From Kangiella sp. TOML190 (GTDB taxonomy: Bacteria > Pseudomonadota > Gammaproteobacteria > Enterobacterales > Kangiellaceae): a stretch of DNA of 64,000 bases. A program made the position numbers and the translations under genes. The first letter of the stretch is position 1. Each line of letters opens with the position of its first letter. The notes beneath the pieces are model-generated. The model saw only the letters and a program-made list of their open reading frames with translations, did not search any database and was not told where the DNA came from. Location of the stretch: NCBI RefSeq assembly GCF_023706045.1, contig NZ_BQYL01000001.1:558001-622000 (forward strand), read 5' to 3'. Positions 1 through 64,000 of this stretch are shown here, one piece after another.

Positions 1-915
1 TGGCGCACCACATCTTGCGATTGGAAAAAGGTGAAGCTGATAGAATCAACGTCTTTAAGGACATTGATCACATGGCGCAAGCCGGAGGCGCTGACCGCGT
101 GGCAAATCCACTTGGGTAATGTCGCCCGTGATTACAGCTTTAGAATTAAAGCCGATACGCGTTAAAAACATCTTCATCTGCTCAGGAGTGGTGTTCTGAC
201 TTTCGTCTAAAATGACAAAAGCATCGTTTAGAGTACGACCGCGCATATAAGCTAGTGGCGCCACTTCGATCACGTTGCGCTCCATCAACTTAGCGACCTT
301 ATCAAAACCAAACATTTCGTATAAGGCATCGTACAAGGGGCGCAAATAAGGATCAACTTTTTGCGCTAAATCACCCGGCAGAAAACCCAAACGCTCGCCC
401 GCTTCCACCGCCGGACGAGTTAATAAAATTCGTCTGACCTGCTGTTTTTCCCAAGCATCCACCGCGCTGGCAACCGCCAAATACGTTTTGCCCGTCCCCG
501 CAGGGCCAATACCAAAGGAAATATCATGATGTTTAATCGCCTGAATATAATGCTTTTGGTTAGGGCTTCTGGGCTTGATCAAACCGCGCTTAGTTATCAA
601 TTTAACATCATCGCTGGCGGGCGTTGTCGCCAAAGCTTGCTCGGCCATCACCTCTTGAATCGCTAAATGCACATCGGCGCTGTCGAGATCTAAACTTTTC
701 TTGGTTTGCTGATACAAAGATTCCATTGCCTGACGCGCAGCGCCAGCATTTTTGGCTTCACCAATCACCTGCACCTGATTCTCGCGCACATTAATCTCCA
801 CCCCGAGGCGACGCTCGAGATGTTTTAGGTGTTCATCCAAATAGCCCAGCAAAGCCGATAAACGGGCGTTATCGGCAGGCAAGAGATCGAATGATTGGGA
901 ACTTAATTCCGACAT
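1..915 (-). CDS. ybeZ: PhoH-like ATPase YbeZ, partial and frameshifted
   Basis: PhoH-family P-loop ATPase, a cytoplasmic protein that in E. coli works with the endoribonuclease YbeY in rRNA and RNA metabolism. The sequence shows a Walker A motif GPAGTGKT, the family signature RPAVEAGERLGFLPGD and the Walker B-like ILDESQNTT. The start at 915 has an AGGA ribosome binding site. After VDLPRGQ (about position 92) the frame breaks: the expected S-G-L-R-H-V-I continuation is in another frame and runs to the window edge through S-F-T-F-F and D-V-V-R. One extra G near 84-90 explains this. It lies directly downstream of miaB, the E. coli order miaB-ybeZ-ybeY; ybeY would lie beyond the left edge. Confidence 0.9.
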
Positions 916-967
916 AGATACAATCCTAATTCCGTTTGCTACTAACGATTAGTACCAACACTAACCC

Positions 968-2344
968 CTAATAAATTTTACCATCGGCAATAAATTCACC
1001 GCGCAAAGAGTTAGGAAAAGCATCGCTAATATCCACTTCAACGAATTTGCCGATGACCGAATGCGGCGCCACGAAATTCACGATACGGTTATTTTCAGTA
1101 CGCCCACGCAGCTCCATCGGATCTTTCTTCGAAGGCCCTTCCACCAAAACCGTTTGTCGAGTGCCGACCATATTACGGCTAATGGAAAATGCTTGTTGGT
1201 TGATGCGTTGTTGCAACAAACTCAAACGCTGCTTTTTCGTCTCTTCCGGCGTATCGTCGACTAGATCTGATGCTGGCGTACCAGGACGAGCGCTATAAAT
1301 AAAGCTGAAAGAGTGATCGTAACCAATATCAGCAATCAAGTTCATGGTATCTTCAAAATCACCATCTGTTTCGCCAGGAAAGCCGATAATAAAATCTGAA
1401 GACATGGAAATATTGGGGCGAATTTTACGCAATTTGCGGATCTTCGACTTGTATTCCAACGCTGTATGGCCACGCTTCATCATGGCGAGCACTCGATCAG
1501 AACCCGATTGTACTGGCAAGTGTAAATGACTGACCAATTCAGGCACTTCGGCGTAAACGTCAATCAAGCGCTCAGAAAATTCCACCGGATGCGAGGTGGT
1601 ATAACGAATTCGATCAATACCATCAATCGCCGCCACATAAGTGATTAATTCTGCTAAATCGGCTTTATGACCTTCATGCGTAATACCGCGATAGGCATTA
1701 ACATTTTGGCCCAACAAATTAATTTCGCGAACCCCTTGTGCGGCCAATTGCGCACACTCTGCCAACACATCATCAAACGGACGGCTGACTTCTTCACCGC
1801 GGGTATAGGGTACTACGCAGAAAGAACAGTATTTGGAACACCCTTCCATCACCGAAACAAAAGCGGTTGGTCCTTCGGCGCGAGGCTCTGGCAAGCGATC
1901 AAATTTCTCGATTTCAGGGAAGCTGATATCCAGCACTACCTTTTTTTGACCTGAAGCTTGCTTGATCATTTCAGGTAAGCGATGCAAGGTTTGTGGCCCA
2001 AAAATAACGTCCACATAAGGCGCTCTTTGACGAATAACATTACCTTCTTGCGAAGCCACACAACCGCCAACACCGATAATCAGATCCGGTTTATCATTTT
2101 TAAGATTTTTCCACTGACCAAGTTGTGAAAACACTTTTTCTTGGGCTTTTTCACGGATCGAGCAGGTATTGAGCAAAATCACGTCGGCTTCTTCTGCCGA
2201 CGCAGCCGCTTCAAGGCCATGGGTTTTGTTCAGCAGATCCGACATACGCGAAGAATCGTATTCGTTCATCTGACAACCCCAGGTTTTGATAAATAACTTT
2301 TTCGTTGCCGTTTCAGCCTGCGGGCTAACTAGTTGCTCACTCAT
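968..2344 (-). CDS. miaB: tRNA-2-methylthio-N6-dimethylallyladenosine synthase MiaB
   Basis: Radical-SAM methylthiotransferase that turns i6A37 into ms2i6A37 in tRNAs reading UNN codons, in the cytoplasm. The 458-residue protein has the N-terminal cluster cysteines C24, C61 and C95, the radical-SAM CxxxCxxC at C169, C173 and C176 ([10 protein letters not shown]), and a C-terminal TRAM domain (about 385-450). Length and order match full-length family members. There is no strong ribosome binding site before the ATG at 2344, but the protein starts where homologues do. ybeZ follows after 52 bases, so the two are probably co-transcribed. A TATAAT box lies 35 bases upstream of the start. Confidence 0.97.
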
Positions 2345-2379
2345 GGATGGAAAACTAAATTCTTTAAAAAAGGGCGCGA

Positions 2380-2411
2380 ATTATAGCTTAATCTGGCAAG
2401 GCTCGCCAGAT
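2380..2411 (-). promoter_or_regulatory. Candidate miaB promoter with overlapping inverted repeat
   Basis: A perfect TATAAT lies at 2380-2385 on the minus strand, followed by TCGCGCC. The -35 region (about 2403-2408, TGGCGA) is weak and sits inside a 6-bp perfect inverted repeat, TCTGGC...GCCAGA, at 2392-2410 (7-base loop). The repeat could be an operator or the remains of a terminator. No function has been shown. Confidence 0.5.
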
Positions 2412-2465
2412 AATCATGGTTATTTTTTAGCCACATTTTAACCGCCGACAAGCAAGACGCTTAGA

Positions 2466-2879
2466 TTAGCGTTTTTTACGATTCTTCCATTTTTTGCGGA
2501 TTTTAGCCTTCTGCTCTGGCGACAAAGATTGGAACCATTTATAGCGCTGCATCAAAATTTTTCTTTTAGAATCAGACATTTGTGAGAAACGTGTAAAGTT
2601 TTTCTTAATCGCCTGCTTTTTAGTAGGGGACAAATTATTCCAACGCTTAATCAATTTTTGGGTACGCTGGCGCTGCTCGGGCGACATACTGAGCCAATTA
2701 TTAGCGCCTTTAAGCAACTTTTGTCGACGCTCACTATCCAGTTCACCCCAACGGTTCTCAAAAGGAGCTAATATTTTCTGTTGCTCAGCACTCAGTTGCT
2801 GCCAGTTTAGCTCTTCAAGCGCACTCAGCTGGAGACTAAACCCTAACAACAAGCATAAAACCAAACTTTTGATCTTCAT
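2466..2879 (-). CDS. DUF3106-family exported protein
   Basis: A small, very basic protein of 137 residues with a signal peptide (about 1-20), followed by tandem short helical units built around W..LSPEQ(R/K)..(L)..R. At least five copies are visible: LSAEQQ, MSPEQR, LSPTKK, MSDSKR and LSPEQK. This pattern is typical of DUF3106, whose function is unknown. The ATG at 2879 has an AAAGGAGA ribosome binding site and overlaps the stop of the preceding gene by four bases, so it is translationally coupled. It is the last gene of the sigma-factor operon, which suggests an envelope role under control of that sigma factor (inference). Confidence 0.8.
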   Translation of the reverse strand: MKIKSLVLCLLLGFSLQLSALEELNWQQLSAEQQKILAPFENRWGELDSERRQKLLKGANNWLSMSPEQRQRTQKLIKRWNNLSPTKKQAIKKNFTRFSQMSDSKRKILMQRYKWFQSLSPEQKAKIRKKWKNRKKR

Positions 2880-3223
2880 CGGTCGTCTCCTTTGTCCGTA
2901 GCTTTATTCTCGTCTTGCGGTATCTCTTGTTCCAACCAAAATAACCATTGCTCCACTTTTTCTTGCTGCCTCTGTTGTTGGCTTTGGCTGAGTGGCTTTG
3001 GCTTGGTTTGCTTTTGCTTATTAGCTTGGGCATTTACCTTAAGCGGCGACTTGGTTGGCAAATCCATTTCTGATAGGAGTAATAAAAAGTCTTCATCCAA
3101 CAAGGGCGGATGTTTCTCCTCAGAAGCTTTTGATTTCGGCTCTGATGTTTCTGTTGCTGCTAACATTAAGGGGAAACTCATGATCAATACACCTTTAATG
3201 AGTTTCCTGCTCAAGCCATTCAT
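2876..3223 (-). CDS. Hypothetical exported protein of the sigma-factor operon
   Basis: A 115-residue protein that I do not recognise. It has a hydrophobic N-terminus (about 8-23, ending AATE) that looks like a signal peptide. A Lys/Glu/Pro-rich middle follows, then a Gln-rich stretch and an acidic helical segment containing VEQWLFWLEQE. The start at 3223 has AGGAGC about ten bases upstream and overlaps the previous gene by 29 bases. The stop overlaps the DUF3106 gene by four bases. In this operon position other bacteria often encode a small periplasmic or membrane partner, and it may play that part. The start could also be the internal Met 15. Confidence 0.65.
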   Translation of the reverse strand: MNGLSRKLIKGVLIMSFPLMLAATETSEPKSKASEEKHPPLLDEDFLLLLSEMDLPTKSPLKVNAQANKQKQTKPKPLSQSQQQRQQEKVEQWLFWLEQEIPQDENKATDKGDDR

Positions 3224-3551
3224 AAAACTCTAGCTCCTGATAAAATTCAATCTCGTCAGTCGCCATAATAATGGGGATCTCCTCAGGATTAAATGCTAAG
3301 GAAGTATCTGTAGACATTTTATTCCAATTCACACCGATAAATACCATGACAAAAGTCGCTGCTAAAGCGCTAGGAATGGCCAACTTGCGCCAATCAGAAA
3401 TCGATTGATTGGCCTCTGCAGTATCCAGTACTTCTTGGCGCATCGACGCTAAACGCTGACGAACCTCGGGCGATACTTGTGCATCGGTCATAGACTCGCT
3501 CCGATACTGTTTTTCAACTTCCGATAACCATTTATCTTGTTTATCACTCAT
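3195..3551 (-). CDS. Putative anti-sigma-like single-pass membrane protein (DUF3619-like)
   Basis: 118 residues with a charged cytoplasmic N-terminal half (about 1-60, helical, Q/E/R-rich, containing VSPEVRQRLASMRQEVLD), one membrane helix (about 65-82, ALAATFVMVFIGVNW) and an acidic C-terminal tail. The ATG at 3551 is preferred over the GTG at 3560 because AGGTG lies eight bases before it. The layout, directly behind an ECF sigma factor, is that of a membrane-bound sigma regulator; similarity to DUF3619 is from memory of the pattern. The anti-sigma role is inferred from position and topology, not from a recognisable ZAS or RsiW motif. Confidence 0.65.
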   Translation of the reverse strand: MSDKQDKWLSEVEKQYRSESMTDAQVSPEVRQRLASMRQEVLDTAEANQSISDWRKLAIPSALAATFVMVFIGVNWNKMSTDTSLAFNPEEIPIIMATDEIEFYQELEFYEWLEQETH

Positions 3552-3599
3552 AATTTTCACCTAAAGATTTTAACAAAGAACTTTTCATCAAAAACTTGT

Positions 3600-4145
3600 T
3601 CAAGTTAAAACCTTCTCACCTAAAACACCTCTTAATTTTTGCATTGCTCGGGACAAATGAGTTTTCACCGTACCAGTGCTACAGCCCATAATATCCGCCG
3701 TTTCTTTCACATCTGCCTGTTCAATCATGCGCAATAAGAATACTTGCTGCTGCTTCAATGGCAGCTCATTCACAGCCAGCTGTAATTGCTGCATGGATTG
3801 GTTTATGCTCAATTTATTTTCTGGCTCCCAATCTTGGCGATCCGCACTAGCTTCTAGCAATGAATATTCTTGTTCGTTCGAATTCCGATTAAACACTGAG
3901 CCCATGATACTGCGCACTTTTTGCTTGCGATACCAATCGCGGATGCGGCTTTGTAATATCCGATAAAACAAAGGCTTCCATTGCTCACTGGGCTTATTTG
4001 CATACTTAGTCACTAGTTTCATCATACTATCTTGCACTATATCCAGAGCTTCTTCACGCTGCGAAGTCGCAGCATAAGCCATGCGATAGGCCGAAGCTTC
4101 AACGCTCGCTAAAAACCGGTCCAACTGTGCGCGATTCTTCAGCAC
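3600..4145 (-). CDS. ECF-type RNA polymerase sigma factor
   Basis: A 181-residue sigma-70-family extracytoplasmic-function factor. Region 2 is at about 15-85 (AYRMAYAATSQREEALDIVQDSMMKLV, here spread over residues 20-46). Region 4 is at about 120-175, with ELPLKQQQVFLLR and a helix-turn-helix ending GTVKTHLSRAMQKL. There is no region 3, as expected for ECF factors. It starts at GTG 4145 with a TAAGGT ribosome binding site. It heads an operon with a membrane protein, an exported protein and a DUF3106 protein, a layout seen in other Proteobacteria; its signal and regulon are unknown. Confidence 0.9.
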   Translation of the reverse strand: MLKNRAQLDRFLASVEASAYRMAYAATSQREEALDIVQDSMMKLVTKYANKPSEQWKPLFYRILQSRIRDWYRKQKVRSIMGSVFNRNSNEQEYSLLEASADRQDWEPENKLSINQSMQQLQLAVNELPLKQQQVFLLRMIEQADVKETADIMGCSTGTVKTHLSRAMQKLRGVLGEKVLT

Positions 4146-4276
4146 GATTTACCTTACCCTATCCTTAACCTAGTGGTTATCTTGGTCATTATCTTTTAGC
4201 TTAGATTACTAATAGAACGTTCAAAGTCGCTCTTGGTTGACTTATCATTAACATTGTCCCATCACCACTGCCCAAT

Positions 4277-5152
4277 CTAATTGAATAACACAAAACTTAG
4301 GCCAGCATAATAAAAACCATCAAAGCTTTCCGCTTTACTATGACCAACCAGTAACCGTAAATCCAGATATTGGTTTAGCGGAAATTGATAATTAAATTCC
4401 AATTGGTCATTGTTAATCCGATCAAAAGCAGATTGGTTTTGCTGATAATCCAAACTCACCGACTGCAAGCCTAAATCAAAACTATAACCAACTCTGACCC
4501 CCCTAGATTTATCCAGCACACTGTCGTCGGATGCAAAAATAAAACGGGTATAAAAATCGAAAGCCTCTGTCTCAATTAAGCGTCCTCGATAATCATAATT
4601 GTTCGCCTCAAGATTAATAAACCAGCGCTCATTAGGGAAAAAACTGGCAAAAATACCATAGCCAACGCCAGTAATATCTTCCTTAAAAGTCCGACCCGAA
4701 AAGTTAAAGTTAGCCACCTTAAACTCCAAATCACGATAAATCGCATTAACACCTAACTCATAACTATCCTGCTTCCAACTGGGACTAATCTTGAGATCGT
4801 GCGATTCAATGGTCTTATCGTCCGTCCAGCGGCTTACATCAAAACCCCACTGCCAATCGCCTAACTCCAGTTGATAGCCTGCACCATATTTTAACAAGTC
4901 TTCGGAAGTTTCATTGGCAAACGGATTCGGCTGGCTGATATCGATAGAAAGGATTTTGGTTCGGTGAAAATACACATCAAACCACGATTTCTCATCGGCC
5001 TGAAAGGTCATGGCAAACGACCAATCTTCAGCATCATCCTCATCTTTTTGATAACCAAACTCTAATAAAATTCCTGCTTTATCTTCTGCCACAAGCTGCA
5101 CACAGAAAAGGCTAACCGCAAACCCCAACAATAATTTTGTCCAGTCGGACAT
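4277..5152 (-). CDS. Predicted outer-membrane beta-barrel protein
   Basis: 291 residues of unknown family. A signal peptide (about 1-22, ending VAED) is followed by alternating polar and aromatic strands throughout, such as WFDVYFHRTKILSID, LEFNYQFPL and YLDLRLLVG. The protein ends in a hydrophobic strand, AGLSFVLFN. This is the pattern of a small outer-membrane barrel of roughly 12-14 strands. The ATG at 5152 has AAGGAG six bases upstream. It lies just after a lipoprotein gene on the same strand (80-base gap), so the two may be co-expressed. No porin family is recognised. Confidence 0.65.
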   Translation of the reverse strand: MSDWTKLLLGFAVSLFCVQLVAEDKAGILLEFGYQKDEDDAEDWSFAMTFQADEKSWFDVYFHRTKILSIDISQPNPFANETSEDLLKYGAGYQLELGDWQWGFDVSRWTDDKTIESHDLKISPSWKQDSYELGVNAIYRDLEFKVANFNFSGRTFKEDITGVGYGIFASFFPNERWFINLEANNYDYRGRLIETEAFDFYTRFIFASDDSVLDKSRGVRVGYSFDLGLQSVSLDYQQNQSAFDRINNDQLEFNYQFPLNQYLDLRLLVGHSKAESFDGFYYAGLSFVLFN

Positions 5153-5232
5153 AATAACTCCTTAATCAATAACACAAGGTGAATAGACTTGAGGCCTATT
5201 CACCTATTAATGTTTAATTATCTATCACGATT

Positions 5233-7146
5233 CTAATCGTTATTGGCGCCCAGTTTCACCACCATTTTTGCAATCTGATATTGGTTAGTATCTTCTTGGT
5301 AACCGCCATTGGCAAATAGCGCTTTGACCAAGTGCCCCTGATCCAGGCGCGCTTGCAAATCCGAAACAAAATTTTCGAATGAAGAATGTAGCGTTATATT
5401 GTCAGATTCTTTGATAGCGAATAAACCCAGTCCCGATGATTTAGGCAGCATTAACCAACCTTCTGCTAAATCATTCAAATCGGTAATAATACCGCCTCGA
5501 CGCAAATAATGGCGCTCACCCAACTCTGGATTTAGCAAGTCTATTGCCATAGCGTTTGCATCCAGTTGACTAAAGGCTTGCGCAGAACCATCATCCAACC
5601 ACGAGACTAACATTTTTGCCCCAGACTCAGTGTAATCGATCACGCTCGCAGCGTTAAAATCCACTGGCGCTGCCGCGAAATCATTAACGAAGCCTGTAAC
5701 TCTTAGTGGCGCGTTAATCGAAGGGTTAGGCACCAAGTTACCCAGACCAACTTGATAAGCCATCGGATCCGCGTCTAAATCACTCGATTGACCAGTCCCG
5801 CTAAAATCAAACCTATCAGGATTGCGACGATCGATCACTTGTAAATCAAGCTCCAGCTCGCTGCCCAAATCTTGATTTAGAGTCCCCGCTATCGAAGTTA
5901 AGAGCAAACGCACGCTACCTTGGGTTGCATCCAACACTTGATTAGCATCAGAGTCTTCACTCTCTTCTAGAGCCTCGAATGTTCCTAGGACACTAACTCT
6001 TTGCCCGACAGAAACCGAAGCTTTAGTTAATTCTTCACTGTGCAAAAATTGCTTTTTATAATGAGTCTCATCACCAATTTTCACTGTCACTAACTCGTGA
6101 AAACCGACCTCGCCATCGGTTCTTACCAAAGTAACACCTTTTAAGGTTAATTCATCCGCCTCGCGCGCCATCACACTACCTAAAGCAGCGTCAAATTCAC
6201 CACCCGGAACGCTTGAACCAGCATATACCTGCATCGCAGTAAATTTACCTGCGCTGCGGTCATAAGTGCCAAAAGCCACGGTCGCCGTACCTTGAGTTTG
6301 CTCAGCAAGCAAAGCTAATCCATCGCTACCCTGAAGCATCTCGCCGTTGATATCAAACAGGGTGTCATCATCCGTATGAATATTCACACCACCGAATTTT
6401 ATCTCTTGTTGTATACGATGGTAAAAAGGTCTCAAAGCTATGCGATAGTAAGCATCGTCAGTATTGACACGCAGCATAGGTCCGCGAATACGAAAGTCCT
6501 TTGTCTCGAGCGGGTTGATTTCAGCGGTTAGCGTTGTCCCTAAAACCGCCTCTACCGGCACCGCTTGCAGATCCACCTCATGCGAGGCTTCCAAATTGAA
6601 ATCAATCTCTAACATAGCCGGTACGCCCGGTACAATTCTTAATTGATCGCGGTTATCAAGGTTAATGGAAACCTCAACTTGATCGATAGGCTCACCAAGC
6701 GCATCCACTACCAGCGCCGTAGCGGCTTCGCCATCTTTTTCCACCTGCACATCTGCATCGCTGTAATCTAAAGTGACTAAAGCTTTGGTATAAATACCTT
6801 TGGGGATCGTGACCGCAGAAACCAGCTCGGATAATTCGGTATATTGAGCAAAATCCAACTGACTTGAGGCAGGCATTACATTCACCACAGTGCCATCCTG
6901 CTTAGTTAAGGTCATGGCTTTTAACTCAACCTGATAAGTTACAAAATCACCCTCTGCATCGGTCACATCAATTAGCAAGGTTCCACATTCATCATTGGTA
7001 TTGTCTTCATCCGTAGTTTCACAAGCTTTACTCACTGGTGGCGGCGGCTCCGCCTCTGGGCTCGAGCTGCCTCCGCAAGCAGCCAGCAGTAGCAACATGC
7101 TTGCTATTAATAAAGACTTACCTCCGTTATTGGCTAAAGTCACCAT
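5233..7146 (-). CDS. Large lipoprotein with DUF4382-like N-terminal domain
   Basis: 637 residues. The ATG at 7146 is chosen over longer in-frame starts because it has a strong GGAGG site six bases upstream and gives a clean lipoprotein signal peptide with lipobox LLAAC (Cys24). A Ser/Glu/Pro linker follows. Then comes a domain beginning GTLLIDVTDAEGDFVTYQVELKAM, seen across about residues 58-81, which resembles DUF4382 (calcium-binding-like, cell-surface). The rest contains repeated OB-like segments similar to DUF5666, for example VKIGDETHYKK and SVGQRVSVLGTFEAL. It is probably anchored in the outer membrane. Function unknown; the domain assignment is from pattern memory only. Confidence 0.7.
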   Translation of the reverse strand: MVTLANNGGKSLLIASMLLLLAACGGSSSPEAEPPPPVSKACETTDEDNTNDECGTLLIDVTDAEGDFVTYQVELKAMTLTKQDGTVVNVMPASSQLDFAQYTELSELVSAVTIPKGIYTKALVTLDYSDADVQVEKDGEAATALVVDALGEPIDQVEVSINLDNRDQLRIVPGVPAMLEIDFNLEASHEVDLQAVPVEAVLGTTLTAEINPLETKDFRIRGPMLRVNTDDAYYRIALRPFYHRIQQEIKFGGVNIHTDDDTLFDINGEMLQGSDGLALLAEQTQGTATVAFGTYDRSAGKFTAMQVYAGSSVPGGEFDAALGSVMAREADELTLKGVTLVRTDGEVGFHELVTVKIGDETHYKKQFLHSEELTKASVSVGQRVSVLGTFEALEESEDSDANQVLDATQGSVRLLLTSIAGTLNQDLGSELELDLQVIDRRNPDRFDFSGTGQSSDLDADPMAYQVGLGNLVPNPSINAPLRVTGFVNDFAAAPVDFNAASVIDYTESGAKMLVSWLDDGSAQAFSQLDANAMAIDLLNPELGERHYLRRGGIITDLNDLAEGWLMLPKSSGLGLFAIKESDNITLHSSFENFVSDLQARLDQGHLVKALFANGGYQEDTNQYQIAKMVVKLGANND

Positions 7147-7375
7147 AGCTTCCTCCAAGTTATCAATAATAATTAGACTCAAAGTAATAAACGTATTAAC
7201 TCGCCATTGGTTGACTGGAAAAATGTAAAGCGACATTTTTTGGCCACATTTAGCCGCATTATTTCCAGATTCAAAACATCTAAAAGCCACAAGCCTTTGC
7301 TTAAATAACACTCAAGCAAAACAATTAGTCGCAATAAAGCGGCAGATTTATTACTTAAAAACCTTGGAGATTGTT

Positions 7376-7912
7376 ATGAAGCTTTTACATCTATCAAAAA
7401 AATCCATTAGCAAAGTAGTCGCTTGTGCCATGCTGCCAGTTAACTTAATCGCTAACGTACAAGCAGCCGAAAAGCTTAAAATTGATGAGCTCGGCCACCT
7501 TGCCTATCAACAACAAGGACAAGCTAAAAAGAAAATTCCCGTTGCCACTAGCGTTGTCAGTCGTAGCCTTAATGGAAGAACTCAGGTTGAGGTAAGTCAA
7601 ATCTTTACCCACTCGGGCGAGACCAATATTCAGGCGGAATACTTTTTCCCGATCCCAGAAGCCAGTCAACTAATCGACTTTCAAATTTCAAATGACTTGG
7701 AATTAACAGGCGATATGCCGCCAAAGTCGGTGATTTTAAAAAGCAATGATCAGGTCACCATTATGTACCAATTTATCACTGCTGAAGACAACAGCTATCA
7801 CGCCAGTTTAATGGGCTTTCCTGCGGCCAGATCTCACGATAAGTCTCAAGATGAATCTCACGAACAGCTTCGCCAGAATCCGCTGGCCAATAAAATGATT
7901 GCTAGTCGCTGA
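7376..7912 (+). CDS. Exported protein with VIT-like domain
   Basis: 178 residues. The ATG at 7376 has TTGGAGA immediately upstream. The signal peptide is about 1-28, ending VQAAEK. The core (about 50-120) holds VEVSQIFTHSGETNIQAEYF and FPIPEASQLIDFQI, which strongly resembles the start of a VIT (vault/inter-alpha-trypsin) domain found in large VIT-VWA surface proteins. Here no VWA domain follows; the protein ends in a short charged tail. It could be a stand-alone VIT-like secreted protein or a shortened relative of the large proteins. It is divergent from the lipoprotein gene, with a 229-base shared upstream region and a terminator of its own. Confidence 0.6.
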   Translation: MKLLHLSKKSISKVVACAMLPVNLIANVQAAEKLKIDELGHLAYQQQGQAKKKIPVATSVVSRSLNGRTQVEVSQIFTHSGETNIQAEYFFPIPEASQLIDFQISNDLELTGDMPPKSVILKSNDQVTIMYQFITAEDNSYHASLMGFPAARSHDKSQDESHEQLRQNPLANKMIASR

Positions 7913-7935
7913 TTTAATTTTTTACGAGTTCCCCA

Positions 7936-7969
7936 AAACAAACACCACAAGGAAGTGGCGTTTTTGTTT
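7936..7969 (+). terminator. Rho-independent terminator after the VIT-like gene
   Basis: The imperfect hairpin AACACCAC / GTGGCGTT (one mismatch, 6-base loop) is followed by TTTTTGTTT on the plus strand, 25 bases after the stop codon. Confidence 0.65.
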
Positions 7970-8054
7970 ACTCTCGGCCAGCGCATGACTCCTTAGGCTT
8001 TAACACAGTTTCGCTGATCTGGCTGTCTAAAGCTGGCTGGCCTGAGAGACCTAT

Positions 8055-8468
8055 TTAAAACCTATGGCTTTTATTTTTAATCGCCAATTTCCCACCTAGA
8101 ATTGCCGCCGGAACAATGGTTAATAGATTAACCACCATGAACCAGCCGGGATGCGGGATCATAAATATATTCACAATGGCTCCAAGCAATAAAATAGCAC
8201 CACAAATAAGCGCCAAAGTCAGTTTATTGGCAGCAGCTATTTTGCTACTTAAAAAGCCTGCAACAAAAGCTCCTGTGATATGCGCGATCAAAACAGTCAC
8301 TAGAGCACTTATAGGCAAGCCTTTAACGTAAGCCGCGAAGGCTTTTTTATCTTCTACACTCAAATTTTCCGGCCACGGAAAACGCGCCATATTTATCGAC
8401 TCAATGCCCATAATCACCAAACCAGCAACCACCAAAGCGACAACTACAGCTAAAATTTGTTTACTCAT
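8055..8468 (-). CDS. Hypothetical four-helix membrane protein
   Basis: 137 residues from the ATG at 8468, chosen because GGGGGA lies just upstream; a longer in-frame start at 8480 overlaps that site. Four hydrophobic segments are visible, at about 4-24, 54-74, 81-101 and 106-127, with a short soluble loop between the first two (NMARFPWPENLSVEDKK). It resembles small uncharacterised inner-membrane proteins of marine bacteria. It sits 23 bases after the DUF1579-like gene, probably in the same transcript. Function unknown. Confidence 0.65.
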   Translation of the reverse strand: MSKQILAVVVALVVAGLVIMGIESINMARFPWPENLSVEDKKAFAAYVKGLPISALVTVLIAHITGAFVAGFLSSKIAAANKLTLALICGAILLLGAIVNIFMIPHPGWFMVVNLLTIVPAAILGGKLAIKNKSHRF

Positions 8469-8491
8469 ACTTTCCCCCATTAAAAGCCTAA

Positions 8492-9022
8492 CTATTTTTT
8501 CTTCACTTTCTTTTTATACAAACCGTGGAAAATAGCACGCCAAGTTTTGCCCCTATCCGTTGAAAGGCTCCAAACCTGCAATACCGCATCATCTTTAGCT
8601 GTCCAACTGATTCGATTCAATAAAGGGCCTTGCGGAGTGTAACTTTCCCCTTCTAATACCATAGCGCCATCTTTGAGTCCGCCATCCAGTTGTAGCAAGG
8701 TGCCGCTATTATCAACCCAAGTTTGATGCCAACTAGCCGTGGAAGTATCGTAAATATTGTAGCTATGACCGCGATTTTTACTGACGCCCGTCCAATTTTC
8801 TTGCAAAGCACAACCAGCTAAAATTTTCACGATACGATTCTCACCCACTTTTTTATTATCAATATCGAACACTTCCCAATCACCTATCCAGAAATCAAAC
8901 TGGCGATACTCGTCGCTTGAACAAGGAATGGGGGTTGGCTCGGGCGGCGGTGCTTCTGATGCGCTAAGTTTTAACATTAATAGGCTGACAATCAGTACCC
9001 ACAAAACGCTTATGTTCTTCAC
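8492..9022 (-). CDS. Exported DUF1579-like protein
   Basis: 176 residues with a signal peptide (about 1-22) and a Pro-rich linker. A compact domain follows, containing FDFWIGDWEVFD, CALQENWTG, YNIYD, WHQTWVDNSG and LEGE. The FW-IG-W-V opening and the W-Q-WVD-G motif are typical of DUF1579-like lipocalin-fold proteins. It is likely periplasmic; substrate and role are unknown. It ends in a very basic tail (KKKVKKK). It probably forms a two-gene unit with the downstream membrane protein. Confidence 0.65.
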   Translation of the reverse strand: MKNISVLWVLIVSLLMLKLSASEAPPPEPTPIPCSSDEYRQFDFWIGDWEVFDIDNKKVGENRIVKILAGCALQENWTGVSKNRGHSYNIYDTSTASWHQTWVDNSGTLLQLDGGLKDGAMVLEGESYTPQGPLLNRISWTAKDDAVLQVWSLSTDRGKTWRAIFHGLYKKKVKKK

Positions 9023-9114
9023 CTTCTATCTCCTATCCGTGAGGTTAGATTTAACCAACAAAACGAAGCTGGTTAGCGACTATCATCGCGATTTAAGCTA
9101 CTTTTTGTCAAATC

Positions 9115-9145
9115 AAAAAAAGCTGGAAGCCTTTCAACTTCCAGC
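9115..9145 (-). terminator. Rho-independent terminator of the basic repeat protein gene
   Basis: On the minus strand, the perfect 8-bp stem GCTGGAAG/CTTCCAGC with an 8-base loop (9122-9145) is followed by seven T (9115-9121). It lies 40 bases after the stop codon of the 9185-9709 gene. Confidence 0.85.
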
Positions 9146-9184
9146 AAACCACTAGTATAGGAGTTACAACTAGTTAGGGGGTCT

Positions 9185-9709
9185 CTATTTCTTAATCTTT
9201 ACGCGCCGCTTAGTTACTCGCTCGCCACGTGCGTTTACATGTTGGCGTTGTTGTTCTCGGTATTGTTTGCCATCAACTCTGTTATAACCACGATCACGTC
9301 CACGCCCAATGAGATTGCCATCAGCATCGGTAATCTTCTTACCACGTTGACGCTGAACATTACCTGCCGCATCGGTTCGAGTACGGCGGCGTTTCTCAGT
9401 ACGATTACCATTATCATCAAACGAGACTCTTTGTTGTGCTCGCGCCTTTCTGCCATCAGCAGAATTGCGTGCCCGATCACGACCTTTTTTCATCAGATTA
9501 CCATCGGCATCCGTCACTTTAAAAGCACGCCTTTTGCGCACATCGCCTTGCTCGTTGGTTTGTTTTTGCCGCTTGAGATCTAAAGTGTAACCATCGGCAT
9601 TAGTCATGGATTTGCGCTGAGTTTGCTTAGAAGCAGCTTGAGCCACAGAACTTAAGGTAAGCAAACCTAATGCCATCGAAACTGCTAAAACTACTGTTAC
9701 TTTTTTCAT
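9185..9709 (-). CDS. Secreted, highly basic tandem-repeat protein
   Basis: 174 residues with a clear Sec signal peptide (about 1-25, ending AQAAS), then a mature region with almost no hydrophobic residues and many Arg/Lys. Two long repeat units are visible. Each starts (K/R)xTDADGNL, continues GRDR....(V/A)DG(R/K)...R.QQR and ends N.(N/E)R..KRR. Shorter variants (NADGYTLD, TNEQGDVRKRR, TDAAGNVQRQRG) fill the rest. The D-A-D/N-G-N turns recall RHS/YD-like or calcium-loop repeats, but no family is recognised. It is followed by a strong terminator and is probably monocistronic. A periplasmic or secreted nucleic-acid- or polyanion-binding role is possible but is only inferred from charge. Confidence 0.7.
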   Translation of the reverse strand: MKKVTVVLAVSMALGLLTLSSVAQAASKQTQRKSMTNADGYTLDLKRQKQTNEQGDVRKRRAFKVTDADGNLMKKGRDRARNSADGRKARAQQRVSFDDNGNRTEKRRRTRTDAAGNVQRQRGKKITDADGNLIGRGRDRGYNRVDGKQYREQQRQHVNARGERVTKRRVKIKK

Positions 9710-9830
9710 ATTCCAACCTATTGATTAATGAGTTACCTTAAATAACGCATCAAGTTACAAACGGTTGACAGTAAAGTGTGGTTTTATAATTTTTTTGAAA
9801 ACGAAGGGAAAGTAATAATGACAGAGCACA

Positions 9831-9856
9831 AAAAAGGGAGCCTAGGCTCCCTTTTT
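9831..9856 (-). terminator. Rho-independent terminator after pnp
   Basis: The perfect palindrome GGGAGCCTAGGCTCCC (9836-9851) is flanked by A5 and T5. It can work in both directions and lies about 30 bases past the pnp stop. Confidence 0.85.
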
Positions 9857-9884
9857 ATTAATCATACTTTCTACAAAGAAATGA

Positions 9885-12011
9885 TTATTCAGCAGGTGCT
9901 ACTGCTGGCGCTTCTTCTTGAACCGGCTGTTCAATTAAAGCTTTCATGCTTAAGCGGATACGACCTTGGCGATCCACTTCTAACACTTTAACTTTAACCA
10001 TATCGCCTTCTTTCAAATAGTCAGTAACTTTATTCACACGCTCGTGAGCGATTTGTGAAATATGCACCAGACCATCTTTACCCGGAGTCAACTGCACGAA
10101 AGCACCAAAGTCTGCTAGGCGAACTACTTTGCCTTCAAACTCCATGCCGGCAGTGATTTCCATGGTGATAAGTTCGATACGTTTAACCGCTTCGGCAGAA
10201 CCTTCAGCATCGCTCGAAGCAACTTTTACCGTACCATCATCTTCAATTTCGATAGTAGCGCCAGTTTCTTCAGTCAAGGCACGAATGGTTGAACCACCTT
10301 TACCAATCACTTCAGAGATTTTATCTACTGGGATCTTAATGGTAGTAATACGCGGCGCGTGCTCAGAAATATCATCGCGCGGCTTATCAATCGCTTGGTT
10401 CATCACGCTCAAGATATGCAAACGGCCACCTTTGGCTTGATGCAAGGCTTGCTGCATGATTTCTTGGGTAATGCCGTCGATTTTGATGTCCATTTGCAGT
10501 GCAGTGATACCCGCTTCAGTACCAGCTACTTTAAAGTCCATATCGCCTAGGTGGTCTTCGTCACCCAAGATGTCAGAAAGCACGACAAATTTCTCGCCTT
10601 CTTTAACCAGCCCCATAGCGATACCCGCTACTGGCGCTTTCATTGGGACGCCCGCATCCATTAAGGCTAGGGAAGTACCGCAAACCGAAGCCATCGAGCT
10701 TGAGCCGTTTGATTCAGTAATTTCCGAAACCACACGGATAGTGTATGGGAATTCAGCAATGGTTGGCGCCATCGCCGCAACACCGCGTTTAGCTAACCGG
10801 CCATGACCAATTTCACGACGCTTTGGCGAGCCCATAAAGCCCGTTTCACCGACACAGTACGGCGGGAAGTTGTAGTGCAACATAAAGTGATCTTTTGATT
10901 CACCCATGATGCTGTCTTTGATCTGCGCGTCACGCTCAGTACCCAAAGTCGCTACCACTAAGGCTTGCGTTTCACCACGGGTAAAGATAGCGCTACCGTG
11001 AGTTCTTGGTAGCACACCAGTGCGAATATCAAGCGCTCGCACCATATCTGGCTCACGACCATCGATACGTGGGTTGCCGTTGATAATGCGCGAACGAACC
11101 ACTTCTTTTTCGATTGAGTGGAACATGTCTTTAACATCATCCGCTGAAGGCTGGCCTTCTTCGTCGCCCGCTAACGCTGCCACTGCTGCGTCTGAGAGCT
11201 CATGGATTTTGGCATAACGATCCGCTTTTTCCGCGATTTGGTAGGCTTCTTCGATAGCGGCAAAAGAGTGACCTTTAACCGCTTCATAAAGCGCCATATC
11301 TTTTTCTGGAGCTGACCAGTCCCAAGCATCTTTTGCTGATTCAGCAGCAAACTCCTGAATCGCTTTAATGGCGCGCTTTGACTCTTCGTGACCATACATT
11401 ACCGCGCCTAACATGACGTTTTCTGGTAATTCATCAGCTTCTGACTCAACCATCAAAACTGCATCGTTAGTGCCAGCCACCATTAAGTCCAATTTCGATT
11501 CTTTTAATTGGCTTACGGTTGGGTTTAGTACGTATTCGTCGTTGAGGTAGCCGACTTGCGCAGCGCCAACCGGACCAGCAAACGGAATTCCTGAAATCGC
11601 TAAAGCAGCAGAAGCACCCAACATCGAAATAACTTCGGTTGGAATGTCTTGGTTGATCGAAACGATAGTAATCACAACCTGAACTTCGTTAACAAATCCT
11701 TCAGGGAATAAAGGACGTAACGGACGGTCAATCAAACGCGCAATCAAGGTTTCTTCGTCAGCAGGACGACCTTCTCGCTTCAAGAATCCGCCAGGGATCT
11801 TACCCGCAGCGTAAGTTTTTTCTTGATAATTCACCGTTAACGGGAAGAAATCTTGTCCTTCCTTAGCTTCTTTTTTACCGGTGACCGCAACAAAAGCCGT
11901 AGTGCCTTCGCAATCGATCATTACCGCGCCACTCGCTTGACGAGCTACACGACCAGTTTCCATAGTGACGGTACGACCGCCGTATTCAAAAGATTTTTTA
12001 ATATAATCCAC
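9885..12011 (-). CDS. pnp: Polyribonucleotide nucleotidyltransferase (PNPase)
   Basis: Phosphorolytic 3'-5' exoribonuclease, a trimeric cytoplasmic enzyme and degradosome partner. The 708-residue protein has two RNase PH domains (about 10-230 and 310-540), a KH domain (about 552-610, [11 protein letters not shown]) and an S1 domain (about 620-690, [22 protein letters not shown]), then a short Ala/Glu/Pro tail. It starts at GTG 12011 with AGGT about eight bases upstream. It follows rpsO, from which it is separated by a terminator-like hairpin, as in E. coli, where pnp also autoregulates its own leader. Confidence 0.98.
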
Positions 12012-12112
12012 AATAGTTACCTATATTATTTACTTCTCTTTCAGAACTCACATCGTCTGAAAGCTTTTACAAAAGCACCAAGATTAAATACATAATAAAT
12101 GATGCCATAAAC

Positions 12113-12138
12113 AAAAAAGGGGCTAGAAGCCCCTTTTA
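12113..12138 (-). terminator. rpsO-pnp intergenic terminator/attenuator
   Basis: The hairpin GGGGCT-AGA-AGCCCC (12119-12134, with the shorter loop read on the minus strand) is followed by a T-run. It sits between rpsO and pnp, the place of the rpsO terminator t1 in E. coli, so part of pnp transcription is expected to come from read-through. Confidence 0.8.
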
Positions 12139-12143
12139 AGATT

Positions 12144-12413
12144 TTAGCGACGTAAACCTAACTTTTTAATCAAGTCTGCGTAGCGAGAATTATCTTTACG
12201 CTTTAGATAGTCCAACAATTTACGACGTTGGCTTACCATGCGTAACAAACCACGACGTGAGTGGTGGTCATGCTTGTGTGCTTTAAAGTGGCCTTGCAAA
12301 TGGTTGATTTGCGCCGTCAATAAAGCAACTTGAACTTCCGGAGAACCGGTATCGCCTTCACCGCGACCGTGTTCTTTTACGATTTCAGCTTTCGCTTCTG
12401 CACTTAGTGACAT
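12144..12413 (-). CDS. rpsO: 30S ribosomal protein S15
   Basis: The 89-residue S15 binds the central domain of 16S rRNA early in 30S assembly. The start is the ATG at 12413 ([20 protein letters not shown]), with GGAG seven bases before it; the longer in-frame extension is not coding. The signature [17 protein letters not shown] and the ending [10 protein letters not shown] match the family. A good promoter lies about 95 bases upstream. In E. coli S15 represses its own translation through the leader; a similar fold here was not tested. Confidence 0.98.
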
Positions 12414-12503
12414 ATGTCTACTCCAATAGGTTTTTCTTAAAAATAAGAGTCTTGTATTTACTGATTGGCCGATCACTAATTCAGCCCATCAAATGAAGAC
12501 GCG

Positions 12504-12532
12504 ATTTTACCTGTGTTATGGGGCTATCACAA
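12504..12532 (-). promoter_or_regulatory. Candidate rpsO promoter
   Basis: On the minus strand TTGTGA (12527-12532) and TAAAAT (12504-12509) are separated by 17 bases, and CGCG follows the -10. This leaves a leader of about 85 bases before rpsO. Confidence 0.65.
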
Positions 12533-12579
12533 GCCCTAAACCCTTGAAAATGGCTCGATTAGGTCAATTTTCGATAAAT

Positions 12580-13194
12580 TTATTGATTTACCACCCGCGG
12601 CGACTCAGTATTCAGCGAATCTGCAAGTTCTGGCATGATTTCAGGCTTATTTTGCGAGCTGATAAAGCACTCCCGAAGAAACTGTTCAAAACAAGATTCC
12701 GTCTCGGATAGCTTGCTGCGCAGGCGATGCCCACCAGCGAAAATGTGCAAGCTGGCCTTAGCCGACTTGGCAAAACTGATCACATTTTGTACCGGTACAA
12801 TATCATCGTCCCAGCCGTGCACCACCGTGGTAGGGCACGCTAATTTTTCCACTTGTGCTTCAGCATAACCGTCTAAATAGAGCGCTGGCGAGATTAGGAA
12901 AATTCCCAGCGGATCGTGTGACAAGGCCGATACAGCCGACACATAACCGCCCATGCTGGTGCCAACCAGCACATAAGGACGCTGTAACTCATCCAAATAT
13001 TGGTTAAGCTTGTTCACCCTTTCTTGGGTTGGCAGACGGCGATAGTCCAGCGACTCCACCTCATACCCCATACGAATGGCAATCTGTGAAAGCGACTTGA
13101 TGCGACTGCTGTTAGGGCCAGTTACCTTACCGTGCGAAAAAATCACCAAAGGCTTATCATTGATTGCCAAGTTTACATCTGTAACTTCTTGCAT
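12580..13194 (-). CDS. Alpha/beta-hydrolase family protein
   Basis: 204 residues from the ATG at 13194 (AGGT eight bases upstream; a GTG at 13200 is also possible). The serine-hydrolase triad is visible: nucleophile elbow GTSMGGY (Ser80), acid in HGWDDDIVP (about Asp130) and His in AGGHRL (His156). The oxyanion region is IFSHGKVTGPNS. It resembles small YqiA/YcfP-type or dienelactone-hydrolase-like esterases; the substrate is unknown. It lies between truB and rpsO, which are adjacent in most gammaproteobacteria, so it is an inserted gene. The AT-rich 118 bases before it suggest it has its own promoter. Confidence 0.8.
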   Translation of the reverse strand: MQEVTDVNLAINDKPLVIFSHGKVTGPNSSRIKSLSQIAIRMGYEVESLDYRRLPTQERVNKLNQYLDELQRPYVLVGTSMGGYVSAVSALSHDPLGIFLISPALYLDGYAEAQVEKLACPTTVVHGWDDDIVPVQNVISFAKSAKASLHIFAGGHRLRSKLSETESCFEQFLRECFISSQNKPEIMPELADSLNTESPRVVNQ

Positions 13195-13312
13195 AATCAC
13201 TACCTAAATTTTATTATCTTTATTAAATTTTTTTATATTTCAATAAGATAACAAATTTGTGTTATCTAAAAATTAAGCTCATGGATTGCCCGCTGACGCT
13301 AGCTTTTTGAAA

Positions 13313-14233
13313 CTAGATCTCTTGCTTTAAAAGACGACTGGGGGCAACCAAACCATCGTCATCAATTTTACCTACACCTAAAAACTGCTGCTCAGCTTCC
13401 ATCAAACACACCATGCCTTCTGCTGGCGCATCAGAGACTTGCACCGCTTGGCCTTGTTTTAGGTAATAAGCTTCATTATCGGTCAATTCTAATATTGGCC
13501 AGTCGCTCAGCGCCTCTTCAATTGGCAGTAACAACTGATCCAGTTCTAATTTTAGGTCTTCGGATTTCATTTGGCGTAGCTGCTGCATGGATACCGTCTG
13601 TGCCAAGTCAAACCGACCGACCGCTGTTCGTTCCAACTCTAAAACGTGTGCGCCACAACCTAAAACCTCTCCTATATCTTCGACAAGATTCCTGATATAA
13701 GTTCCCTTAGAACAATGCACCGCCATTTCAACTTGATCGCCGTTAAAACTTAGTAATTCGCAGGAGTAAATACTTACTTTCCTTGCCTCTCTTTCCACCT
13801 CGATGCCTTGCCGCGCCAACTTATGCAAAGGCACACCCTGATGTTTTAAGGCTGAGTACATGGATGGGACCTGTTCGATAGTACCTTTAAATTGCTCCAT
13901 CACAGTGACAAAGGCTTCCTTAGTAACCTCGACAGCACGAGTTTCAATCACCTCGCCTTCCCGATCAGCTGTAGTGGTTTTTTCACCCAACTTAGCAATC
14001 ACTCGGTACTTTTTATCCGCATTCAGCAAAAACTGGGAAAACTTGGTGGCCTCACCAAAACAGATCGGCAAAACTCCGGTTGCAATCGGATCGAGCGAAC
14101 CGGTATGACCCGCTTTAGCCGCAAAATACAAATATTTAACATCTTGCAGCGCCTTGTTCGAGGTTATATCGGTGGGTTTGTCTAATAATAAAATACCACT
14201 GATATCGCGACCGCGTTTACGACGTTTTGCCAT
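13313..14233 (-). CDS. truB: tRNA pseudouridine(55) synthase TruB
   Basis: Makes pseudouridine 55 in the T loop of tRNAs. The 306-residue protein has the catalytic motif GHTGSLDPIATGVL (Asp48), the KxxSxYSALKHQG-like motif around 120-130 and a C-terminal PUA-like domain (about 245-300). It lies 20 bases downstream of rbfA, in the conserved rimP-nusA-infB-rbfA-truB order. A short tail after the PUA region is normal. Confidence 0.97.
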   Translation of the reverse strand: MAKRRKRGRDISGILLLDKPTDITSNKALQDVKYLYFAAKAGHTGSLDPIATGVLPICFGEATKFSQFLLNADKKYRVIAKLGEKTTTADREGEVIETRAVEVTKEAFVTVMEQFKGTIEQVPSMYSALKHQGVPLHKLARQGIEVEREARKVSIYSCELLSFNGDQVEMAVHCSKGTYIRNLVEDIGEVLGCGAHVLELERTAVGRFDLAQTVSMQQLRQMKSEDLKLELDQLLLPIEEALSDWPILELTDNEAYYLKQGQAVQVSDAPAEGMVCLMEAEQQFLGVGKIDDDGLVAPSRLLKQEI

Positions 14234-14253
14234 TATGAAAAACTTCCTAAAAC

Positions 14254-14631
14254 TTAAGAATCGGAATGATTCGCTTGATCAGAGGAAATCGCTTGCTCTA
14301 TCAGAGAAGACATTTTCTGACCTTCAGAAATGGATTTATCGTAGAAAAAACGTAAAGCCGGAACACTGCGCATCCGGATCGATTTAGCGAGTTGGCTGCG
14401 TAAAAATCCAGCGGCATGACTTAACACTTCGATACCATCTTTGATTTCTTGCGCTGCTTCTTTGCCCAAGAAGGTCACAAAAACTTTCGCATTTTGTAGA
14501 TCGCTGGACACCTCGACCGCCGAAACGGTCACGATGCCCAATCGCGGATCTTTCATTTCACGCTGCAAAAGTACCGCCAGATCACGCTGGATCTGGTCGC
14601 CCACTCTTGCCGCACGAGAATTAGTAGCCAT
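14254..14631 (-). CDS. rbfA: 30S ribosome-binding factor RbfA
   Basis: Cold-shock ribosome maturation factor that acts on 16S rRNA in the pre-30S particle. 125 residues with a single KH-like fold, containing RVGDQIQRDLAVLLQREMKDPR, spread over about residues 9-30, and VRSVPALRFFYD-like SVPALRFFYDKS near 95-106. The ATG at 14631 is used; a TTG sits directly before it. It ends in an acidic, Ser/Asp-rich tail. It is part of the nusA-infB operon. Confidence 0.96.
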   Translation of the reverse strand: MATNSRAARVGDQIQRDLAVLLQREMKDPRLGIVTVSAVEVSSDLQNAKVFVTFLGKEAAQEIKDGIEVLSHAAGFLRSQLAKSIRMRSVPALRFFYDKSISEGQKMSSLIEQAISSDQANHSDS

Positions 14632-14681
14632 CAATAAAATCCAATAATATCAGTTAATTAGCACAAGGCAGTTAGCATCAA

Positions 14682-17346
14682 TTACAGACTACGCTGTACT
14701 TCAACCACCTCGAACACCTCGATTTGGTCGCCAACCTTTACGTCATTGTAATTCTTTACGCCGATACCACACTCCATACCATTTCGCACTTCGTTGACAT
14801 CGTCTTTAAAGCGACGCAATGACTCCAGTTCGCCCTCGTAAATCACCACGCTATCACGCAAAACACGGATTGGATTATTACGCTTAATCACCCCTTCAAC
14901 CACCATACAACCGGCAATTGCGCCCAGTTTTGGTGACTTAAAGACATCGCGCACTTCCGCCAAACCGATAATATCTTGACGGAATTCCGGCGCTAACATA
15001 CCGCTCAAGGCCGCTTTAACTTCGTCAATGGCTTCATAAATAATGCTGTAATAGCGAATTTCAACGGCTTCCTGCTCAGCCGTTTTACGCGCCGCGCCAT
15101 CGGCACGCACGTTAAAGCCGATAATAATCGCGTTTGAGGCCGCAGCCAGCGTCACGTCGGTTTCTTTAATACCGCCCACGCCCGAAGAAATCACCCGAAC
15201 TTCTACCTCATCGTGCGCCAAATCGGTTAATGACTTGCTTAAGGCTTCGACCGAACCTTGTACGTCCGCTTTGATAATCACGTTAAGCTGCTGTGCTTCT
15301 TCGGAGTCGCCCATATTGGCGAACATATTCTCAAGCTTGGCTTTTTGTTGACGGGTCTGACGATCTTCACGCTCTTTTTTGCTCACGCTTAGCAGCAATT
15401 TCACGGGCGGTTTTCTCATCAGCAACCACGGTCGCTTCGTCGCCCGCCACTGGCACACCGGATAGACCTAAAATTTCCACCGGAATCGAAGGTCCGGCCA
15501 CATCAATGGTTTCGCCATTTTCGTCCATCATGGCACGAACGCGACCATAGTGAGTACCAGCTAATAAAATATCGCCTTTTTGCAACTGACCTTTCTGTAC
15601 CAAAATCGACGAAATAGCACCGCGGCCTTTGTCCAAGCGAGCTTCGATCACAAAGCCTTTCGCTGCGCCTTCATCAACCGCGGTAAGCTCAAGCACTTCT
15701 GCTTGCAACAAGATCGAATCCAATAATTCGTCAACACCTTGGCCGGTTTTCGCCGATACTGGCACAAACTGCACATCGCCACCCCAATCTTCTGGGATCA
15801 CATCGTGTTGCGACAATTCGTTTTTCACGCGATCCGCGTCGGCATCTTCTTTATCGATCTTGTTCACTGCCACAATCATCGGCACACCCGACGCTTTGGC
15901 ATGTTGAACCGCTTCGATAGTTTGTGGCATAACGCCATCGTCGGCCGCCACGATCAGAATAACAATATCGGTAACTTCCGCACCTCGCGCCCGCATCGCC
16001 GTAAAGGCAGCGTGACCTGGGGTATCTAAGAAAGTGACCATGCCCTTGTCCGTTTCAACGTGATATGCACCTATATGCTGGGTAATACCGCCAGCTTCGC
16101 CCGAAGCTACGTGACTAGCACGAATATAATCAAGCAACGAGGTTTTACCGTGATCAACGTGGCCCATAATAGTGACCACTGGCGCCCTCGGTTTGCCTTC
16201 ACCTTCCGCCGAAAGCGCTTCAGATAAGGCTTTTTCCTCTTCCTCGTTCTCATTGATCATGACCGGAGTATGTCCCATTTCTTCCACAATCAAAGACGCC
16301 GTTTCTTGATCAATCGATTGATTAACCGTCGCCATAACGCCGACTTTCATCATCGCCTTCATCAATTCTGGCGCTTTCACCGTCATCGCTTTGGCAAGCT
16401 CGCCAACGGTAATGGTTTCGGGGATACGCACTTCGTGCACGATATCCGCAGTAGGTTTTTTAAATCCGTGTTGTTTCATAGCTGATGGTGCGTTATAGAC
16501 TTTCTGTTCAATGACAACACCCTTCTTATTCGCTTCAGAAACGGCATTAGCCACTAAATCTGCATCAGATGTTTTCTTCTTACCTTTCTTCTTACGCTTC
16601 TTGCGATGACCGGATTTTTCTTCAAAATCGGCCAAAGACATAGGTTTTACTTTAGCATTCGGATCGGCTTTGACCACCGCTGGCTTGTCACTGGTTGATT
16701 TTTTCTTTTCTTCCAGTTGTTGCTCGATCTTCTTCTTGGCTTCTTCAGCGCGTTTAGCTTTCTCTTCATCAGTAAGCTTAGATTCTTCAATCTTTCTTTG
16801 CAGCTCTTCTTCCGCCTTTTTCTTGGCTTCTTCCGCTGCTTTTTCTTCGGCTACCTTTTTCGCTTCGACTTCTGCTTTTTTCTTAGCTTTGTCTGCCGCT
16901 TTTTGCTTGGCAGCCTCTTCGGCGCGCTGTTTGGCTGCTTCTTCGGCCTTCTTAATCGCTTCAGATTCAGCTTTTTGGCGCTCAGCTTCTTGTTGCTTAC
17001 GCTCTTCTTCTTCCTGTGCTAGTTTAGCCAGCTCTTCTGCTGAACGCTTAACAAAGGTACGCTTTTTCTTCACCGCAACTTGAACCGATTTCTTCTTACC
17101 TTCGGCGCTAGTGACGCTTAATGTACTCTTTTGAGTACGGCGTAGTGTGATTTTTTGTGGCTTATTGGAACCATCTTCGCCGCCATGACTTTTTTGCAAA
17201 TAAGCCAATAAAGTCTTTTTTTGCTCATCAGAGATAGAAGCACTTTCGTCTTTGACTTTAATGCCAGCCGCCGCCAATTGCTCCATCAACTTATCAACGG
17301 GAGTTTTAACGCTTTCTGCTAATTTTTTTACTGTAATATCGGACAT
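14682..17346 (-). CDS. infB: Translation initiation factor IF-2, frame-interrupted
   Basis: GTPase that brings initiator tRNA to the ribosome. It has an N-terminal IF2 domain, a long Lys/Glu/Ala-rich helical linker (about 95-215), a G domain with [16 protein letters not shown] and NKID, and C-terminal domains II-IV ending EVVEVQRSL. The reading frame breaks in a run of six A (T6 at 15375-15380 on the plus strand). Upstream the protein reads AAKREQ and downstream [19 protein letters not shown]. Removing one A joins them exactly and gives about 887 residues, a normal length. An essential gene is unlikely to be broken, so this is read as an assembly error. Neighbours: nusA 19 bases upstream, rbfA downstream. 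Confidence 0.95.
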
Positions 17347-17364
17347 TCAATTACCCCGCTTTTA

Positions 17365-18861
17365 TTATTCTTGATCCTCGAACCAAGGCTTACGTGCGGT
17401 CATGATTAACTCTGCAGCACGTTCTTCATCTATATCTTCAATATCGACTAAATCGTCAATCGCCAGCTCAGCCAAGTCTTCCATCGTGATAATGCCTTTG
17501 CTCGCCAATACGAAAGCCAAATGGCGATCCATCCCTTCCATATTCAGCAAATCATCAGCAGGCTCAGATTTTTCTAACTTTTCTTCACTCGCAATCGCTT
17601 TAGTCAACAAAGCATCTTTGGCGCGACTTTTCAGCGCCTCGATCAAGCCTTCGTCGAAACCATCAATTTCTAACATTTCCGATACTGGTACATAAGCGAC
17701 TTCTTCTAAAGTGGTGAAACCTTCCTGCACCAACATCTCTGCCAATTCTTCATCCACATCCAAATCTTTGACGAACGCTGCTAACACCGCATCCGAATCG
17801 GACTGATTTTTCTCGGCAAAATCTTCTTCAGTCATCACATTCAATTCCCAGCCAGTTAGCTCACTAGCTAAACGAATGTTTTGACCACTACGACCAATGG
17901 CTTGCGCCAACTGATCTTCTTGTACCGCGATATCCATGGATTGCTTGTCTTCATCAACCACTATCGACATCACTTCCGCTGGCGCCATAGCGTTAATCAC
18001 AAATTGCGCCGGATTATCATCAAACAACACAATATCGATACGCTCGCCATTAAGCTCGCCGGTTACCGCTTGAACGCGCGCACCGCGCATCCCAACACAA
18101 GCACCAACGGGATCGATACGTTTGTCATTGGTTTTCACTGCGACTTTCGCACGCGAACCTGGATCCCGAGCAGCACCTTTAATTTCAATAACTTGCTCAC
18201 CAATCTCTGGCACTTCGATACGGAATAACTCCACCAACATTTGCGGCTTAGTACGGCTCACAAACAACTGAGGACCACGATGCTCTTCGTTAATTTCATA
18301 CAACAAACCACGCACTCGGTCTCCGGCTCGAACCGTTTCTCGCGGCATCATTTCTTCGCGCTTAATCACCGCTTCGGCGTTACTGCCTAAATCAAGGAAG
18401 ATATAATCACGAGTGATTTTCTTTACTACACCAGTAATTAGCTCGCCTACTCGATGACGGAAGGCATCTACCGTTTTGGCGCGCTCAGCTTCACGTACTT
18501 TTTGTACAATCACTTGCTTAGCAGTTTGTGCGGCAATACGGCCAAACTCAATCGACTCAATTTGCTCTTCCACAAAATCGCCTAATTCAATTTCAGGCTC
18601 ATCAAGTTGCGCCGCAGAAATCGTCATCTGCGCTAATGGCTCTTCCATCTCCGCATCATCTTCGACCACCTGCCAACGACGGAAAGTGTCGTACTCGCCG
18701 GTTTCACGGTCAATATCTACGCGCACATCAATATCAATGCCATGTTTTTTCTTAGTGGCAGTAGCCAAAGCCGCTTCTAATGCGCCGAAAATCACTTCCG
18801 GATTCACCTCTTTTTCGTTAGAAACTGCTTCTACTACTAACAAAATTTCTTTATTGCTCAT
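17365..18861 (-). CDS. nusA: Transcription termination/antitermination factor NusA
   Basis: RNA-polymerase-bound elongation factor for pausing, termination and antitermination. The 498-residue protein has an N-terminal polymerase-binding domain (1-125), an S1 domain (about 135-200), KH1 and KH2 (about 200-345, with [12 protein letters not shown] and [12 protein letters not shown]) and two acidic C-terminal repeats (about 360-420 and 435-495), as in gammaproteobacterial NusA. It lies in the rimP-nusA-infB order. Confidence 0.98.
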
Positions 18862-18902
18862 AGCTATTAACCTTTATGGATTCCTCAATATCAAAATCTT
18901 AA

Positions 18903-19355
18903 TTAAAAATTCACAACCAAATGGGCTTTTTCTACTTGCTGGCATAGGATCTGATAAGACTCACCATCCACCAATAAAGAAATCACCCCATTATCCACTT
19001 GCTCAATGGTGCCTTTAAATTTGCGGCGACCATTAACTGCAACGGATACTCTTAATTCCGCGCTTTCGCCCTGATAGCGGGCAAACTGCTCTTCAGTAAA
19101 CAAAGGTCTGTCCATGCCCGGCGAGGAGACTTCTAGGTTGTAGTAACCTTGGATTGGATCTTCAAGATCCAAAACGCCGCTGACCTGATGACTCACCTCG
19201 GCACAATTATCCACATCGATACCATTTTCATGATCGATATAGACCCGCAGCACCGAATGTTTGCCTTGCGCCAAATATTCCAAACCCCAAAACTCGAAGC
19301 CAGTAGCCTCAACCGCAGGACGAATAATCTTTTCTAATTCAGCATTTCTAGCCAT
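18903..19355 (-). CDS. rimP: Ribosome maturation factor RimP
   Basis: Needed for 30S subunit maturation (binds S12 in the assembling particle). 150 residues with the N-terminal alpha/beta domain (GFEFWGLEYLAQGKHSVLRV across about 19-38, VYIDHENGI, CAEVSHQVSGVLD, YNLEVSSPGMDRPL) and a C-terminal SH3-like domain (about 95-150). It is the first protein gene of the operon behind initiator tRNA-Met. The leader between the tRNA and rimP holds several hairpins. Confidence 0.97.
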   Translation of the reverse strand: MARNAELEKIIRPAVEATGFEFWGLEYLAQGKHSVLRVYIDHENGIDVDNCAEVSHQVSGVLDLEDPIQGYYNLEVSSPGMDRPLFTEEQFARYQGESAELRVSVAVNGRRKFKGTIEQVDNGVISLLVDGESYQILCQQVEKAHLVVNF

Positions 19356-19412
19356 TCGTAAACTCTTTCTACAACCATCTTTTAAAACTAATAAACGCTT
19401 GATTTAAAAACA

Positions 19413-19434
19413 AAAAAAGGCCCTTAAGGCCCAT
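19413..19434 (-). terminator. Terminator-like hairpin before rimP
   Basis: On the minus strand GGGCC-TTAAG-GGCC is followed by seven T. The stem is only four GC pairs, so it is a weak terminator or an attenuator of the rimP operon. Confidence 0.45.
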
Positions 19435-19500
19435 CACAAATAGCGTTATATATGATGGGTCAATGACAATACTTTTAACCAAAGTTATCCACTGTCCCAT

Positions 19501-19531
19501 AAAGATTTATTGCTTAACCCAATAAATCTTT
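19501..19531. repeat. Perfect 11-bp inverted repeat in the rimP leader
   Basis: AAAGATTTATT and AATAAATCTTT are separated by nine bases. It is AT-rich, has no T-run directly after it on the minus strand, and lies between two terminator-like hairpins. It could be an RNA processing hairpin or an operator. Confidence 0.6.
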
Positions 19532-19543
19532 AGTTTTGCTTAG

Positions 19544-19574
19544 AAAAAACAAAGCCCCTATAATAAGGGGCCTT
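19544..19574 (-). terminator. Terminator after initiator tRNA-Met
   Basis: On the minus strand the stem AAGGCCCCT/AGGGGCTTT with a six-base loop is followed by TTTGTTTTTT. It lies about 85 bases past the tRNA 3' end. Confidence 0.8.
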
Positions 19575-19658
19575 GTTATTATAATCAGATAGCGTCAAAA
19601 AACAATCTTTTGAAACTTATCTTGGTTAATAGCTAAGCAATTCTATTAACCTTATATT

Positions 19659-19735
<77 letters not shown>

Positions 19736-19748
19736 TCGACGAAGTGCG

Positions 19749-19776
19749 ATTATACGGATTTATTATCTCGTTACAA
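19749..19776 (-). promoter_or_regulatory. Candidate promoter of tRNA-fMet
   Basis: On the minus strand TTGTAA (19771-19776) and TATAAT (19749-19754) have a 16-base spacer, followed by CGCAC. The -10 lies 13 bases before the tRNA 5' end. Confidence 0.75.
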
Positions 19777-19811
19777 GTAAATTTTAGTGTATATCGAAAA
19801 ATTGAGTTCCG

Positions 19812-20219
19812 TTATTTATCAGTCAGTTTCAAAGAACTTATAATAATTTCCGCCAAATAACTTACATCCTTACTATTTTTATACGAATAGTGCACAAATC
19901 TAGGGAACTCTGTACCAAGCTCTATAAAGCACTCATTAATAAAATCTCTAACTTTCAAGCAGCGGTGAGATAATTTGTTAATAATTCTTACCTTTTTGTA
20001 TTCATCTTCTTTGTAACTTAGCAAAGGATGATTGCCTACATAGAGCGATAAAATATCAGTACCTTCGTTTTTGAAGAACAATAGGGAAAAATCCTCAATA
20101 GGATTTTTTATCTCCAAGGCAATATTTTCAGGGTATTTCACTTCTAATTTTGAATGCGGTATTTGATAGGTCACATTTGCCGTGTTCATCAAAAATATTA
20201 TGAAAAGAGAAGGTCTCAT
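19812..20219 (-). CDS. Hypothetical protein downstream of nuoN
   Basis: 135 residues with no family recognised. The N-terminus is hydrophobic (MRPSLFIIFLMNTANVT) and could be a signal peptide cleaved around residue 18. The rest is a mixed alpha/beta protein rich in Lys, Asn, Ile and Tyr. The ATG at 20219 has AAGGAG six bases upstream, so translation is credible. It starts 12 bases after nuoN and may be carried on the nuo transcript. Its codon use is clearly more AT-rich than the nuo genes, which suggests later acquisition. Confidence 0.6.
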   Translation of the reverse strand: MRPSLFIIFLMNTANVTYQIPHSKLEVKYPENIALEIKNPIEDFSLLFFKNEGTDILSLYVGNHPLLSYKEDEYKKVRIINKLSHRCLKVRDFINECFIELGTEFPRFVHYSYKNSKDVSYLAEIIISSLKLTDK

Positions 20220-20231
20220 GAGTGCTCCTTC

Positions 20232-21728
20232 CTAAATATACTGAAAGGCTTTTTGGCAGAAGTCGATTAGTTGTGCGGGGAATAAACCCAAGGCAATCAC
20301 GGCGATACCAGTTAGGCCGAGGCCGAGACGCAGGCTGCGATCCGCTCGGATTGGGTTTTCCACTTCGGGCTTGTCGAAGAAGATAACTTTGACGACTTTA
20401 AGATAATAGAAGAGCCCGACAATTGACATTACTGCAGCGACAATGGCAAGCCATACGAAATTGCCATTATCTGAATTTAAGACCGCTTGAATCACTTCTA
20501 ACTTTGCCCAAAAACCAATAAACGGCGGCAAGCCGGCCATGGATAAAAACAAGAAACTAATCAACAAGCCAGCCCAAGGGTTACGCGCACCAAGTCCTTT
20601 TAGATCATCAATCAATTGAATTTCTTGTTGTCCTTTTGCCATATAAATCAAGCAGCCAAAACCGCCCAGCGCAGTTAGCGCATAGGTCAAAATATAGAAA
20701 AGTGAAGCACTGTAACCTTGGCTATTACCAGCGATAAAGCCTAATAAAAAGTAACCAATATGGGCTATGGCAGAATAAGCCAAGAGTCGTTTGATATTAG
20801 TTTGCGCTAACGCCACTAAGTTGCCGACCAACATAGAAAGCACCGCTAAAATAATGAGTAAACTCTGCCAGTCCAACAAAGCGCCGGCAAAACCAAAAAC
20901 CAATACTCGGATGGCTAAACCAAACACTGCAACTTTTGGCGCGGACGCTAGGAATACGGTAGTAGCCGTCGGCGCGCCATGGTAAACATCGGGCACCCAC
21001 ATCTGAAACGGTACTGCGCCAAACTTAAAGGCTATCCCTACAACGATAAAGACCAAGGCAAAGCGTAGGGTCAAGCTGGCTTCGTTTTCGGTCAAATAAG
21101 CGGCGATATCGGCGATATGAATATTGCCAGTGACGCCATAAACAAAAGAAATGCCGTAGAGTAAAAATCCGCTGGCAATGGCACCCATAACGAAATATTT
21201 TACTGCCGCTTCGGCGCTCATTTTCTCACGGCGGTTCATCGCTACCAGCGCATACAAACACAGCGACATTAACTCCAAACCTAGATATAAGCTTAATAAA
21301 CTAGCACCGCTGACCAGCAACATCATACCCAGCAAGGCAAATAGGTGTAGCAAATAGTATTCACCTCGTAAAATTCGCCGTTGCAATATATAAGGGCGTG
21401 CAAAGACTAGCGAAATACTAGTTAATATCAGCATCGAAATTTTTAAGGTCGCTGATAAAGGATCGTGAATAAAATGGCGATGAAATAAAAAGTCTTGGCT
21501 AGTTGGGAACTGGAATAAAATGATGATCCCAGTAGCGATTAAAATTAATTGCGCCAACTTATAGCTTAAACGGCGATCAATGTCAGCCGAATAAACGTCG
21601 ATTAAAAGCAGCACAGAAGCAGCGGTTAATAAAAATATCTCTGGCAATAAAGGCCAGAAGTTATGGCTAAAACCGATGCTGACATTCGGTAAAGCTTGTG
21701 AGACTAGCGCCAGTAGATTGAAATCCAT
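20232..21728 (-). CDS. nuoN: NADH-quinone oxidoreductase subunit N
   Basis: Antiporter-like, proton-pumping membrane subunit of complex I in the inner membrane. 498 residues with about 14 hydrophobic helices and the proton-antiporter (Mrp-type) signature region, including LAYSAIAHIGYFLLGF and GLPPFIGFWAKL. It is the last nuo gene; its ATG overlaps the nuoM stop by one base. Confidence 0.97.
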   Translation of the reverse strand: MDFNLLALVSQALPNVSIGFSHNFWPLLPEIFLLTAASVLLLIDVYSADIDRRLSYKLAQLILIATGIIILFQFPTSQDFLFHRHFIHDPLSATLKISMLILTSISLVFARPYILQRRILRGEYYLLHLFALLGMMLLVSGASLLSLYLGLELMSLCLYALVAMNRREKMSAEAAVKYFVMGAIASGFLLYGISFVYGVTGNIHIADIAAYLTENEASLTLRFALVFIVVGIAFKFGAVPFQMWVPDVYHGAPTATTVFLASAPKVAVFGLAIRVLVFGFAGALLDWQSLLIILAVLSMLVGNLVALAQTNIKRLLAYSAIAHIGYFLLGFIAGNSQGYSASLFYILTYALTALGGFGCLIYMAKGQQEIQLIDDLKGLGARNPWAGLLISFLFLSMAGLPPFIGFWAKLEVIQAVLNSDNGNFVWLAIVAAVMSIVGLFYYLKVVKVIFFDKPEVENPIRADRSLRLGLGLTGIAVIALGLFPAQLIDFCQKAFQYI

Positions 21729-23242
21729 TAGGGCGTTCCTCCTAACTTAGTTTGCGTCAGCGCAAGAAGCTGCTCTAAAGACGGTTGCATCATCTCAATT
21801 AACGGTTGCGGATAGATCCCCAATACTAAAATTAGGATCGCCAAGGTTAACAAAATGCCTTTTTCTCGCGAATTAACATCTTCGAGCCGTTCTATCGTAT
21901 CGTTGAGCGGCTTGCCAAAAATAACTCGCTTATAAAGCCATAAACTGTAGGCAGCGCCTAAAATTAAAGTGGTTGCAGCGATCATGGCAATGCGCCAATC
22001 CGCTTGGAATGAGGATAAAATCACAAAGAACTCGCCAATAAAGCCCGAAGTGCCTGGCAAGCCAGCATTGGCCAAAACAAACAGCATCATCAAGGCGCCA
22101 AACATCGGCATACTGTTAATCACGCCACCATAATCAGCAATATTACGGCTATGCACTCGATCATATAAAACGCCAATCGAGAAAAACAATGCACCGGAAA
22201 TTAGACCATGAGAAATCATTTGGATCATGGCGCCCTGAAGTGCCATCGAGCTGATACTCAAATCGGCTAGGCTGAAAATAACAAAGGTACCCAAAGTAAC
22301 AAAGCCCATATGAGCAATCGATGAATAAGCGATTAGTTTTTTCATATCCTGCTGCGCCAAAGCGACAAAGCCGATATAGGCAATCGCAATTAAGGAGAGT
22401 AGGATTAAAACCCAAGCGTATTCATTAGCTGCATCAGGCGTTATTGGCAAAGCAAACCGCAAGAAACCATAACCGCCCATCTTAAGCATAATTGCCGCTA
22501 AAATGACCGAGCCACCCGTAGGTGCTTCCACGTGCGCATCGGGTAGCCAAGTATGCACTGGAACCATCGGGATTTTTACGGCAAACGCTGCCACGAAGGC
22601 AATAAAAATCCAAACCTGCTCTAACATGGAGAGCGGCATTTTTTGCAAATCAGCAATTTTAAAAGAGCCTGCTTCGGATCCCATATAGATCAGCGCCACT
22701 AACATGAAAATCGAGCCAAAGAAGGTAAATAAGAAAAATTTGATGGTGGCGTAAATTCGGTTAGGCCCACCCCAAACACCGATCATCAAAAACATCGGGA
22801 TCAACATGGCTTCCCAGAACACATAAAACAGGATCGCATCTTGCGCAGCAAACACGCCGTTCATCAAGCCGGTCATCACCAAAGTGGCAGAAAAGTATTG
22901 AGCGCGTCTAAATTTAACACTTCCAATGGCGCCAATTACTACCAGCAAATTTATCAAAGCGGTAAGCGCGATTAGAGGCACTGCAATACCATCAACACCT
23001 AACGAATAGTGAATACCAAGCGAAGGGATCCAAGCGGTATGTTCGAGTAGTTCTGGCTGACCAGTATCTCCTTGAAATAAATACAGCAACACTAAGGTTA
23101 AGGCAATAATGACCACCGATAGCAAGATGCTGATCCGCTGACTCCAAACTAACAATTTATCGCCAGGACCAAACAACACCAAAAAGCCGCCAATCAAGGG
23201 CAACCAAATCAGTAAACTTAAAATTGGTATTTGCGTTAGCAT
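21728..23242 (-). CDS. nuoM: NADH-quinone oxidoreductase subunit M
   Basis: Second antiporter-like membrane subunit of complex I. 504 residues and about 14 helices, with VHTWLPDAHVEAPTGGSVIL (about 230-249), LIAYSSIAHMGFVTLG and GLPGTSGFIGEF. It lies between nuoL and nuoN. Confidence 0.97.
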   Translation of the reverse strand: MLTQIPILSLLIWLPLIGGFLVLFGPGDKLLVWSQRISILLSVVIIALTLVLLYLFQGDTGQPELLEHTAWIPSLGIHYSLGVDGIAVPLIALTALINLLVVIGAIGSVKFRRAQYFSATLVMTGLMNGVFAAQDAILFYVFWEAMLIPMFLMIGVWGGPNRIYATIKFFLFTFFGSIFMLVALIYMGSEAGSFKIADLQKMPLSMLEQVWIFIAFVAAFAVKIPMVPVHTWLPDAHVEAPTGGSVILAAIMLKMGGYGFLRFALPITPDAANEYAWVLILLSLIAIAYIGFVALAQQDMKKLIAYSSIAHMGFVTLGTFVIFSLADLSISSMALQGAMIQMISHGLISGALFFSIGVLYDRVHSRNIADYGGVINSMPMFGALMMLFVLANAGLPGTSGFIGEFFVILSSFQADWRIAMIAATTLILGAAYSLWLYKRVIFGKPLNDTIERLEDVNSREKGILLTLAILILVLGIYPQPLIEMMQPSLEQLLALTQTKLGGTP

Positions 23243-23266
23243 TTAATTTTTATCTCAAGTTGTGGT

Positions 23267-25285
23267 CTATTGTCGTAAAAAAATGTAGCCAATAAAGCCT
23301 ACCAATCCCACTAGCATCAGCAGGGCGTAATGATATAAATAACCCGTTTGTAGTTTGCGCGCCTTGGCCGCAAGCTTGGCAACCCCTCGCGCGCTACCAT
23401 TAACTAAACCTTCATCAATCACGGCCTTGTCGCCATAACGCCATAGAAAATTACCTAAACGCAAGGAACCTTGGGCAAAGAATTTTTGGTTAAACTCATC
23501 GAAATAATATTTGTTCTGTAGAATTTTGCGGACTGGCAGTAAAACCTTACTGAGTAACTCGGCAATCTGTGGTTTCAACGCAAAGACCAGATAAGCAGTC
23601 GCCGCACCAATCAACAGCAGCCAGAAAACGGGGGTCACAAAACCGTGCAAGGCAAAAATCCAAGCATTGCCAAATATCTCGCGTAAGTGCGCCATGCTGT
23701 CATGCTCGCTAAGCACCATAATCGCATCGTCAAAATAGTCGCCAACCAGCATCGACTCGGCACTAACCCAACCGATAGTTAATGAAGGGATCGCCAATAA
23801 AATCAGCGGATAAGTAATGACCTTTGGCGATTCGTGCAGATGGCTCTGGGTTTCTTGATCCATTCTGGGCTGACCGTGGAATACCAAAATTAACATTCGG
23901 ATACTGTATAAAGCGGTCACCACCACCCCAGCCATCACCGCAAAATAGGCAAAACCCGACCCCCAACCGTCGGCCTCGGCAACCGCCGAAATAATTGCAT
24001 CTTTCGAGTAAAAGCCTGCGAAAAAGGGCGTTCCTATCAAGGCTAAAGTACCAATAACCGAAGTCCAATAGGTGATCGGCATGTATTTTTTGATGCCACC
24101 CATTTTGCGAATATCCTGCTGATGGTGCATAGCGACAATCACCGAGCCAGCTGCTAAAAAGAGTAACGCCTTAAAGAAAGCATGGGTAAAGAGGTGGAAT
24201 ACTGCCGCCGAATAAGCCGAGACACCTAACGCCACTACCATGTATCCTAACTGCGACAGGGTGGAATAAGCCACGATACGTTTGATGTCGTTTTGTACTA
24301 TTCCCACTAGCCCCATAAAGAGCGCGGTAATAGCACCAATAATCGTTACCATCGCCAACGCTGTTTCAGAAAACTCAAATAGCGGCGACATTCTAGCAAC
24401 CATAAATACCCCTGCAGTAACCATAGTTGCCGCATGGATCAGCGCCGAAATAGGCGTTGGACCTTCCATGGAATCGGGTAACCAGACGTGCAAAGGAACC
24501 TGTGCTGACTTACCCATAGCACCAATAAATAAACAAATACAAATAAAGCTGATCGCAGACCATTGCACCGAACCCCAAGCAGCAAAGGTTTTCTCCAACC
24601 CTACCGCTGCCAAAGCTGAAACTTCGGGCGCAGCAACCGAATCATGAATCGCTTTGGCCTGCTCCATTTTGTCAAAAACTGGCGCATAATCGAGGCTACC
24701 AAAAAGATACAAGACGCCGCCAATACCTAATAAAAACCCAAAATCACCCACGCGATTGACCAAGAAGGCTTTCATGTTGGCAAAAATTGCCGTCTCTTTT
24801 TTAAACCAAAAACCAATCAATAAATAGGACACAACCCCAACCGCTTCCCAACCAAAAAACAGTTGCAAGAAATTATTCGACAGCACCAACATCAACATCG
24901 AAAAAGTGAACAAGGAAATGTAGCTAAAAAACCGCTGATAGCCCTCATCGTCATGCATATAGCCAATGGAATAGACATGCACCATCAAGCTGACAAAGGT
25001 TACCACCAGTAGCATCACAGCACTTAAACTGTCGCTGAGGAAACCAATCTGAATGCTCAGTTGGCCAAAACTTGCCCACTCATACAACGTTTGATTAAGC
25101 GGCTCGGCATCGCCATAGAAATAGGACAAAAAGACTTTAAGAGATAGGACAAAAGACACCGCGACCAAACCAATGGTCAAGCGATGCGACCAAGTTTTAC
25201 CAAGCTTTTTGCCAAATAAACCAGCTAAGATAGCGCCAATCAAAGGCGCAAAGGTGATAATCACTAGCTGATTAAAAATAGTCAT
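23267..25285 (-). CDS. nuoL: NADH-quinone oxidoreductase subunit L
   Basis: The distal antiporter-like subunit with the long lateral helix of complex I. 672 residues and about 16 helices, with VPLHVWLPDSMEGPTPISAL (about 266-285), IVAYSTLSQLGYMVVALG and GTPFFAGFYSKD. The normal NuoL length includes the C-terminal lateral helix region. The start overlaps the nuoK stop by one base. Confidence 0.97.
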   Translation of the reverse strand: MTIFNQLVIITFAPLIGAILAGLFGKKLGKTWSHRLTIGLVAVSFVLSLKVFLSYFYGDAEPLNQTLYEWASFGQLSIQIGFLSDSLSAVMLLVVTFVSLMVHVYSIGYMHDDEGYQRFFSYISLFTFSMLMLVLSNNFLQLFFGWEAVGVVSYLLIGFWFKKETAIFANMKAFLVNRVGDFGFLLGIGGVLYLFGSLDYAPVFDKMEQAKAIHDSVAAPEVSALAAVGLEKTFAAWGSVQWSAISFICICLFIGAMGKSAQVPLHVWLPDSMEGPTPISALIHAATMVTAGVFMVARMSPLFEFSETALAMVTIIGAITALFMGLVGIVQNDIKRIVAYSTLSQLGYMVVALGVSAYSAAVFHLFTHAFFKALLFLAAGSVIVAMHHQQDIRKMGGIKKYMPITYWTSVIGTLALIGTPFFAGFYSKDAIISAVAEADGWGSGFAYFAVMAGVVVTALYSIRMLILVFHGQPRMDQETQSHLHESPKVITYPLILLAIPSLTIGWVSAESMLVGDYFDDAIMVLSEHDSMAHLREIFGNAWIFALHGFVTPVFWLLLIGAATAYLVFALKPQIAELLSKVLLPVRKILQNKYYFDEFNQKFFAQGSLRLGNFLWRYGDKAVIDEGLVNGSARGVAKLAAKARKLQTGYLYHYALLMLVGLVGFIGYIFLRQ

Positions 25286-25587
25286 TAGCCTTTTAGTTCC
25301 TCTAAGCTTTCAACGTCAATACTGCGATGGGTTCTAAACAGCACCACTAAAATCGCCAAACCAATGGCCGCTTCGGCCGCTGCTACGGTCAAGATGAAAA
25401 AGACAAAAATTTGCCCAGTGGCGTCGTCAAGGTAGCGGGCAAACGCAATAAAATTGGTATTAACCGCCAGCAACATCAATTCAATACACATCAAAAGCGT
25501 AATCACATTTTTGCGATTGATAACGATCCCAACCACACTAATGGCGAACAAGATAGCGCTCACAATTAAGTAGTGCGTTAAGCTCAT
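25285..25587 (-). CDS. nuoK: NADH-quinone oxidoreductase subunit K
   Basis: Small three-helix membrane subunit (MrpC-like). 100 residues, with the conserved membrane glutamate in [20 protein letters not shown], read across about residues 31-50, and [14 protein letters not shown]. It overlaps nuoJ by four bases (ATGA). Confidence 0.97.
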
Positions 25588-26206
25588 GTTGCATCTCCCG
25601 AATCTTTTTCTGGCTCAGCCCTTAGCATTTCCGATTTCATCGCCACAATTTTTAAGCGCTCTTCTTTAAGCACCTTATGCTGCGCCGGAATCGACTGGCC
25701 CTTACGCTCGCGACGTCCGCGGAAAGTCAAACTAATCGCCGCGATAATCGCCACCAATAAAATTACGCCTGCAATTTCAAACGGATAAAAATATTCGCCG
25801 TAAAGCAATCGGCCAAGCTCTTCAACGTTGGAATAACCTTGCTCATGTTTTGCCGGTTCAGCGATGACTTCACTGCCAAACACTTGCGAGCGAACCACCC
25901 AATAAATTCCGCCAAACAATGCCAAACCAACCAACAAGCCCAATGGCAAATGCTTAGCAAAGCCCTGTTTTAGCGCAGCGAAATCCACATCCAACATCAT
26001 CACCACGAATAGAAACAGCACCGTTACCGCGCCCACATAAACCAAGACGAGAGTAATGGCCAGAAATTCAGCTTCTAATAAAAGCCATAAGGCTGCTGTT
26101 GAGAAAAAAGTTAAAACCAAACACAATACTGCTTGCACCGAATTTTTTACCGTAATCACGCCAATTGCCGCAATAATGGTCAGCGCCGAAAAAAGTAAAA
26201 AACCAT
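25584..26206 (-). CDS. nuoJ: NADH-quinone oxidoreductase subunit J, frame-interrupted
   Basis: Membrane subunit of complex I. The body ([37 protein letters not shown]) is intact, but an open frame of the body alone begins inside the first helix. The proper ATG is at 26206 (MVFYFF), followed in another frame by [10 protein letters not shown]. One T missing from either of two T6 runs (A6 on the plus strand at 26189-26194 or 26197-26202) restores a full protein of about 207 residues with five helices. This is read as an indel error. It lies 36 bases after nuoI. Confidence 0.9.
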
Positions 26207-26242
26207 CGCTTCAATATTCAATTCGAATTACCTGCCCTTGCA

Positions 26243-26734
26243 TTAGCGATATGCTGCATCTTCAATTTTATCTTCGGCGATCATAACTTCGTAGCGATCG
26301 CCAATGGCTAACAACTGCTCTTTAGTTAAAATATTGTCGCCACGTTTTTCAAAGTGATAATCAAAAATTCGCGTTTCCACAATCGAATCCACCGGACACG
26401 ACTCTTCACAAAAGCCACAATAAATACACTTGAACATATCAATTTCGTAGCGAGTGGTACGCCGGGTACCATCCGACTCGCGCGGCCCCGCCTCAATGGT
26501 AATAGCCGCCGCCGGACACACCGCTTCACACAATTTACAGGCAATACAGCGCTCTTCACCATTGGGATAACGACGCAGGGCATGCAAACCACGAAAGCGC
26601 GGTGACTGGGGTGTTCTTTCTTCTGGAAATTGTACCGTTACTTTACGTTTAAACAGGTGTCGCCAAGTAAGCCACAGCCCCGCACGCAACTCGGTCAAAG
26701 CATAGGTTTTGAAGAAGTGCTTTATTTTATTCAT
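26243..26734 (-). CDS. nuoI: NADH-quinone oxidoreductase subunit I
   Basis: Carries the two 4Fe-4S clusters N6a and N6b that pass electrons towards N2. The 163-residue protein has two CxxCxxCxxxCP motifs: [12 protein letters not shown] (about 62-73) and [12 protein letters not shown] (about 102-113). It overlaps nuoH by four bases. Confidence 0.97.
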
Positions 26735-27846
26735 GCTAGCACTCCGCTTATGAATCGCTGCGCAGCGGTAGTTATTTCGCTAATGTCCGCAGTTAGGTTA
26801 CTAGTCACGCCCCGACCATCAAACCACCAGCCCCATTCAAACTTAATCCAAAAGGTTAAAACAATTAGCCAAATCACGGTCACCGGAATAAACACTTTCC
26901 AGCCGAGGCGCATGATCTGATCATAGCGATAACGCGGGAAAGTCGCCCGCAACCAAATCATCATAAACAAGAACCAAGCAGCTTTTAGCAATAACCACAA
27001 GGTTCCAGGCACCCAGTCGGTAGCTGCTTCTAAATAAGGAATACCTTGAAAGGGATTGAGCCAGCCGCCAAAGAAAAACAGCGCCGTTAACACAGAAATT
27101 AGAATCATATTGGCGTATTCGGCCAAGAAAAATAGCGCAAAGGCCATGCCGGCATATTCCACATGAAAACCGGCGACAATTTCCGACTCACCCTCAGGCA
27201 CATCAAAAGGCGCGCGATTGGTTTCTGCTACCCCTGAGATCCAATAGATTGCCAAGATAGGAAACAGCGGGATCCAGAACCAATGCAGCAAACTACCACT
27301 TTGCGCTTCGACAATAGCGCCAAGATTCATACTGCCGCCAGCCATCAGCACTGCCACCAGCGCAAAACCCATAGCAATCTCATAGGACACAATTTGTGAA
27401 GCCGAACGCAACGAACCCAGCAAAGCGTAACGCGAATTGGAAGCCCAACCGGCGATAATCACCCCATAAACCCCGATTGAAGTCATCGCCAATAAATAAA
27501 TTAAACCGGCATTGGTATCAGAAAGAACCAACTCCGCATCGAACGGCACCACCGCCCAAGCGGCAAAAGAAGGCGCGATAAATAACACTGGCGCCAATAA
27601 AAACAAGGCCTTGTTAGCCCCCGAAGGAACTATCACTTCTTTCATTAACAGCTTGACCACATCGGCGATAGGCTGCAACCAACCTTTAGGACCCACTCGA
27701 TTTGGTCCCAAACGCATCTGCATATAACCGATCAATTTTCGCTCGGCATAGGTGGTATAAGCCACCGCTAAAATCAAAGGCAGCAAAATCATTAGGATTT
27801 TGCCGACAATCCAGAGGGTTTCAATCAACAATTGAGCAAAATCCAT
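26731..27846 (-). CDS. nuoH: NADH-quinone oxidoreductase subunit H
   Basis: Membrane subunit at the quinone-binding site of complex I. 371 residues and eight helices, with [20 protein letters not shown] (about 35-54), the loop [20 protein letters not shown] (about 209-228) and [19 protein letters not shown]. It starts at ATG 27846, inside the nuoG stop (TGATG). Confidence 0.97.
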
Positions 27847-30066
27847 CAAGGCCCCCCGATAATGTTATGGAAAGGGCTGAGTGGCGGACGCTTCAGTTCT
27901 TCTTTGCCTTGTGCCATGACGGTTTGCTGCAAAGCAGGAGCACGTCGAACATAACAATCCGACTGATAAATATTGGCTGGTTCTGGACTAAAACCTGACT
28001 CGGCAAGTGTTTCAGGGCAATTCCAGCGAGACTTGATTTTATCGCCAACCGCTCCCATTCGGCCTTTAACTTCTTGTCGCACATCCGGCGCTGAAACATA
28101 GTCAAAATTCTTTAATTTCAATAGGTTGCCAAGCACTCTCAAGACCTTCCAAGCAGGCTTTGCCTGCCCAGGAGCATTAGCGCAAGCATTAAATTCTTGC
28201 CATAACCCATTAGCATTAACATAAGATCCGGCCGACTCTAAATAGGTCGCGATTGGCAATACCACGTCGGCATATTTGAAAGCTTCATCATCAGCAAAAC
28301 TGGTTAAAGAAACCACAAAATCGGCATCTTTTGCCATCGCTACCGCCTGCTCAGCATAAACCGAATCTTTTCCTAATTCCGTTTTTAGCAACATTAGCGC
28401 TTTTTTACCGCTAGCAATCATTTGCTTTATGCTTTGGCCACCCTCTGCAACATCCGCGCCAGAAGGTCCGCGATGGGGAATTGCGCCAGCTAGATAAGCA
28501 CCCGCACTATTGCCGCCGTGGGATAAGAAGCCGTAACTCGAGCCTGATAAAGCGGCGATGGCCTTAGCTAACTGTCGTAGTTGACTGGCTTGACTAAATT
28601 CCACCGCAGTCAAGCCGAGAAGCAAACTACTTTTTTCAGCATTTAGTAGCATTTTTGCTATTTTTTCATGCTTTTGACTAATTTTAGCCGATGATACCAG
28701 TTCTTGTAGCCCTTCAAACTTGGTCAGTTTGTCTTGGTTATGTTCCAGCTGCGCTAGATATTTGGCAATGGCCGCCAGTTGCATCACCCAATGATCAGGC
28801 TCGACTATCAATTCATGGCTCAACTTAAAGTTATTATAAATTTTTCTGGCGCTGATACTGGCAACTTGACCATACCGAGTAGCCTTACGGATCCGCAGCG
28901 CGGCCAGCGGCTGATCTTTGCGTAAGTTAGCCCCGATTAGTAAGCAGGCATCCAACTGCTCTAATTCAGAGAGCTCTATGCCCAATTGCGGGTAAAGCGA
29001 TTCATGTTGTTGGCCGCTAAAATCGGTAACTCTTAACCGATGATCCACATTGTTCGAACCTAGCCCGCGCATAATTTTTTGCAGTAAATACAATTCTTCG
29101 GTGGTTGCTATCGGGCTGGCAAGGGCAGCCAACTGTTCAGCCCCTTGCGCTTCCTTGATCATATTCAGTTTACTGGCAGTTCGTTCCAACGCCGTTTCCC
29201 AGCCAGCTTCGATCCACTCGCCATTTTGCTTAATCATAGGCGATAGCAAGCGCTCACTTTTATTAGTCGCTTGATAAGCGTATCGATCCCGATCCGATAG
29301 CCACACTTCGTTAGTGGCTTCATTTTCTTTGGGTGCTAAACGAATAATCTCATTGCGCCGAGTATGAACGTGTAAGTTAGTGCCAATACAGTCGTGGGGC
29401 GCAATCGAATCGTATTGGATCATCTCCCAAGCACGCGCTTGATAGCGCGATGGCTTGGCGGTTAAAGCACCCACAGGGCAAAGATCGATAATGTTGCCGG
29501 ACACTTCAGAATCCACCGACTTTTCGATAAAGGTGCTGATTTCCGTATGCTCGCCGCGCCCCACCGCACCCATTTCACGAATGCCAGCCACTTCGCGTCC
29601 AAAACGCACGCAACGAGTGCAATGAATACAGCGAGTCATTTCAGTTTCGATTAAGGGACCAATATCCTTATCTTCTACCACCCGCTTTCTTTCGGTAAAA
29701 CGTGATACGTCTTTACCGCACTCCAAAGCCACATCCTGCAACTCGCACTCACCACCTTGATCACAAATCGGGCAGTCCAGAGGATGATTAATAAGCAAAA
29801 ACTCCATCACCGATTTTTGCGCCTCTTTAGCCACCAGCGATTCGGTTTTAATGATCATGCCATCGGAAACTGGCGTGGCGCAGGCGGGCAACGGCTTTCT
29901 TTGGCCTTCCACTTCGACCAAACACATACGGCAATTGGCCGCCACCGAAAGCTTTTTTATGGTAACAAAAGCGTGGGATCTCATAGCCATGAGCGTCTGC
30001 CACTTCAATAATCATAGCGCCTTCTTCAGCTTCTACTTTTTGACCATTGATTTCGATGGTTAACAT
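27846..30066 (-). CDS. nuoG: NADH-quinone oxidoreductase subunit G, frame-interrupted
   Basis: Large peripheral subunit holding several Fe-S clusters of complex I. The N-terminus starts at ATG 30066 ([20 protein letters not shown]) and reads to RFCYHKK. There one extra A in a six-base run (T6 at 29953-29958 on the plus strand) shifts the frame. The other frame continues exactly as expected, [20 protein letters not shown]. The corrected protein has about 739 residues: a 2Fe-2S ferredoxin domain (cysteines C..C in the first 80 residues), the CxxCxxC region [25 protein letters not shown], and a shortened molybdopterin-like C-terminal domain. It lies between nuoF and nuoH. Confidence 0.94.
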
Positions 30067-30069
30067 AAA

Positions 30070-31350
30070 CTAACTCGCCTTTTTGATGCTTTTAGCAGTA
30101 ATTTCGGGGATTTTAGCTTCAAATTCGCTTCTAAAGTGTTTAATAAAACTCTGTACTGGCATCGCCGCCGCATCCCCGAGCGCACAAATGGTACGGCCCA
30201 TAATGTTGCCGGCGATCTCATCCAGCTTGTCTAAATCATCAAGCCGCCCTTTACCTTCGGCAATCCGATGAATCACCCGCGACATCCAGCCAGTGCCTTC
30301 GCGACAAGGCGTGCATTGGCCGCAAGATTCTTCGTAATAAAAATGGGCTATTCGTGCCAAAACCTTCACCATGTCGGTATCTTCATCAAACACCATCACT
30401 GCGCCAGAGCCGAGCATCGAGCCGGCTTTGCCGATGGCATCATAGTCCATGGTTAATTTCATCATGGTTTTAGCTGGTAAAATCGGTGCGCTGGAGCCGC
30501 CTGGGATCACCGCTTTAAGCTTTTTACCGTCTTTCATTCCGCCCGCCATTTCCAATAGTTCGGCAAACGGCGTGCCTAGGCCAATTTCGTAATTACCGGG
30601 TTTGTTCACATGCCCCGAAATCGAGAAAAGTTTAGTGCCGCCATTATTGGGAATACCCAAATCTAAAAACCACTGGCCACCTTTGTCCAAAATCACCGGC
30701 ACCGAAGTAAAACTTTCCGTATTGTTGACGTTGGTGGGTTTACCAAAAACACCATAATTGGCTGGAAACGGTGGTTTAAATCGTGGCTGCCCTTTTTTAC
30801 CTTCAAGCGATTCGATAAGCGCGGTTTCTTCGCCGCAAATATAAGCCCCAGCACCAATATGGCTGTAGAGATCAAAATCGACTCCCGAACCTAAAATATC
30901 CTTGCCTAACAAACCGGCAGCGTAAGCTTCTTCAAGCGCTTGCTCGAAGCGCTCAATCGGTTCATAAAACTCGCCGCGCATATAGTTATAACCAACGGTT
31001 GCGCCCATCACATAGCCGCCAATGGCCATGCCTTCGATTAACTGATGCGGGTTATAGCGCAAAATATCGCGATCTTTAAAAGTCCCTGGCTCGCCTTCGT
31101 CAGAATTACAGACTACATACTTTTGGCCATCCAAATGACGCGGCATAAAACTCCACTTTAAACCAGTCGGGAAGCCTGCCCCGCCGCGCCCGCGCAAACA
31201 AGACAGTTTTAACTCTTCAATAATTTCTTCGGGCGGCGTTTTTTCTTGTAGGATTTTTTTCCACACTTGATAACCGCCTGCCGACTGGTAAGTATCCAGC
31301 GTCCAAGGTTGATTCAAATGTAGCGTTCTAAAACAAACTTCGTTTGCCAT
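30070..31350 (-). CDS. nuoF: NADH-quinone oxidoreductase subunit F
   Basis: NADH- and FMN-binding subunit with cluster N3; the entry point of electrons. 426 residues with [53 protein letters not shown] (about 166-184) and the 4Fe-4S motif [12 protein letters not shown] (about 344-355). It lies 15 bases after nuoE. Confidence 0.97.
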
Positions 31351-31365
31351 TTAAGTTTCTCAATC

Positions 31366-31860
31366 CTAAGTTAATTCTTTCACCAGATGCGCCAACTTAT
31401 TCACATCCAAGTTTTCATGGTACTGCTTGCCCACCTCGAGCATTGGTGCGCCACCGCAAGCGGCTAGGCACTCTACTTCTTTGAGCGTAATACGACCATC
31501 GGCAGTCGTTTCACCCGGTGCTATGCCCAGCTCATCTTTAAACCACTGTTTCAAATCGTCGCTGCCTGCCAACATACAAGAGATATTAGTACACAGCGAT
31601 ACCACATGCTTGCCTCGCGGCTCAAGCGAAAACATCGAATAAAAAGTCGCCACTTCGTAAGCCGCAATGTGCGGAATTTCCAAATAATCGGCCACCGCAT
31701 CCATGGTGTCACGCGCCAAATACCCTAACTCATCTTGCGCGATGGAAAGCGCAGGAATGACAGCTGCCCGTTTCCGTTTAGCTGGGTACTTTTCGATCCA
31801 ACTATTGATCTTGTCAATCGCTGGCGCCGATAAAAGTTGGGGTAAGTTCGCTTTGCTCAT
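31366..31860 (-). CDS. nuoE: NADH-quinone oxidoreductase subunit E
   Basis: Thioredoxin-fold 2Fe-2S subunit (cluster N1a). 164 residues from the ATG at 31860 (MSKANLPQLL); the longer in-frame extension overlaps nuoD and is not used. Cluster cysteines are in SLCTNISCMLAG and ECLAACGGAPML. Confidence 0.96.
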   Translation of the reverse strand: MSKANLPQLLSAPAIDKINSWIEKYPAKRKRAAVIPALSIAQDELGYLARDTMDAVADYLEIPHIAAYEVATFYSMFSLEPRGKHVVSLCTNISCMLAGSDDLKQWFKDELGIAPGETTADGRITLKEVECLAACGGAPMLEVGKQYHENLDVNKLAHLVKELT

Positions 31861-31867
31861 TGACGCC

Positions 31868-33121
31868 CTACCTATCGATCTCGCCAAAGACGATATCTTG
31901 CGTACCAATAATCGCCACCACGTCAGCCAGCATATGCCCTTTGACCATTTCATTCATTGCCGATAAATGGGCAAAACCAGGCGCACGAATTTTTAATCGG
32001 TAAGGTTTGTTGGCACCATCGGACACCAGGTAAATACCAAACTCACCTTTCGGGTGTTCGGTCGCCTGATAGACTTCGCCTTGCGGCACGCAATAGCCCT
32101 CAGTAAACAACTTAAAATGATGGATCAACGCTTCCATATCGTCCTTCATCGCCTCGCGACTCGGTGGCGCGACTTTATGATTATCCAGCATCACAGGGCC
32201 CGGATTGTCTCGCAGCCACTCAATACACTGGCGGATAATTCGATTGGACTGACGCATCTCTTCGACCCGCACCAAATAGCGATCGTAGCAATCGCCTTTA
32301 GAACCCACCGGAATATCAAATTCCAGTTCAGGATAGACTTCATAGGGCTGCTTTTTACGCAGATCCCATTCAATCCCTGAGCCGCGTAACATGGGCCCAG
32401 TTAAGCCCAATTGCAGCGCTCTGTCCGGCGAAACAATACCCACGCCAACGGTTCTTTGTTTCCAAATTCGGTTGTCGGTCAACAGGGTTTCGTATTCGTC
32501 CACTCGCTCGGGAAAGCTCTCGGTAAAATCCCACAAAAAATCCAGTAAAGAGCCTTGGCGATTTTGATTGAGCTCATCCACTTTTTTCTGGTTGGAAAAC
32601 TTGGAAACCTGATACTGCGGCATTTTTTCTGGCAAATCTCGGTAAACTCCGCCAGGTCTAAAATAGGTCGCGTGCATACGCGCACCGGAAACCGCTTCGT
32701 AAGCATCCATTAAGCTTTCACGCTCGCGAAAAGCGTATAAAAATACGGTCATAGCGCCAATATCCAAACCGTGCGCTCCCAACCACATTAAATGATTTAA
32801 AATACGGGTAATTTCGGCGAACATGACGCGAATATACTGGGCACGCTTGGGCGGCGTGATTCCCATCAGTTTTTCAATCGCCAGCACATAAGCGTGCTCG
32901 TTGCACATCATGGAAACGTAGTCGAGCCGGTCCATATAGCCAATGGACTGATTAAAAGGTTTTGACTCGGCTAATTTTTCGGTCGCACGATGGAGTAATC
33001 CAATGTGCGGATCGGCGCGCACCACCGTTTCACCATCCATTTCCAAAATCAGGCGCAAGACACCATGCGCCGCTGGATGTTGCGGGCCAAAATTCACCGT
33101 ATAGTTACGAATTTCAGCCAT
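31868..33121 (-). CDS. nuoD: NADH-quinone oxidoreductase subunit D
   Basis: The 49-kDa-type subunit forming the quinone site with NuoB. 417 residues with [14 protein letters not shown] (about 11-24), [33 protein letters not shown] (about 62-81) and a C-terminus ending [14 protein letters not shown]. It is separate from nuoC (not fused as in E. coli); its ATG overlaps the nuoC stop by eight bases. Confidence 0.97.
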
Positions 33122-33854
33122 TGCTACCGTCCTTTTGGGCTTGCTTTAGCGACTCTTTCAAAGATTGGGGATCCGCCACGTAGATGGTCTCATCATTTTC
33201 ACGAATCACTTTCGGTACTAGCACTCTTGGCTCAATCGAAACTGGTTCATAAACGCAGCGATTTTGTTTAGCATCAAAGCGCATCTCGACTTTGCCAATT
33301 AAGGGAAAGTCTTTTCTAAATGGATGTCCAACAAAGCCATAATCCGTTAACAAACGGCGCAGATCCGGATGGCCTTCAAATAAAATCCCAAATAAATCAA
33401 AGGCTTCCCGTTCAAACCAATCGACCCCATTCCAGATTTGAATGACTGAATCGATGGTAGGTCGCGACTCATTCACCAAACATTTCAGTCGCAAACGCTG
33501 GTTATTAACTAGGGATAATAAGTGGTAAACCACCGCAAAACGCTCGCGCTTCCATTGCGATTCTTGTTGCGACAAATCCTGCCGCCCACGGCTGAAACCC
33601 GAACCCGTAGCCTCATCAGTGGCCCACTCATCAAGTCCAAACTGCAAATAGTCCACCACCGTCAGATCGACCAATTGCTCAAACTGTAAACAGTCTTCGT
33701 CCCGTAGTTGTAAACACACTGGCAGCAGATCCTGCTTGCCAATTTCGATGGTCACTTCGCCAAAAGCCTGCTCGCAAGCAATTAACTTATCGCCAAAAAC
33801 TTCACCTAATCGGTCAATCAAAGTTTTAGCCAAGCGCCACCTCACTTTTGTCAT
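33114..33854 (-). CDS. nuoC: NADH-quinone oxidoreductase subunit C
   Basis: The 30-kDa-type peripheral subunit of complex I. 246 residues with the signature [20 protein letters not shown] (about 150-169) and [20 protein letters not shown] (about 170-189). It overlaps the end of nuoB by 29 bases; the ATG at 33854 lacks a strong ribosome binding site, so it may be coupled to nuoB translation, and a slightly later start is possible. Confidence 0.95.
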
Positions 33855-34347
33855 CGGTCTTTTTTGGACGACGCGAAATCACCGTGGAGCGCTTAATTTT
33901 ATTTTGTAATTGGATAATGCCATACAGCAAAGCTTCCGCGGTTGGCGGACAGCCTGGCACATAAATATCCACTGGCACGATGCGATCACAACCGCGCACC
34001 ACCGAATAGGAGTAATGATAGTAGCCGCCACCATTGGCACAGGAGCCCATAGAAATAACCCACTTTGGATCGGGCATCTGATCGTAAACTCGGCGTAACG
34101 CTGGGGCCATTTTATTAGTCAAGGTTCCGGCCACAATCATCACGTCCGATTGCCGCGGGCTAGGACGAAAGACAACCCCGAAGCGATCCAGGTCATAACG
34201 TGCCGCGCCAGCATGCATCATTTCCACCGCACAACATGCCAAGCCAAACGTCATCGGCCACATGGAACCGGTACGCGCCCAATCGAATAGCTCTTGCACA
34301 CTGGTGGTAAAAAATCCGTCTTTATTGAGTTTGTCTTCAATGCCCAT
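33826..34347 (-). CDS. nuoB: NADH-quinone oxidoreductase subunit B
   Basis: Carries the terminal cluster N2 next to the quinone. 173 residues from the ATG at 34347 ([17 protein letters not shown]); an in-frame extension to 34482 overlaps nuoA and is rejected. Cluster cysteines are in [29 protein letters not shown] and [12 protein letters not shown]. It lies 14 bases after nuoA. Confidence 0.97.
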
Positions 34348-34361
34348 AACCGAAAGCGCTC

Positions 34362-34718
34362 CTACTCCCAATCCAAAGCGCCCTTGCGCCATTCGTAAGC
34401 AAAACCGACTAATAACAACAAGATAAAAACACCCATAGCGGCGATACCAAACCAACCGATTTCGTCGAATACCACAGCCCAAGGGAAGAGAAACGTGACT
34501 TCCAAATCGAAAATAATGAACAGAATTGCCACCAAATAAAACCGCACGTCAAATTTCATGCGCGAATCTTCGAAGGCATCGAAGCCACATTCAAAAGGCT
34601 TTTCTTTATCTTCGGAAGGGTTAGAAGGGCCTGCAAAATAACCAAAGATTAGCAGACCGCCGCCAAACAGCAGTCCTATCAGAACGAAAACCAGTATTGG
34701 TGCATATTCTGCAATCAT
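34362..34718 (-). CDS. nuoA: NADH-quinone oxidoreductase subunit A
   Basis: First gene of the complex I operon. 118 residues with three membrane helices and the conserved loop [20 protein letters not shown] (about 39-58), then [20 protein letters not shown]. Together with thirteen further genes it encodes a complete 14-subunit enzyme that oxidises NADH, reduces quinone and pumps protons. The 202 bases before it are shared with the divergent HD-GYP gene. Confidence 0.97.
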
Positions 34719-34920
34719 ACATCTATGGCCATCTTAAAAATGCGCGACCTAACTCCAAGAATTTATAGAATATTATTTTTAAATAACCTTACCAGCCATC
34801 CGGTATTTTGGCTAGTCCTTTTGCGCGGCGGTGATAGAAAGCGTCACTTTGGTCACAGTTTTCTAAGCATTTGATTTTTCTGATTTTATAATTAAGATGA
34901 AATGAATAGAGGGTATAATA

Positions 34921-36231
34921 ATGAGTCTCATCGCAAAGTTATTTGCAAGGCAAAAAACAAGGAAAACGCCACTTCAAAAGCAGCGTCAAGGTGTACCAGT
35001 ACACCAAGAAGTTGTTAAACGCAAAATCTCCAGCCATGAACTGCAGATCGGCATGACGGTTATCGACTTGGATCGCCCTTGGACCGATTTACCCTTTATT
35101 TTCCAAGAAGTGACTATTAGTACCGAAAAAGAACTCGATGTTTTTCGCCGCTACTGCCAGCACGTATACATTGATTACACCTCGCTAAAGCTCCATCGCG
35201 AACAACAAATCGCCAATTTGCGACAACAAATTCGCTATAAAATGGAAGCCAGCAGTGCCCGAAAAGTACAGAAAAGCCTGAAAAAAGAATTACCCAAAGC
35301 AAAAAAAGCTTTTGATAGCTCTAAGCACCACATTCAAGAAGTGATGCAGCAGGTACAAAAAGATGGCCACATAAATGTGGAGCAATCAAAAGTACTCGTA
35401 TCGCAGTGTGTTAGCAGCATTTTGAGCAATCCCAGCGCCATGTTTTGGATGACCAAAATTAAAGACCAAGACGAATACACTGCCGAACACTGCCTGCGCG
35501 TCGGGATTCTAGCCATTACTTTTGGGCGCCATTTGCAGCTTTCTGAAGAAGAATTACACCTCTTAGGATTATGTGGCATGCTCCACGATGTGGGAAAAAT
35601 GAAGATCCCCAATTCTATTTTAAATAAACAAAGCGCCTTGACCGAGCAAGAGTTTGATATCGTCAAGGAGCATGCGGTATTGGGCTATATATTCCTGAAA
35701 GAACACGGCGGTATTGATGAAGTAGTCTGCACCGCAGCTTATAACCACCACGAAAGCCTGGTTGGCGATGGTTATCCCCGTCAGCTAGATGCTGCTTATT
35801 TGAGCGTCTACGACAAGATTATTGCGATAGTTGATAGCTACGATGCGATGACGAGCGATCGTTGCTACCGCAAAGGAATGTCGCCGGAAAAAGCTACCGC
35901 TATTTTGTATAAAGAAGCCAATCATCGCTACGACAAATATTTGGTGAAAGAATTTATTAAAATGGTTGGCGTCTATCCTGTTGGCTCTTTAATTAAACTT
36001 AACAACGGTTTCTACGCGATTGTGTTATCGGTAAATCCGGATAGCAAATTGGCGCCAGTAGTAGAAATCATTGCAGACGAAAACAAAATACCACTCAAAC
36101 GAAGAATTGCCTTCGATCTATCCAAGCAGAAAAAATATAAAGGACAAGTCTTAAAAATTGCCTCTAGTGTTTCTGACACCGAAATCGATCTTGAGGTCAG
36201 TAACTACATCGAGAAAGCTGTCGCTATCTAA
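34921..36231 (+). CDS. HD-GYP domain protein with N-terminal DUF3391
   Basis: Putative cyclic-di-GMP phosphodiesterase. 436 residues: a DUF3391 domain (about 35-155, from SSHELQIGMTVIDLDRPW) and an HD-GYP domain (about 165-345) with EHCLRVG (His190), LHDVGK (His222-Asp223) and HHESLVGDGYP (276-286). In the last motif the usual HHExxDGxGYP carries Val in place of the first Asp, a variation that might affect activity. There is no signal peptide or membrane helix, so it is cytoplasmic. The start at 34921 has GAGGG seven bases upstream. It is monocistronic or paired with the next hydrolase gene (115-base gap). Confidence 0.93.
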   Translation: MSLIAKLFARQKTRKTPLQKQRQGVPVHQEVVKRKISSHELQIGMTVIDLDRPWTDLPFIFQEVTISTEKELDVFRRYCQHVYIDYTSLKLHREQQIANLRQQIRYKMEASSARKVQKSLKKELPKAKKAFDSSKHHIQEVMQQVQKDGHINVEQSKVLVSQCVSSILSNPSAMFWMTKIKDQDEYTAEHCLRVGILAITFGRHLQLSEEELHLLGLCGMLHDVGKMKIPNSILNKQSALTEQEFDIVKEHAVLGYIFLKEHGGIDEVVCTAAYNHHESLVGDGYPRQLDAAYLSVYDKIIAIVDSYDAMTSDRCYRKGMSPEKATAILYKEANHRYDKYLVKEFIKMVGVYPVGSLIKLNNGFYAIVLSVNPDSKLAPVVEIIADENKIPLKRRIAFDLSKQKKYKGQVLKIASSVSDTEIDLEVSNYIEKAVAI

Positions 36232-36346
36232 AATAGCGTTCCGAGCAACTGTTCCCAGCAAATATGCTGAGCATTTGTTTTTCGAGCTTTATCCAGTATA
36301 TGATTGAGTTAAAGCAGTCGCAGAATATCAACATTGAACCTTTAGC

Positions 36347-37366
36347 ATGAATCAAGCCATAGCAAAAAAGCAGATAAAAATTCAGCAAGTTGATTTTCAA
36401 CCGCCTTTTTGGGCAAAAAACTGCCATGTGCAATCACTATTAGGTACCGTTAAATTTCGTCGGCCCTTGTTGATCAAGAAAGCAAAAACCATGCTTGCAG
36501 CCAGTCGGGAAATTTTATTGGAAGCAGGCACCGATGAAACCGGAGCTGAAGTAAAGCTACAAAGTTTTTTCTCACCGCAGCCAGATCCTAAAACCACTAC
36601 CGTGATTTTGATCCATGGTTGGGAAGGCAGCCACGAATCACTCTACTTGTTGTCCTCAGCCAATAGTCTCTATCAAGCTGGTTATCAAGTATTGCGATTA
36701 AACTTGCGGGATCATGGCAGCAGCCACCATCTTAATCGCGCACTGTTTCATTCCAATCGACTACACGAAGTGGTTAACGCCGTTCGCTTCGCCCAACAAA
36801 ACTTGGAGTTTGACAATACTCACCTGATAGGTTTTTCGTTAGGCGGCAATTTTGCTACTCGAATCGCTGAGCAAGCCAATAGTAACCACATTCGGCTTAA
36901 CAAAACCCTCGCCATTTGCCCAGCCATCAACCCAATGGATATTTTGCACCAACTGGAAAATGGCTTGAGCTTTTATCACGATTATTTTATCAAGAAATGG
37001 AAACGCTCTTTGCGCAAAAAGCAGCAACACTTTCCCGATTCTTACAACTTTGAACAGATCTATCCGATGAAATCCATGCGCCAAATGACGGAACATTTGC
37101 TACAACTGTTTGGCGACTATCAAAGTGCAGAAGAATACTTCAATGGCTACGCTCTAAGCGGTGAAAAACTGCAAAACTTGGACTCCGACGTGACCATTTT
37201 AATGAGTAAAGACGACCCGGTCATTAACTATCAAGACACCTTTAGCCTTACTCAAAATGAGTACCTACAAATTTATTCCAGTCAATATGGCGGTCACTGC
37301 GGGTTTATCAAAAATGCCAAACTTGAAAGCTGGGCCGATGATTTTATTTTGCAACAGTTAGCTTAA
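36347..37366 (+). CDS. YheT-like alpha/beta hydrolase
   Basis: 339 residues of the YheT/ABHD1-3 esterase family, cytoplasmic. The N-terminal part has the family motif QPPFWAKNCHVQSLLG. The fold continues with LIHGWEGSHES (oxyanion side), NLRDHG, the nucleophile elbow GFSLGGN (Ser164), an acidic residue in SKDDPVI (about 293) and the catalytic His in GGHCGFI (about 319). The substrate is unknown; family members act on lipid or small esters. The start lacks a strong ribosome binding site. Confidence 0.88.
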   Translation: MNQAIAKKQIKIQQVDFQPPFWAKNCHVQSLLGTVKFRRPLLIKKAKTMLAASREILLEAGTDETGAEVKLQSFFSPQPDPKTTTVILIHGWEGSHESLYLLSSANSLYQAGYQVLRLNLRDHGSSHHLNRALFHSNRLHEVVNAVRFAQQNLEFDNTHLIGFSLGGNFATRIAEQANSNHIRLNKTLAICPAINPMDILHQLENGLSFYHDYFIKKWKRSLRKKQQHFPDSYNFEQIYPMKSMRQMTEHLLQLFGDYQSAEEYFNGYALSGEKLQNLDSDVTILMSKDDPVINYQDTFSLTQNEYLQIYSSQYGGHCGFIKNAKLESWADDFILQQLA

Positions 37367-37436
37367 CCATCAATTACAACACCTATCAACGCTAGCGTCC
37401 TTTAAGCTAGTGACCGCAGTCTAAAAGTACCGCTAC

Positions 37437-38810
37437 CTAGTAGCCAGCGGGAGATGCTGGGTAATTTCCAGTGACGGTATAAATAATTTGTCCCCCATTG
37501 GGGAAAACACTGATGGTTTCGCTAATGGAGCCTGTGCCATTGGCATTTGGGCATAGCGCACCGCCAGAAGCGCTACAGTTCCAGCTAGCTCGGGCCATCG
37601 CAGTTGGCAAAGTATCCGTAACAACTAAGCCATCAACCGTATCAGGGCCATTGTTATCGACCCTAATAACATAGCTAAAGGCTGCGCCTGGGGTGTAGGT
37701 TGAAGTGCTGTCAGTTTTGGTGACACTCACATCAGCGACTCTCGCATCATTAAGATAAGTGCAGATCACATTGGTATCCGAAGCTGATGGAGTTAAAACT
37801 CCATCAGCAACGTCCGTATCGCCCGAACCTGTACAGCTCAAACTGCTATCATAAGTTCTACCATTAGCAGCTCCCAAAGTTTCGCTAATGGTATAGTCCA
37901 CTCCAGAAATCACTTCGGTAGCGACTCCTGAGTCGATTTCCGCAGCCGCGTTAGCAGTAGAGTCTAAGTCATTAACGGTAATGGTTCCTCCGGAAACACT
38001 AACCGTAGCAGTATCATTTACTGCCGCGTCAACCCATTGTTTGCGTAGAGTTAGGTCGGTGGTAAAAATTGAAAAACCATCTAGACCATTGACAATACCT
38101 AGGGCGCCCGGTCTGTCGGTATCCGGATCTTCGCACTGCTCGTAAATCATAACGATAGAGCCAACACTATTAGCATTAACGCTAACAATTGCCTCCGGTG
38201 TTCCTGGCCCATTGTTAGAAGTCCCCTCGATAACAAAACTATTCGCTGGCGTCCCAGCGGATGGTGGAACTTCAGAAAAGGTAGTAGGGCCAGTGCCAGT
38301 GGCCACACTAAAACTACTTGCAGGCACCGGTAGGTTATTAATGTCAAAGGCGCGTATTTCAAGGCGATCACAAAATTCATTGGACGAACCTGCTGGGGTT
38401 TCTAAAACTCCGTTAACGTTACTATCGACATCCCTTAGTGTCATCGAAGGATTGTTGACCCCTAAAGGTAAGATGCCAGAACTAAATGTCCAAGTCAGTA
38501 TCGCCTGCTGAGCATCCTGAGCCGCGATATTGACGTTGATTTCAGGGTCACCGTTGGGATTAGTCGCAAGGTAAGCCACAGCGCCGTTTACCGAGCCAGT
38601 AGTGGTATTCACTTGCAGTTGTACTGCTGTTGGCTCGCTAGAAACACTGCTATCAGCGTTTAAAAAGTTAGTAACATTTGTTCCAGTCCAGATATCCGTA
38701 TCATCGATTGTTACTGTATAAGGCTCTTCGGTTTTAACTTGATTGGCCATCGTCAACAGCAAAGCAAAAGTGCCCAAACGCACAAAGCTCTTAGCTAGAG
38801 TACTGTTCAT
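37437..38810 (-). CDS. Secreted DUF11-domain surface protein with abrupt end
   Basis: 457 residues starting at 38810 with AGGAGG upstream and a signal peptide (about 1-27, TMANQVKTEEP). The body is a Thr/Ser/Asp/Asn-rich, Cys-poor extracellular protein. About 250-345 carries a SpaA/prealbumin-like repeat (VNDTATVSVSGGTITVND, TYDSSLSC, VICTYLND), followed by one DUF11 repeat (VADVSVTKTDSTSTYTPGA to IIYTVTGNYP). It stops just after YTVTGNYPASPAGY, where such proteins normally carry on through the rest of the repeat and further copies. No continuation is seen in the other frames, so it looks like a shortened adhesin or a degenerate gene. Confidence 0.75.
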   Translation of the reverse strand: MNSTLAKSFVRLGTFALLLTMANQVKTEEPYTVTIDDTDIWTGTNVTNFLNADSSVSSEPTAVQLQVNTTTGSVNGAVAYLATNPNGDPEINVNIAAQDAQQAILTWTFSSGILPLGVNNPSMTLRDVDSNVNGVLETPAGSSNEFCDRLEIRAFDINNLPVPASSFSVATGTGPTTFSEVPPSAGTPANSFVIEGTSNNGPGTPEAIVSVNANSVGSIVMIYEQCEDPDTDRPGALGIVNGLDGFSIFTTDLTLRKQWVDAAVNDTATVSVSGGTITVNDLDSTANAAAEIDSGVATEVISGVDYTISETLGAANGRTYDSSLSCTGSGDTDVADGVLTPSASDTNVICTYLNDARVADVSVTKTDSTSTYTPGAAFSYVIRVDNNGPDTVDGLVVTDTLPTAMARASWNCSASGGALCPNANGTGSISETISVFPNGGQIIYTVTGNYPASPAGY

Positions 38811-38874
38811 CTAAACCTCCTAGGAAGATCGATTTAAATAAAGGAAATTTATTGTTATAAATTTTGTTTTAGTT

Positions 38875-38908
38875 GTAGTCAGTGACGACTACTTTATTCA
38901 GTAATGTA
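38875..38908. promoter_or_regulatory. Two small inverted repeats upstream of the DUF11 gene
   Basis: GTAGTC-AGTGAC-GACTAC is a perfect 6-bp repeat at 38875-38892, and 10 bases on there is GTAAT-GTAA-ATTAC. Both lie 65-100 bases before the start of the DUF11 gene. They may be operators; no known consensus is recognised. The whole stretch 38811-39086 holds no gene. Confidence 0.3.
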
Positions 38909-39053
38909 AATTACAGAAATCAAAAAAATAGCAATACTTTTCGTCCTATAAAAGCTACCATTCATCTGAAAAGCGCTTATTTTAAGCTCTAAATCTAACT
39001 CATGGCACTCAGCGCTACGAAAGGACCGGTCTAATAAACGCAGCAAAGCCCAT

Positions 39054-39079
39054 AAAAAAAGCACTATATAATAGTGCTT
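39054..39079 (-). terminator. Terminator after tRNA-Leu
   Basis: On the minus strand GCACTATTATATAGTGC is followed by seven T (A-run at 39054-39060). It lies 10 bases past the tRNA-Leu 3' end and closes the tpiA-secG-leuU unit. Confidence 0.85.
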
Positions 39080-39086
39080 ATTAAAT

Positions 39087-39173
39087 TGGTGCTCGGAGTG
39101 GGACTTGAACCCACACGGCCATACAGCCACTACCCCCTCAAGATAGCGTGTCTACCAATTCCACCACCCGAGC
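39087..39173 (-). tRNA. leuU: tRNA-Leu (GAG)
   Basis: An 87-base tRNA with encoded CCA and the long variable arm of tRNA-Leu. The acceptor GCTCGGG pairs with the 3' CCGAGC. The anticodon loop TTGAGGG is in the stem CTATC/GGTAG, giving anticodon GAG for CUC/CUU. It directly follows secG, as leuU does in E. coli. Confidence 0.95.
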
Positions 39174-39188
39174 GAAAAAGGTTGTTGC

Positions 39189-39785
39189 TTATTGATCGCC
39201 GTCGGCTTTTTCCTTAAGGTCTTTTTTTGCTTCTTCAGCAGCATCTTTGGCTTCGTCAATTTTCTTGTCAGTGTCAGCTTTTAATTCTTTAGCTTTGTCT
39301 TCGGCATCTTGAGTCACGTCATTGGCTTTTTCTTTAACTGCATCAGCCGTTTTCGCCGCTTCGTTTTTGACGGTATCTTTGATTTCAGTTGCCGTTGGAA
39401 TTTCCGTAGCTAGGGTTTCTTTTGCGGCAGTGGGAATTTCAGTTGAAACAGCTTCTTTCTTCTCAGATGGGATTGCATTGAGGCTATCCACATTGTCAGG
39501 AGTGACCACTTTTACCTCTTCAGCGGCATCGTCTAAAATATTCGACGCTTCAACACCGCGGTTTTTAATACCGGTAATCGCTAAGGCAATCACAAAAAAC
39601 AAAATAGCCAGCACTGTAGTGCTTTTAGTTAAGAAGTTACCCGCACCTGGCGCACCGAATAAGGTGTTAGAGCCACCAGCACCGAACGAAGCGCCCATTT
39701 CAGCACCTTTACCCTGCTGGATCAAAATGATCCCGATTAACAAAAGGGCGACTACCAATAAACTGATCATTAAAAATAATTGCAT
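39189..39785 (-). CDS. secG: Protein-export membrane protein SecG with long C-terminal tail
   Basis: Subunit of the SecYEG translocon. Starts at ATG 39785 (AGGA seven bases upstream); an in-frame extension inside tpiA is rejected. The first ~75 residues are normal SecG: helix 1, IILIQQGKGAEMGASFGAGG, SNTLFGAPGAGNFLTKSTTVLA and helix 2. After that comes an extra ~120-residue tail rich in Lys, Ala, Glu and Asp, with repeating amphipathic LEA-like units (DAVKEKANDV, AEDKAKELKAD, IDEAKDAAEEAKKDL). E. coli SecG is about 110 residues, so this one is nearly double. It lies four bases after tpiA. Confidence 0.93.
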   Translation of the reverse strand: MQLFLMISLLVVALLLIGIILIQQGKGAEMGASFGAGGSNTLFGAPGAGNFLTKSTTVLAILFFVIALAITGIKNRGVEASNILDDAAEEVKVVTPDNVDSLNAIPSEKKEAVSTEIPTAAKETLATEIPTATEIKDTVKNEAAKTADAVKEKANDVTQDAEDKAKELKADTDKKIDEAKDAAEEAKKDLKEKADGDQ

Positions 39786-39789
39786 TTTT

Positions 39790-40545
39790 TTATCCTGCTG
39801 CTTTACATATTGCAATAAATTGTTCGGCTTTTAGCGAAGCTCCGCCAATTAGACCACCGTCTATATCGGGTTGCGCTAAAAGTTGTTCGGCGTTAGTAGG
39901 ATTCATACTTCCGCCATATAAAATTCGTGTTTTGTGCGCTATTTGCGCATCAAATTGTGCCAAATGGGCTCGAATGTCCGCATGCACCGCTTGCGCTTGC
40001 TCTGGACTAGCCGTTTTTCCCGTACCAATTGCCCAAACGGGCTCATAGGCAATCACGCCCTGACCCAAAGTTTCGATGCCATACTGTTCGATCACGGCAT
40101 CAATTTGGCCTTTAACTACCGTCATAGTGGTGCCAGCCTCGCGCTCTTCAAGGGTTTCGCCGACACAAAGCACCGGAATTAAACCTTTAGTCAAAGCGGC
40201 ATTAAATTTTTCCGCCACTAACTTCGAGTTTTCACCGTATAAGCTACGTCGCTCAGAATGTCCGACCAACACATATTGCCCGCCGACATCCGATAGCATG
40301 GCCGCGCTGATCTCGCCCGTAAAAGCACCTTGCGCTTGCTGTGAGAGGTTTTGCGCACCCACTTTTATGCCAGAAATTCCAACAAAATCAACTACTAAGG
40401 GCAAATAAACGGCTGGCGCACAGACTAATACTTCGCTCTGCCAAGCAGGATCTAACTGCTCTTTGATGCCATCCATTAATTGCTTAATGGAGCGGCTATC
40501 ACCATTCATTTTCCAATTGCCAGCGATAAGCTTCGTTCTTACCAT
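39790..40545 (-). CDS. tpiA: Triose-phosphate isomerase
   Basis: Interconverts glyceraldehyde-3-phosphate and dihydroxyacetone phosphate in glycolysis. 251 residues with NWKMNG (Lys12), GHSERR (His96) and YEPVWAIGTG (catalytic Glu168), then YGGSMNP and GGLIGGASL. Directly upstream of secG, as in many gammaproteobacteria. Confidence 0.98.
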   Translation of the reverse strand: MVRTKLIAGNWKMNGDSRSIKQLMDGIKEQLDPAWQSEVLVCAPAVYLPLVVDFVGISGIKVGAQNLSQQAQGAFTGEISAAMLSDVGGQYVLVGHSERRSLYGENSKLVAEKFNAALTKGLIPVLCVGETLEEREAGTTMTVVKGQIDAVIEQYGIETLGQGVIAYEPVWAIGTGKTASPEQAQAVHADIRAHLAQFDAQIAHKTRILYGGSMNPTNAEQLLAQPDIDGGLIGGASLKAEQFIAICKAAG

Positions 40546-41048
40546 AACTACTCTTTAAGTTAACCGTTAGCAGCTCAATCGTTAGTGCCTGAGACCGCTT
40601 TTACTAGAGTTTACCAATCGCCTAAAAACCGATCCCGCGTTAGAAGCGCAGCCACGGCGAAATTAGGTTGGATTTCGGCTTTTTATAAAAGGGCGCAAAT
40701 GATATATGAAAGCCTTGCCAAGCACAAGGAATAAAAGCTTATTCAGGACAGCTGCTAATCCATAATAGTGAGACTTTTTCAGCTATTTCCCTATAAAAGT
40801 CATGGATTTTGGGGGCTTGATCCAAGTATAATACGCGCCTTAAAAGGCTTTGTTGCATCTTCAATGGAAAACCAGCAAAGGCTTTTGTTTTAACACTTTT
40901 GGGTACAGCGAAATAGAATAGAATGATTAGCGCTGGTTGTGGACTTCACAATCCAGTGTTTTGTTATGTTTTCACTATCTCAAAAGTTGTTTTGAGGATT
41001 CGACCTCTTCATTCAATTTAAATCATTAACCAAGAAAAGTAGCGACCT
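40546..41048. promoter_or_regulatory. Intergenic region between divergent tpiA and nqrA
   Basis: 503 bases with no gene. For tpiA (minus) TTGTGC (40722-40727) and TATCAT (40699-40704) have a 17-base spacer and are followed by a GCGCCC discriminator. For nqrA (plus) a TATAAT at 40827-40832 is followed by ACGCGCC but has only a weak -35 (about 40804-40809), leaving a leader of about 210 bases. AAAGGCTTTG and AAAGGCTTTTG (40844 and 40877 areas) form a direct repeat in that leader. Nothing like a known riboswitch is recognised. Confidence 0.55.
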
Positions 41049-42395
41049 ATGATTAAGATTAAAAAAGGCTTGGATTTACCCATCGAAGGGCAACCCGAGC
41101 AGACGATCTCAGACGGTGCTACGGTAAAAACCGTTGCCATTCTCGGCGAAGATTACGTTGGCATGAAACCGACCATGCAGGTTCAAGTGGGTGACTCGGT
41201 GAAAAAAGGCCAAGTAATTTTCGACGATAAGAAAACTCCAGGAGTATCCTATACTGCTCCAGCTGGAGGTACCGTAACCGCCATTAACCGTGGTGCTAAG
41301 CGAAAACTGCTATCAGTAGTGGTAGAAATCGCAGCACAAGAAGATGCGGTAACTTTCAATCAATATTCTGCCGAGCAGTTAGCAGTTCTTGAGCGCCAAG
41401 CGATCGTCGATCAAATGTTAGCCTCAGGAATGTGGACAGCGCTGCGCACTCGTCCTTATTCCAAAGTTCCGGCGATTGACAGTGAAACCAAAGCGATTTT
41501 CGTTTCAGCCATCGATACTAACCCATTAGCGGCTGATCCTGAGGTGATTATTGCAGAAAATGCCGAAGCCTTTAACCAAGGCTTAACTTTGCTAAGCACC
41601 TTAAGCAACGGTAAAGTTTTTGTAGCTACTAAGGCTAACAGTAACCTCAATCAATTGGATCACCCTAAAGTTCAATACGAAGCTTTCTCAGGGCCACATC
41701 CAGCGGGCAACGTCGGTACTCATATTCATTTCTTGTTCCCTGCTGCGGCGGATAACTTAGTTTGGCATATTGGCTACCAAGACGTAATTGCGCTGGCAAA
41801 ATTGTTTACCACGGGCGAGCTTTATATGGATCGCGTGGTCGCCATTGGCGGTACTATGGTCACTAAACCGCACTTAGTACGCACTCGCCTAGGCGCTAAT
41901 ATCGATGAATTGTTAGTCGGCGAAGAAACTAAAGCCGATAACCGCCATTTGTCCGGTTCGGTCTTAAACGGTTTCCATGCGATTGACGCGCGTGCTTTCC
42001 TCGGTCGCTATCACAATCAAGTCAGCGTAATTAAAGAAGGACGTGAAAAAGAGTTCTTTGGCTGGGTAAGACCTGGCTCGGACAAGTTTTCCGTAACGCG
42101 CGCCTTTATTTCTGCATTTTTGCCGAAGAAAAAATTCGCCATGACCACCACCACCGGCGGCTCGGAACGTGCCATCATGCCAATTGGTTTATATGAGCGA
42201 GTAATGCCGCTGGACATTTTGCCGACCCAATTGATTCGCGCTTTGGTCACTGGTGATACGGATACCGCTCAGCAGCTTGGCGCGTTGGAGCTGGATGAAG
42301 AAGATTTAGCTTTATGTACTTTTGTTTGCCCTGGCAAATATGAGTATGGCCCAATTCTTCGTGAAAACTTAACGAAAATTGAGAAGGAAGGCTAA
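41049..42395 (+). CDS. nqrA: Na+-translocating NADH:quinone reductase subunit A
   Basis: Peripheral subunit of the Na+-pumping NADH dehydrogenase, thought to take part in quinone binding. 448 residues beginning [18 protein letters not shown], with YTAPAGGTV (lipoyl-like domain, about 70-95), [15 protein letters not shown] and the C-terminal [19 protein letters not shown]. It is the first gene of nqrABCDEF, expressed from the upstream leader region. Confidence 0.98.
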
Positions 42396-42397
42396 GC

Positions 42398-43603
42398 ATG
42401 GGTTTAAAGAATTTTATTGAAAAAATCGAGCCGCATTTTGAAAAAGGCGGCAAGTGGGAGAAGTGGTATGCGCTTTACGAAGCGGCTGCGACTATCTTCT
42501 ACACTCCCGGCCATGTGACCACTAACGGTTCGCACGTACGCGATAATATCGATTTAAAACGTATTATGATCATGGTCTGGTTCGCTACTTTCCCGGCCAT
42601 GTTCTGGGGTATGTGGAACATCGGTTATCAAGCGCAGCTTGGCGTGATGAATGGCTTGAATCTACCGGATATATGGCAAGTGGGCTTTTTCCAGTTCTTT
42701 GGTGGCGCTATTACCGCAGACACCAGCTGGTTCGGACTCATGTTCTACGGCTCTTGCTTCTTCCTGCCAATTTACGCCACGACCTTTATCGTCGGCGGCT
42801 TCTGGGAAGTGTTGTTCGCCAGTATTCGCGGCCATGAGATCAACGAAGGTTTCTTCGTCACCTCGATTCTATTCGCGCTGATCGTACCGCCGGAAATTCC
42901 GCTATGGCAAGTAGCGCTAGGTATTAGCTTCGGTGTGGTGGTTGCAAAAGAAATCTTTGGCGGCACTGGTAAGAACTTCATGAACCCAGCTTTGGCCGGA
43001 CGTGCCTTCTTATTCTTTGCTTACCCAACGGATATTTCAGGTACTGAGGTTTGGGCAGCGGTCGATGGTTTCTCCAGCGCTACGCCGTTAGCGGCAGCAG
43101 CGGCTGGATCCATAACCGACTACAGTATCAATCAAAACTGGTGGGATGCTTTCTTAGGCTATATCCCTGGTTCGATTGGTGAAGTGTCGACCTTAATGAT
43201 CATGATTGGCGGTTTTATTATCATCGCCGCACGAATTGCCTCGTGGCGTATCGTAACCGGCGTTATGTTAGGCATGGTGGCATCATCTTACTTGTTGAAC
43301 TTTATCGGAAGCGATACTAACCCCATGTTTGCCATGCCTTGGTATTGGCATCTGGTTACTGGTGGTTTTGCCTTTGGTATGTTTTTTATGGCGACCGACC
43401 CTGTCTCGGCCGCGCTGACCAACAAAGGTAAATGGTACTTTGGTGCGCTAATCGGCATCATGGTGGTCTTGATCCGTGTGGTTAACCCAGCCTTCCCTGA
43501 AGGGATGATGCTGGCCATTTTATTCGCCAACCTATTTGCGCCATTGATTGACCACTTTGTGGTTCAGGCCAACATTAAACGGAGGGCTCGTCGTCATGTC
43601 TAA
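42398..43603 (+). CDS. nqrB: Na+-NQR subunit B
   Basis: Membrane subunit with Na+-translocating helices, a covalent FMN and riboflavin. 401 residues. The flavinylation site for ApbE is D-G-F-S-S-A-T (Asp223 to Thr229); the usual motif has Gly where the second Ser lies (S-G-A-T), a mild variation. Also [20 protein letters not shown] (about 191-210). It lies two bases after nqrA and overlaps nqrC by eight bases. Confidence 0.97.
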
Positions 43604-44354
43604 GAAAGAAAGTCCTACTAAAACTATCGTGGTTGCTTTGCTATTAAGTTTGATTTGTTCGGTGGTGGTTTCAACCGCAGCCATCAAGCTCAAGCCGATT
43701 CAGCAAAAAAACCAAGCGCTGGATAAGAAGCGTAATATTCTGGTGGCTGCTGGCATGATCGAATCAGGTTCGTCGGCAAGCGTGGAAGAACTGTTTCAAC
43801 AAGTCGAGTCAAAGCATGTGGATTTGGCGACGGGTGAATTTGTCAATGTTCCTCCTAATTTCGATCAGCGTAAAGCGGCCAAAAACCCCAACAGTAATGT
43901 GGCTTTAACTGCCGAGCAGGATTTGGGCGGGATTGGTTCGCGTGCGCAGGTTGCTAATGTTTATCTGGTCAAAAAAGATGGTCAGCTTGACAGCATTATC
44001 TTCCCCATCCATGGCAAAGGCTTGTTCTCCACCCTGTATGGATTTATCGCTTTAGATAAAGATCTAAAGACGGTAAAGGGTATTAAATACTACGAGCACG
44101 GCGAAACTCCAGGCTTAGGTGGCGAGGTTGAAAACTCCACTTGGCTAGCTAAATGGCCTGGCAAGCAAGCTTTGGACGCAAATGGTGAACCCGTCTTAAC
44201 TTTGGTTAAATCAGTACCAAGCAACGACACTCAAGTTGATGCTCTTTCAGGCGCCACTTGGACCACCAATGGCGTTCAAAACATGATCCACTTCTGGCTA
44301 GGTGATAACGGTTTCGGCCCTTTCCTAGACAGAGTAAGAGCGGGGGACATTTAA
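43596..44354 (+). CDS. nqrC: Na+-NQR subunit C
   Basis: Single-pass membrane subunit with a periplasmic domain carrying covalent FMN. 252 residues from the ATG at 43596, which overlaps the nqrB end and has GGAGG about ten bases upstream. Membrane helix at about 9-30; flavinylation motif D-A-L-S-G-A-T with Thr221; [15 protein letters not shown] is typical of the family. Confidence 0.97.
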
Positions 44355-44355
44355 C

Positions 44356-44991
44356 ATGGCTTTTGATAAACAAGAAGCTAAATCGGTTTTATTTGCACCG
44401 ATTTTTAACAACAACCCCATCGCCTTGCAGGTATTGGGGATCTGTTCTGCCTTAGCGGTTACCGTCAAGTTAGAAACAGCATTTGTAATGAGTTTAGCCT
44501 TAACCATGGTTGTGGCTTTCTCGAATTTACTGATCAGTTTGATTCGTAATCATATTCCGTCCAGCATTCGTATTATTGTCCAAATGACCATTATCGCCTC
44601 GTTGGTAATTCTAGTGGACCAAGTTCTGAAAGCTTACGCCTATGAAGTTTCAAAGCAGCTGTCGGTATTTGTTGGCCTGATTATTACTAACTGTATCGTG
44701 ATGGGTCGTGCCGAAGCTTATGCCATGAAAAATGGTCCATTCATGAGTTTCTTGGATGGTGTTGGTAACGGTCTTGGTTATTCGATTTTGCTGATCGTGG
44801 TTGCTTTCTTCCGTGAACTATTCGGTTCGGGCAAGCTATGGGGCTACACCATCTTCCAAAGCGTTTCCGATGGCGGCTGGTATCAAACGAACGGTTTATT
44901 ACTGTTACCAGCAAGCTCATTCTTTATTATCGGCTTGTTGATTTGGGCGCTTCGTACCTGGAAAACCGACCAAGTGGAGGCTAAAGAATAA
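44356..44991 (+). CDS. nqrD: Na+-NQR subunit D
   Basis: Six-helix membrane subunit forming, with NqrE, a symmetric pair that binds an iron centre. 211 residues with [20 protein letters not shown] (about 35-54), [20 protein letters not shown] (about 106-125) and [10 protein letters not shown]. It starts one base after nqrC. Confidence 0.97.
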
Positions 44992-45599
44992 TGGAACATT
45001 ATTTATCATTATTTGTTCGCGCAGTTTTCGTTGAAAACTTAGCCTTATCATTCCTATTGGGAATGTGTACCTTCTTGGCGGTATCCAAGAAGATTCAAAC
45101 GGCGATTGGCCTTGGTATTGCGGTCGTGGTCGTACAAACTATCACTGTACCGGTTAACAATTTGTTGCTTAACAACTTGTTGGCAGAAGGTGCTTTGAGC
45201 TGGGCAGGCTTTCCAGAAGCTGACTTAAGCTTCTTAGGTCTAATCGTTTATATTGGCGTTATCGCGGCGGTGGTTCAGATCTTGGAGATGACTCTAGATA
45301 AGTTCTTCCCTGCACTCTACCAATCCTTGGGTATCTTCTTGCCTTTGATTACGGTGAACTGCGCCATTATGGGTGGCTCCTTATTTATGGCCGAGCGCAA
45401 CTATAACTTCTCAGAGTCGATTATGTTTGGCTTTGGCTCGGGTTTTGGTTGGGCATTAGCAATTGCCGCACTTGCCGGTATTCGTGAAAAAATGAAATAT
45501 TCTGATGTGCCTGATGGGCTGCGCGGTTTAGGGATCACCTTTATCGTGGTCGGTCTAATGGCGCTTGGATTTATGTCATTTACTGGTATTAAGCTGTAA
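44991..45599 (+). CDS. nqrE: Na+-NQR subunit E
   Basis: Partner of NqrD. 202 residues and six helices, with [20 protein letters not shown] (about 15-34) and [20 protein letters not shown] (about 117-136). The Cys residues in the two half-helices match the iron-binding positions of the family. It overlaps nqrD by one base. Confidence 0.97.
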
Positions 45600-45610
45600 G
45601 GGGAAGGCTA

Positions 45611-46837
45611 ATGAACGAAATTATTTTAGGCGTTACATTATTTACAGCGGTAATTATTGCGTTAGTGCTCGTGATCTTAGTGGCGCGCAAGCAATTAGTC
45701 AGTAGTGGTGATGTAACTATCGATATTAATGGCGATGCTGATAAGGCGATCACGGTCGAAGCAGGCGGCAAACTATTAGGCGCGTTGGCCGATTCCGGTA
45801 TTTTTGTCTCCTCGGCCTGTGGCGGCGGCGGCACTTGCGGTCAGTGCGTGTGCAAAGTAACTGAAGGCGGCGGCTCGATCTTGCCAACTGAAGAAAGCCA
45901 TATCAACAAACGTGAAGCCGCCGAAGGCTATCGTCTATCTTGTCAGGTTGCAGTAAAACAAGATATGAAAATCGAAGTACCAGAAGAAGTCTTCGGTACT
46001 AAGAAATGGGAATGCGAAGTTATCTCTAATGAAAACAAAGCAACCTTCATTAAAGAGTTAAAACTTAAGATCCCGAATGGCGAAAGCGTACCTTTCCGCG
46101 CTGGTGGTTATATTCAGATCGAAGCTCCAGCTTACAAGTTAAAGTATTCTGAATTCGACGTTGAAGAAGAATATCATGAAGATTGGAATCGCTTTAAATT
46201 GTTTGATATAGAGTCAGAAGTCAAAGACGAAACCATTCGTGCTTACTCGATGGCTAACTATCCGTTAGAGGAAGGCATTATCATGCTTAATGTGCGCATC
46301 GCAACGCCACCGCCGCGAGACATGTCCTTGCCTGCCGGTAAAATGTCCTCTTACATTTTTAACTTAAAACCTGGTGATAAGGTCACTATTTCAGGGCCTT
46401 ACGGTGAGTTTTTTGCTAAAGACACTAAAGCGGAAATGGTTTTCGTTGGTGGCGGTGCTGGTATGGCTCCTATGCGTTCGCACATTTTCGATCAGCTGCG
46501 CCGGATTAAAACCGACCGTAAAATTACCTTCTGGTACGGTGCTCGTTCTAAGCGTGAAATGTTCTATGTAGAAGATTTCGATATGCTGGCTGAAGAAAAC
46601 GAGAACTTTGAATGGCACGTGGCGCTATCGGATCCGCAGCCAGAAGATAATTGGGATGGTTATACTGGTTTTATCCATAACGTGCTTCTAGAGAATTACC
46701 TTAAGGATCACCCAGCACCGGAAGATTGTGAGTTCTATATGTGTGGACCACCCATGATGAATGCCGCAGTTATTCAAATGCTAGAAGATCTAGGCGTTGA
46801 ACATGAGAATATCTTGTTGGATGATTTTGGTGGCTAA
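45611..46837 (+). CDS. nqrF: Na+-NQR subunit F
   Basis: NADH-oxidising subunit with 2Fe-2S cluster and FAD. 408 residues: membrane anchor (about 4-26), ferredoxin domain with Cys70, Cys76, Cys79 and Cys111 ([11 protein letters not shown]), FAD motif [12 protein letters not shown] site [12 protein letters not shown] and a C-terminal CGPPMMNAA. It completes the six core subunits. A terminator lies about 40 bases downstream. Confidence 0.97.
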
Positions 46838-46878
46838 ACTCCATTAATAGCTATTAGTATTAATGGCTAAATCGGTTA

Positions 46879-46911
46879 AAATAGGCAGTCTAATCACTGC
46901 CTATTTTTTTG
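46879..46911 (+). terminator. Terminator between nqrF and apbE
   Basis: The perfect 8-bp stem TAGGCAGT/ACTGCCTA (46882-46903, six-base loop) is followed by seven T (46904-46910). It ends five bases before the apbE start codon, so apbE depends on read-through or on a promoter not seen. Confidence 0.85.
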
Positions 46912-46915
46912 CCTT

Positions 46916-47944
46916 ATGCTTTTTCTAAAAACAGTATTCCTTAAATCGTTAGCCATTGTTGGTACTGTTACTTTAATCAGCAGTTGTAGCCAAGAAACTC
47001 ACTATAAAAAAATCATCGGCTCTACTATGGGCACCAACTACAGCGTTATCGCCAAGATTTCCCACCAAAATATCAATCAGATTCATCAAGAGATTGAGAC
47101 AGAGCTCAACGACATTAATCAGTTGATGTCGACCTACATTAGTGATTCTGAAATTAATCGTTTTAATCAGCTACAAGATAACACTTGCTTTACGTTTTCC
47201 GACAAGACCTGGCAGGTTTTGTTAGCCTCTAAGCAGGTGTATGAAGAAACTAATGGCGCTTTTGATATTACCTTGGGGCCACTAATTTCCCGCTGGGGTT
47301 TTAACGTCGAACAATATGCAGAAAAGGTGCCAACTCCACAAGAAATTGCGCAACTGCTCACTCAAGTGGGCACCAATAAATTGTCTTACGATTTAGATCA
47401 GCAGTGTATCCAAAAAACACGCCCTGACATCACTATCAATTTATCTGCCATTGCTAAAGGCTATGGTGTGGACAGACTCGCCACGATTGTTGAGCAACAC
47501 CATATTAGTGATTATTTAGTCGAAATTGGCGGTGAGGTTAAAGCTTCAGGATTGAAAAACTTTAATCAGAATTGGAAAATAGCAGTAGAAAAACCGAGCA
47601 CTGCAGGACAGCGACAACAGTCTATCATCGTTAATTTATTAGATAGTTCTATAGCGACTTCCGGCGACTATCGTAATTACTTTGTGCATCAAGGTAAACG
47701 CTTTTCCCATACTATCGATCCAACCAATGGCTACCCTGTAACTCATCAGCTCACCTCAATTTCGGTGATCCACCCGAGCAATATGATGGCCGACGCTTAT
47801 GCAACTGCCTTAAACGTTCTGGGTACAAAGCAGGCGTATGAGTTTGCCAAAAAGCATCAATTAGCCATTTATACCATCAGTCAAAATGGAGCAAAGGTTG
47901 AAGTTGATTCCAATCGCAGGTTTAAAGACTATATCAGTCAATAG
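46916..47944 (+). CDS. apbE: FAD:protein FMN transferase ApbE
   Basis: Periplasmic lipoprotein that attaches FMN covalently to Thr in NqrB and NqrC. 342 residues with a lipobox ISSC (Cys24), MGTNYSV, GGEVKASG, NLSAIAKGYGVDRLA and the Mg/FAD motif HTIDPTNGYPV followed by MMADAYATALNVLG. It starts at ATG 46916 just after the terminator T-run, with no good ribosome binding site, so the exact start is less certain. Its targets are encoded directly upstream. Confidence 0.95.
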   Translation: MLFLKTVFLKSLAIVGTVTLISSCSQETHYKKIIGSTMGTNYSVIAKISHQNINQIHQEIETELNDINQLMSTYISDSEINRFNQLQDNTCFTFSDKTWQVLLASKQVYEETNGAFDITLGPLISRWGFNVEQYAEKVPTPQEIAQLLTQVGTNKLSYDLDQQCIQKTRPDITINLSAIAKGYGVDRLATIVEQHHISDYLVEIGGEVKASGLKNFNQNWKIAVEKPSTAGQRQQSIIVNLLDSSIATSGDYRNYFVHQGKRFSHTIDPTNGYPVTHQLTSISVIHPSNMMADAYATALNVLGTKQAYEFAKKHQLAIYTISQNGAKVEVDSNRRFKDYISQ

Positions 47945-47998
47945 ACACTGTGTTAAAATAGCACTGTAATTTGCTAGCAACCCTATTTCGAGTGGCCC

Positions 47999-48214
47999 AT
48001 GAGCACCTTTATTTTAGCGTTTTCCCTGTTTCTTGCTGTCATTTTAATTATGGCGGTAGGCTATATTTTCCAGAACAAAAGGATCAGTGGTAGCTGCGGC
48101 GGTTTGGATGCACTTGGAATTGAAAAGGCCTGTGATTGTGAAAAACCTTGTGCTAAAAAGCGTGCTCGTCTTAGAAATGAGCGACGCTTAAACGTGCAAA
48201 TTATTGAAGACTAA
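47999..48214 (+). CDS. nqrM: Na+-NQR maturation protein NqrM
   Basis: 71-residue membrane protein (DUF539) needed to insert the iron between NqrD and NqrE. One N-terminal membrane helix (about 4-24) and four cysteines, Cys33, Cys45, Cys47 and Cys51 (SGSCGGLDALG, ACDCEKPC), which match the family. It follows apbE, the usual position in nqr operons. Confidence 0.93.
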   Translation: MSTFILAFSLFLAVILIMAVGYIFQNKRISGSCGGLDALGIEKACDCEKPCAKKRARLRNERRLNVQIIED

Positions 48215-48241
48215 CTTTAGCTCTTTACCGCTGAGCTGTTG

Positions 48242-48643
48242 CTAACCGATGCCAACATATTGAAGCGCCTTTAGAATAGACTGACGCGAAATCATTCCAA
48301 CCAGTTTACTTTTTTCGACCACCGGATACATTCGGCAGTTATCTTGTAAAAAACGCTCAGCAACCACCGCTATGCTATCATCCGGGTGACAAGTTTTAAC
48401 TTCCTTGGTCATGCGATCCATCACTCTATCGCCAATTTCGCCATGATAAATAGCGCTTAAAACCGTATGCAGGCAATCTTTTTCCGACAAGTAACCCACT
48501 AAACGGTTATTTTCATCCAACACCGGGGCGCCAGTTAGCCGATACTCCATCATGGTTTGGGCGGCTTTTACCACATGAATTTCGGGAGCCAAGGTAATCA
48601 TGGCAGAGGTCATGTAATCTCTTACTGCAACGGATTTGAGCAT
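48242..48643 (-). CDS. CBS-domain-pair protein
   Basis: 133 residues made of two CBS motifs (about 6-62 and 72-131): VRDYMTSAMITL, LTGAPVLDENNRLVGYLSEKD and VVAERFLQDNCRMYPVVEKS, LVGMISRQSILKAL. Such proteins bind adenine nucleotides and act as cytoplasmic energy sensors or regulators. The partner is unknown. It is convergent with nqrM (27-base gap), with no clear terminator between them. Confidence 0.9.
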   Translation of the reverse strand: MLKSVAVRDYMTSAMITLAPEIHVVKAAQTMMEYRLTGAPVLDENNRLVGYLSEKDCLHTVLSAIYHGEIGDRVMDRMTKEVKTCHPDDSIAVVAERFLQDNCRMYPVVEKSKLVGMISRQSILKALQYVGIG

Positions 48644-48752
48644 TTAAGACTCCTATTAAATCGAATGTTATTGTTGTGCATTTAGTGCTTAATTCGATAA
48701 TAGCCTATTTACAAAAAAAAAGAAGTGACCAAGTTTTTTCAACACAAAAAAT

Positions 48753-48776
48753 AAAACCCGGCAAAAGCCGGGTTTT
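48753..48776 (-). terminator. Terminator downstream of the OmpA-family gene
   Basis: AAAACCCGGC-AAAA-GCCGGGTTTT is a perfect GC-rich stem with A/T flanks, active in both directions, 24 bases after the stop. Confidence 0.9.
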
Positions 48777-48799
48777 ATCATTCGAGATTAGAATCTAAA

Positions 48800-49951
48800 T
48801 TATTTAGATTCTAAGTTCGCTTCAGCACGACGGTTAAGCGCACGGCCTTCTGCTGTAGCATTGTCAGCGATAGGACGCTCTTCACCATAACCAACACCAG
48901 TTAAGCGTGCTTTATCAATACCGAAGTTGCTGGCTAAGTAGTCTACTACTGAGTTAGCACGACGCTCTGATAAACCTTGGTTGTAGTTAGAGGAACCAAC
49001 GCTGTCAGTGTGACCTTGAATTTGTGCTTCAACGTTAGGGAATTGACGTAAGAACTCAGCCACTTTAGCGATTTCTGAAACCATTTCTGGCTTGATCGCA
49101 TACATGTTAGTGTCGAAGTTTAAACGCATATCAACAACAACTTTCTCCGCTTTAACTTGACAGCCTTTCTCATCAACTTTAGCGCCAGCAGGAGTGTTAG
49201 GACAAGCGTCTTGGTAATCATATACGCCATCACCATCCGAATCTACAGGACAGCCATAAGCATCAACTTTAGCGCCAGCAGGAGTACCAGGACAACGATC
49301 GTCAGCATCCATCACACCGTCACCATCAGAATCTTTTGGTGCTTGTTTTGGTTGCTCTACCTTAGCAGGCGAATCATAGTGCGTAGAACCAAAGAAATAG
49401 CCTACTCCGAAATAGAAGTGTCTGTCATCACCAAGATCTTCATCGCCATCTAAGAAGTCAACACCAGCTCTAATGAAAGCATGCTTTGAGGCAAAATGTT
49501 GGATACCTACACCCAACTTAATAAATTCGTCCTCTTCGATTTGCGAAGGAAAAAGCCAAGGGTGATCAGTAGTAACGTTATGTTTACCCATACCAAATTT
49601 CAAGAACGGGCTAGTAGTTGTATTACCTAACCAGTGAGTATCATTGTAGATAAAATCTAAACCGTAAGTTTCAATATCCGATACACCTGAACCAGGCTCA
49701 AAATTTGAAGGGAACTTATTCACATCATCTAAATAGGTATAAGTTCCTTCAATTGCCCAGTTTTTATTAAGCATCCAACCAATTGACAATCCTGTTGAAT
49801 CTTGATCTTTTAAATTTCTCGCAAGATCAAACTGAGTTTGAACTAAAGAAATCATACCGTAAGCACCACTACGGTCTTTCACTTCACCTTCTTCTGCAAA
49901 ACCTAACGTGCTAGCACTTAATAGGCATGCTCCTAAAATTAACTTCTTCAT
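48800..49951 (-). CDS. OmpA-family outer membrane protein with TSP3 repeats
   Basis: 383 residues: signal peptide (about 1-19, TLGFAEEGEV), N-terminal 8-strand barrel (about 20-185), two thrombospondin-type-3 calcium-binding repeats (about 208-265: DSDGDGVMDADDRCPGTPAG and DSDGDGVYDYQDACPNTPAG) and a C-terminal peptidoglycan-binding OmpA domain (about 275-380, IQGHTDSVGSSNYNQGLSER, LTGVGYGEERPIAD). It ties the outer membrane to the cell wall. A strong promoter (TTGAAC-N18-TATAAT), GAGAGGG site and terminator suggest high expression. Confidence 0.94.
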   Translation of the reverse strand: MKKLILGACLLSASTLGFAEEGEVKDRSGAYGMISLVQTQFDLARNLKDQDSTGLSIGWMLNKNWAIEGTYTYLDDVNKFPSNFEPGSGVSDIETYGLDFIYNDTHWLGNTTTSPFLKFGMGKHNVTTDHPWLFPSQIEEDEFIKLGVGIQHFASKHAFIRAGVDFLDGDEDLGDDRHFYFGVGYFFGSTHYDSPAKVEQPKQAPKDSDGDGVMDADDRCPGTPAGAKVDAYGCPVDSDGDGVYDYQDACPNTPAGAKVDEKGCQVKAEKVVVDMRLNFDTNMYAIKPEMVSEIAKVAEFLRQFPNVEAQIQGHTDSVGSSNYNQGLSERRANSVVDYLASNFGIDKARLTGVGYGEERPIADNATAEGRALNRRAEANLESK

Positions 49952-50008
49952 TTGATTTGCCCTCTCTTAATTTAGAAGTTTCCAAAAATATCAGTATTCC
50001 AAGGTGCG

Positions 50009-50038
50009 ATTATACATGAAACAATGACTTATGTTCAA
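50009..50038 (-). promoter_or_regulatory. Candidate promoter of the OmpA-family gene
   Basis: On the minus strand TTGAAC (50033-50038) and TATAAT (50009-50014) have an 18-base spacer, followed by CGCACC. It leaves a leader of about 50 bases. Confidence 0.75.
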
Positions 50039-50083
50039 AATATGTCGCACTTTTTCAGTATTTTACATTCTAACTTATTGATT

Positions 50084-51415
50084 TTATGTGACCAAAGCAG
50101 CAATTTCTTGAGCTTTTCGCTTCGCAACTGCTTGATCTTGCGCTTCCACCATGACCCTAACTAGCGGCTCAGTACCCGATGCGCGAATCAAGACTCGGCC
50201 TTGTCCGGCCAACTGGTGTTCCGCCGACTTGATCGCTTCCGTTAGTTGGCTTGAATTTAACGCCCTTTGCGCGTCAGCAACACGAACATTGACCAAACTT
50301 TGCGGGAATAATGGATTTTGTTGCGCCCAAGCGTACAAATCAATCTCTTGCTCGAATAAGGTTCTAAGTACTTGCAATGCAGCAATGATGCCGTCACCAG
50401 TGGTATTATGCTCTAAGCAAATTACATGCCCCGATGACTCACCGCCCAAAGTCCAGCCGTTGGTTTTTAACGCTTCCATCACATAACGATCACCGACTTT
50501 TGCTCGTACAAACGGAATTTCTAGACTCTTAAGCCTGTTTTCAACAGCCATGTTTGTCATCAAGGTTCCAACCACACCACCTTGTAAGCGGCCTTTGCTC
50601 TGAGCTGCTTCAGCAATTAACAGAATCAATTGATCGCCGTTAATCAAATTTCCTTTGTTATCGATCATCATGACTCGATCCGCATCGCCATCCAATGCAA
50701 TTCCCAGATCAGCCTGCTCAGACAACACTTTAGCTGCCAAAGCTTGGGTATCGGTAGCGCCGCACTCCTGATTAATATTCAGTCCGTTAGGTGAAACTCC
50801 CATAGCTATTATTTCCGCACCCAGTTCTTCAAAAACATGGGGTGCTATATGGTAAGCGGCACCATGGGCACAATCTACAACGATTTTTTTACCTTTTAAG
50901 GAAAAGTCATTAGGAACACTGGCTTTACAAAATTCTATATAGCGCGCGGCGGCATCGTCAATTCGATAGGCCTTGCCCAAAGATTCAGAAGACAAGGTAA
51001 CTAGTTCCTGATCGAGCATGGCCTCAATTTCAAGTTCAATCTCATCGGGCAGCTTAGTTCCATCTTCAGAAAAAAACTTAATGCCGTTATCATAAAAAGG
51101 ATTGTGTGAAGCGCTAATCACTATTGCCGCGTCCGCACGAAAAGTGCGCGTCAAATAAGCAACCGCCGGTGTTGGCATCGGCCCCACTAATAAGCTATTG
51201 ACGCCAGCTGCCGTTAAGCCTGCTTCTAAAACCGACTCAAACATATAGCCTGAAATTCGAGTATCCTTGCCGATGATTACAGTGCCTCGCTCAGAGCCTT
51301 TTTTATTAACTAAAACTTTTCCCGCAGCCCAAGCGAGTTTTAAGACAAATTCAGGTGTGATCGGAAACTGTCCAACCGTACCGCGAATACCGTCAGTACC
51401 AAAATATTTTCTCAT
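50084..51415 (-). CDS. glmM: Phosphoglucosamine mutase
   Basis: Converts glucosamine-6-phosphate to glucosamine-1-phosphate for peptidoglycan and LPS. 443 residues with the phosphoserine site SASHNP (Ser103), the metal loop DGDADR (about 240-245) and the substrate motif GGESSGH (about 325), plus the C-terminal [14 protein letters not shown]. It follows folP, as in E. coli. Confidence 0.98.
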
Positions 51416-51456
51416 TATTATTCCTTGCTTAGTTTCTCTAGTAACTGTAACTAATC

Positions 51457-52263
51457 TTAACTTTCTATGGCTTGATAAATATCAAGCGCCTGCCGCGTTG
51501 CCAACACATCATGTACCCGCAAAATTTTTGCACCTTTTGCAACTGCTATCAAACCCGCGGCCACACTTGCCACCATCCGTTGATCAACCTCAACACCTAA
51601 AATCTGGCCAAGCATACTTTTGCGCGAAACTCCTACCAATAAAGGTAAGCCGCAACTTGTTAAACTCGGCAACTCTTTTAACAAACGACAATTGTGTTCA
51701 AGTGTTTTACCAAAGCCGATACCAGGATCGAGGCAAATCCGACTTTTCTCAATCCCAACATCAGCACAAGCTTGCACTCGCTGCTGCAAAAAGTCCATAA
51801 CTTCAGTAACCAGGTTATGGTAGGTCGGTTGCTGCTGCATATCTCTTGGCTGACCTTGCATATGCATCAAACAAACCTCAACTTTTGACGCCGCCACCAC
51901 CTCAAGCGCGCCCTCTGCGGTAAGCGCACGCACATCATTGATCATACTGGCGCCGGCCTCAATTGCTGCCTGCATCACTTGTGGCTTAGAAGTATCGACA
52001 GAAATTGGCTTACCAAGTTCCCTAATTGCCTCGAGCAAAGGGATCACTCGCTGCAACTCTTCGTCAACCGATACGGCTTTTGCACCCGGCCGAGTAGACT
52101 CACCACCAATATCAATCACATCAGCTCCATCGGCTATCATTTGCTGCGCATGCTGCAGGGCCTGCTCTTGGCGCTGAAACTGGCCGCCATCGGAAAACGA
52201 ATCCGGCGTGGCATTTAAAATACCCATCACTAAAGGGCCATTTAGCTTAAGAATTGAAAGCAT
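51457..52263 (-). CDS. folP: Dihydropteroate synthase
   Basis: Joins p-aminobenzoate to the pterin pyrophosphate in folate synthesis; the sulfonamide target. The TIM-barrel protein is 268 residues from the ATG at 52263 ([11 protein letters not shown]), preferred over an upstream TTG. The signatures are [18 protein letters not shown] and [11 protein letters not shown], followed by the substrate-binding [10 protein letters not shown] and GVSRKSMLG. It lies between ftsH and glmM, separated from ftsH by a terminator. Confidence 0.97.
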
Positions 52264-52300
52264 GCAGAAATCCAAAAAATTATTTAGGTCGTGACCCAAA

Positions 52301-52328
52301 TAAAAAAAAGGCCCTGAGGACCTTTTTA
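52301..52328 (-). terminator. Terminator after ftsH
   Basis: On the minus strand the stem AAGGTCC/GGGCCTT (one G-T pair) is followed by a T8 run. It lies a few bases past the ftsH stop. Confidence 0.8.
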
Positions 52329-52331
52329 GTG

Positions 52332-54299
52332 TTACTCATCACGCAGCTTAACCACCACCGCGGAGCCATCCTCATTATCCTCTGAAGTTTTATCTTCATG
52401 AGCCTTGGTATCCGCAGGACTAGGATCTTTGGGCGGCTCGCTTGGCCCATTGGGTTTATCATCCCAATTTTCAGGTGGCTGCGGCTCATCGCCATTCATA
52501 ATCTCTTCGATCTGCTTGGCATCAATGGTTTCATATTTCATTAAGGCGGCGGACATGGCATGCAGTTTATCCAAATTATCGTTCAAGATTTTTTCCGCTC
52601 GCTTGTAATTGCGATCGATAAAATCACGAATTTCTTCATCAATCGCCCGCGCCGTGTCATCCGCAATATTTTTATGTTGGGTGACCGAACGCCCTAAGAA
52701 GACTTCGCCTTCATCTTGGGCATAAGACAGTGGTCCCAGCTTATCTGACAAGCCCCATTTGGTGACCATATTGCGAGCAATCTCAGTAGCACGCTCAATA
52801 TCATTAGAAGCGCCAGTGGTGACCTGCTGGGGACCATTTAAAATTTCTTCGGCAATTCGGCCACCGAATAATGACGAAAGCTGCGATTCCAATTGTTCTT
52901 TGGACATCGAATAGCGATCTTGCTCCGGCAAATACATAGTAACGCCTAGAGCACGACCACGCGGAATGATGGAAACTTTATATACTGGATCGTGACTCGG
53001 CACTTTCAAGCCAACAATGGCATGGCCCGCTTCATGGTAAGCGGTATTGAGCTTTTCTTCTTCGGTCATCACCATCGAGCGGCGCTCCGCACCCATCATG
53101 ATTTTGTCTTTGGCCTTTTCAAAATGGTCCATATTGACCGTACGTTTATTTTCACGCGCAGCAAACAACGCGGCTTCATTAACTAAATTGGCCAAATCAG
53201 CGCCAGAAAAACCGGGCGTGCCGCGGGCAATCACACCAGCTTCCACATCATCCGAAGCGGGCACTTTACGCATATGCACCTGTAAGATTTTTTCACGACC
53301 TTTAATATCCGGTAGGCCAACTACCACTTGACGGTCAAAACGACCTGGACGCAACAAGGCTGGATCGAGTACATCTGGACGGTTAGTTGCGGCGATCACA
53401 ATCACCCCTTCACCACCTTCAAAGCCATCCATTTCGACTAACAATTGGTTCAAGGTTTGCTCACGCTCATCATGACCGCCACCCATACCAGCTCCACGAT
53501 GACGACCCACCGCATCGATCTCATCAATAAAAATAATACACGGTGCGTGTTTTTTCGCTTGGTCGAACATATCTCGAACCCGAGAAGCACCAACGCCCAC
53601 AAACATTTCCACGAAATCCGAACCGGAGATGGTAAAAAAAGGTACTTTGGCTTCGCCAGCGATGGCGCGCGCCAGTAGCGTTTTACCAGTGCCAGGTGGG
53701 CCCACCATCAAAACACCGCGCGGGATAGTACCACCGAGTTTTTGGTATTTACGCGGATCGCGTAAGAAGTCCACTAACTCACCCACTTCTTCTTTGGCTT
53801 CTTCCACACCAGCCACATCCGCAAAGGTAGTTTTAACCTGATCTTCAGATAACATCCGCGCTTTTGACTTACCAAACGATAGAGCGCCACCGCCCTTACC
53901 GCCGCCTTGCATTTGGCGCATAAAATAAATCCAAACACCAATCAATAATAAAATTGGGCCAAAACTCAGTAGTAAGGTTCCAAGGCCATTGCCTTCAGGC
54001 TTAGCCGAGCTGTAGCTAACTTTATTCTCGAGCAGGATATCGTTCAGCTTTTCCCAACCGCCGTGGGGAATTTGCGCATGTACTTTGAGATCCGCATCGC
54101 CACCGTCAATCCCAATCGCCAATTGATTATTGGGATTAATTTCAACACTGGAAAACTCTTTATTCTCAATCTTTTGTACAAATTCACTGAAAGGAATTTT
54201 ACTGTCGTCCATTTGCTTTTGATTGATAGTGTCAATCACAAAAAACAAAATAATGGCCGCAACCGCCCAAAACAGAATATTTTTAACTAAATCGTTCAA
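52332..54299 (-). CDS. ftsH: ATP-dependent zinc metalloprotease FtsH
   Basis: Inner-membrane AAA protease that degrades membrane and short-lived proteins. 655 residues: membrane helices (about 5-24 and 105-125) around a periplasmic domain, Walker A GPPGTGKT (200-207), Walker B FIDE (257-260), second region of homology [18 protein letters not shown] (305-323), and the zinc site HEAGH (422-426). It ends in an acidic, Pro-rich tail, a common variable end. The rlmE-ftsH order is as in E. coli. Confidence 0.98.
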
Positions 54300-54460
54300 C
54301 TTGAACCTCTACTACTGGCGGCTCTTGGCCACCTAAAATTTAGAACCATACATTATGCCATGCAAAAATCAGAACTAAAGCTTCATTTACAAAAGCTAAC
54401 AAGTTTCTTGAACCCGTTCCGATACTTTTACCTATTGTTGCTAAGAATCGTGGTCTTTGT

Positions 54461-55087
54461 TCATCCTTTAAAACCTTGCCCCAGCACATAAACCTCGCGC
54501 GAGCGCCCCCTGGACGCATCCGGCTTGCGGATCATGACTCGGCTAAACAGCTGCCGACATTGCCGCACATAGTCATCAAAGCCTTCGCCTTGGAACACTT
54601 TAACGACAAAAGCTCCACCTTTAGCGAGGGTGGTCTGGGCTAATTCCAGCGCTAATTCGGTTAAATACATAGCGCGCGGTATATCCACTGCATCCACACC
54701 ACTCATATTGGGGGCCATATCCGATAAAACAAGGTCCGCTTTTTTATCACCAATTTTCGCAAGCAGCTGATTTAACACTGCTTCTTCACGAAAATCACCT
54801 TCAATAAACTCCACATCCGCTAAAGCATCCATGGGTAAAATATCCAGCGCGAACACTTGTCCTTTAGTGCCAATTTTAAAAGCGGCATACTGCGACCAAC
54901 CACCCGGAGCAGCCCCCAGATCGACCACCGTATGCCCAGGTTTTATCAGGTTATATTTTTTATCCAACTCCTCGAGTTTATAAACGGCTCTCGAGCGATA
55001 GCCGTCTTTCTGCGATTGCTTAACGTATTGATCGTCAAAATGCTCACGCATCCAACGTTGGCTGCTTTTACTGCGCGACTTTCCCAT
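54461..55087 (-). CDS. rlmE: 23S rRNA 2'-O-methyltransferase RlmE
   Basis: Methylates U2552 in the A loop of 23S rRNA (heat-shock FtsJ). 208 residues, Rossmann fold, SAM motif [15 protein letters not shown], with [14 protein letters not shown] (catalytic Lys), SDMAPNMSG (Asp) and [12 protein letters not shown] (Lys). It is divergent from yhbY (84 bases), as in E. coli. Confidence 0.97.
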
Positions 55088-55171
55088 AAAGCTTACTATT
55101 TACTAAATTACTCTCTATTGTACCTTTTTTCGGGTAAAATAACCGCCAATTCTCTTTAATAACATCTTAGT

Positions 55172-55480
55172 ATGAGCCAACTAAAAGCTTTAACAAAAAA
55201 TCAAATTAAGTTTCTTCGCGCAGAAGCCCACAGTCTCAAGCCAGTAGTTATGATCGGTAACAATGGCGTTACCGAAGCCGTCATGGAAGAACTCGATCGG
55301 GCGCTTGCTCATCATGAACTGGTTAAAGTTAAAATACGTGCCGAAGATCGCGAAGATAAAGCCGAAATCATCGAATACCTTTGTTCCCATAGCAATGCAC
55401 ACAAAATTCACACCATTGGTCATAACCTAGTGCTCTATCGCAAGGCAAAAGAGCCGAAGTTGGTGTTGCCTAAGAAATAA
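55172..55480 (+). CDS. yhbY: Ribosome assembly RNA-binding protein YhbY
   Basis: CRM-domain protein bound to pre-50S subunits. 102 residues, with LRAEAHSLKPVVMIGNNGVT (about 14-33), the GxxG-type loop region, LVKVKIRAEDREDK and HTIGHNLVLYRKAK. Its 3' neighbour, a response regulator, starts 25 bases on, so the two may share a transcript. Confidence 0.96.
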   Translation: MSQLKALTKNQIKFLRAEAHSLKPVVMIGNNGVTEAVMEELDRALAHHELVKVKIRAEDREDKAEIIEYLCSHSNAHKIHTIGHNLVLYRKAKEPKLVLPKK

Positions 55481-55505
55481 ACTGTTGGGAAAGTAAACAA
55501 GGGTT

Positions 55506-56210
55506 ATGGCATACAGCGTATTACTGGTTGAAGATCATGCAGAACTGGCCGCCACCACTGGCGAATACTTAGAAAGCTGCGGTTACATCGTAGACTATGC
55601 CATGGACGGAAAAACTGGGCTACAACTGGCGTTAGCCAATTCCTACGATGCGCTAGTGCTGGATGTGATGCTGCCAGCGATGGATGGCTTTGCCATTTGC
55701 GCTAAAGTTAGAAGTGAGTCCCAATCGGATATTCCTATCTTAATGCTAACCGCGCGCGATCAGCTCGAAGACAAGTTACAGGGCTTTGATGCTGGAGCAG
55801 ATGACTATCTGGTGAAACCTTTTGACTTTGCAGAATTAGATGCTCGTTTGAACGCTATCATCAGACGCTTTAAGGGCGATCTAGAATCAAGCACGCTGAG
55901 CATTCATGATTTGCATTTCGACTTAAAAACTCTAACGGTAACCCGTAATAATCAAACCTTGAAACTTTCTCCAACTGGGCTGCATATCCTCAAACTGCTA
56001 ATGCGTCGCTCTCCTGAGGTGGTATCTAAACAGGAGCTTGAAAAAGAATTATGGGGAGATTTAGTTCCCAACAGCGATGTGTTGAGAAGCCATTTATACA
56101 ATTTACGAAAAGTAATCGATAAGCCTTACGAAGACAAATTACTGCAAACCCTACCGGGGTTAGGCTTGAAAATTATAGCGCCGAAAGCCGCTAGTCAAAA
56201 TTCAGCGTAA
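55506..56210 (+). CDS. OmpR/PhoB-family response regulator
   Basis: 234 residues. Receiver domain (1-118) with acidic pocket Glu9-Asp10, phospho-acceptor Asp53 (VLDVMLPAMDG), Thr82 (LTARD) and Lys104 (LVKPF). The winged-helix DNA-binding domain (about 130-228) includes ILKLLMRRSPEVVSKQELEK (about 159-178) and LRSHLYNLRKVID. The gene's last 20 bases overlap the 3' end of the convergent histidine kinase gene, the likely partner. The DNA target is unknown; the adjacent lipid operon is a candidate (inference). Confidence 0.93.
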   Translation: MAYSVLLVEDHAELAATTGEYLESCGYIVDYAMDGKTGLQLALANSYDALVLDVMLPAMDGFAICAKVRSESQSDIPILMLTARDQLEDKLQGFDAGADDYLVKPFDFAELDARLNAIIRRFKGDLESSTLSIHDLHFDLKTLTVTRNNQTLKLSPTGLHILKLLMRRSPEVVSKQELEKELWGDLVPNSDVLRSHLYNLRKVIDKPYEDKLLQTLPGLGLKIIAPKAASQNSA

Positions 56211-57431
56211 CCTTGGTTCCCTTGGCTAGTTCACTATCAATGGAAATCGTCCAGCCCATTCGCTCACAAATCGTTTTTACGATCGACATCCCTAAGCCGA
56301 ACCCCTTAATTGGCTCATTCTCACGGTTAACCCGATAAAAAGGCTCAAAAACTTTTTCGACATTTTCTTGGCTCATACCGCGACCAGTATCCACCACTTC
56401 GATCGAACCTTCTTTAACTTTGATTAGCACTTTGCCATTTGGTGTATAGTTAATCGCATTGTTCAAAATATTACCAAAGCAACTGATAAACAACTGCTCA
56501 GGAATTTTAATTTGCAGTTTTGCCAGATGCTCAACGGATACTTGAGTGGTGGATGACTCAAACTGCATCCGCGCCTTTTCCAGTTGTTGATCGACCAATT
56601 GATTAATATCGATAGCTTCTTTTGGCGTGCTTATCTGCTGGCTGCGCGATAAAAGTAATAAGGCATCCAGCAGATATTCCATATCCAAAATCACTTTATC
56701 CATTCGGGATAAAACCAATTGGCTTTGCTCGGAAAGCTGCTGCTTCTCAAGCAAAGCTACTGAGCCTTTCATCACCGCTAACGGCGTCCGTAGCTCATGG
56801 CTGGCATATCGAGTGAAATTTTTCTCGCGTGTCACTAATGCTTGCACCTGATCGGCGTAATGATTAAAAGCACCGAGCAATGAGGCTACTTCAGCATCAG
56901 CATTCTGTTCAATTTCAGAAAAGTCCAAGCGCAGATCAGCTGAGGCAGAAACCTTAGCTTCGTCCATCTTTCGCGCTAATTTAACCACTGGCGAAATAGC
57001 GCGCTTAGATAAGATGTAACTAATCCACGCCGGTAAATAAATAATGAGCAAAACAAATGCTAAAGGCGCGATACCAAAATAAAAGGCTAATCTTGACACC
57101 TGACCTTCTTCAAATACTAAATAGAGATACTCATCATCACGTTGCGAAACATGAACCAAGGGTTCTGAATCGCCGATAAGCACACGATGATAACCTACCG
57201 TTAGCTCTTTGAAATGGTTAGGAAGTTTGTTTTTGCTATTCGATTTTTTTAGATAGCCGGTTAAATTTAATGTTTTTGGCAAAGAAAAACTTGCATCTTT
57301 TTGGTAGTGCTGCCAAAAAAATCAGCCTCACCATCGAGCGCTTGTTTGATCAGTACATTTTCAACCACTTTAGCCGCACCATAAACACTTAGCAAAGTGA
57401 CTAAGCTAATGAGGAGCAACTGGATCCCCAT
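56191..57431 (-). CDS. Sensor histidine kinase, frame-interrupted
   Basis: Two-helix membrane sensor kinase. From ATG 57431 (MGIQLLLISLV, helix 1; GTG 57434 also possible) it reads to GEADFF, then the frame breaks. One T is missing from a run at 57315-57321 (A7 on the plus strand); restoring it gives FFWQHYQKDASFSLPKTLNL, a known sensor motif of this kinase type. The rest has helix 2 (about 130-150), a HAMP-like linker, HisKA with ASHELRTPLAVMKG and an ATPase domain (NILNNAINYTPNG, FGLGMSIVK). Total about 413 residues. It starts 48 bases after the second Cfa-like gene, so it is probably transcribed with the lipid operon. Confidence 0.9.
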
Positions 57432-57479
57432 CACTTTAAATAGTTTATAGTGAATTCCTCTACGCTTAGCTATAGTCAG

Positions 57480-58514
57480 TTACCTTTTTGTAAATCGATA
57501 ATGGGCGACCATCCACTCATTACCTTTAGCATAGCCAAATAATTCTGCACATGCCATAAAGAATATGCGCCAGCGCTGAAACCATATATTAGCAAAGTCT
57601 TCGCCGTAGGTGCTTTCAAAGATTGGTATAATTCGGTCTTTATTCTGATCCATATTTTCAAGCCAAGCATTCGATGTTTTTTCGTAATGGCTTCCACTTA
57701 ACAGCCAGCGCTTATCGAGCTGTAATTCGTGCTGAAACAACAAAAAGGTATCTGCCGCTGGCATTTGACCACCACTAAAAAAATAGCGTCCCATCCAATT
57801 ATCATCGCCCTCTTCTTGGTAGGGATACATAAGATAACGATGGCAAAAAATATGTAAAAACACTTTGCCATCAACGTTTAGCCAACCACTGAGTTTATGA
57901 AATAATTCTTGATAGTTCCTAACATGCTCGAACATCTCTATCGATACAATTCGATCATATTTCTTGTCGCTCTCAAAATCATTAATATCTGTGGTTAAAA
58001 TCTGAATATTTTCCAACTGATTTTCGTCAGCCTGTTGCTGTATAAATTTACGCTGAGAGTGGGAGTTGGAAATTGCGGTGATGCGACTATTAGGATATCT
58101 TTCAGCTAAAAACAAGGTCAAAGATCCCCAGCCACAACCCAGCTCCAGTATCTCTTGCCCATCATAAAATTGTCCGCGCTCGCAATACAGGTTGAGCATG
58201 GCAAGCTCTGCTTGGGATAAGTCATCACAGCTATGTGACCAGTAAGCACTGCTGTATTTTAGTTTATCTCCCAACGCATACTGGAAGAACTCTGTAGGCA
58301 ATTCGTAGTGTTGCTGATTGGCTTTATCCGTTTCTATGGCAATTTTACTTTGCTTCAGCTGCTGCCAAAACTCATGATATTGCTCAGATTGCATTTCGCA
58401 ATCGTTTGCGTATTGTTCTTCGAGTCGTTGGCGGCACAGTTTTTTGATGCCAGAGCGTATTAATTGATCCGGAATAAGCCCTTTCTCAATTAATTTTATT
58501 GCTTGCCCAATCAT
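57480..58514 (-). CDS. Cfa-like SAM-dependent methyltransferase (second copy)
   Basis: 344 residues from ATG 58514 (GAGGAG five bases upstream). SAM site ILELGCGWGSLTLFLAE (about 127-143), then VSIEMFEHVRNY and LFAERYPNS-like motifs; it belongs to the cyclopropane-synthase/methyltransferase superfamily. Compared with the other copy in the operon it lacks the N-terminal lipid-binding extension and has the shorter plan seen in coclaurine-methyltransferase-like and UfaM-like proteins. It is likely to act on unsaturated acyl chains in the membrane; the product cannot be told from sequence alone. Confidence 0.82.
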   Translation of the reverse strand: MIGQAIKLIEKGLIPDQLIRSGIKKLCRQRLEEQYANDCEMQSEQYHEFWQQLKQSKIAIETDKANQQHYELPTEFFQYALGDKLKYSSAYWSHSCDDLSQAELAMLNLYCERGQFYDGQEILELGCGWGSLTLFLAERYPNSRITAISNSHSQRKFIQQQADENQLENIQILTTDINDFESDKKYDRIVSIEMFEHVRNYQELFHKLSGWLNVDGKVFLHIFCHRYLMYPYQEEGDDNWMGRYFFSGGQMPAADTFLLFQHELQLDKRWLLSGSHYEKTSNAWLENMDQNKDRIIPIFESTYGEDFANIWFQRWRIFFMACAELFGYAKGNEWMVAHYRFTKR

Positions 58515-58523
58515 AATCACTCC

Positions 58524-59357
58524 TCATTTACGGTTTGGTTTGCCAGGGAAAAAAGCATTAGTACGCTCCTGATAGTCTCGATAAGCCTGCCCTTTACTGC
58601 GAATATTTTGTTGCTCGTTAAATGGAATCCCGGTCACCTTCCACAAAAATAGAAACATCCATAGCGGGAAGCTAGCTATAAACCACCAACTAGTCGTTGC
58701 CAACGCATTCGAGTGCCAAGCTAGTAGAGGATAGCTGCACCAATGTAGCCACTCAAAAAAGTAATTAGGATGTCTAGAATAACGCCATAGGCCATGATCG
58801 CATACCTTAGCCTGACGCTTATGATTCTTTTTGAAATTCAACAACTGCTTATCCGCAATGCTCACCCCAACAAAGCTGACTAGAATCAAACCAATAGCCA
58901 GTATGTCTAAAAGTGTCAGCGTTTCTTTTTGCTGGCTAATAATCAGTGCGGGCAAACTACAGAACCAAGCGAGTAGAGCTTGCAATAGGAAAAATAATAA
59001 AAACTTAACTTGTACGGTTGTTGAAGATGATTGTTGTTGCCAATACTTTCTCAAATAAGCATAGCGACCATCTTCATGATGAGTACTAAACCTGTTGATT
59101 AAATGTAATGCTAAACGTGAATACCAGGCAACGGGAGCCAGGCATAAGGCGACAAGTGTAATGTGATCCAGACTTTGATTATTCCACGCTCTAACAATAT
59201 AGTAGAATCCCAACATTGCTAAGGCTAGCGACCATGCTATATCCACCGGGTCAGCATTTTTATAAACAAGTTGGAATAGCCAAGCGACTAATTGAATTAG
59301 CGCAACCACAACCAGCAAGTTCAGACTCGAGACAATCAGTTCAAGCATAGCGACCAT
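58524..59357 (-). CDS. DUF1295 family membrane protein
   Basis: 277 residues, about 7 hydrophobic helices, of the steroid-5-alpha-reductase-like DUF1295 family. The C-terminal signature is GLWRYSRHPNYFFEWLHWCS (about 191-210), WKVTGIPFNEQQNIRSKG and YRDYQERTNAFFPG. Members are integral reductase-like or isoprenylcysteine-methyltransferase-like enzymes. The start (59357; ATG 59348 also possible) overlaps DUF2878. It is present in the lipid-modification operon of many marine gammaproteobacteria. Confidence 0.88.
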   Translation of the reverse strand: MVAMLELIVSSLNLLVVVALIQLVAWLFQLVYKNADPVDIAWSLALAMLGFYYIVRAWNNQSLDHITLVALCLAPVAWYSRLALHLINRFSTHHEDGRYAYLRKYWQQQSSSTTVQVKFLLFFLLQALLAWFCSLPALIISQQKETLTLLDILAIGLILVSFVGVSIADKQLLNFKKNHKRQAKVCDHGLWRYSRHPNYFFEWLHWCSYPLLAWHSNALATTSWWFIASFPLWMFLFLWKVTGIPFNEQQNIRSKGQAYRDYQERTNAFFPGKPNRK

Positions 59358-59898
59358 GCTTATCTGTTAATTGCCGATCAGCGGCTTTCGGTTTTAACTG
59401 CAAGCAGATCAGCAGCGCCAAAAACCATGCAACGACCAGCAATAGTAGCGTAATGGGCTTATTGGTAATAGCTAGAGCACCTATCCGCTCTGCTGCAAGA
59501 TAAGACAATGGGCCACCAATAGCACCGAAAACCAGTGCTAGTTTAGGCTTACGATAAATCCATGCCATAGAGTGATTAAGGGTAAGAGCAAAAGTAACCC
59601 ACAAGATAAGAATCCAATTAGGAGCCGTATTGAACCAACTAATGTGACTTTGATACTGTATCAACCCTGTCAGTGACCAAATCGAATCCAAAACAAAGCC
59701 CAAAGGTAACAGCACCAATATATTCAGACAGTCCATTTTTACACGGTTGGTTGGCCATAACTGCCAAACTAGCAGTATCAAAAATAATCCATAGGCATAA
59801 TACAGATTCTGGTTAGTCGCGCCAAAAGCACACGCCAGCCATATAGCTTGGAACAGGACAAAATTAATGGCAGGCTTTACTGCGTCAAACCTAACCAT
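59341..59898 (-). CDS. DUF2878 family membrane protein
   Basis: 185 residues with about six hydrophobic helices; characteristic parts are NFVLFQAIWLACAFGA, LDSIWSLTGLIQY, LNHSMAW and GAIGGPLSYLAAERIGAL (about 125-142). DUF2878 proteins regularly accompany Cfa, DUF1365 and FAD-oxidoreductase genes; the function is unknown. The gene overlaps both neighbours (22 and 17 bases), so it is translationally coupled. Confidence 0.85.
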   Translation of the reverse strand: MVRFDAVKPAINFVLFQAIWLACAFGATNQNLYYAYGLFLILLVWQLWPTNRVKMDCLNILVLLPLGFVLDSIWSLTGLIQYQSHISWFNTAPNWILILWVTFALTLNHSMAWIYRKPKLALVFGAIGGPLSYLAAERIGALAITNKPITLLLLVVAWFLALLICLQLKPKAADRQLTDKHGRYA

Positions 59899-61148
59899 TG
59901 CTTTCTCATATTTTTGGGCTTGGCAAACAATAGGTGAGTATCGCTTATGGCCTTTTCAAGAAAACCACCTTCACAATAACACAGATAAAATTCCCACATC
60001 CGAATGAAACTTTCGTTAAAACCAAGTTCTCTTACAGCATCAATATTCTGTAAGAATCGAATACGCCAATCACGCAAGGTTTTAGCATAACTTTCGCCAA
60101 AATCTTCTAGATTAATTAGACGTAACTGGCTGTTTTTTGCAGCAGAATGGGTAATCGCTGATACACAAGGAATAAAACTACCGGGGAAAATATAGCGCTT
60201 AATAAAATCAACCGACTTTAAAGCCTTTTCATAACGAACATCTTCAATGGTGATGGCCTGTATCAGCGCTAGGCCATCCTCTTTTAATAGATCATTGCAC
60301 TGCGTTATATATGTGTTTAAATAGTGGTGTCCTACCGCCTCAATCATTTCTATAGACACCAGCTTGTCGTATTGCCCCCGCAAATTTCGGTAGTCTTGTT
60401 TTAATACCGTAATTTTTTGAGACAAGCCTTCCGCTTTAACTCGCTGCTTGGCATATTGGTACTGTTGCTCTGAAATGGTAGTGGTAGTTATTTTGCAGCC
60501 ATAATGTTTTGCCGCATAAATAGCAAACCCACCCCAACCAGTACCAATTTCTATTACTTCATCACAAGCTTGCAAATCAAGCTTCTCACAAATGGTTTTT
60601 AACTTAAGTTCCGATGCTTGCTGTAAATTTGCACAACTGGGGGTGTATATCGCTGAGGAGTACATCAGATAATCATCTAAAAATAGCTCAAAAAAATCAT
60701 TGCCTAAATCGTAATGTGCAGCAATATTTTTTCGGCTTCCAGCCACATTGTTTTTATTGAATAGGTGCCACAGTTTTAAGATTTGATTTTTTAGCCAAGC
60801 CGTTCCTGATTCCATATCATCTAACAAGTTTCGGTTTCGCACAAACAAACGAATTAAGTCCGTGAGACTATCCACTTTCCATTCTTGCTTCATATAGGAT
60901 TCAGCAACACCAATGCTACCCTGCAAAGCTACTTGCTGGTAAAAATCTAAAGTATCTACCCGAATATTAACCTGAATATCAGAAGATTGGTTTCCACATT
61001 CAATTACTCCAAGAGGATCACTAACAACTAAGCGTCCATCGTTAATCTTAGATAAATGCTGCAGAACTTTTCTACGGATCCATAATTTACTACGACTAGC
61101 ACCTACGCTGGCTTTCAACTTATTTGATGCGGTAGAAGCATCATCCAT
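59877..61148 (-). CDS. Cyclopropane-fatty-acyl-phospholipid synthase family protein
   Basis: 423 residues from ATG 61148, chosen for AGGAGA six bases upstream (a longer in-frame start is rejected). N-terminal lipid-binding domain (about 30-120, with [16 protein letters not shown]), then Cfa catalytic domain: [20 protein letters not shown] (about 155-174), SAM site [20 protein letters not shown] (about 207-226), [23 protein letters not shown]. It uses S-adenosylmethionine on phospholipid acyl double bonds. It overlaps the DUF1365 gene. Confidence 0.92.
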
Positions 61149-61929
61149 CGTTATTCTCCTGATTTTCAAGTTTATGCTTTACATCGCTATATTTTGGATG
61201 ACTAACAAACGGTACTCTTTTCAACCACAGCTTCGCCGCCTGCCAATATATGCCATAAATCATTTTCAAGGGCTGCAAAGGACTACCGAGTATCACCTTA
61301 CGAATATTACTCGACGTTAAGGGTAAGAAATTCGCTGTGAAGGTAGCGTCAAAAATTTTATTTTGATTGTTTTGCTGTTTCACCACCATATGGATCCTGA
61401 GCTCCTCACCAACAAAGTGAAAACTCCACTGATAATCCATATCCATATTGATAAAAGGCGAAATGTGAAATGCTTTCTGAAAATTGAAACGATGATTTTT
61501 AAGGTCTTCCTGACATTCTAGAACGTAAGCATGCCTTTCTCCCCAAGGCGTGTTGGTAATTTCGGCCACGATATACTTCATCTTGTTTTTATCTACACAA
61601 AAATAGAAACAGACGGAATTAAAATTAAAACCTAAATACCTTAGGTGTGATAAAAGGAATACTTTACCGAAAAAATCTTTGCCCGTTTCTTTCTTTATGG
61701 TTTTGATAATCGATGCTTTGTTACTTAATCCACCCTGTTGGTGAAAATCCTTTTCTCGAAAAGAGACCAGATTCCAACGCTCTAAAGACCAAAGCTTACT
61801 GCTATCAAATTGCTCATCCAGCCGATCCAAGTCTAATAACGACCAATACATTCGATAATCAAAACTATGCTCTTTAGGTCGATAGCGGTGATGGCGAATA
61901 GTGCCGACATAGAACCCTGACTCAAGCAT
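61141..61929 (-). CDS. DUF1365 family protein
   Basis: 262 residues from ATG 61929, with GGAG eight bases upstream; a Met at 61947 lacks a site. Typical DUF1365 parts: [20 protein letters not shown] (about 6-25), [32 protein letters not shown] and [15 protein letters not shown]. The family is of unknown function and is almost always next to an FAD amine-oxidase-like gene and a Cfa gene. It overlaps both here. Confidence 0.9.
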
Positions 61930-63190
61930 TAAAAGACTCCGAGTCATAACAATTAATATCTTTTAACAATGCCTTTGCCGCTTCTATCCCACTGAGCGCG
62001 CCATCTTCATGAAAACCCCATCCCCAATAAGCACCACAATAATAGCTATGTTGCCCACCTTGTATTAAATGCTTTTGCTTCTGTGCTTCGATAGCTGCTT
62101 GATTGTAAATAGGATGATGGTAAATAATTTCTTTTAGTATTTTCCCTTTATTCACTTTATCTTGCATATTTAAGCTAACAATTATCGGAGTCTGAGTGTT
62201 AAGCGATTGCAGTAGATTCATATAGTAGCTTACTCGACAGGCTTTACTTGTGCGCTCATCGTTGAGCATGTTCCAACTCGCCCAAGCCTTTTTATTCTTA
62301 GGTAAGACCTTAGTATCGGTATGCAGCTGCATGGTATTTTCTTGATAACCGATATTACCCAGTAGCCACTTTTCATCATGAGTTGGATCAGCGATCATTT
62401 TCAAAGTCTGATCGCTATGGCTCGCAAAAATAACCTTATCAAAATCATAAGCATCTGAATTAGTAATAATTCTGACCCCAGCATGATGCCTTTCTACTGA
62501 GCTAATAGCTGAATTTAATTTCAGCTTGATTGAGATACTCTCAAGAATTGAGTTCAAGTAGGTTTCTGAGCCTCCTTGAATAGTCTTCCACACTGGGCGG
62601 TTAAAGGCTTGCAGCATTCTATGGTTATTCATAAAAGCGACCAAATAACTCGCTGGAAACTGCATTATAGCTGAGCTATCGCCAGACCAAAGTGCGCTGG
62701 CCATTGGTATTAGGTGTTCATCAATGAAATATTGACTGTAGCGCTTCTTTTTTAGATATTCACCTAAATTTATTTGCATATCAGAGTCTAATAACTCCTT
62801 AGCCTCTCGATAAAAACGAAAAATATCCCAAATCATTCGGTAGAACTTGGGGCTAATCAAATTCTTTCTCTGACAAAAAAGTTGATCCAACGAACTTGCA
62901 TTATATTCAAGTCCATTCATGCGATTAGTTACCGCAAAGCTCATATCGCTATCCTGATAAGCCACTTGATACTTTTTTAGCAAAGTAAAGAAGGTCGGAT
63001 AGTTTTCCGGATTAAACACAATGAACCCTGTGTCTACCTTCAAAGTTTTATCATCAACGAAAATAGTTTGAGTGTCTGCGTGACCGCCCACCTTTTCGTT
63101 CTTTTCAAAAATCGTCACATCGCAGTGTTGATAGAGCTTTTCTGCCGCAGCGATACCGGATATACCGCTGCCAATAATTGCCACCTTCAT
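61922..63190 (-). CDS. FAD-dependent oxidoreductase, amine-oxidase/desaturase type
   Basis: 422 residues with an N-terminal dinucleotide-binding site [20 protein letters not shown] (about 3-22), the GG-motif [10 protein letters not shown] and [18 protein letters not shown]. It resembles phytoene-desaturase/amine-oxidase-like proteins; in related clusters such proteins are thought to modify fatty acyl chains. Its ATG overlaps the desaturase stop by four bases, so the enzymes are coupled. Confidence 0.88.
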
Positions 63191-64000
63191 GAGCTCATGG
63201 CCTTATTTATCTGCTCTGCATTAGGAGCTTTTAGATCATGAACTAGCCCGAAAGTTTTTAACAAGTAAAGACCATAATAGCTCAGATCTAATTCCCACCA
63301 GTAAACCCCCTGCTTAGCAGAATAAGGAAAGCGATGATGATTATTATGCCAACCCTCTCCTAGGGTCAGGATTGCCAATAGCCAATTGTTGCGACTATTA
63401 TCATTGGTATCAAAACGCTTAGTTCCCCAGCGATGCGCCACGGAATTTATAGAAAAAGTAATATGTGCCAACACTACAGTGCTAATAAAATAACCCCATA
63501 TTAGAATTTGCCATTTGCTCGCGCCCAACTGCGGGAAATAGACTTCGACGATAATACCCACCGAAAAAATCAAAGCCGCGAAAAGAATCGGCGGTATTAT
63601 GTCGTACCGATCAAGCCAGACTAATTCTCTATACCGCGCTAAATCTTTAACCCGCTCAAGATTGGTTGGAAAATTCTTTTTATTTAAAAACCAGAACATA
63701 TGACTCTTCCAAAAACCTTGTGCAGGACTGTGTAGATCCGCATCTTTGTCTGAGTGAATATGATGATGGCGATGATGCGCAGCCCACCATAAAGGCCCTC
63801 GCTGAGTCGCGGTGGTACCAATAAAGGCAAAAATAAATTGAGTTACACGGCCCACTCGAAAAGTTTTATGAGAAAAATACCGGTGATAAAAAGCAGTAAT
63901 CGCAAACATTCTGATTAAATAACTGATTGCGAAAATGATCACAGCTATACTGCTTACTCCTACCCAAATTACGGACAGGCAAGCTAAATGTAGAAAAATA
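63187..64000 (-). CDS. Acyl-CoA/fatty-acid delta-9-type desaturase, partial at right edge
   Basis: Membrane di-iron desaturase that introduces a cis double bond into saturated acyl chains. The three histidine boxes are HRYFSH, HRHHH and HNNHH. The frame has no stop up to the window edge and reads FLHLACLSVIWVGVSSIAV before the GTG at 63942; this matches the usual N-terminal helix, so the gene continues beyond 64000. It is the first gene seen of the lipid operon and would supply unsaturated chains for the Cfa-like methyltransferases. Confidence 0.9.
   Translation of the reverse strand, partial: IFLHLACLSVIWVGVSSIAVIIFAISYLIRMFAITAFYHRYFSHKTFRVGRVTQFIFAFIGTTATQRGPLWWAAHHRHHHIHSDKDADLHSPAQGFWKSHMFWFLNKKNFPTNLERVKDLARYRELVWLDRYDIIPPILFAALIFSVGIIVEVYFPQLGASKWQILIWGYFISTVVLAHITFSINSVAHRWGTKRFDTNDNSRNNWLLAILTLGEGWHNNHHRFPYSAKQGVYWWELDLSYYGLYLLKTFGLVHDLKAPNAEQINKAMSS

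Follow-up and report, generated by a model that had tools for sequence, protein, structure and literature searches.

A probable furan-fatty-acid operon with its own two-component system in Kangiella sp. TOML190

A compact group of lipid-modification genes next to a sensor kinase raises the question of which membrane lipid such a group would make and which regulator commands it. The case described here comes from a window of 64,000 nt of the genome of Kangiella sp. TOML190 (NZ_BQYL01000001.1, positions 558,001 to 622,000), and all coordinates given below are window positions (Table 1). We consider it likely that the group is an operon for furan fatty acids under a dedicated two-component system (TCS), and very probable that its products are furan-containing membrane lipids able to trap reactive oxygen. 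The support is sequence-based, i.e., the order and domains of the genes, their conservation, and a repeat whose occurrence follows that of the linked regulator and kinase.

Table 1. Genes of the putative furan-lipid operon and of the adjoining two-component system.
Feature	Position	Strand	Basis
Acyl desaturase, SCD-like, FA_desaturase, operon gene 1	63187..64089	-	PF00487 6.8e-25; best solved structure acyl-CoA desaturase 4ymk 4.1e-31
FAD amine-oxidase-like protein, UfaD type	61922..63190	-	PF01593 2.8e-19; best solved structure LkcE 4.7e-38; DUF1365 gene next, cf. ufaD-ufaO (PMC7380195)
DUF1365 protein, UfaO type	61141..61947	-	PF07103 1.2e-74; UfaO carries DUF1365 (PMC7380195)
Cfa1, CMAS/Cfa-like methyltransferase, UfaM type	59877..61169	-	PF02353 2e-77; nearest solved relative E. 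coli Cfa 6bqc
DUF2878 membrane-type protein	59341..59898	-	PF11086 1.4e-34
DUF1295 protein, steroid-5-alpha-reductase-like family	58524..59357	-	PF06966 1.3e-58; PF02544 Steroid_dh 38.9 bits vs cut-off 22.6
Cfa2, CMAS/Cfa-like, coclaurine-N-methyltransferase-like, FufM-type candidate	57480..58520	-	6gkv 2.8e-84
Sensor kinase gene, N-terminal piece, separate frame from remainder	57321..57434	-	Sequence; congener frame check
Sensor kinase gene, remaining piece, HisKA + HATPase_c	56191..57320	-	PF00512 5.8e-12, PF02518 3.6e-23 on ORF 56191-57282; open frame 376 aa
OmpR/PhoB-type response regulator, convergent with kinase	55506..56210	+	PF00072 3.3e-27, PF00486 1.5e-14

The seven close-packed genes and the kinase gene of the original prediction were confirmed by the open reading frames and by Pfam, with the domain names of all seven operon genes above gathering cut-offs. 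Five of the six junctions overlap, by 4 to 29 bases when the longest-ORF starts are taken, and the sixth is a gap of 3 bases; the desaturase gene starts 89 bases beyond the window edge (64000). By their domains and gene order, the FAD protein, the DUF1365 protein and Cfa1 are of the UfaD, UfaO and UfaM types, and their genes are consecutive, as described for the UfaM-UfaD-UfaO-FufM pathway of Rhodobacter sphaeroides and Rhodopseudomonas palustris (PMC7380195). Because of this match to the published furan-fatty-acid pathway, DUF1365 has a reported role, that of UfaO, and the earlier view that it had no settled one is outdated (PMC7380195). The earlier proposal that the enzymes work one after another on a single acyl chain is probably correct by analogy with the same pathway (PMC7380195). 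The second, divergent methyltransferase would be the candidate FufM. In contrast to what is described for that pathway (PMC7380195), a single operon adds here the desaturase, DUF2878, DUF1295 and the FufM-type gene, and the linked regulators are a TCS instead of sigmaE-ChrR.

An operon making cyclopropane fatty acids, with the remaining genes as accessories, would agree with the CMAS domain of both methyltransferases and with E. coli Cfa as the nearest solved relative of Cfa1, and PMC11832516 reads the same cluster in this way. However, UfaD- and UfaO-type genes lie in the same operon, and Cfa2 is closer to coclaurine N-methyltransferase than to CFA synthase, its profile matching 6gkv over residues 5-345, practically its whole length, as expected of a FufM-type protein, at 2.8e-84 versus 4e-30 for the best CFA synthase. 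Moreover, Cfa1 has S172 and Q304 at the positions of C139 and H266 of E. coli Cfa, which we take to be bicarbonate ligands, and thus departs from what a cyclopropane synthase should carry. The departure extends to its family, where Q replaces H266 in 122/122 rows and S or A replaces C139 in 114/122 (near-copies L175, L180 and L243, of L051, L115 and L122, excluded here and from the repeat count given below). On the grounds of the coclaurine-like Cfa2 and the missing ligands in the Cfa1 family, cyclopropane synthesis was rejected as the main reading and we regard it as improbable. The link between Cfa2 and FufM is AT4G33110, presumably a coclaurine-N-methyltransferase-like protein. This protein has been reported to be 37.87% identical to FufM (PMC10940516). 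From its sequence, Cfa2 is probably of the FufM type and responsible for the second furan methylation.

Cfa2 and DUF1295 could also form a separate lipid module that only shares the operon, for example methylation followed by reduction to give a methyl-branched chain. Neither UfaD nor UfaO was seen in the examined stretch of 11/34 Cfa2-bearing loci of the class (six of these stretches being only 4 to 13 kb long, as the contig stopped or a shorter piece was taken), nine of the 11 retaining DUF1295, which has reductase-like relatives. UfaD is nevertheless present in 23/34 class loci and in 67/80 named loci (R. sphaeroides and R. palustris are outside these 80), and FufM reportedly has the furan as its substrate, with no significant activity on 18:1 (PMC7380195), a point that counts if Cfa2 is of the FufM type. 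We find this separation rather doubtful. A DUF1295 gene is found at most 1.5 kb away from the FufM-type gene in 67/80 named loci, and in 0/13 furan loci without a FufM-type gene. The DUF1295 profile matches a 5-alpha-reductase (7c83, 1.3e-5) and the isoprenylcysteine methyltransferase ICMT (4a2n, 4.9e-5) nearly level, which weakens the idea that it is surely a reductase. That DUF1295 is instead a methyltransferase, or has some other activity on the isoprenylcysteine-methyltransferase fold, is a serious possibility, short of being the expected outcome; against it, DUF1295 exceeds the Steroid_dh cut-off (Table 1) and falls below that of the NCBIfam family isopcys_mtase (23.5 vs 160). In Chlamydomonas, the SAK1-dependent response to singlet oxygen is described as inducing the DUF1295 family along with genes for CFA and DUF1365 (PMC4067076). 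The DUF2878 profile had no match in the PDB. For the fatty acids of Kangiella itself, we found nothing in the literature beyond one statement on iso-branched chains.

In 18/19 congener loci, the regulator and kinase genes make up a single block with the operon, the photolyase gene and RudS. The 19th locus is cut by a contig end, and with such completeness within the genus the block is more than chance. The absence of co-occurrence in relatives that would have spoken against the original prediction was thus not observed. Further away, UfaD-, UfaO- and UfaM-type genes were together in the 13/13 loci of the order or family picked by UfaO. The block is found in two genomic contexts, and in three congener loci the regulator and kinase stay with it beside a different neighbour. 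The pair has the composition of an OmpR/PhoB-type system, i.e., a regulator with Response_reg and Trans_reg_C and a kinase with HisKA and HATPase_c, and the two genes converge with an overlap of 20 bases. NCBIfam does not class the regulator as PhoB (150.6 bits, below the cut-off of 296.2). In Kangiella sp. TOML190 the kinase gene is broken, with the N-terminal part and the HisKA/HATPase part in different frames and the switch near 57320; the frame is open in the 18/18 congener loci with a kinase. The gene contains a T-run, and the frameshift may be an assembly error, a real change or phase-variable. The 48 bases predicted between operon and kinase hold with the ATG at 57431; there is also a GTG at 57434, and the frame is open from the Cfa2 stop, at which the kinase genes of most congeners start. 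The pair also adjoins the operon in Acinetobacter, HTCC5015 and others, and the UfaD of TCS taxa clusters together with the sole exception of L127. Unlinked regulator homologues in Xanthomonadales score as high as the linked Acinetobacter regulator.

A further tie between the pair and the operon is the direct repeat YGTGAA-N5-YGTGAA, which occurs twice in the 2.45 Mb genome, before the operon and before RudS (the reversed pattern likewise matches twice). It precedes the desaturase in 20/20 Kangiella and RudS in 16/20. We found it in 30/34 loci with a linked TCS versus 3/109 without, a locus being taken as linked when the kinase or regulator profile reached at least 200 bits, a threshold set by hand (highest values below it, 156 for the regulator and 67 for the kinase; lowest above, 271 and 235); in L113, L157 and L183 only the kinase of the pair was seen. 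Among the same 34 TCS loci, gap variants and the reversed pattern were found in 0 to 1, and mononucleotide shuffles gave 0.4 per pass. The four linked loci that lack the exact repeat are L127 and L210, with one-mismatch sites only, and L177 and L183, with none near the operon. The dyad appeared in 1/56 TCS-free loci, namely L053, which was entered in both groups and is tallied as TCS-free only because its contig ends. A variant form of the repeat was picked after inspection of the loci, and the accompanying Fisher values treat the genomes as unrelated. PhoB-box promoters have two direct repeats 11 bp apart and a -10 hexamer 10 bp downstream. The arrangement here is the same, with half-sites 11 bp apart and a -10-like TANNNT beginning 10 bp downstream of the repeat in 27/54 sites, compared with 0 to 5 at 15 other offsets (38/54 for the looser NANNNT at offset 10); ahead of RudS, nothing separates the -10-like box from the start codon. 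The spacing is that of OmpR/PhoB-type activation as far as sequence can tell, and the differences from the PhoB box are the half-site, YGTGAA, and the regulator. It seems that the operon's own sensor and regulator turn it on, acting at a putative site otherwise found only before RudS.

It had been suggested that rpoE/chrR might lie past the right edge of the window. This was not borne out: no such pair was seen among the ORFs in the 10 kb that follow, ChrR (TIGR02451) had no match in the genome of Kangiella sp. TOML190 (the Caulobacter control was positive), and it exceeded the family cut-off in 0/26 genomes of the TCS group (the own genome, 19 congeners, one of them contig-cut before the TCS, and six others). 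ChrR was over the cut-off in 12/13 same-order furan genomes. Its absence fails as a mark of the TCS group, since 25/28 Cfa2-bearing genomes of the class without a TCS in the examined stretch likewise have none over the cut-off, and therefore other regulators exist. In Kangiella sp. TOML190, one of the other sigma factors or MerR proteins of the genome could command the operon, with the regulator and kinase as mere neighbours. The genome has 12 Sigma70_r2 matches over cut-off and three of MerR_1, all of the latter >300 kb from the block; the two TCS genes are transcribed convergently and the kinase is broken in this strain. Yet the pair accompanies the block in both of its genomic contexts, recurs by the operon in other genera, and is tracked by the repeat, which is constant before the Kangiella desaturase. 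Chance neighbourhood was rejected for these reasons, control by another regulator is quite unlikely, and the proposal that the kinase goes with the operon is supported.

A furan-lipid operon under its own TCS would work as follows. The desaturase would put a double bond into a membrane acyl chain, Cfa1 would then methylate it, and the UfaD-type FAD enzyme would form a methylated diene, into which the UfaO-type DUF1365 protein would insert an O2-derived oxygen, closing the furan ring. Cfa2 would methylate the ring a second time, and the resulting dimethyl furan chain would scavenge reactive oxygen. DUF1295 may take part in the step of Cfa2 or act on what that step produces, and DUF2878 may have a membrane role of some kind. 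The kinase would phosphorylate the convergently encoded regulator, which would bind the two PhoB-box-like half-sites ahead of the -10 hexamer and activate the desaturase operon and probably also RudS-photolyase. In this lineage the TCS would hold the place of sigmaE-ChrR or of LitR/PhrR-type regulators. As a long shot, DUF1295 could be a so far overlooked enzyme of furan-lipid metabolism, namely an NAD(P)H-dependent enone reductase acting, within the TCS-commanded unit, on the conjugated ene-dione left when the methylated furan chain has quenched singlet oxygen. If true, the furan fat would be a serviced oxygen trap and not a one-way sacrifice, kept in Kangiella, Acinetobacter and their kin under a dedicated PhoB-like TCS, and the commanded unit in Kangiella would include photolyase and RudS.

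The same gene order has been described in the Stenotrophomonas maltophilia cluster smlt2375-smlt2367 (Cfa9), with desaturase, FAD oxidoreductase, hypothetical protein, CfaS2, two inner-membrane proteins and CfaS1 (PMC11832516), and we found Des-UfaD-UfaO-Cfa1-DUF2878-DUF1295-Cfa2 in its congener S. pavanii (L197). The S. maltophilia cluster differs by its sigmaEc-ChrR control and by encoding in addition a periplasmic protein and a lipocalin, and the ChrR system is reported to have hardly changed singlet-oxygen tolerance (PMC11832516). It was taken as cyclopropane synthesis, the word furan being absent from the available part of that paper (PMC11832516); our comparison suggests that it makes furan lipids. 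Also similar are the LitR/PhrR light-regulated phrB-ufaM clusters of Pseudomonas and Vibrio, where UfaM/Cfa, FAD protein, DUF2878 and photolyase form light- or stress-induced units, but there the control is of the MerR type and a FufM-type gene, DUF1295 or linked TCS is not named in the available parts of the sources (PMC9758184, PMC5241685, PMC12971978). Furan gene sets in other bacteria were thus already known, as was this order under sigmaE-ChrR in Stenotrophomonas (PMC11832516). What is new is the dedicated TCS with its tracking repeat and the pairing of DUF1295 with the FufM-type gene. No report tying a TCS to furan lipids or to this cluster was found in the open literature, leaving aside an R. 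sphaeroides paper with one furan mention and two-component terms (PMC5442454).

Furan fatty acids are antioxidant membrane lipids, and their reported control in bacteria is by sigmaE-ChrR or by light-responsive MerR-type proteins. A self-contained TCS acting on a defined operator would add a third mode of control. Through its pairing with the FufM-type gene, DUF1295, a domain of unknown function, acquires a place in lipid chemistry that can be tested. With a regulon as small as two putative operator sites in the genome would imply, the inducing signal can be sought directly.

The window covers C1:558001-622000 of a genome of 2.45 Mb in one contig. The seven enzyme genes and the kinase gene of the original prediction, together with their domains, were confirmed in the window by gene and domain calls, and the first gene of the operon, a desaturase gene (Des), starts 89 bases outside the window edge. 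Past Des there are, in divergent orientation, a SnoaL/NTF2-like gene and a chalcone-isomerase-like (CHI) gene and, further out on the same strand as the operon, a photolyase gene and a gene coding for a 2-thiouracil desulfurase plus DUF1722 protein, an architecture that has been named RudS (PMC11417400). The full order, i.e., regulator, kinase (convergent), Cfa2, DUF1295, DUF2878, Cfa1, UfaO, UfaD, Des, NTF2, CHI, photolyase and RudS, was found in 18 of the 19 same-genus loci, the 19th (L053) being cut by a contig end. In three congeners (G008, G016 and G017; loci L058, L066 and L067) the whole block adjoins an nhaA-like gene, as read from the sequence, and yhbY/rlmE/ftsH are absent from these stretches, with regulator and kinase still accompanying the block. 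Distant from the operon, the window also contains a possible sigma-factor gene, a 181-aa ORF with a Sigma70_r2 match (25.5 bits, cut-off 24).

Coordinates of features in and around the lipid-modification block of Kangiella sp. TOML190
Feature	Coordinates	Strand	Remark
UfaD-type gene	window 61922-63190	-	
UfaO-type gene (DUF1365)	window 61141-61947	-	
Cfa1 gene (UfaM type)	window 59877-61169	-	
Sensor kinase gene	window 57434-56191	-	frame changes in T-run near 57320
181-aa ORF	window 3600-4145	-	Sigma70_r2 match at 3918-4091
Photolyase and RudS-type genes	L002:11361-13778		stretch running past the right edge of the window
Other FA_desaturase gene	G000 C1:2181520-2182194	-	elsewhere in the same genome

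In Rhodobacter sphaeroides and Rhodopseudomonas palustris, UfaM methylates cis-vaccenate, UfaD desaturates that product, UfaO, a DUF1365 protein, closes it to a furan whose oxygen comes from O2, and FufM is reported to methylate this furan (PMC7380195). Domains matching the first three are encoded by consecutive genes of the window. The closest solved structure to Cfa1 was E. coli Cfa, but the Cfa1 family differs from that enzyme at two bicarbonate ligands: H266 is replaced by Q in 122/122 rows, and C139 by S or A in 114/122. Cfa2 has 27% identity to Cfa1 (275 aligned positions) and matched coclaurine N-methyltransferase (6gkv, 2.8e-84, residues 5-345) far better than the best CFA synthase (4e-30). 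Arabidopsis AT4G33110 is likewise coclaurine-NMT-like, and through this plant protein Cfa2 is inferred to be of the FufM type. The identity between FufM and AT4G33110 is given as 37.87% (PMC10940516). A genome-wide profile search found two strong CMAS genes, Cfa1 and Cfa2, and four weaker matches that look like other methyltransferases. One other FA_desaturase gene is present elsewhere in the genome, so Des need not be the sole source of double bonds.

Furan pathways of this kind are already known, and part of what concerns the gene cluster is published. In Stenotrophomonas maltophilia a nine-gene cluster with the same gene order as the Kangiella operon is expressed far more strongly when chrR is mutated, and needs sigmaEc; its deletion in the chrR mutant brings menadione tolerance and ceftazidime susceptibility almost back to wild type (PMC11832516). 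According to the same source, singlet-oxygen tolerance is hardly affected by the ChrR system in this species, a finding that does not favour singlet oxygen as the simple explanation. Among related clusters, those of Pseudomonas are induced by light (PMC9758184) and those of Aeromonas decrease when riboflavin changes (PMC10012899); they also include a Cfa gene induced by blue light in Vibrio (PMC5241685) and a DUF2878 gene assigned to the PhrR regulon (PMC12971978).

The Kangiella block is instead linked to a two-component system (TCS). ChrR was over the cut-off in none of the 26 TCS-group genomes (own, 19 congeners and six others; five had weak sub-cut-off matches), versus 12/13 furan genomes of the order or family without TCS and 3/28 other Cfa2-bearing class genomes. 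At the level of loci (146), ChrR was found in 18 and the TCS (kinase or regulator profile at least 200 bits) in 36, with no overlap, and neither in 92. Among the best 80 named loci there were 13 matches to the kinase and 12 to the regulator, with scores that separate from background; these linked homologues occur in Acinetobacter, HTCC5015 and other taxa. The UfaD tree (57 rows, midpoint root) separates Kangiella from the other genera of its family and places it among TCS-bearing taxa, under a fork (99/94) of 19 rows of which three show no TCS in the stretch fetched; one TCS row, L127, falls elsewhere. This placement suggests that the block entered Kangiella as one unit together with its regulator. 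The frame change in the kinase gene may reflect assembly error, phase variation or loss; the frame was open in all 18 congener loci having a kinase.

Alignment of the Des-NTF2 spacers of 20 Kangiella revealed a direct repeat, YGTGAA-N5-YGTGAA, upstream of Des in 20/20 and of RudS in 16/20. The photolyase and RudS-type genes are part of the conserved block and have this repeat in common with the operon. The repeat matched twice in the whole genome, both times in this block; since the reversed pattern is equally frequent (two), the position of the repeat and not its number is the evidence. When all 5-mer dyads upstream of Des were counted, GTGAA-N6-GTGAA came first in 19/19 congeners, and among 56 TCS-free loci it was present only in the contig-cut Kangiella L053. 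The exact repeat was found in 32/36 loci with linked TCS versus 3/110 without (30/34 versus 3/109 with three near-copies removed), the three being L053, L120 and L142, where the stretch is short or stops close to the cluster. Over the 34 TCS-linked loci, gap variants and the reversed pattern gave 0 to 1 and mononucleotide shuffles 0.4 loci per pass. Where Cfa2 heads its own operon (L142, L120 and L144), the repeat lies 90 to 135 bases upstream of it.

TANNNT starts 10 bp past the repeat at 27 of 54 sites, taken from 34 loci selected for having a site, versus 0 to 5 at 15 other offsets. PhoB boxes have the same layout of direct repeat and -10 hexamer, and because of this likeness activation is predicted. 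At RudS the box at the 10-bp offset is mostly AATAAT and abuts the start codon, so that either a leaderless transcript or repression may apply there.

Cfa2-type genes were found in 34/274 genomes of the class sample, own included. In the 34 class loci fetched beyond the own one (33 genomes, several stretches short) Cfa2 was accompanied by DUF1295 in 26, DUF2878 in 25, UfaD in 23, Cfa1 in 21, UfaO in 20 and a desaturase in 16. UfaD and UfaO were both missing from the fetched stretch in 11, nine of which retained DUF1295, so the pair of Cfa2 and DUF1295 may also function apart from the furan genes. DUF1295 was present in 0/13 furan loci without Cfa2 (same order or family). It adjoins Cfa2 in 20 of 28 further loci (flanks ca. 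1.5 kb) from the phylum sample (34/398 genomes with Cfa2), and lies within 1.5 kb of it in 67 of the best 80 named loci. Its profile scored almost as well against isoprenylcysteine methyltransferase (4.9e-5) as against steroid 5-alpha-reductase (1.3e-5). In Chlamydomonas, singlet-oxygen induction of CFA, DUF1365 and DUF1295 genes requires SAK1 (PMC4067076). We found no report of a FufM-type gene paired with DUF1295 in the literature searched.

The same search gave no report of a TCS tied to this cluster or to furan lipids, and dedicated TCS control of the operon through its own candidate operator would be new relative to that literature. A neat regulator swap is countered by Xanthomonadales without the linked pair, whose unlinked regulator homologues reach 230-273 bits, matching the linked A. 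pittii regulator (239 bits, next paralogue 157), and by a related repeat that precedes Des in some genomes holding strong homologues. The variant [CG]GTGA-N6-[CG]GTGAA, chosen after the loci were inspected, has 14 sites in the 67 TCS-free loci (1.13 Mb) among the best 80 named, nine of them within 300 bp upstream of Des. TCS-free named loci with the variant before Des include L179, L182, L189, L194 and L203. Regulators of this family may exert control beyond the linked cases.
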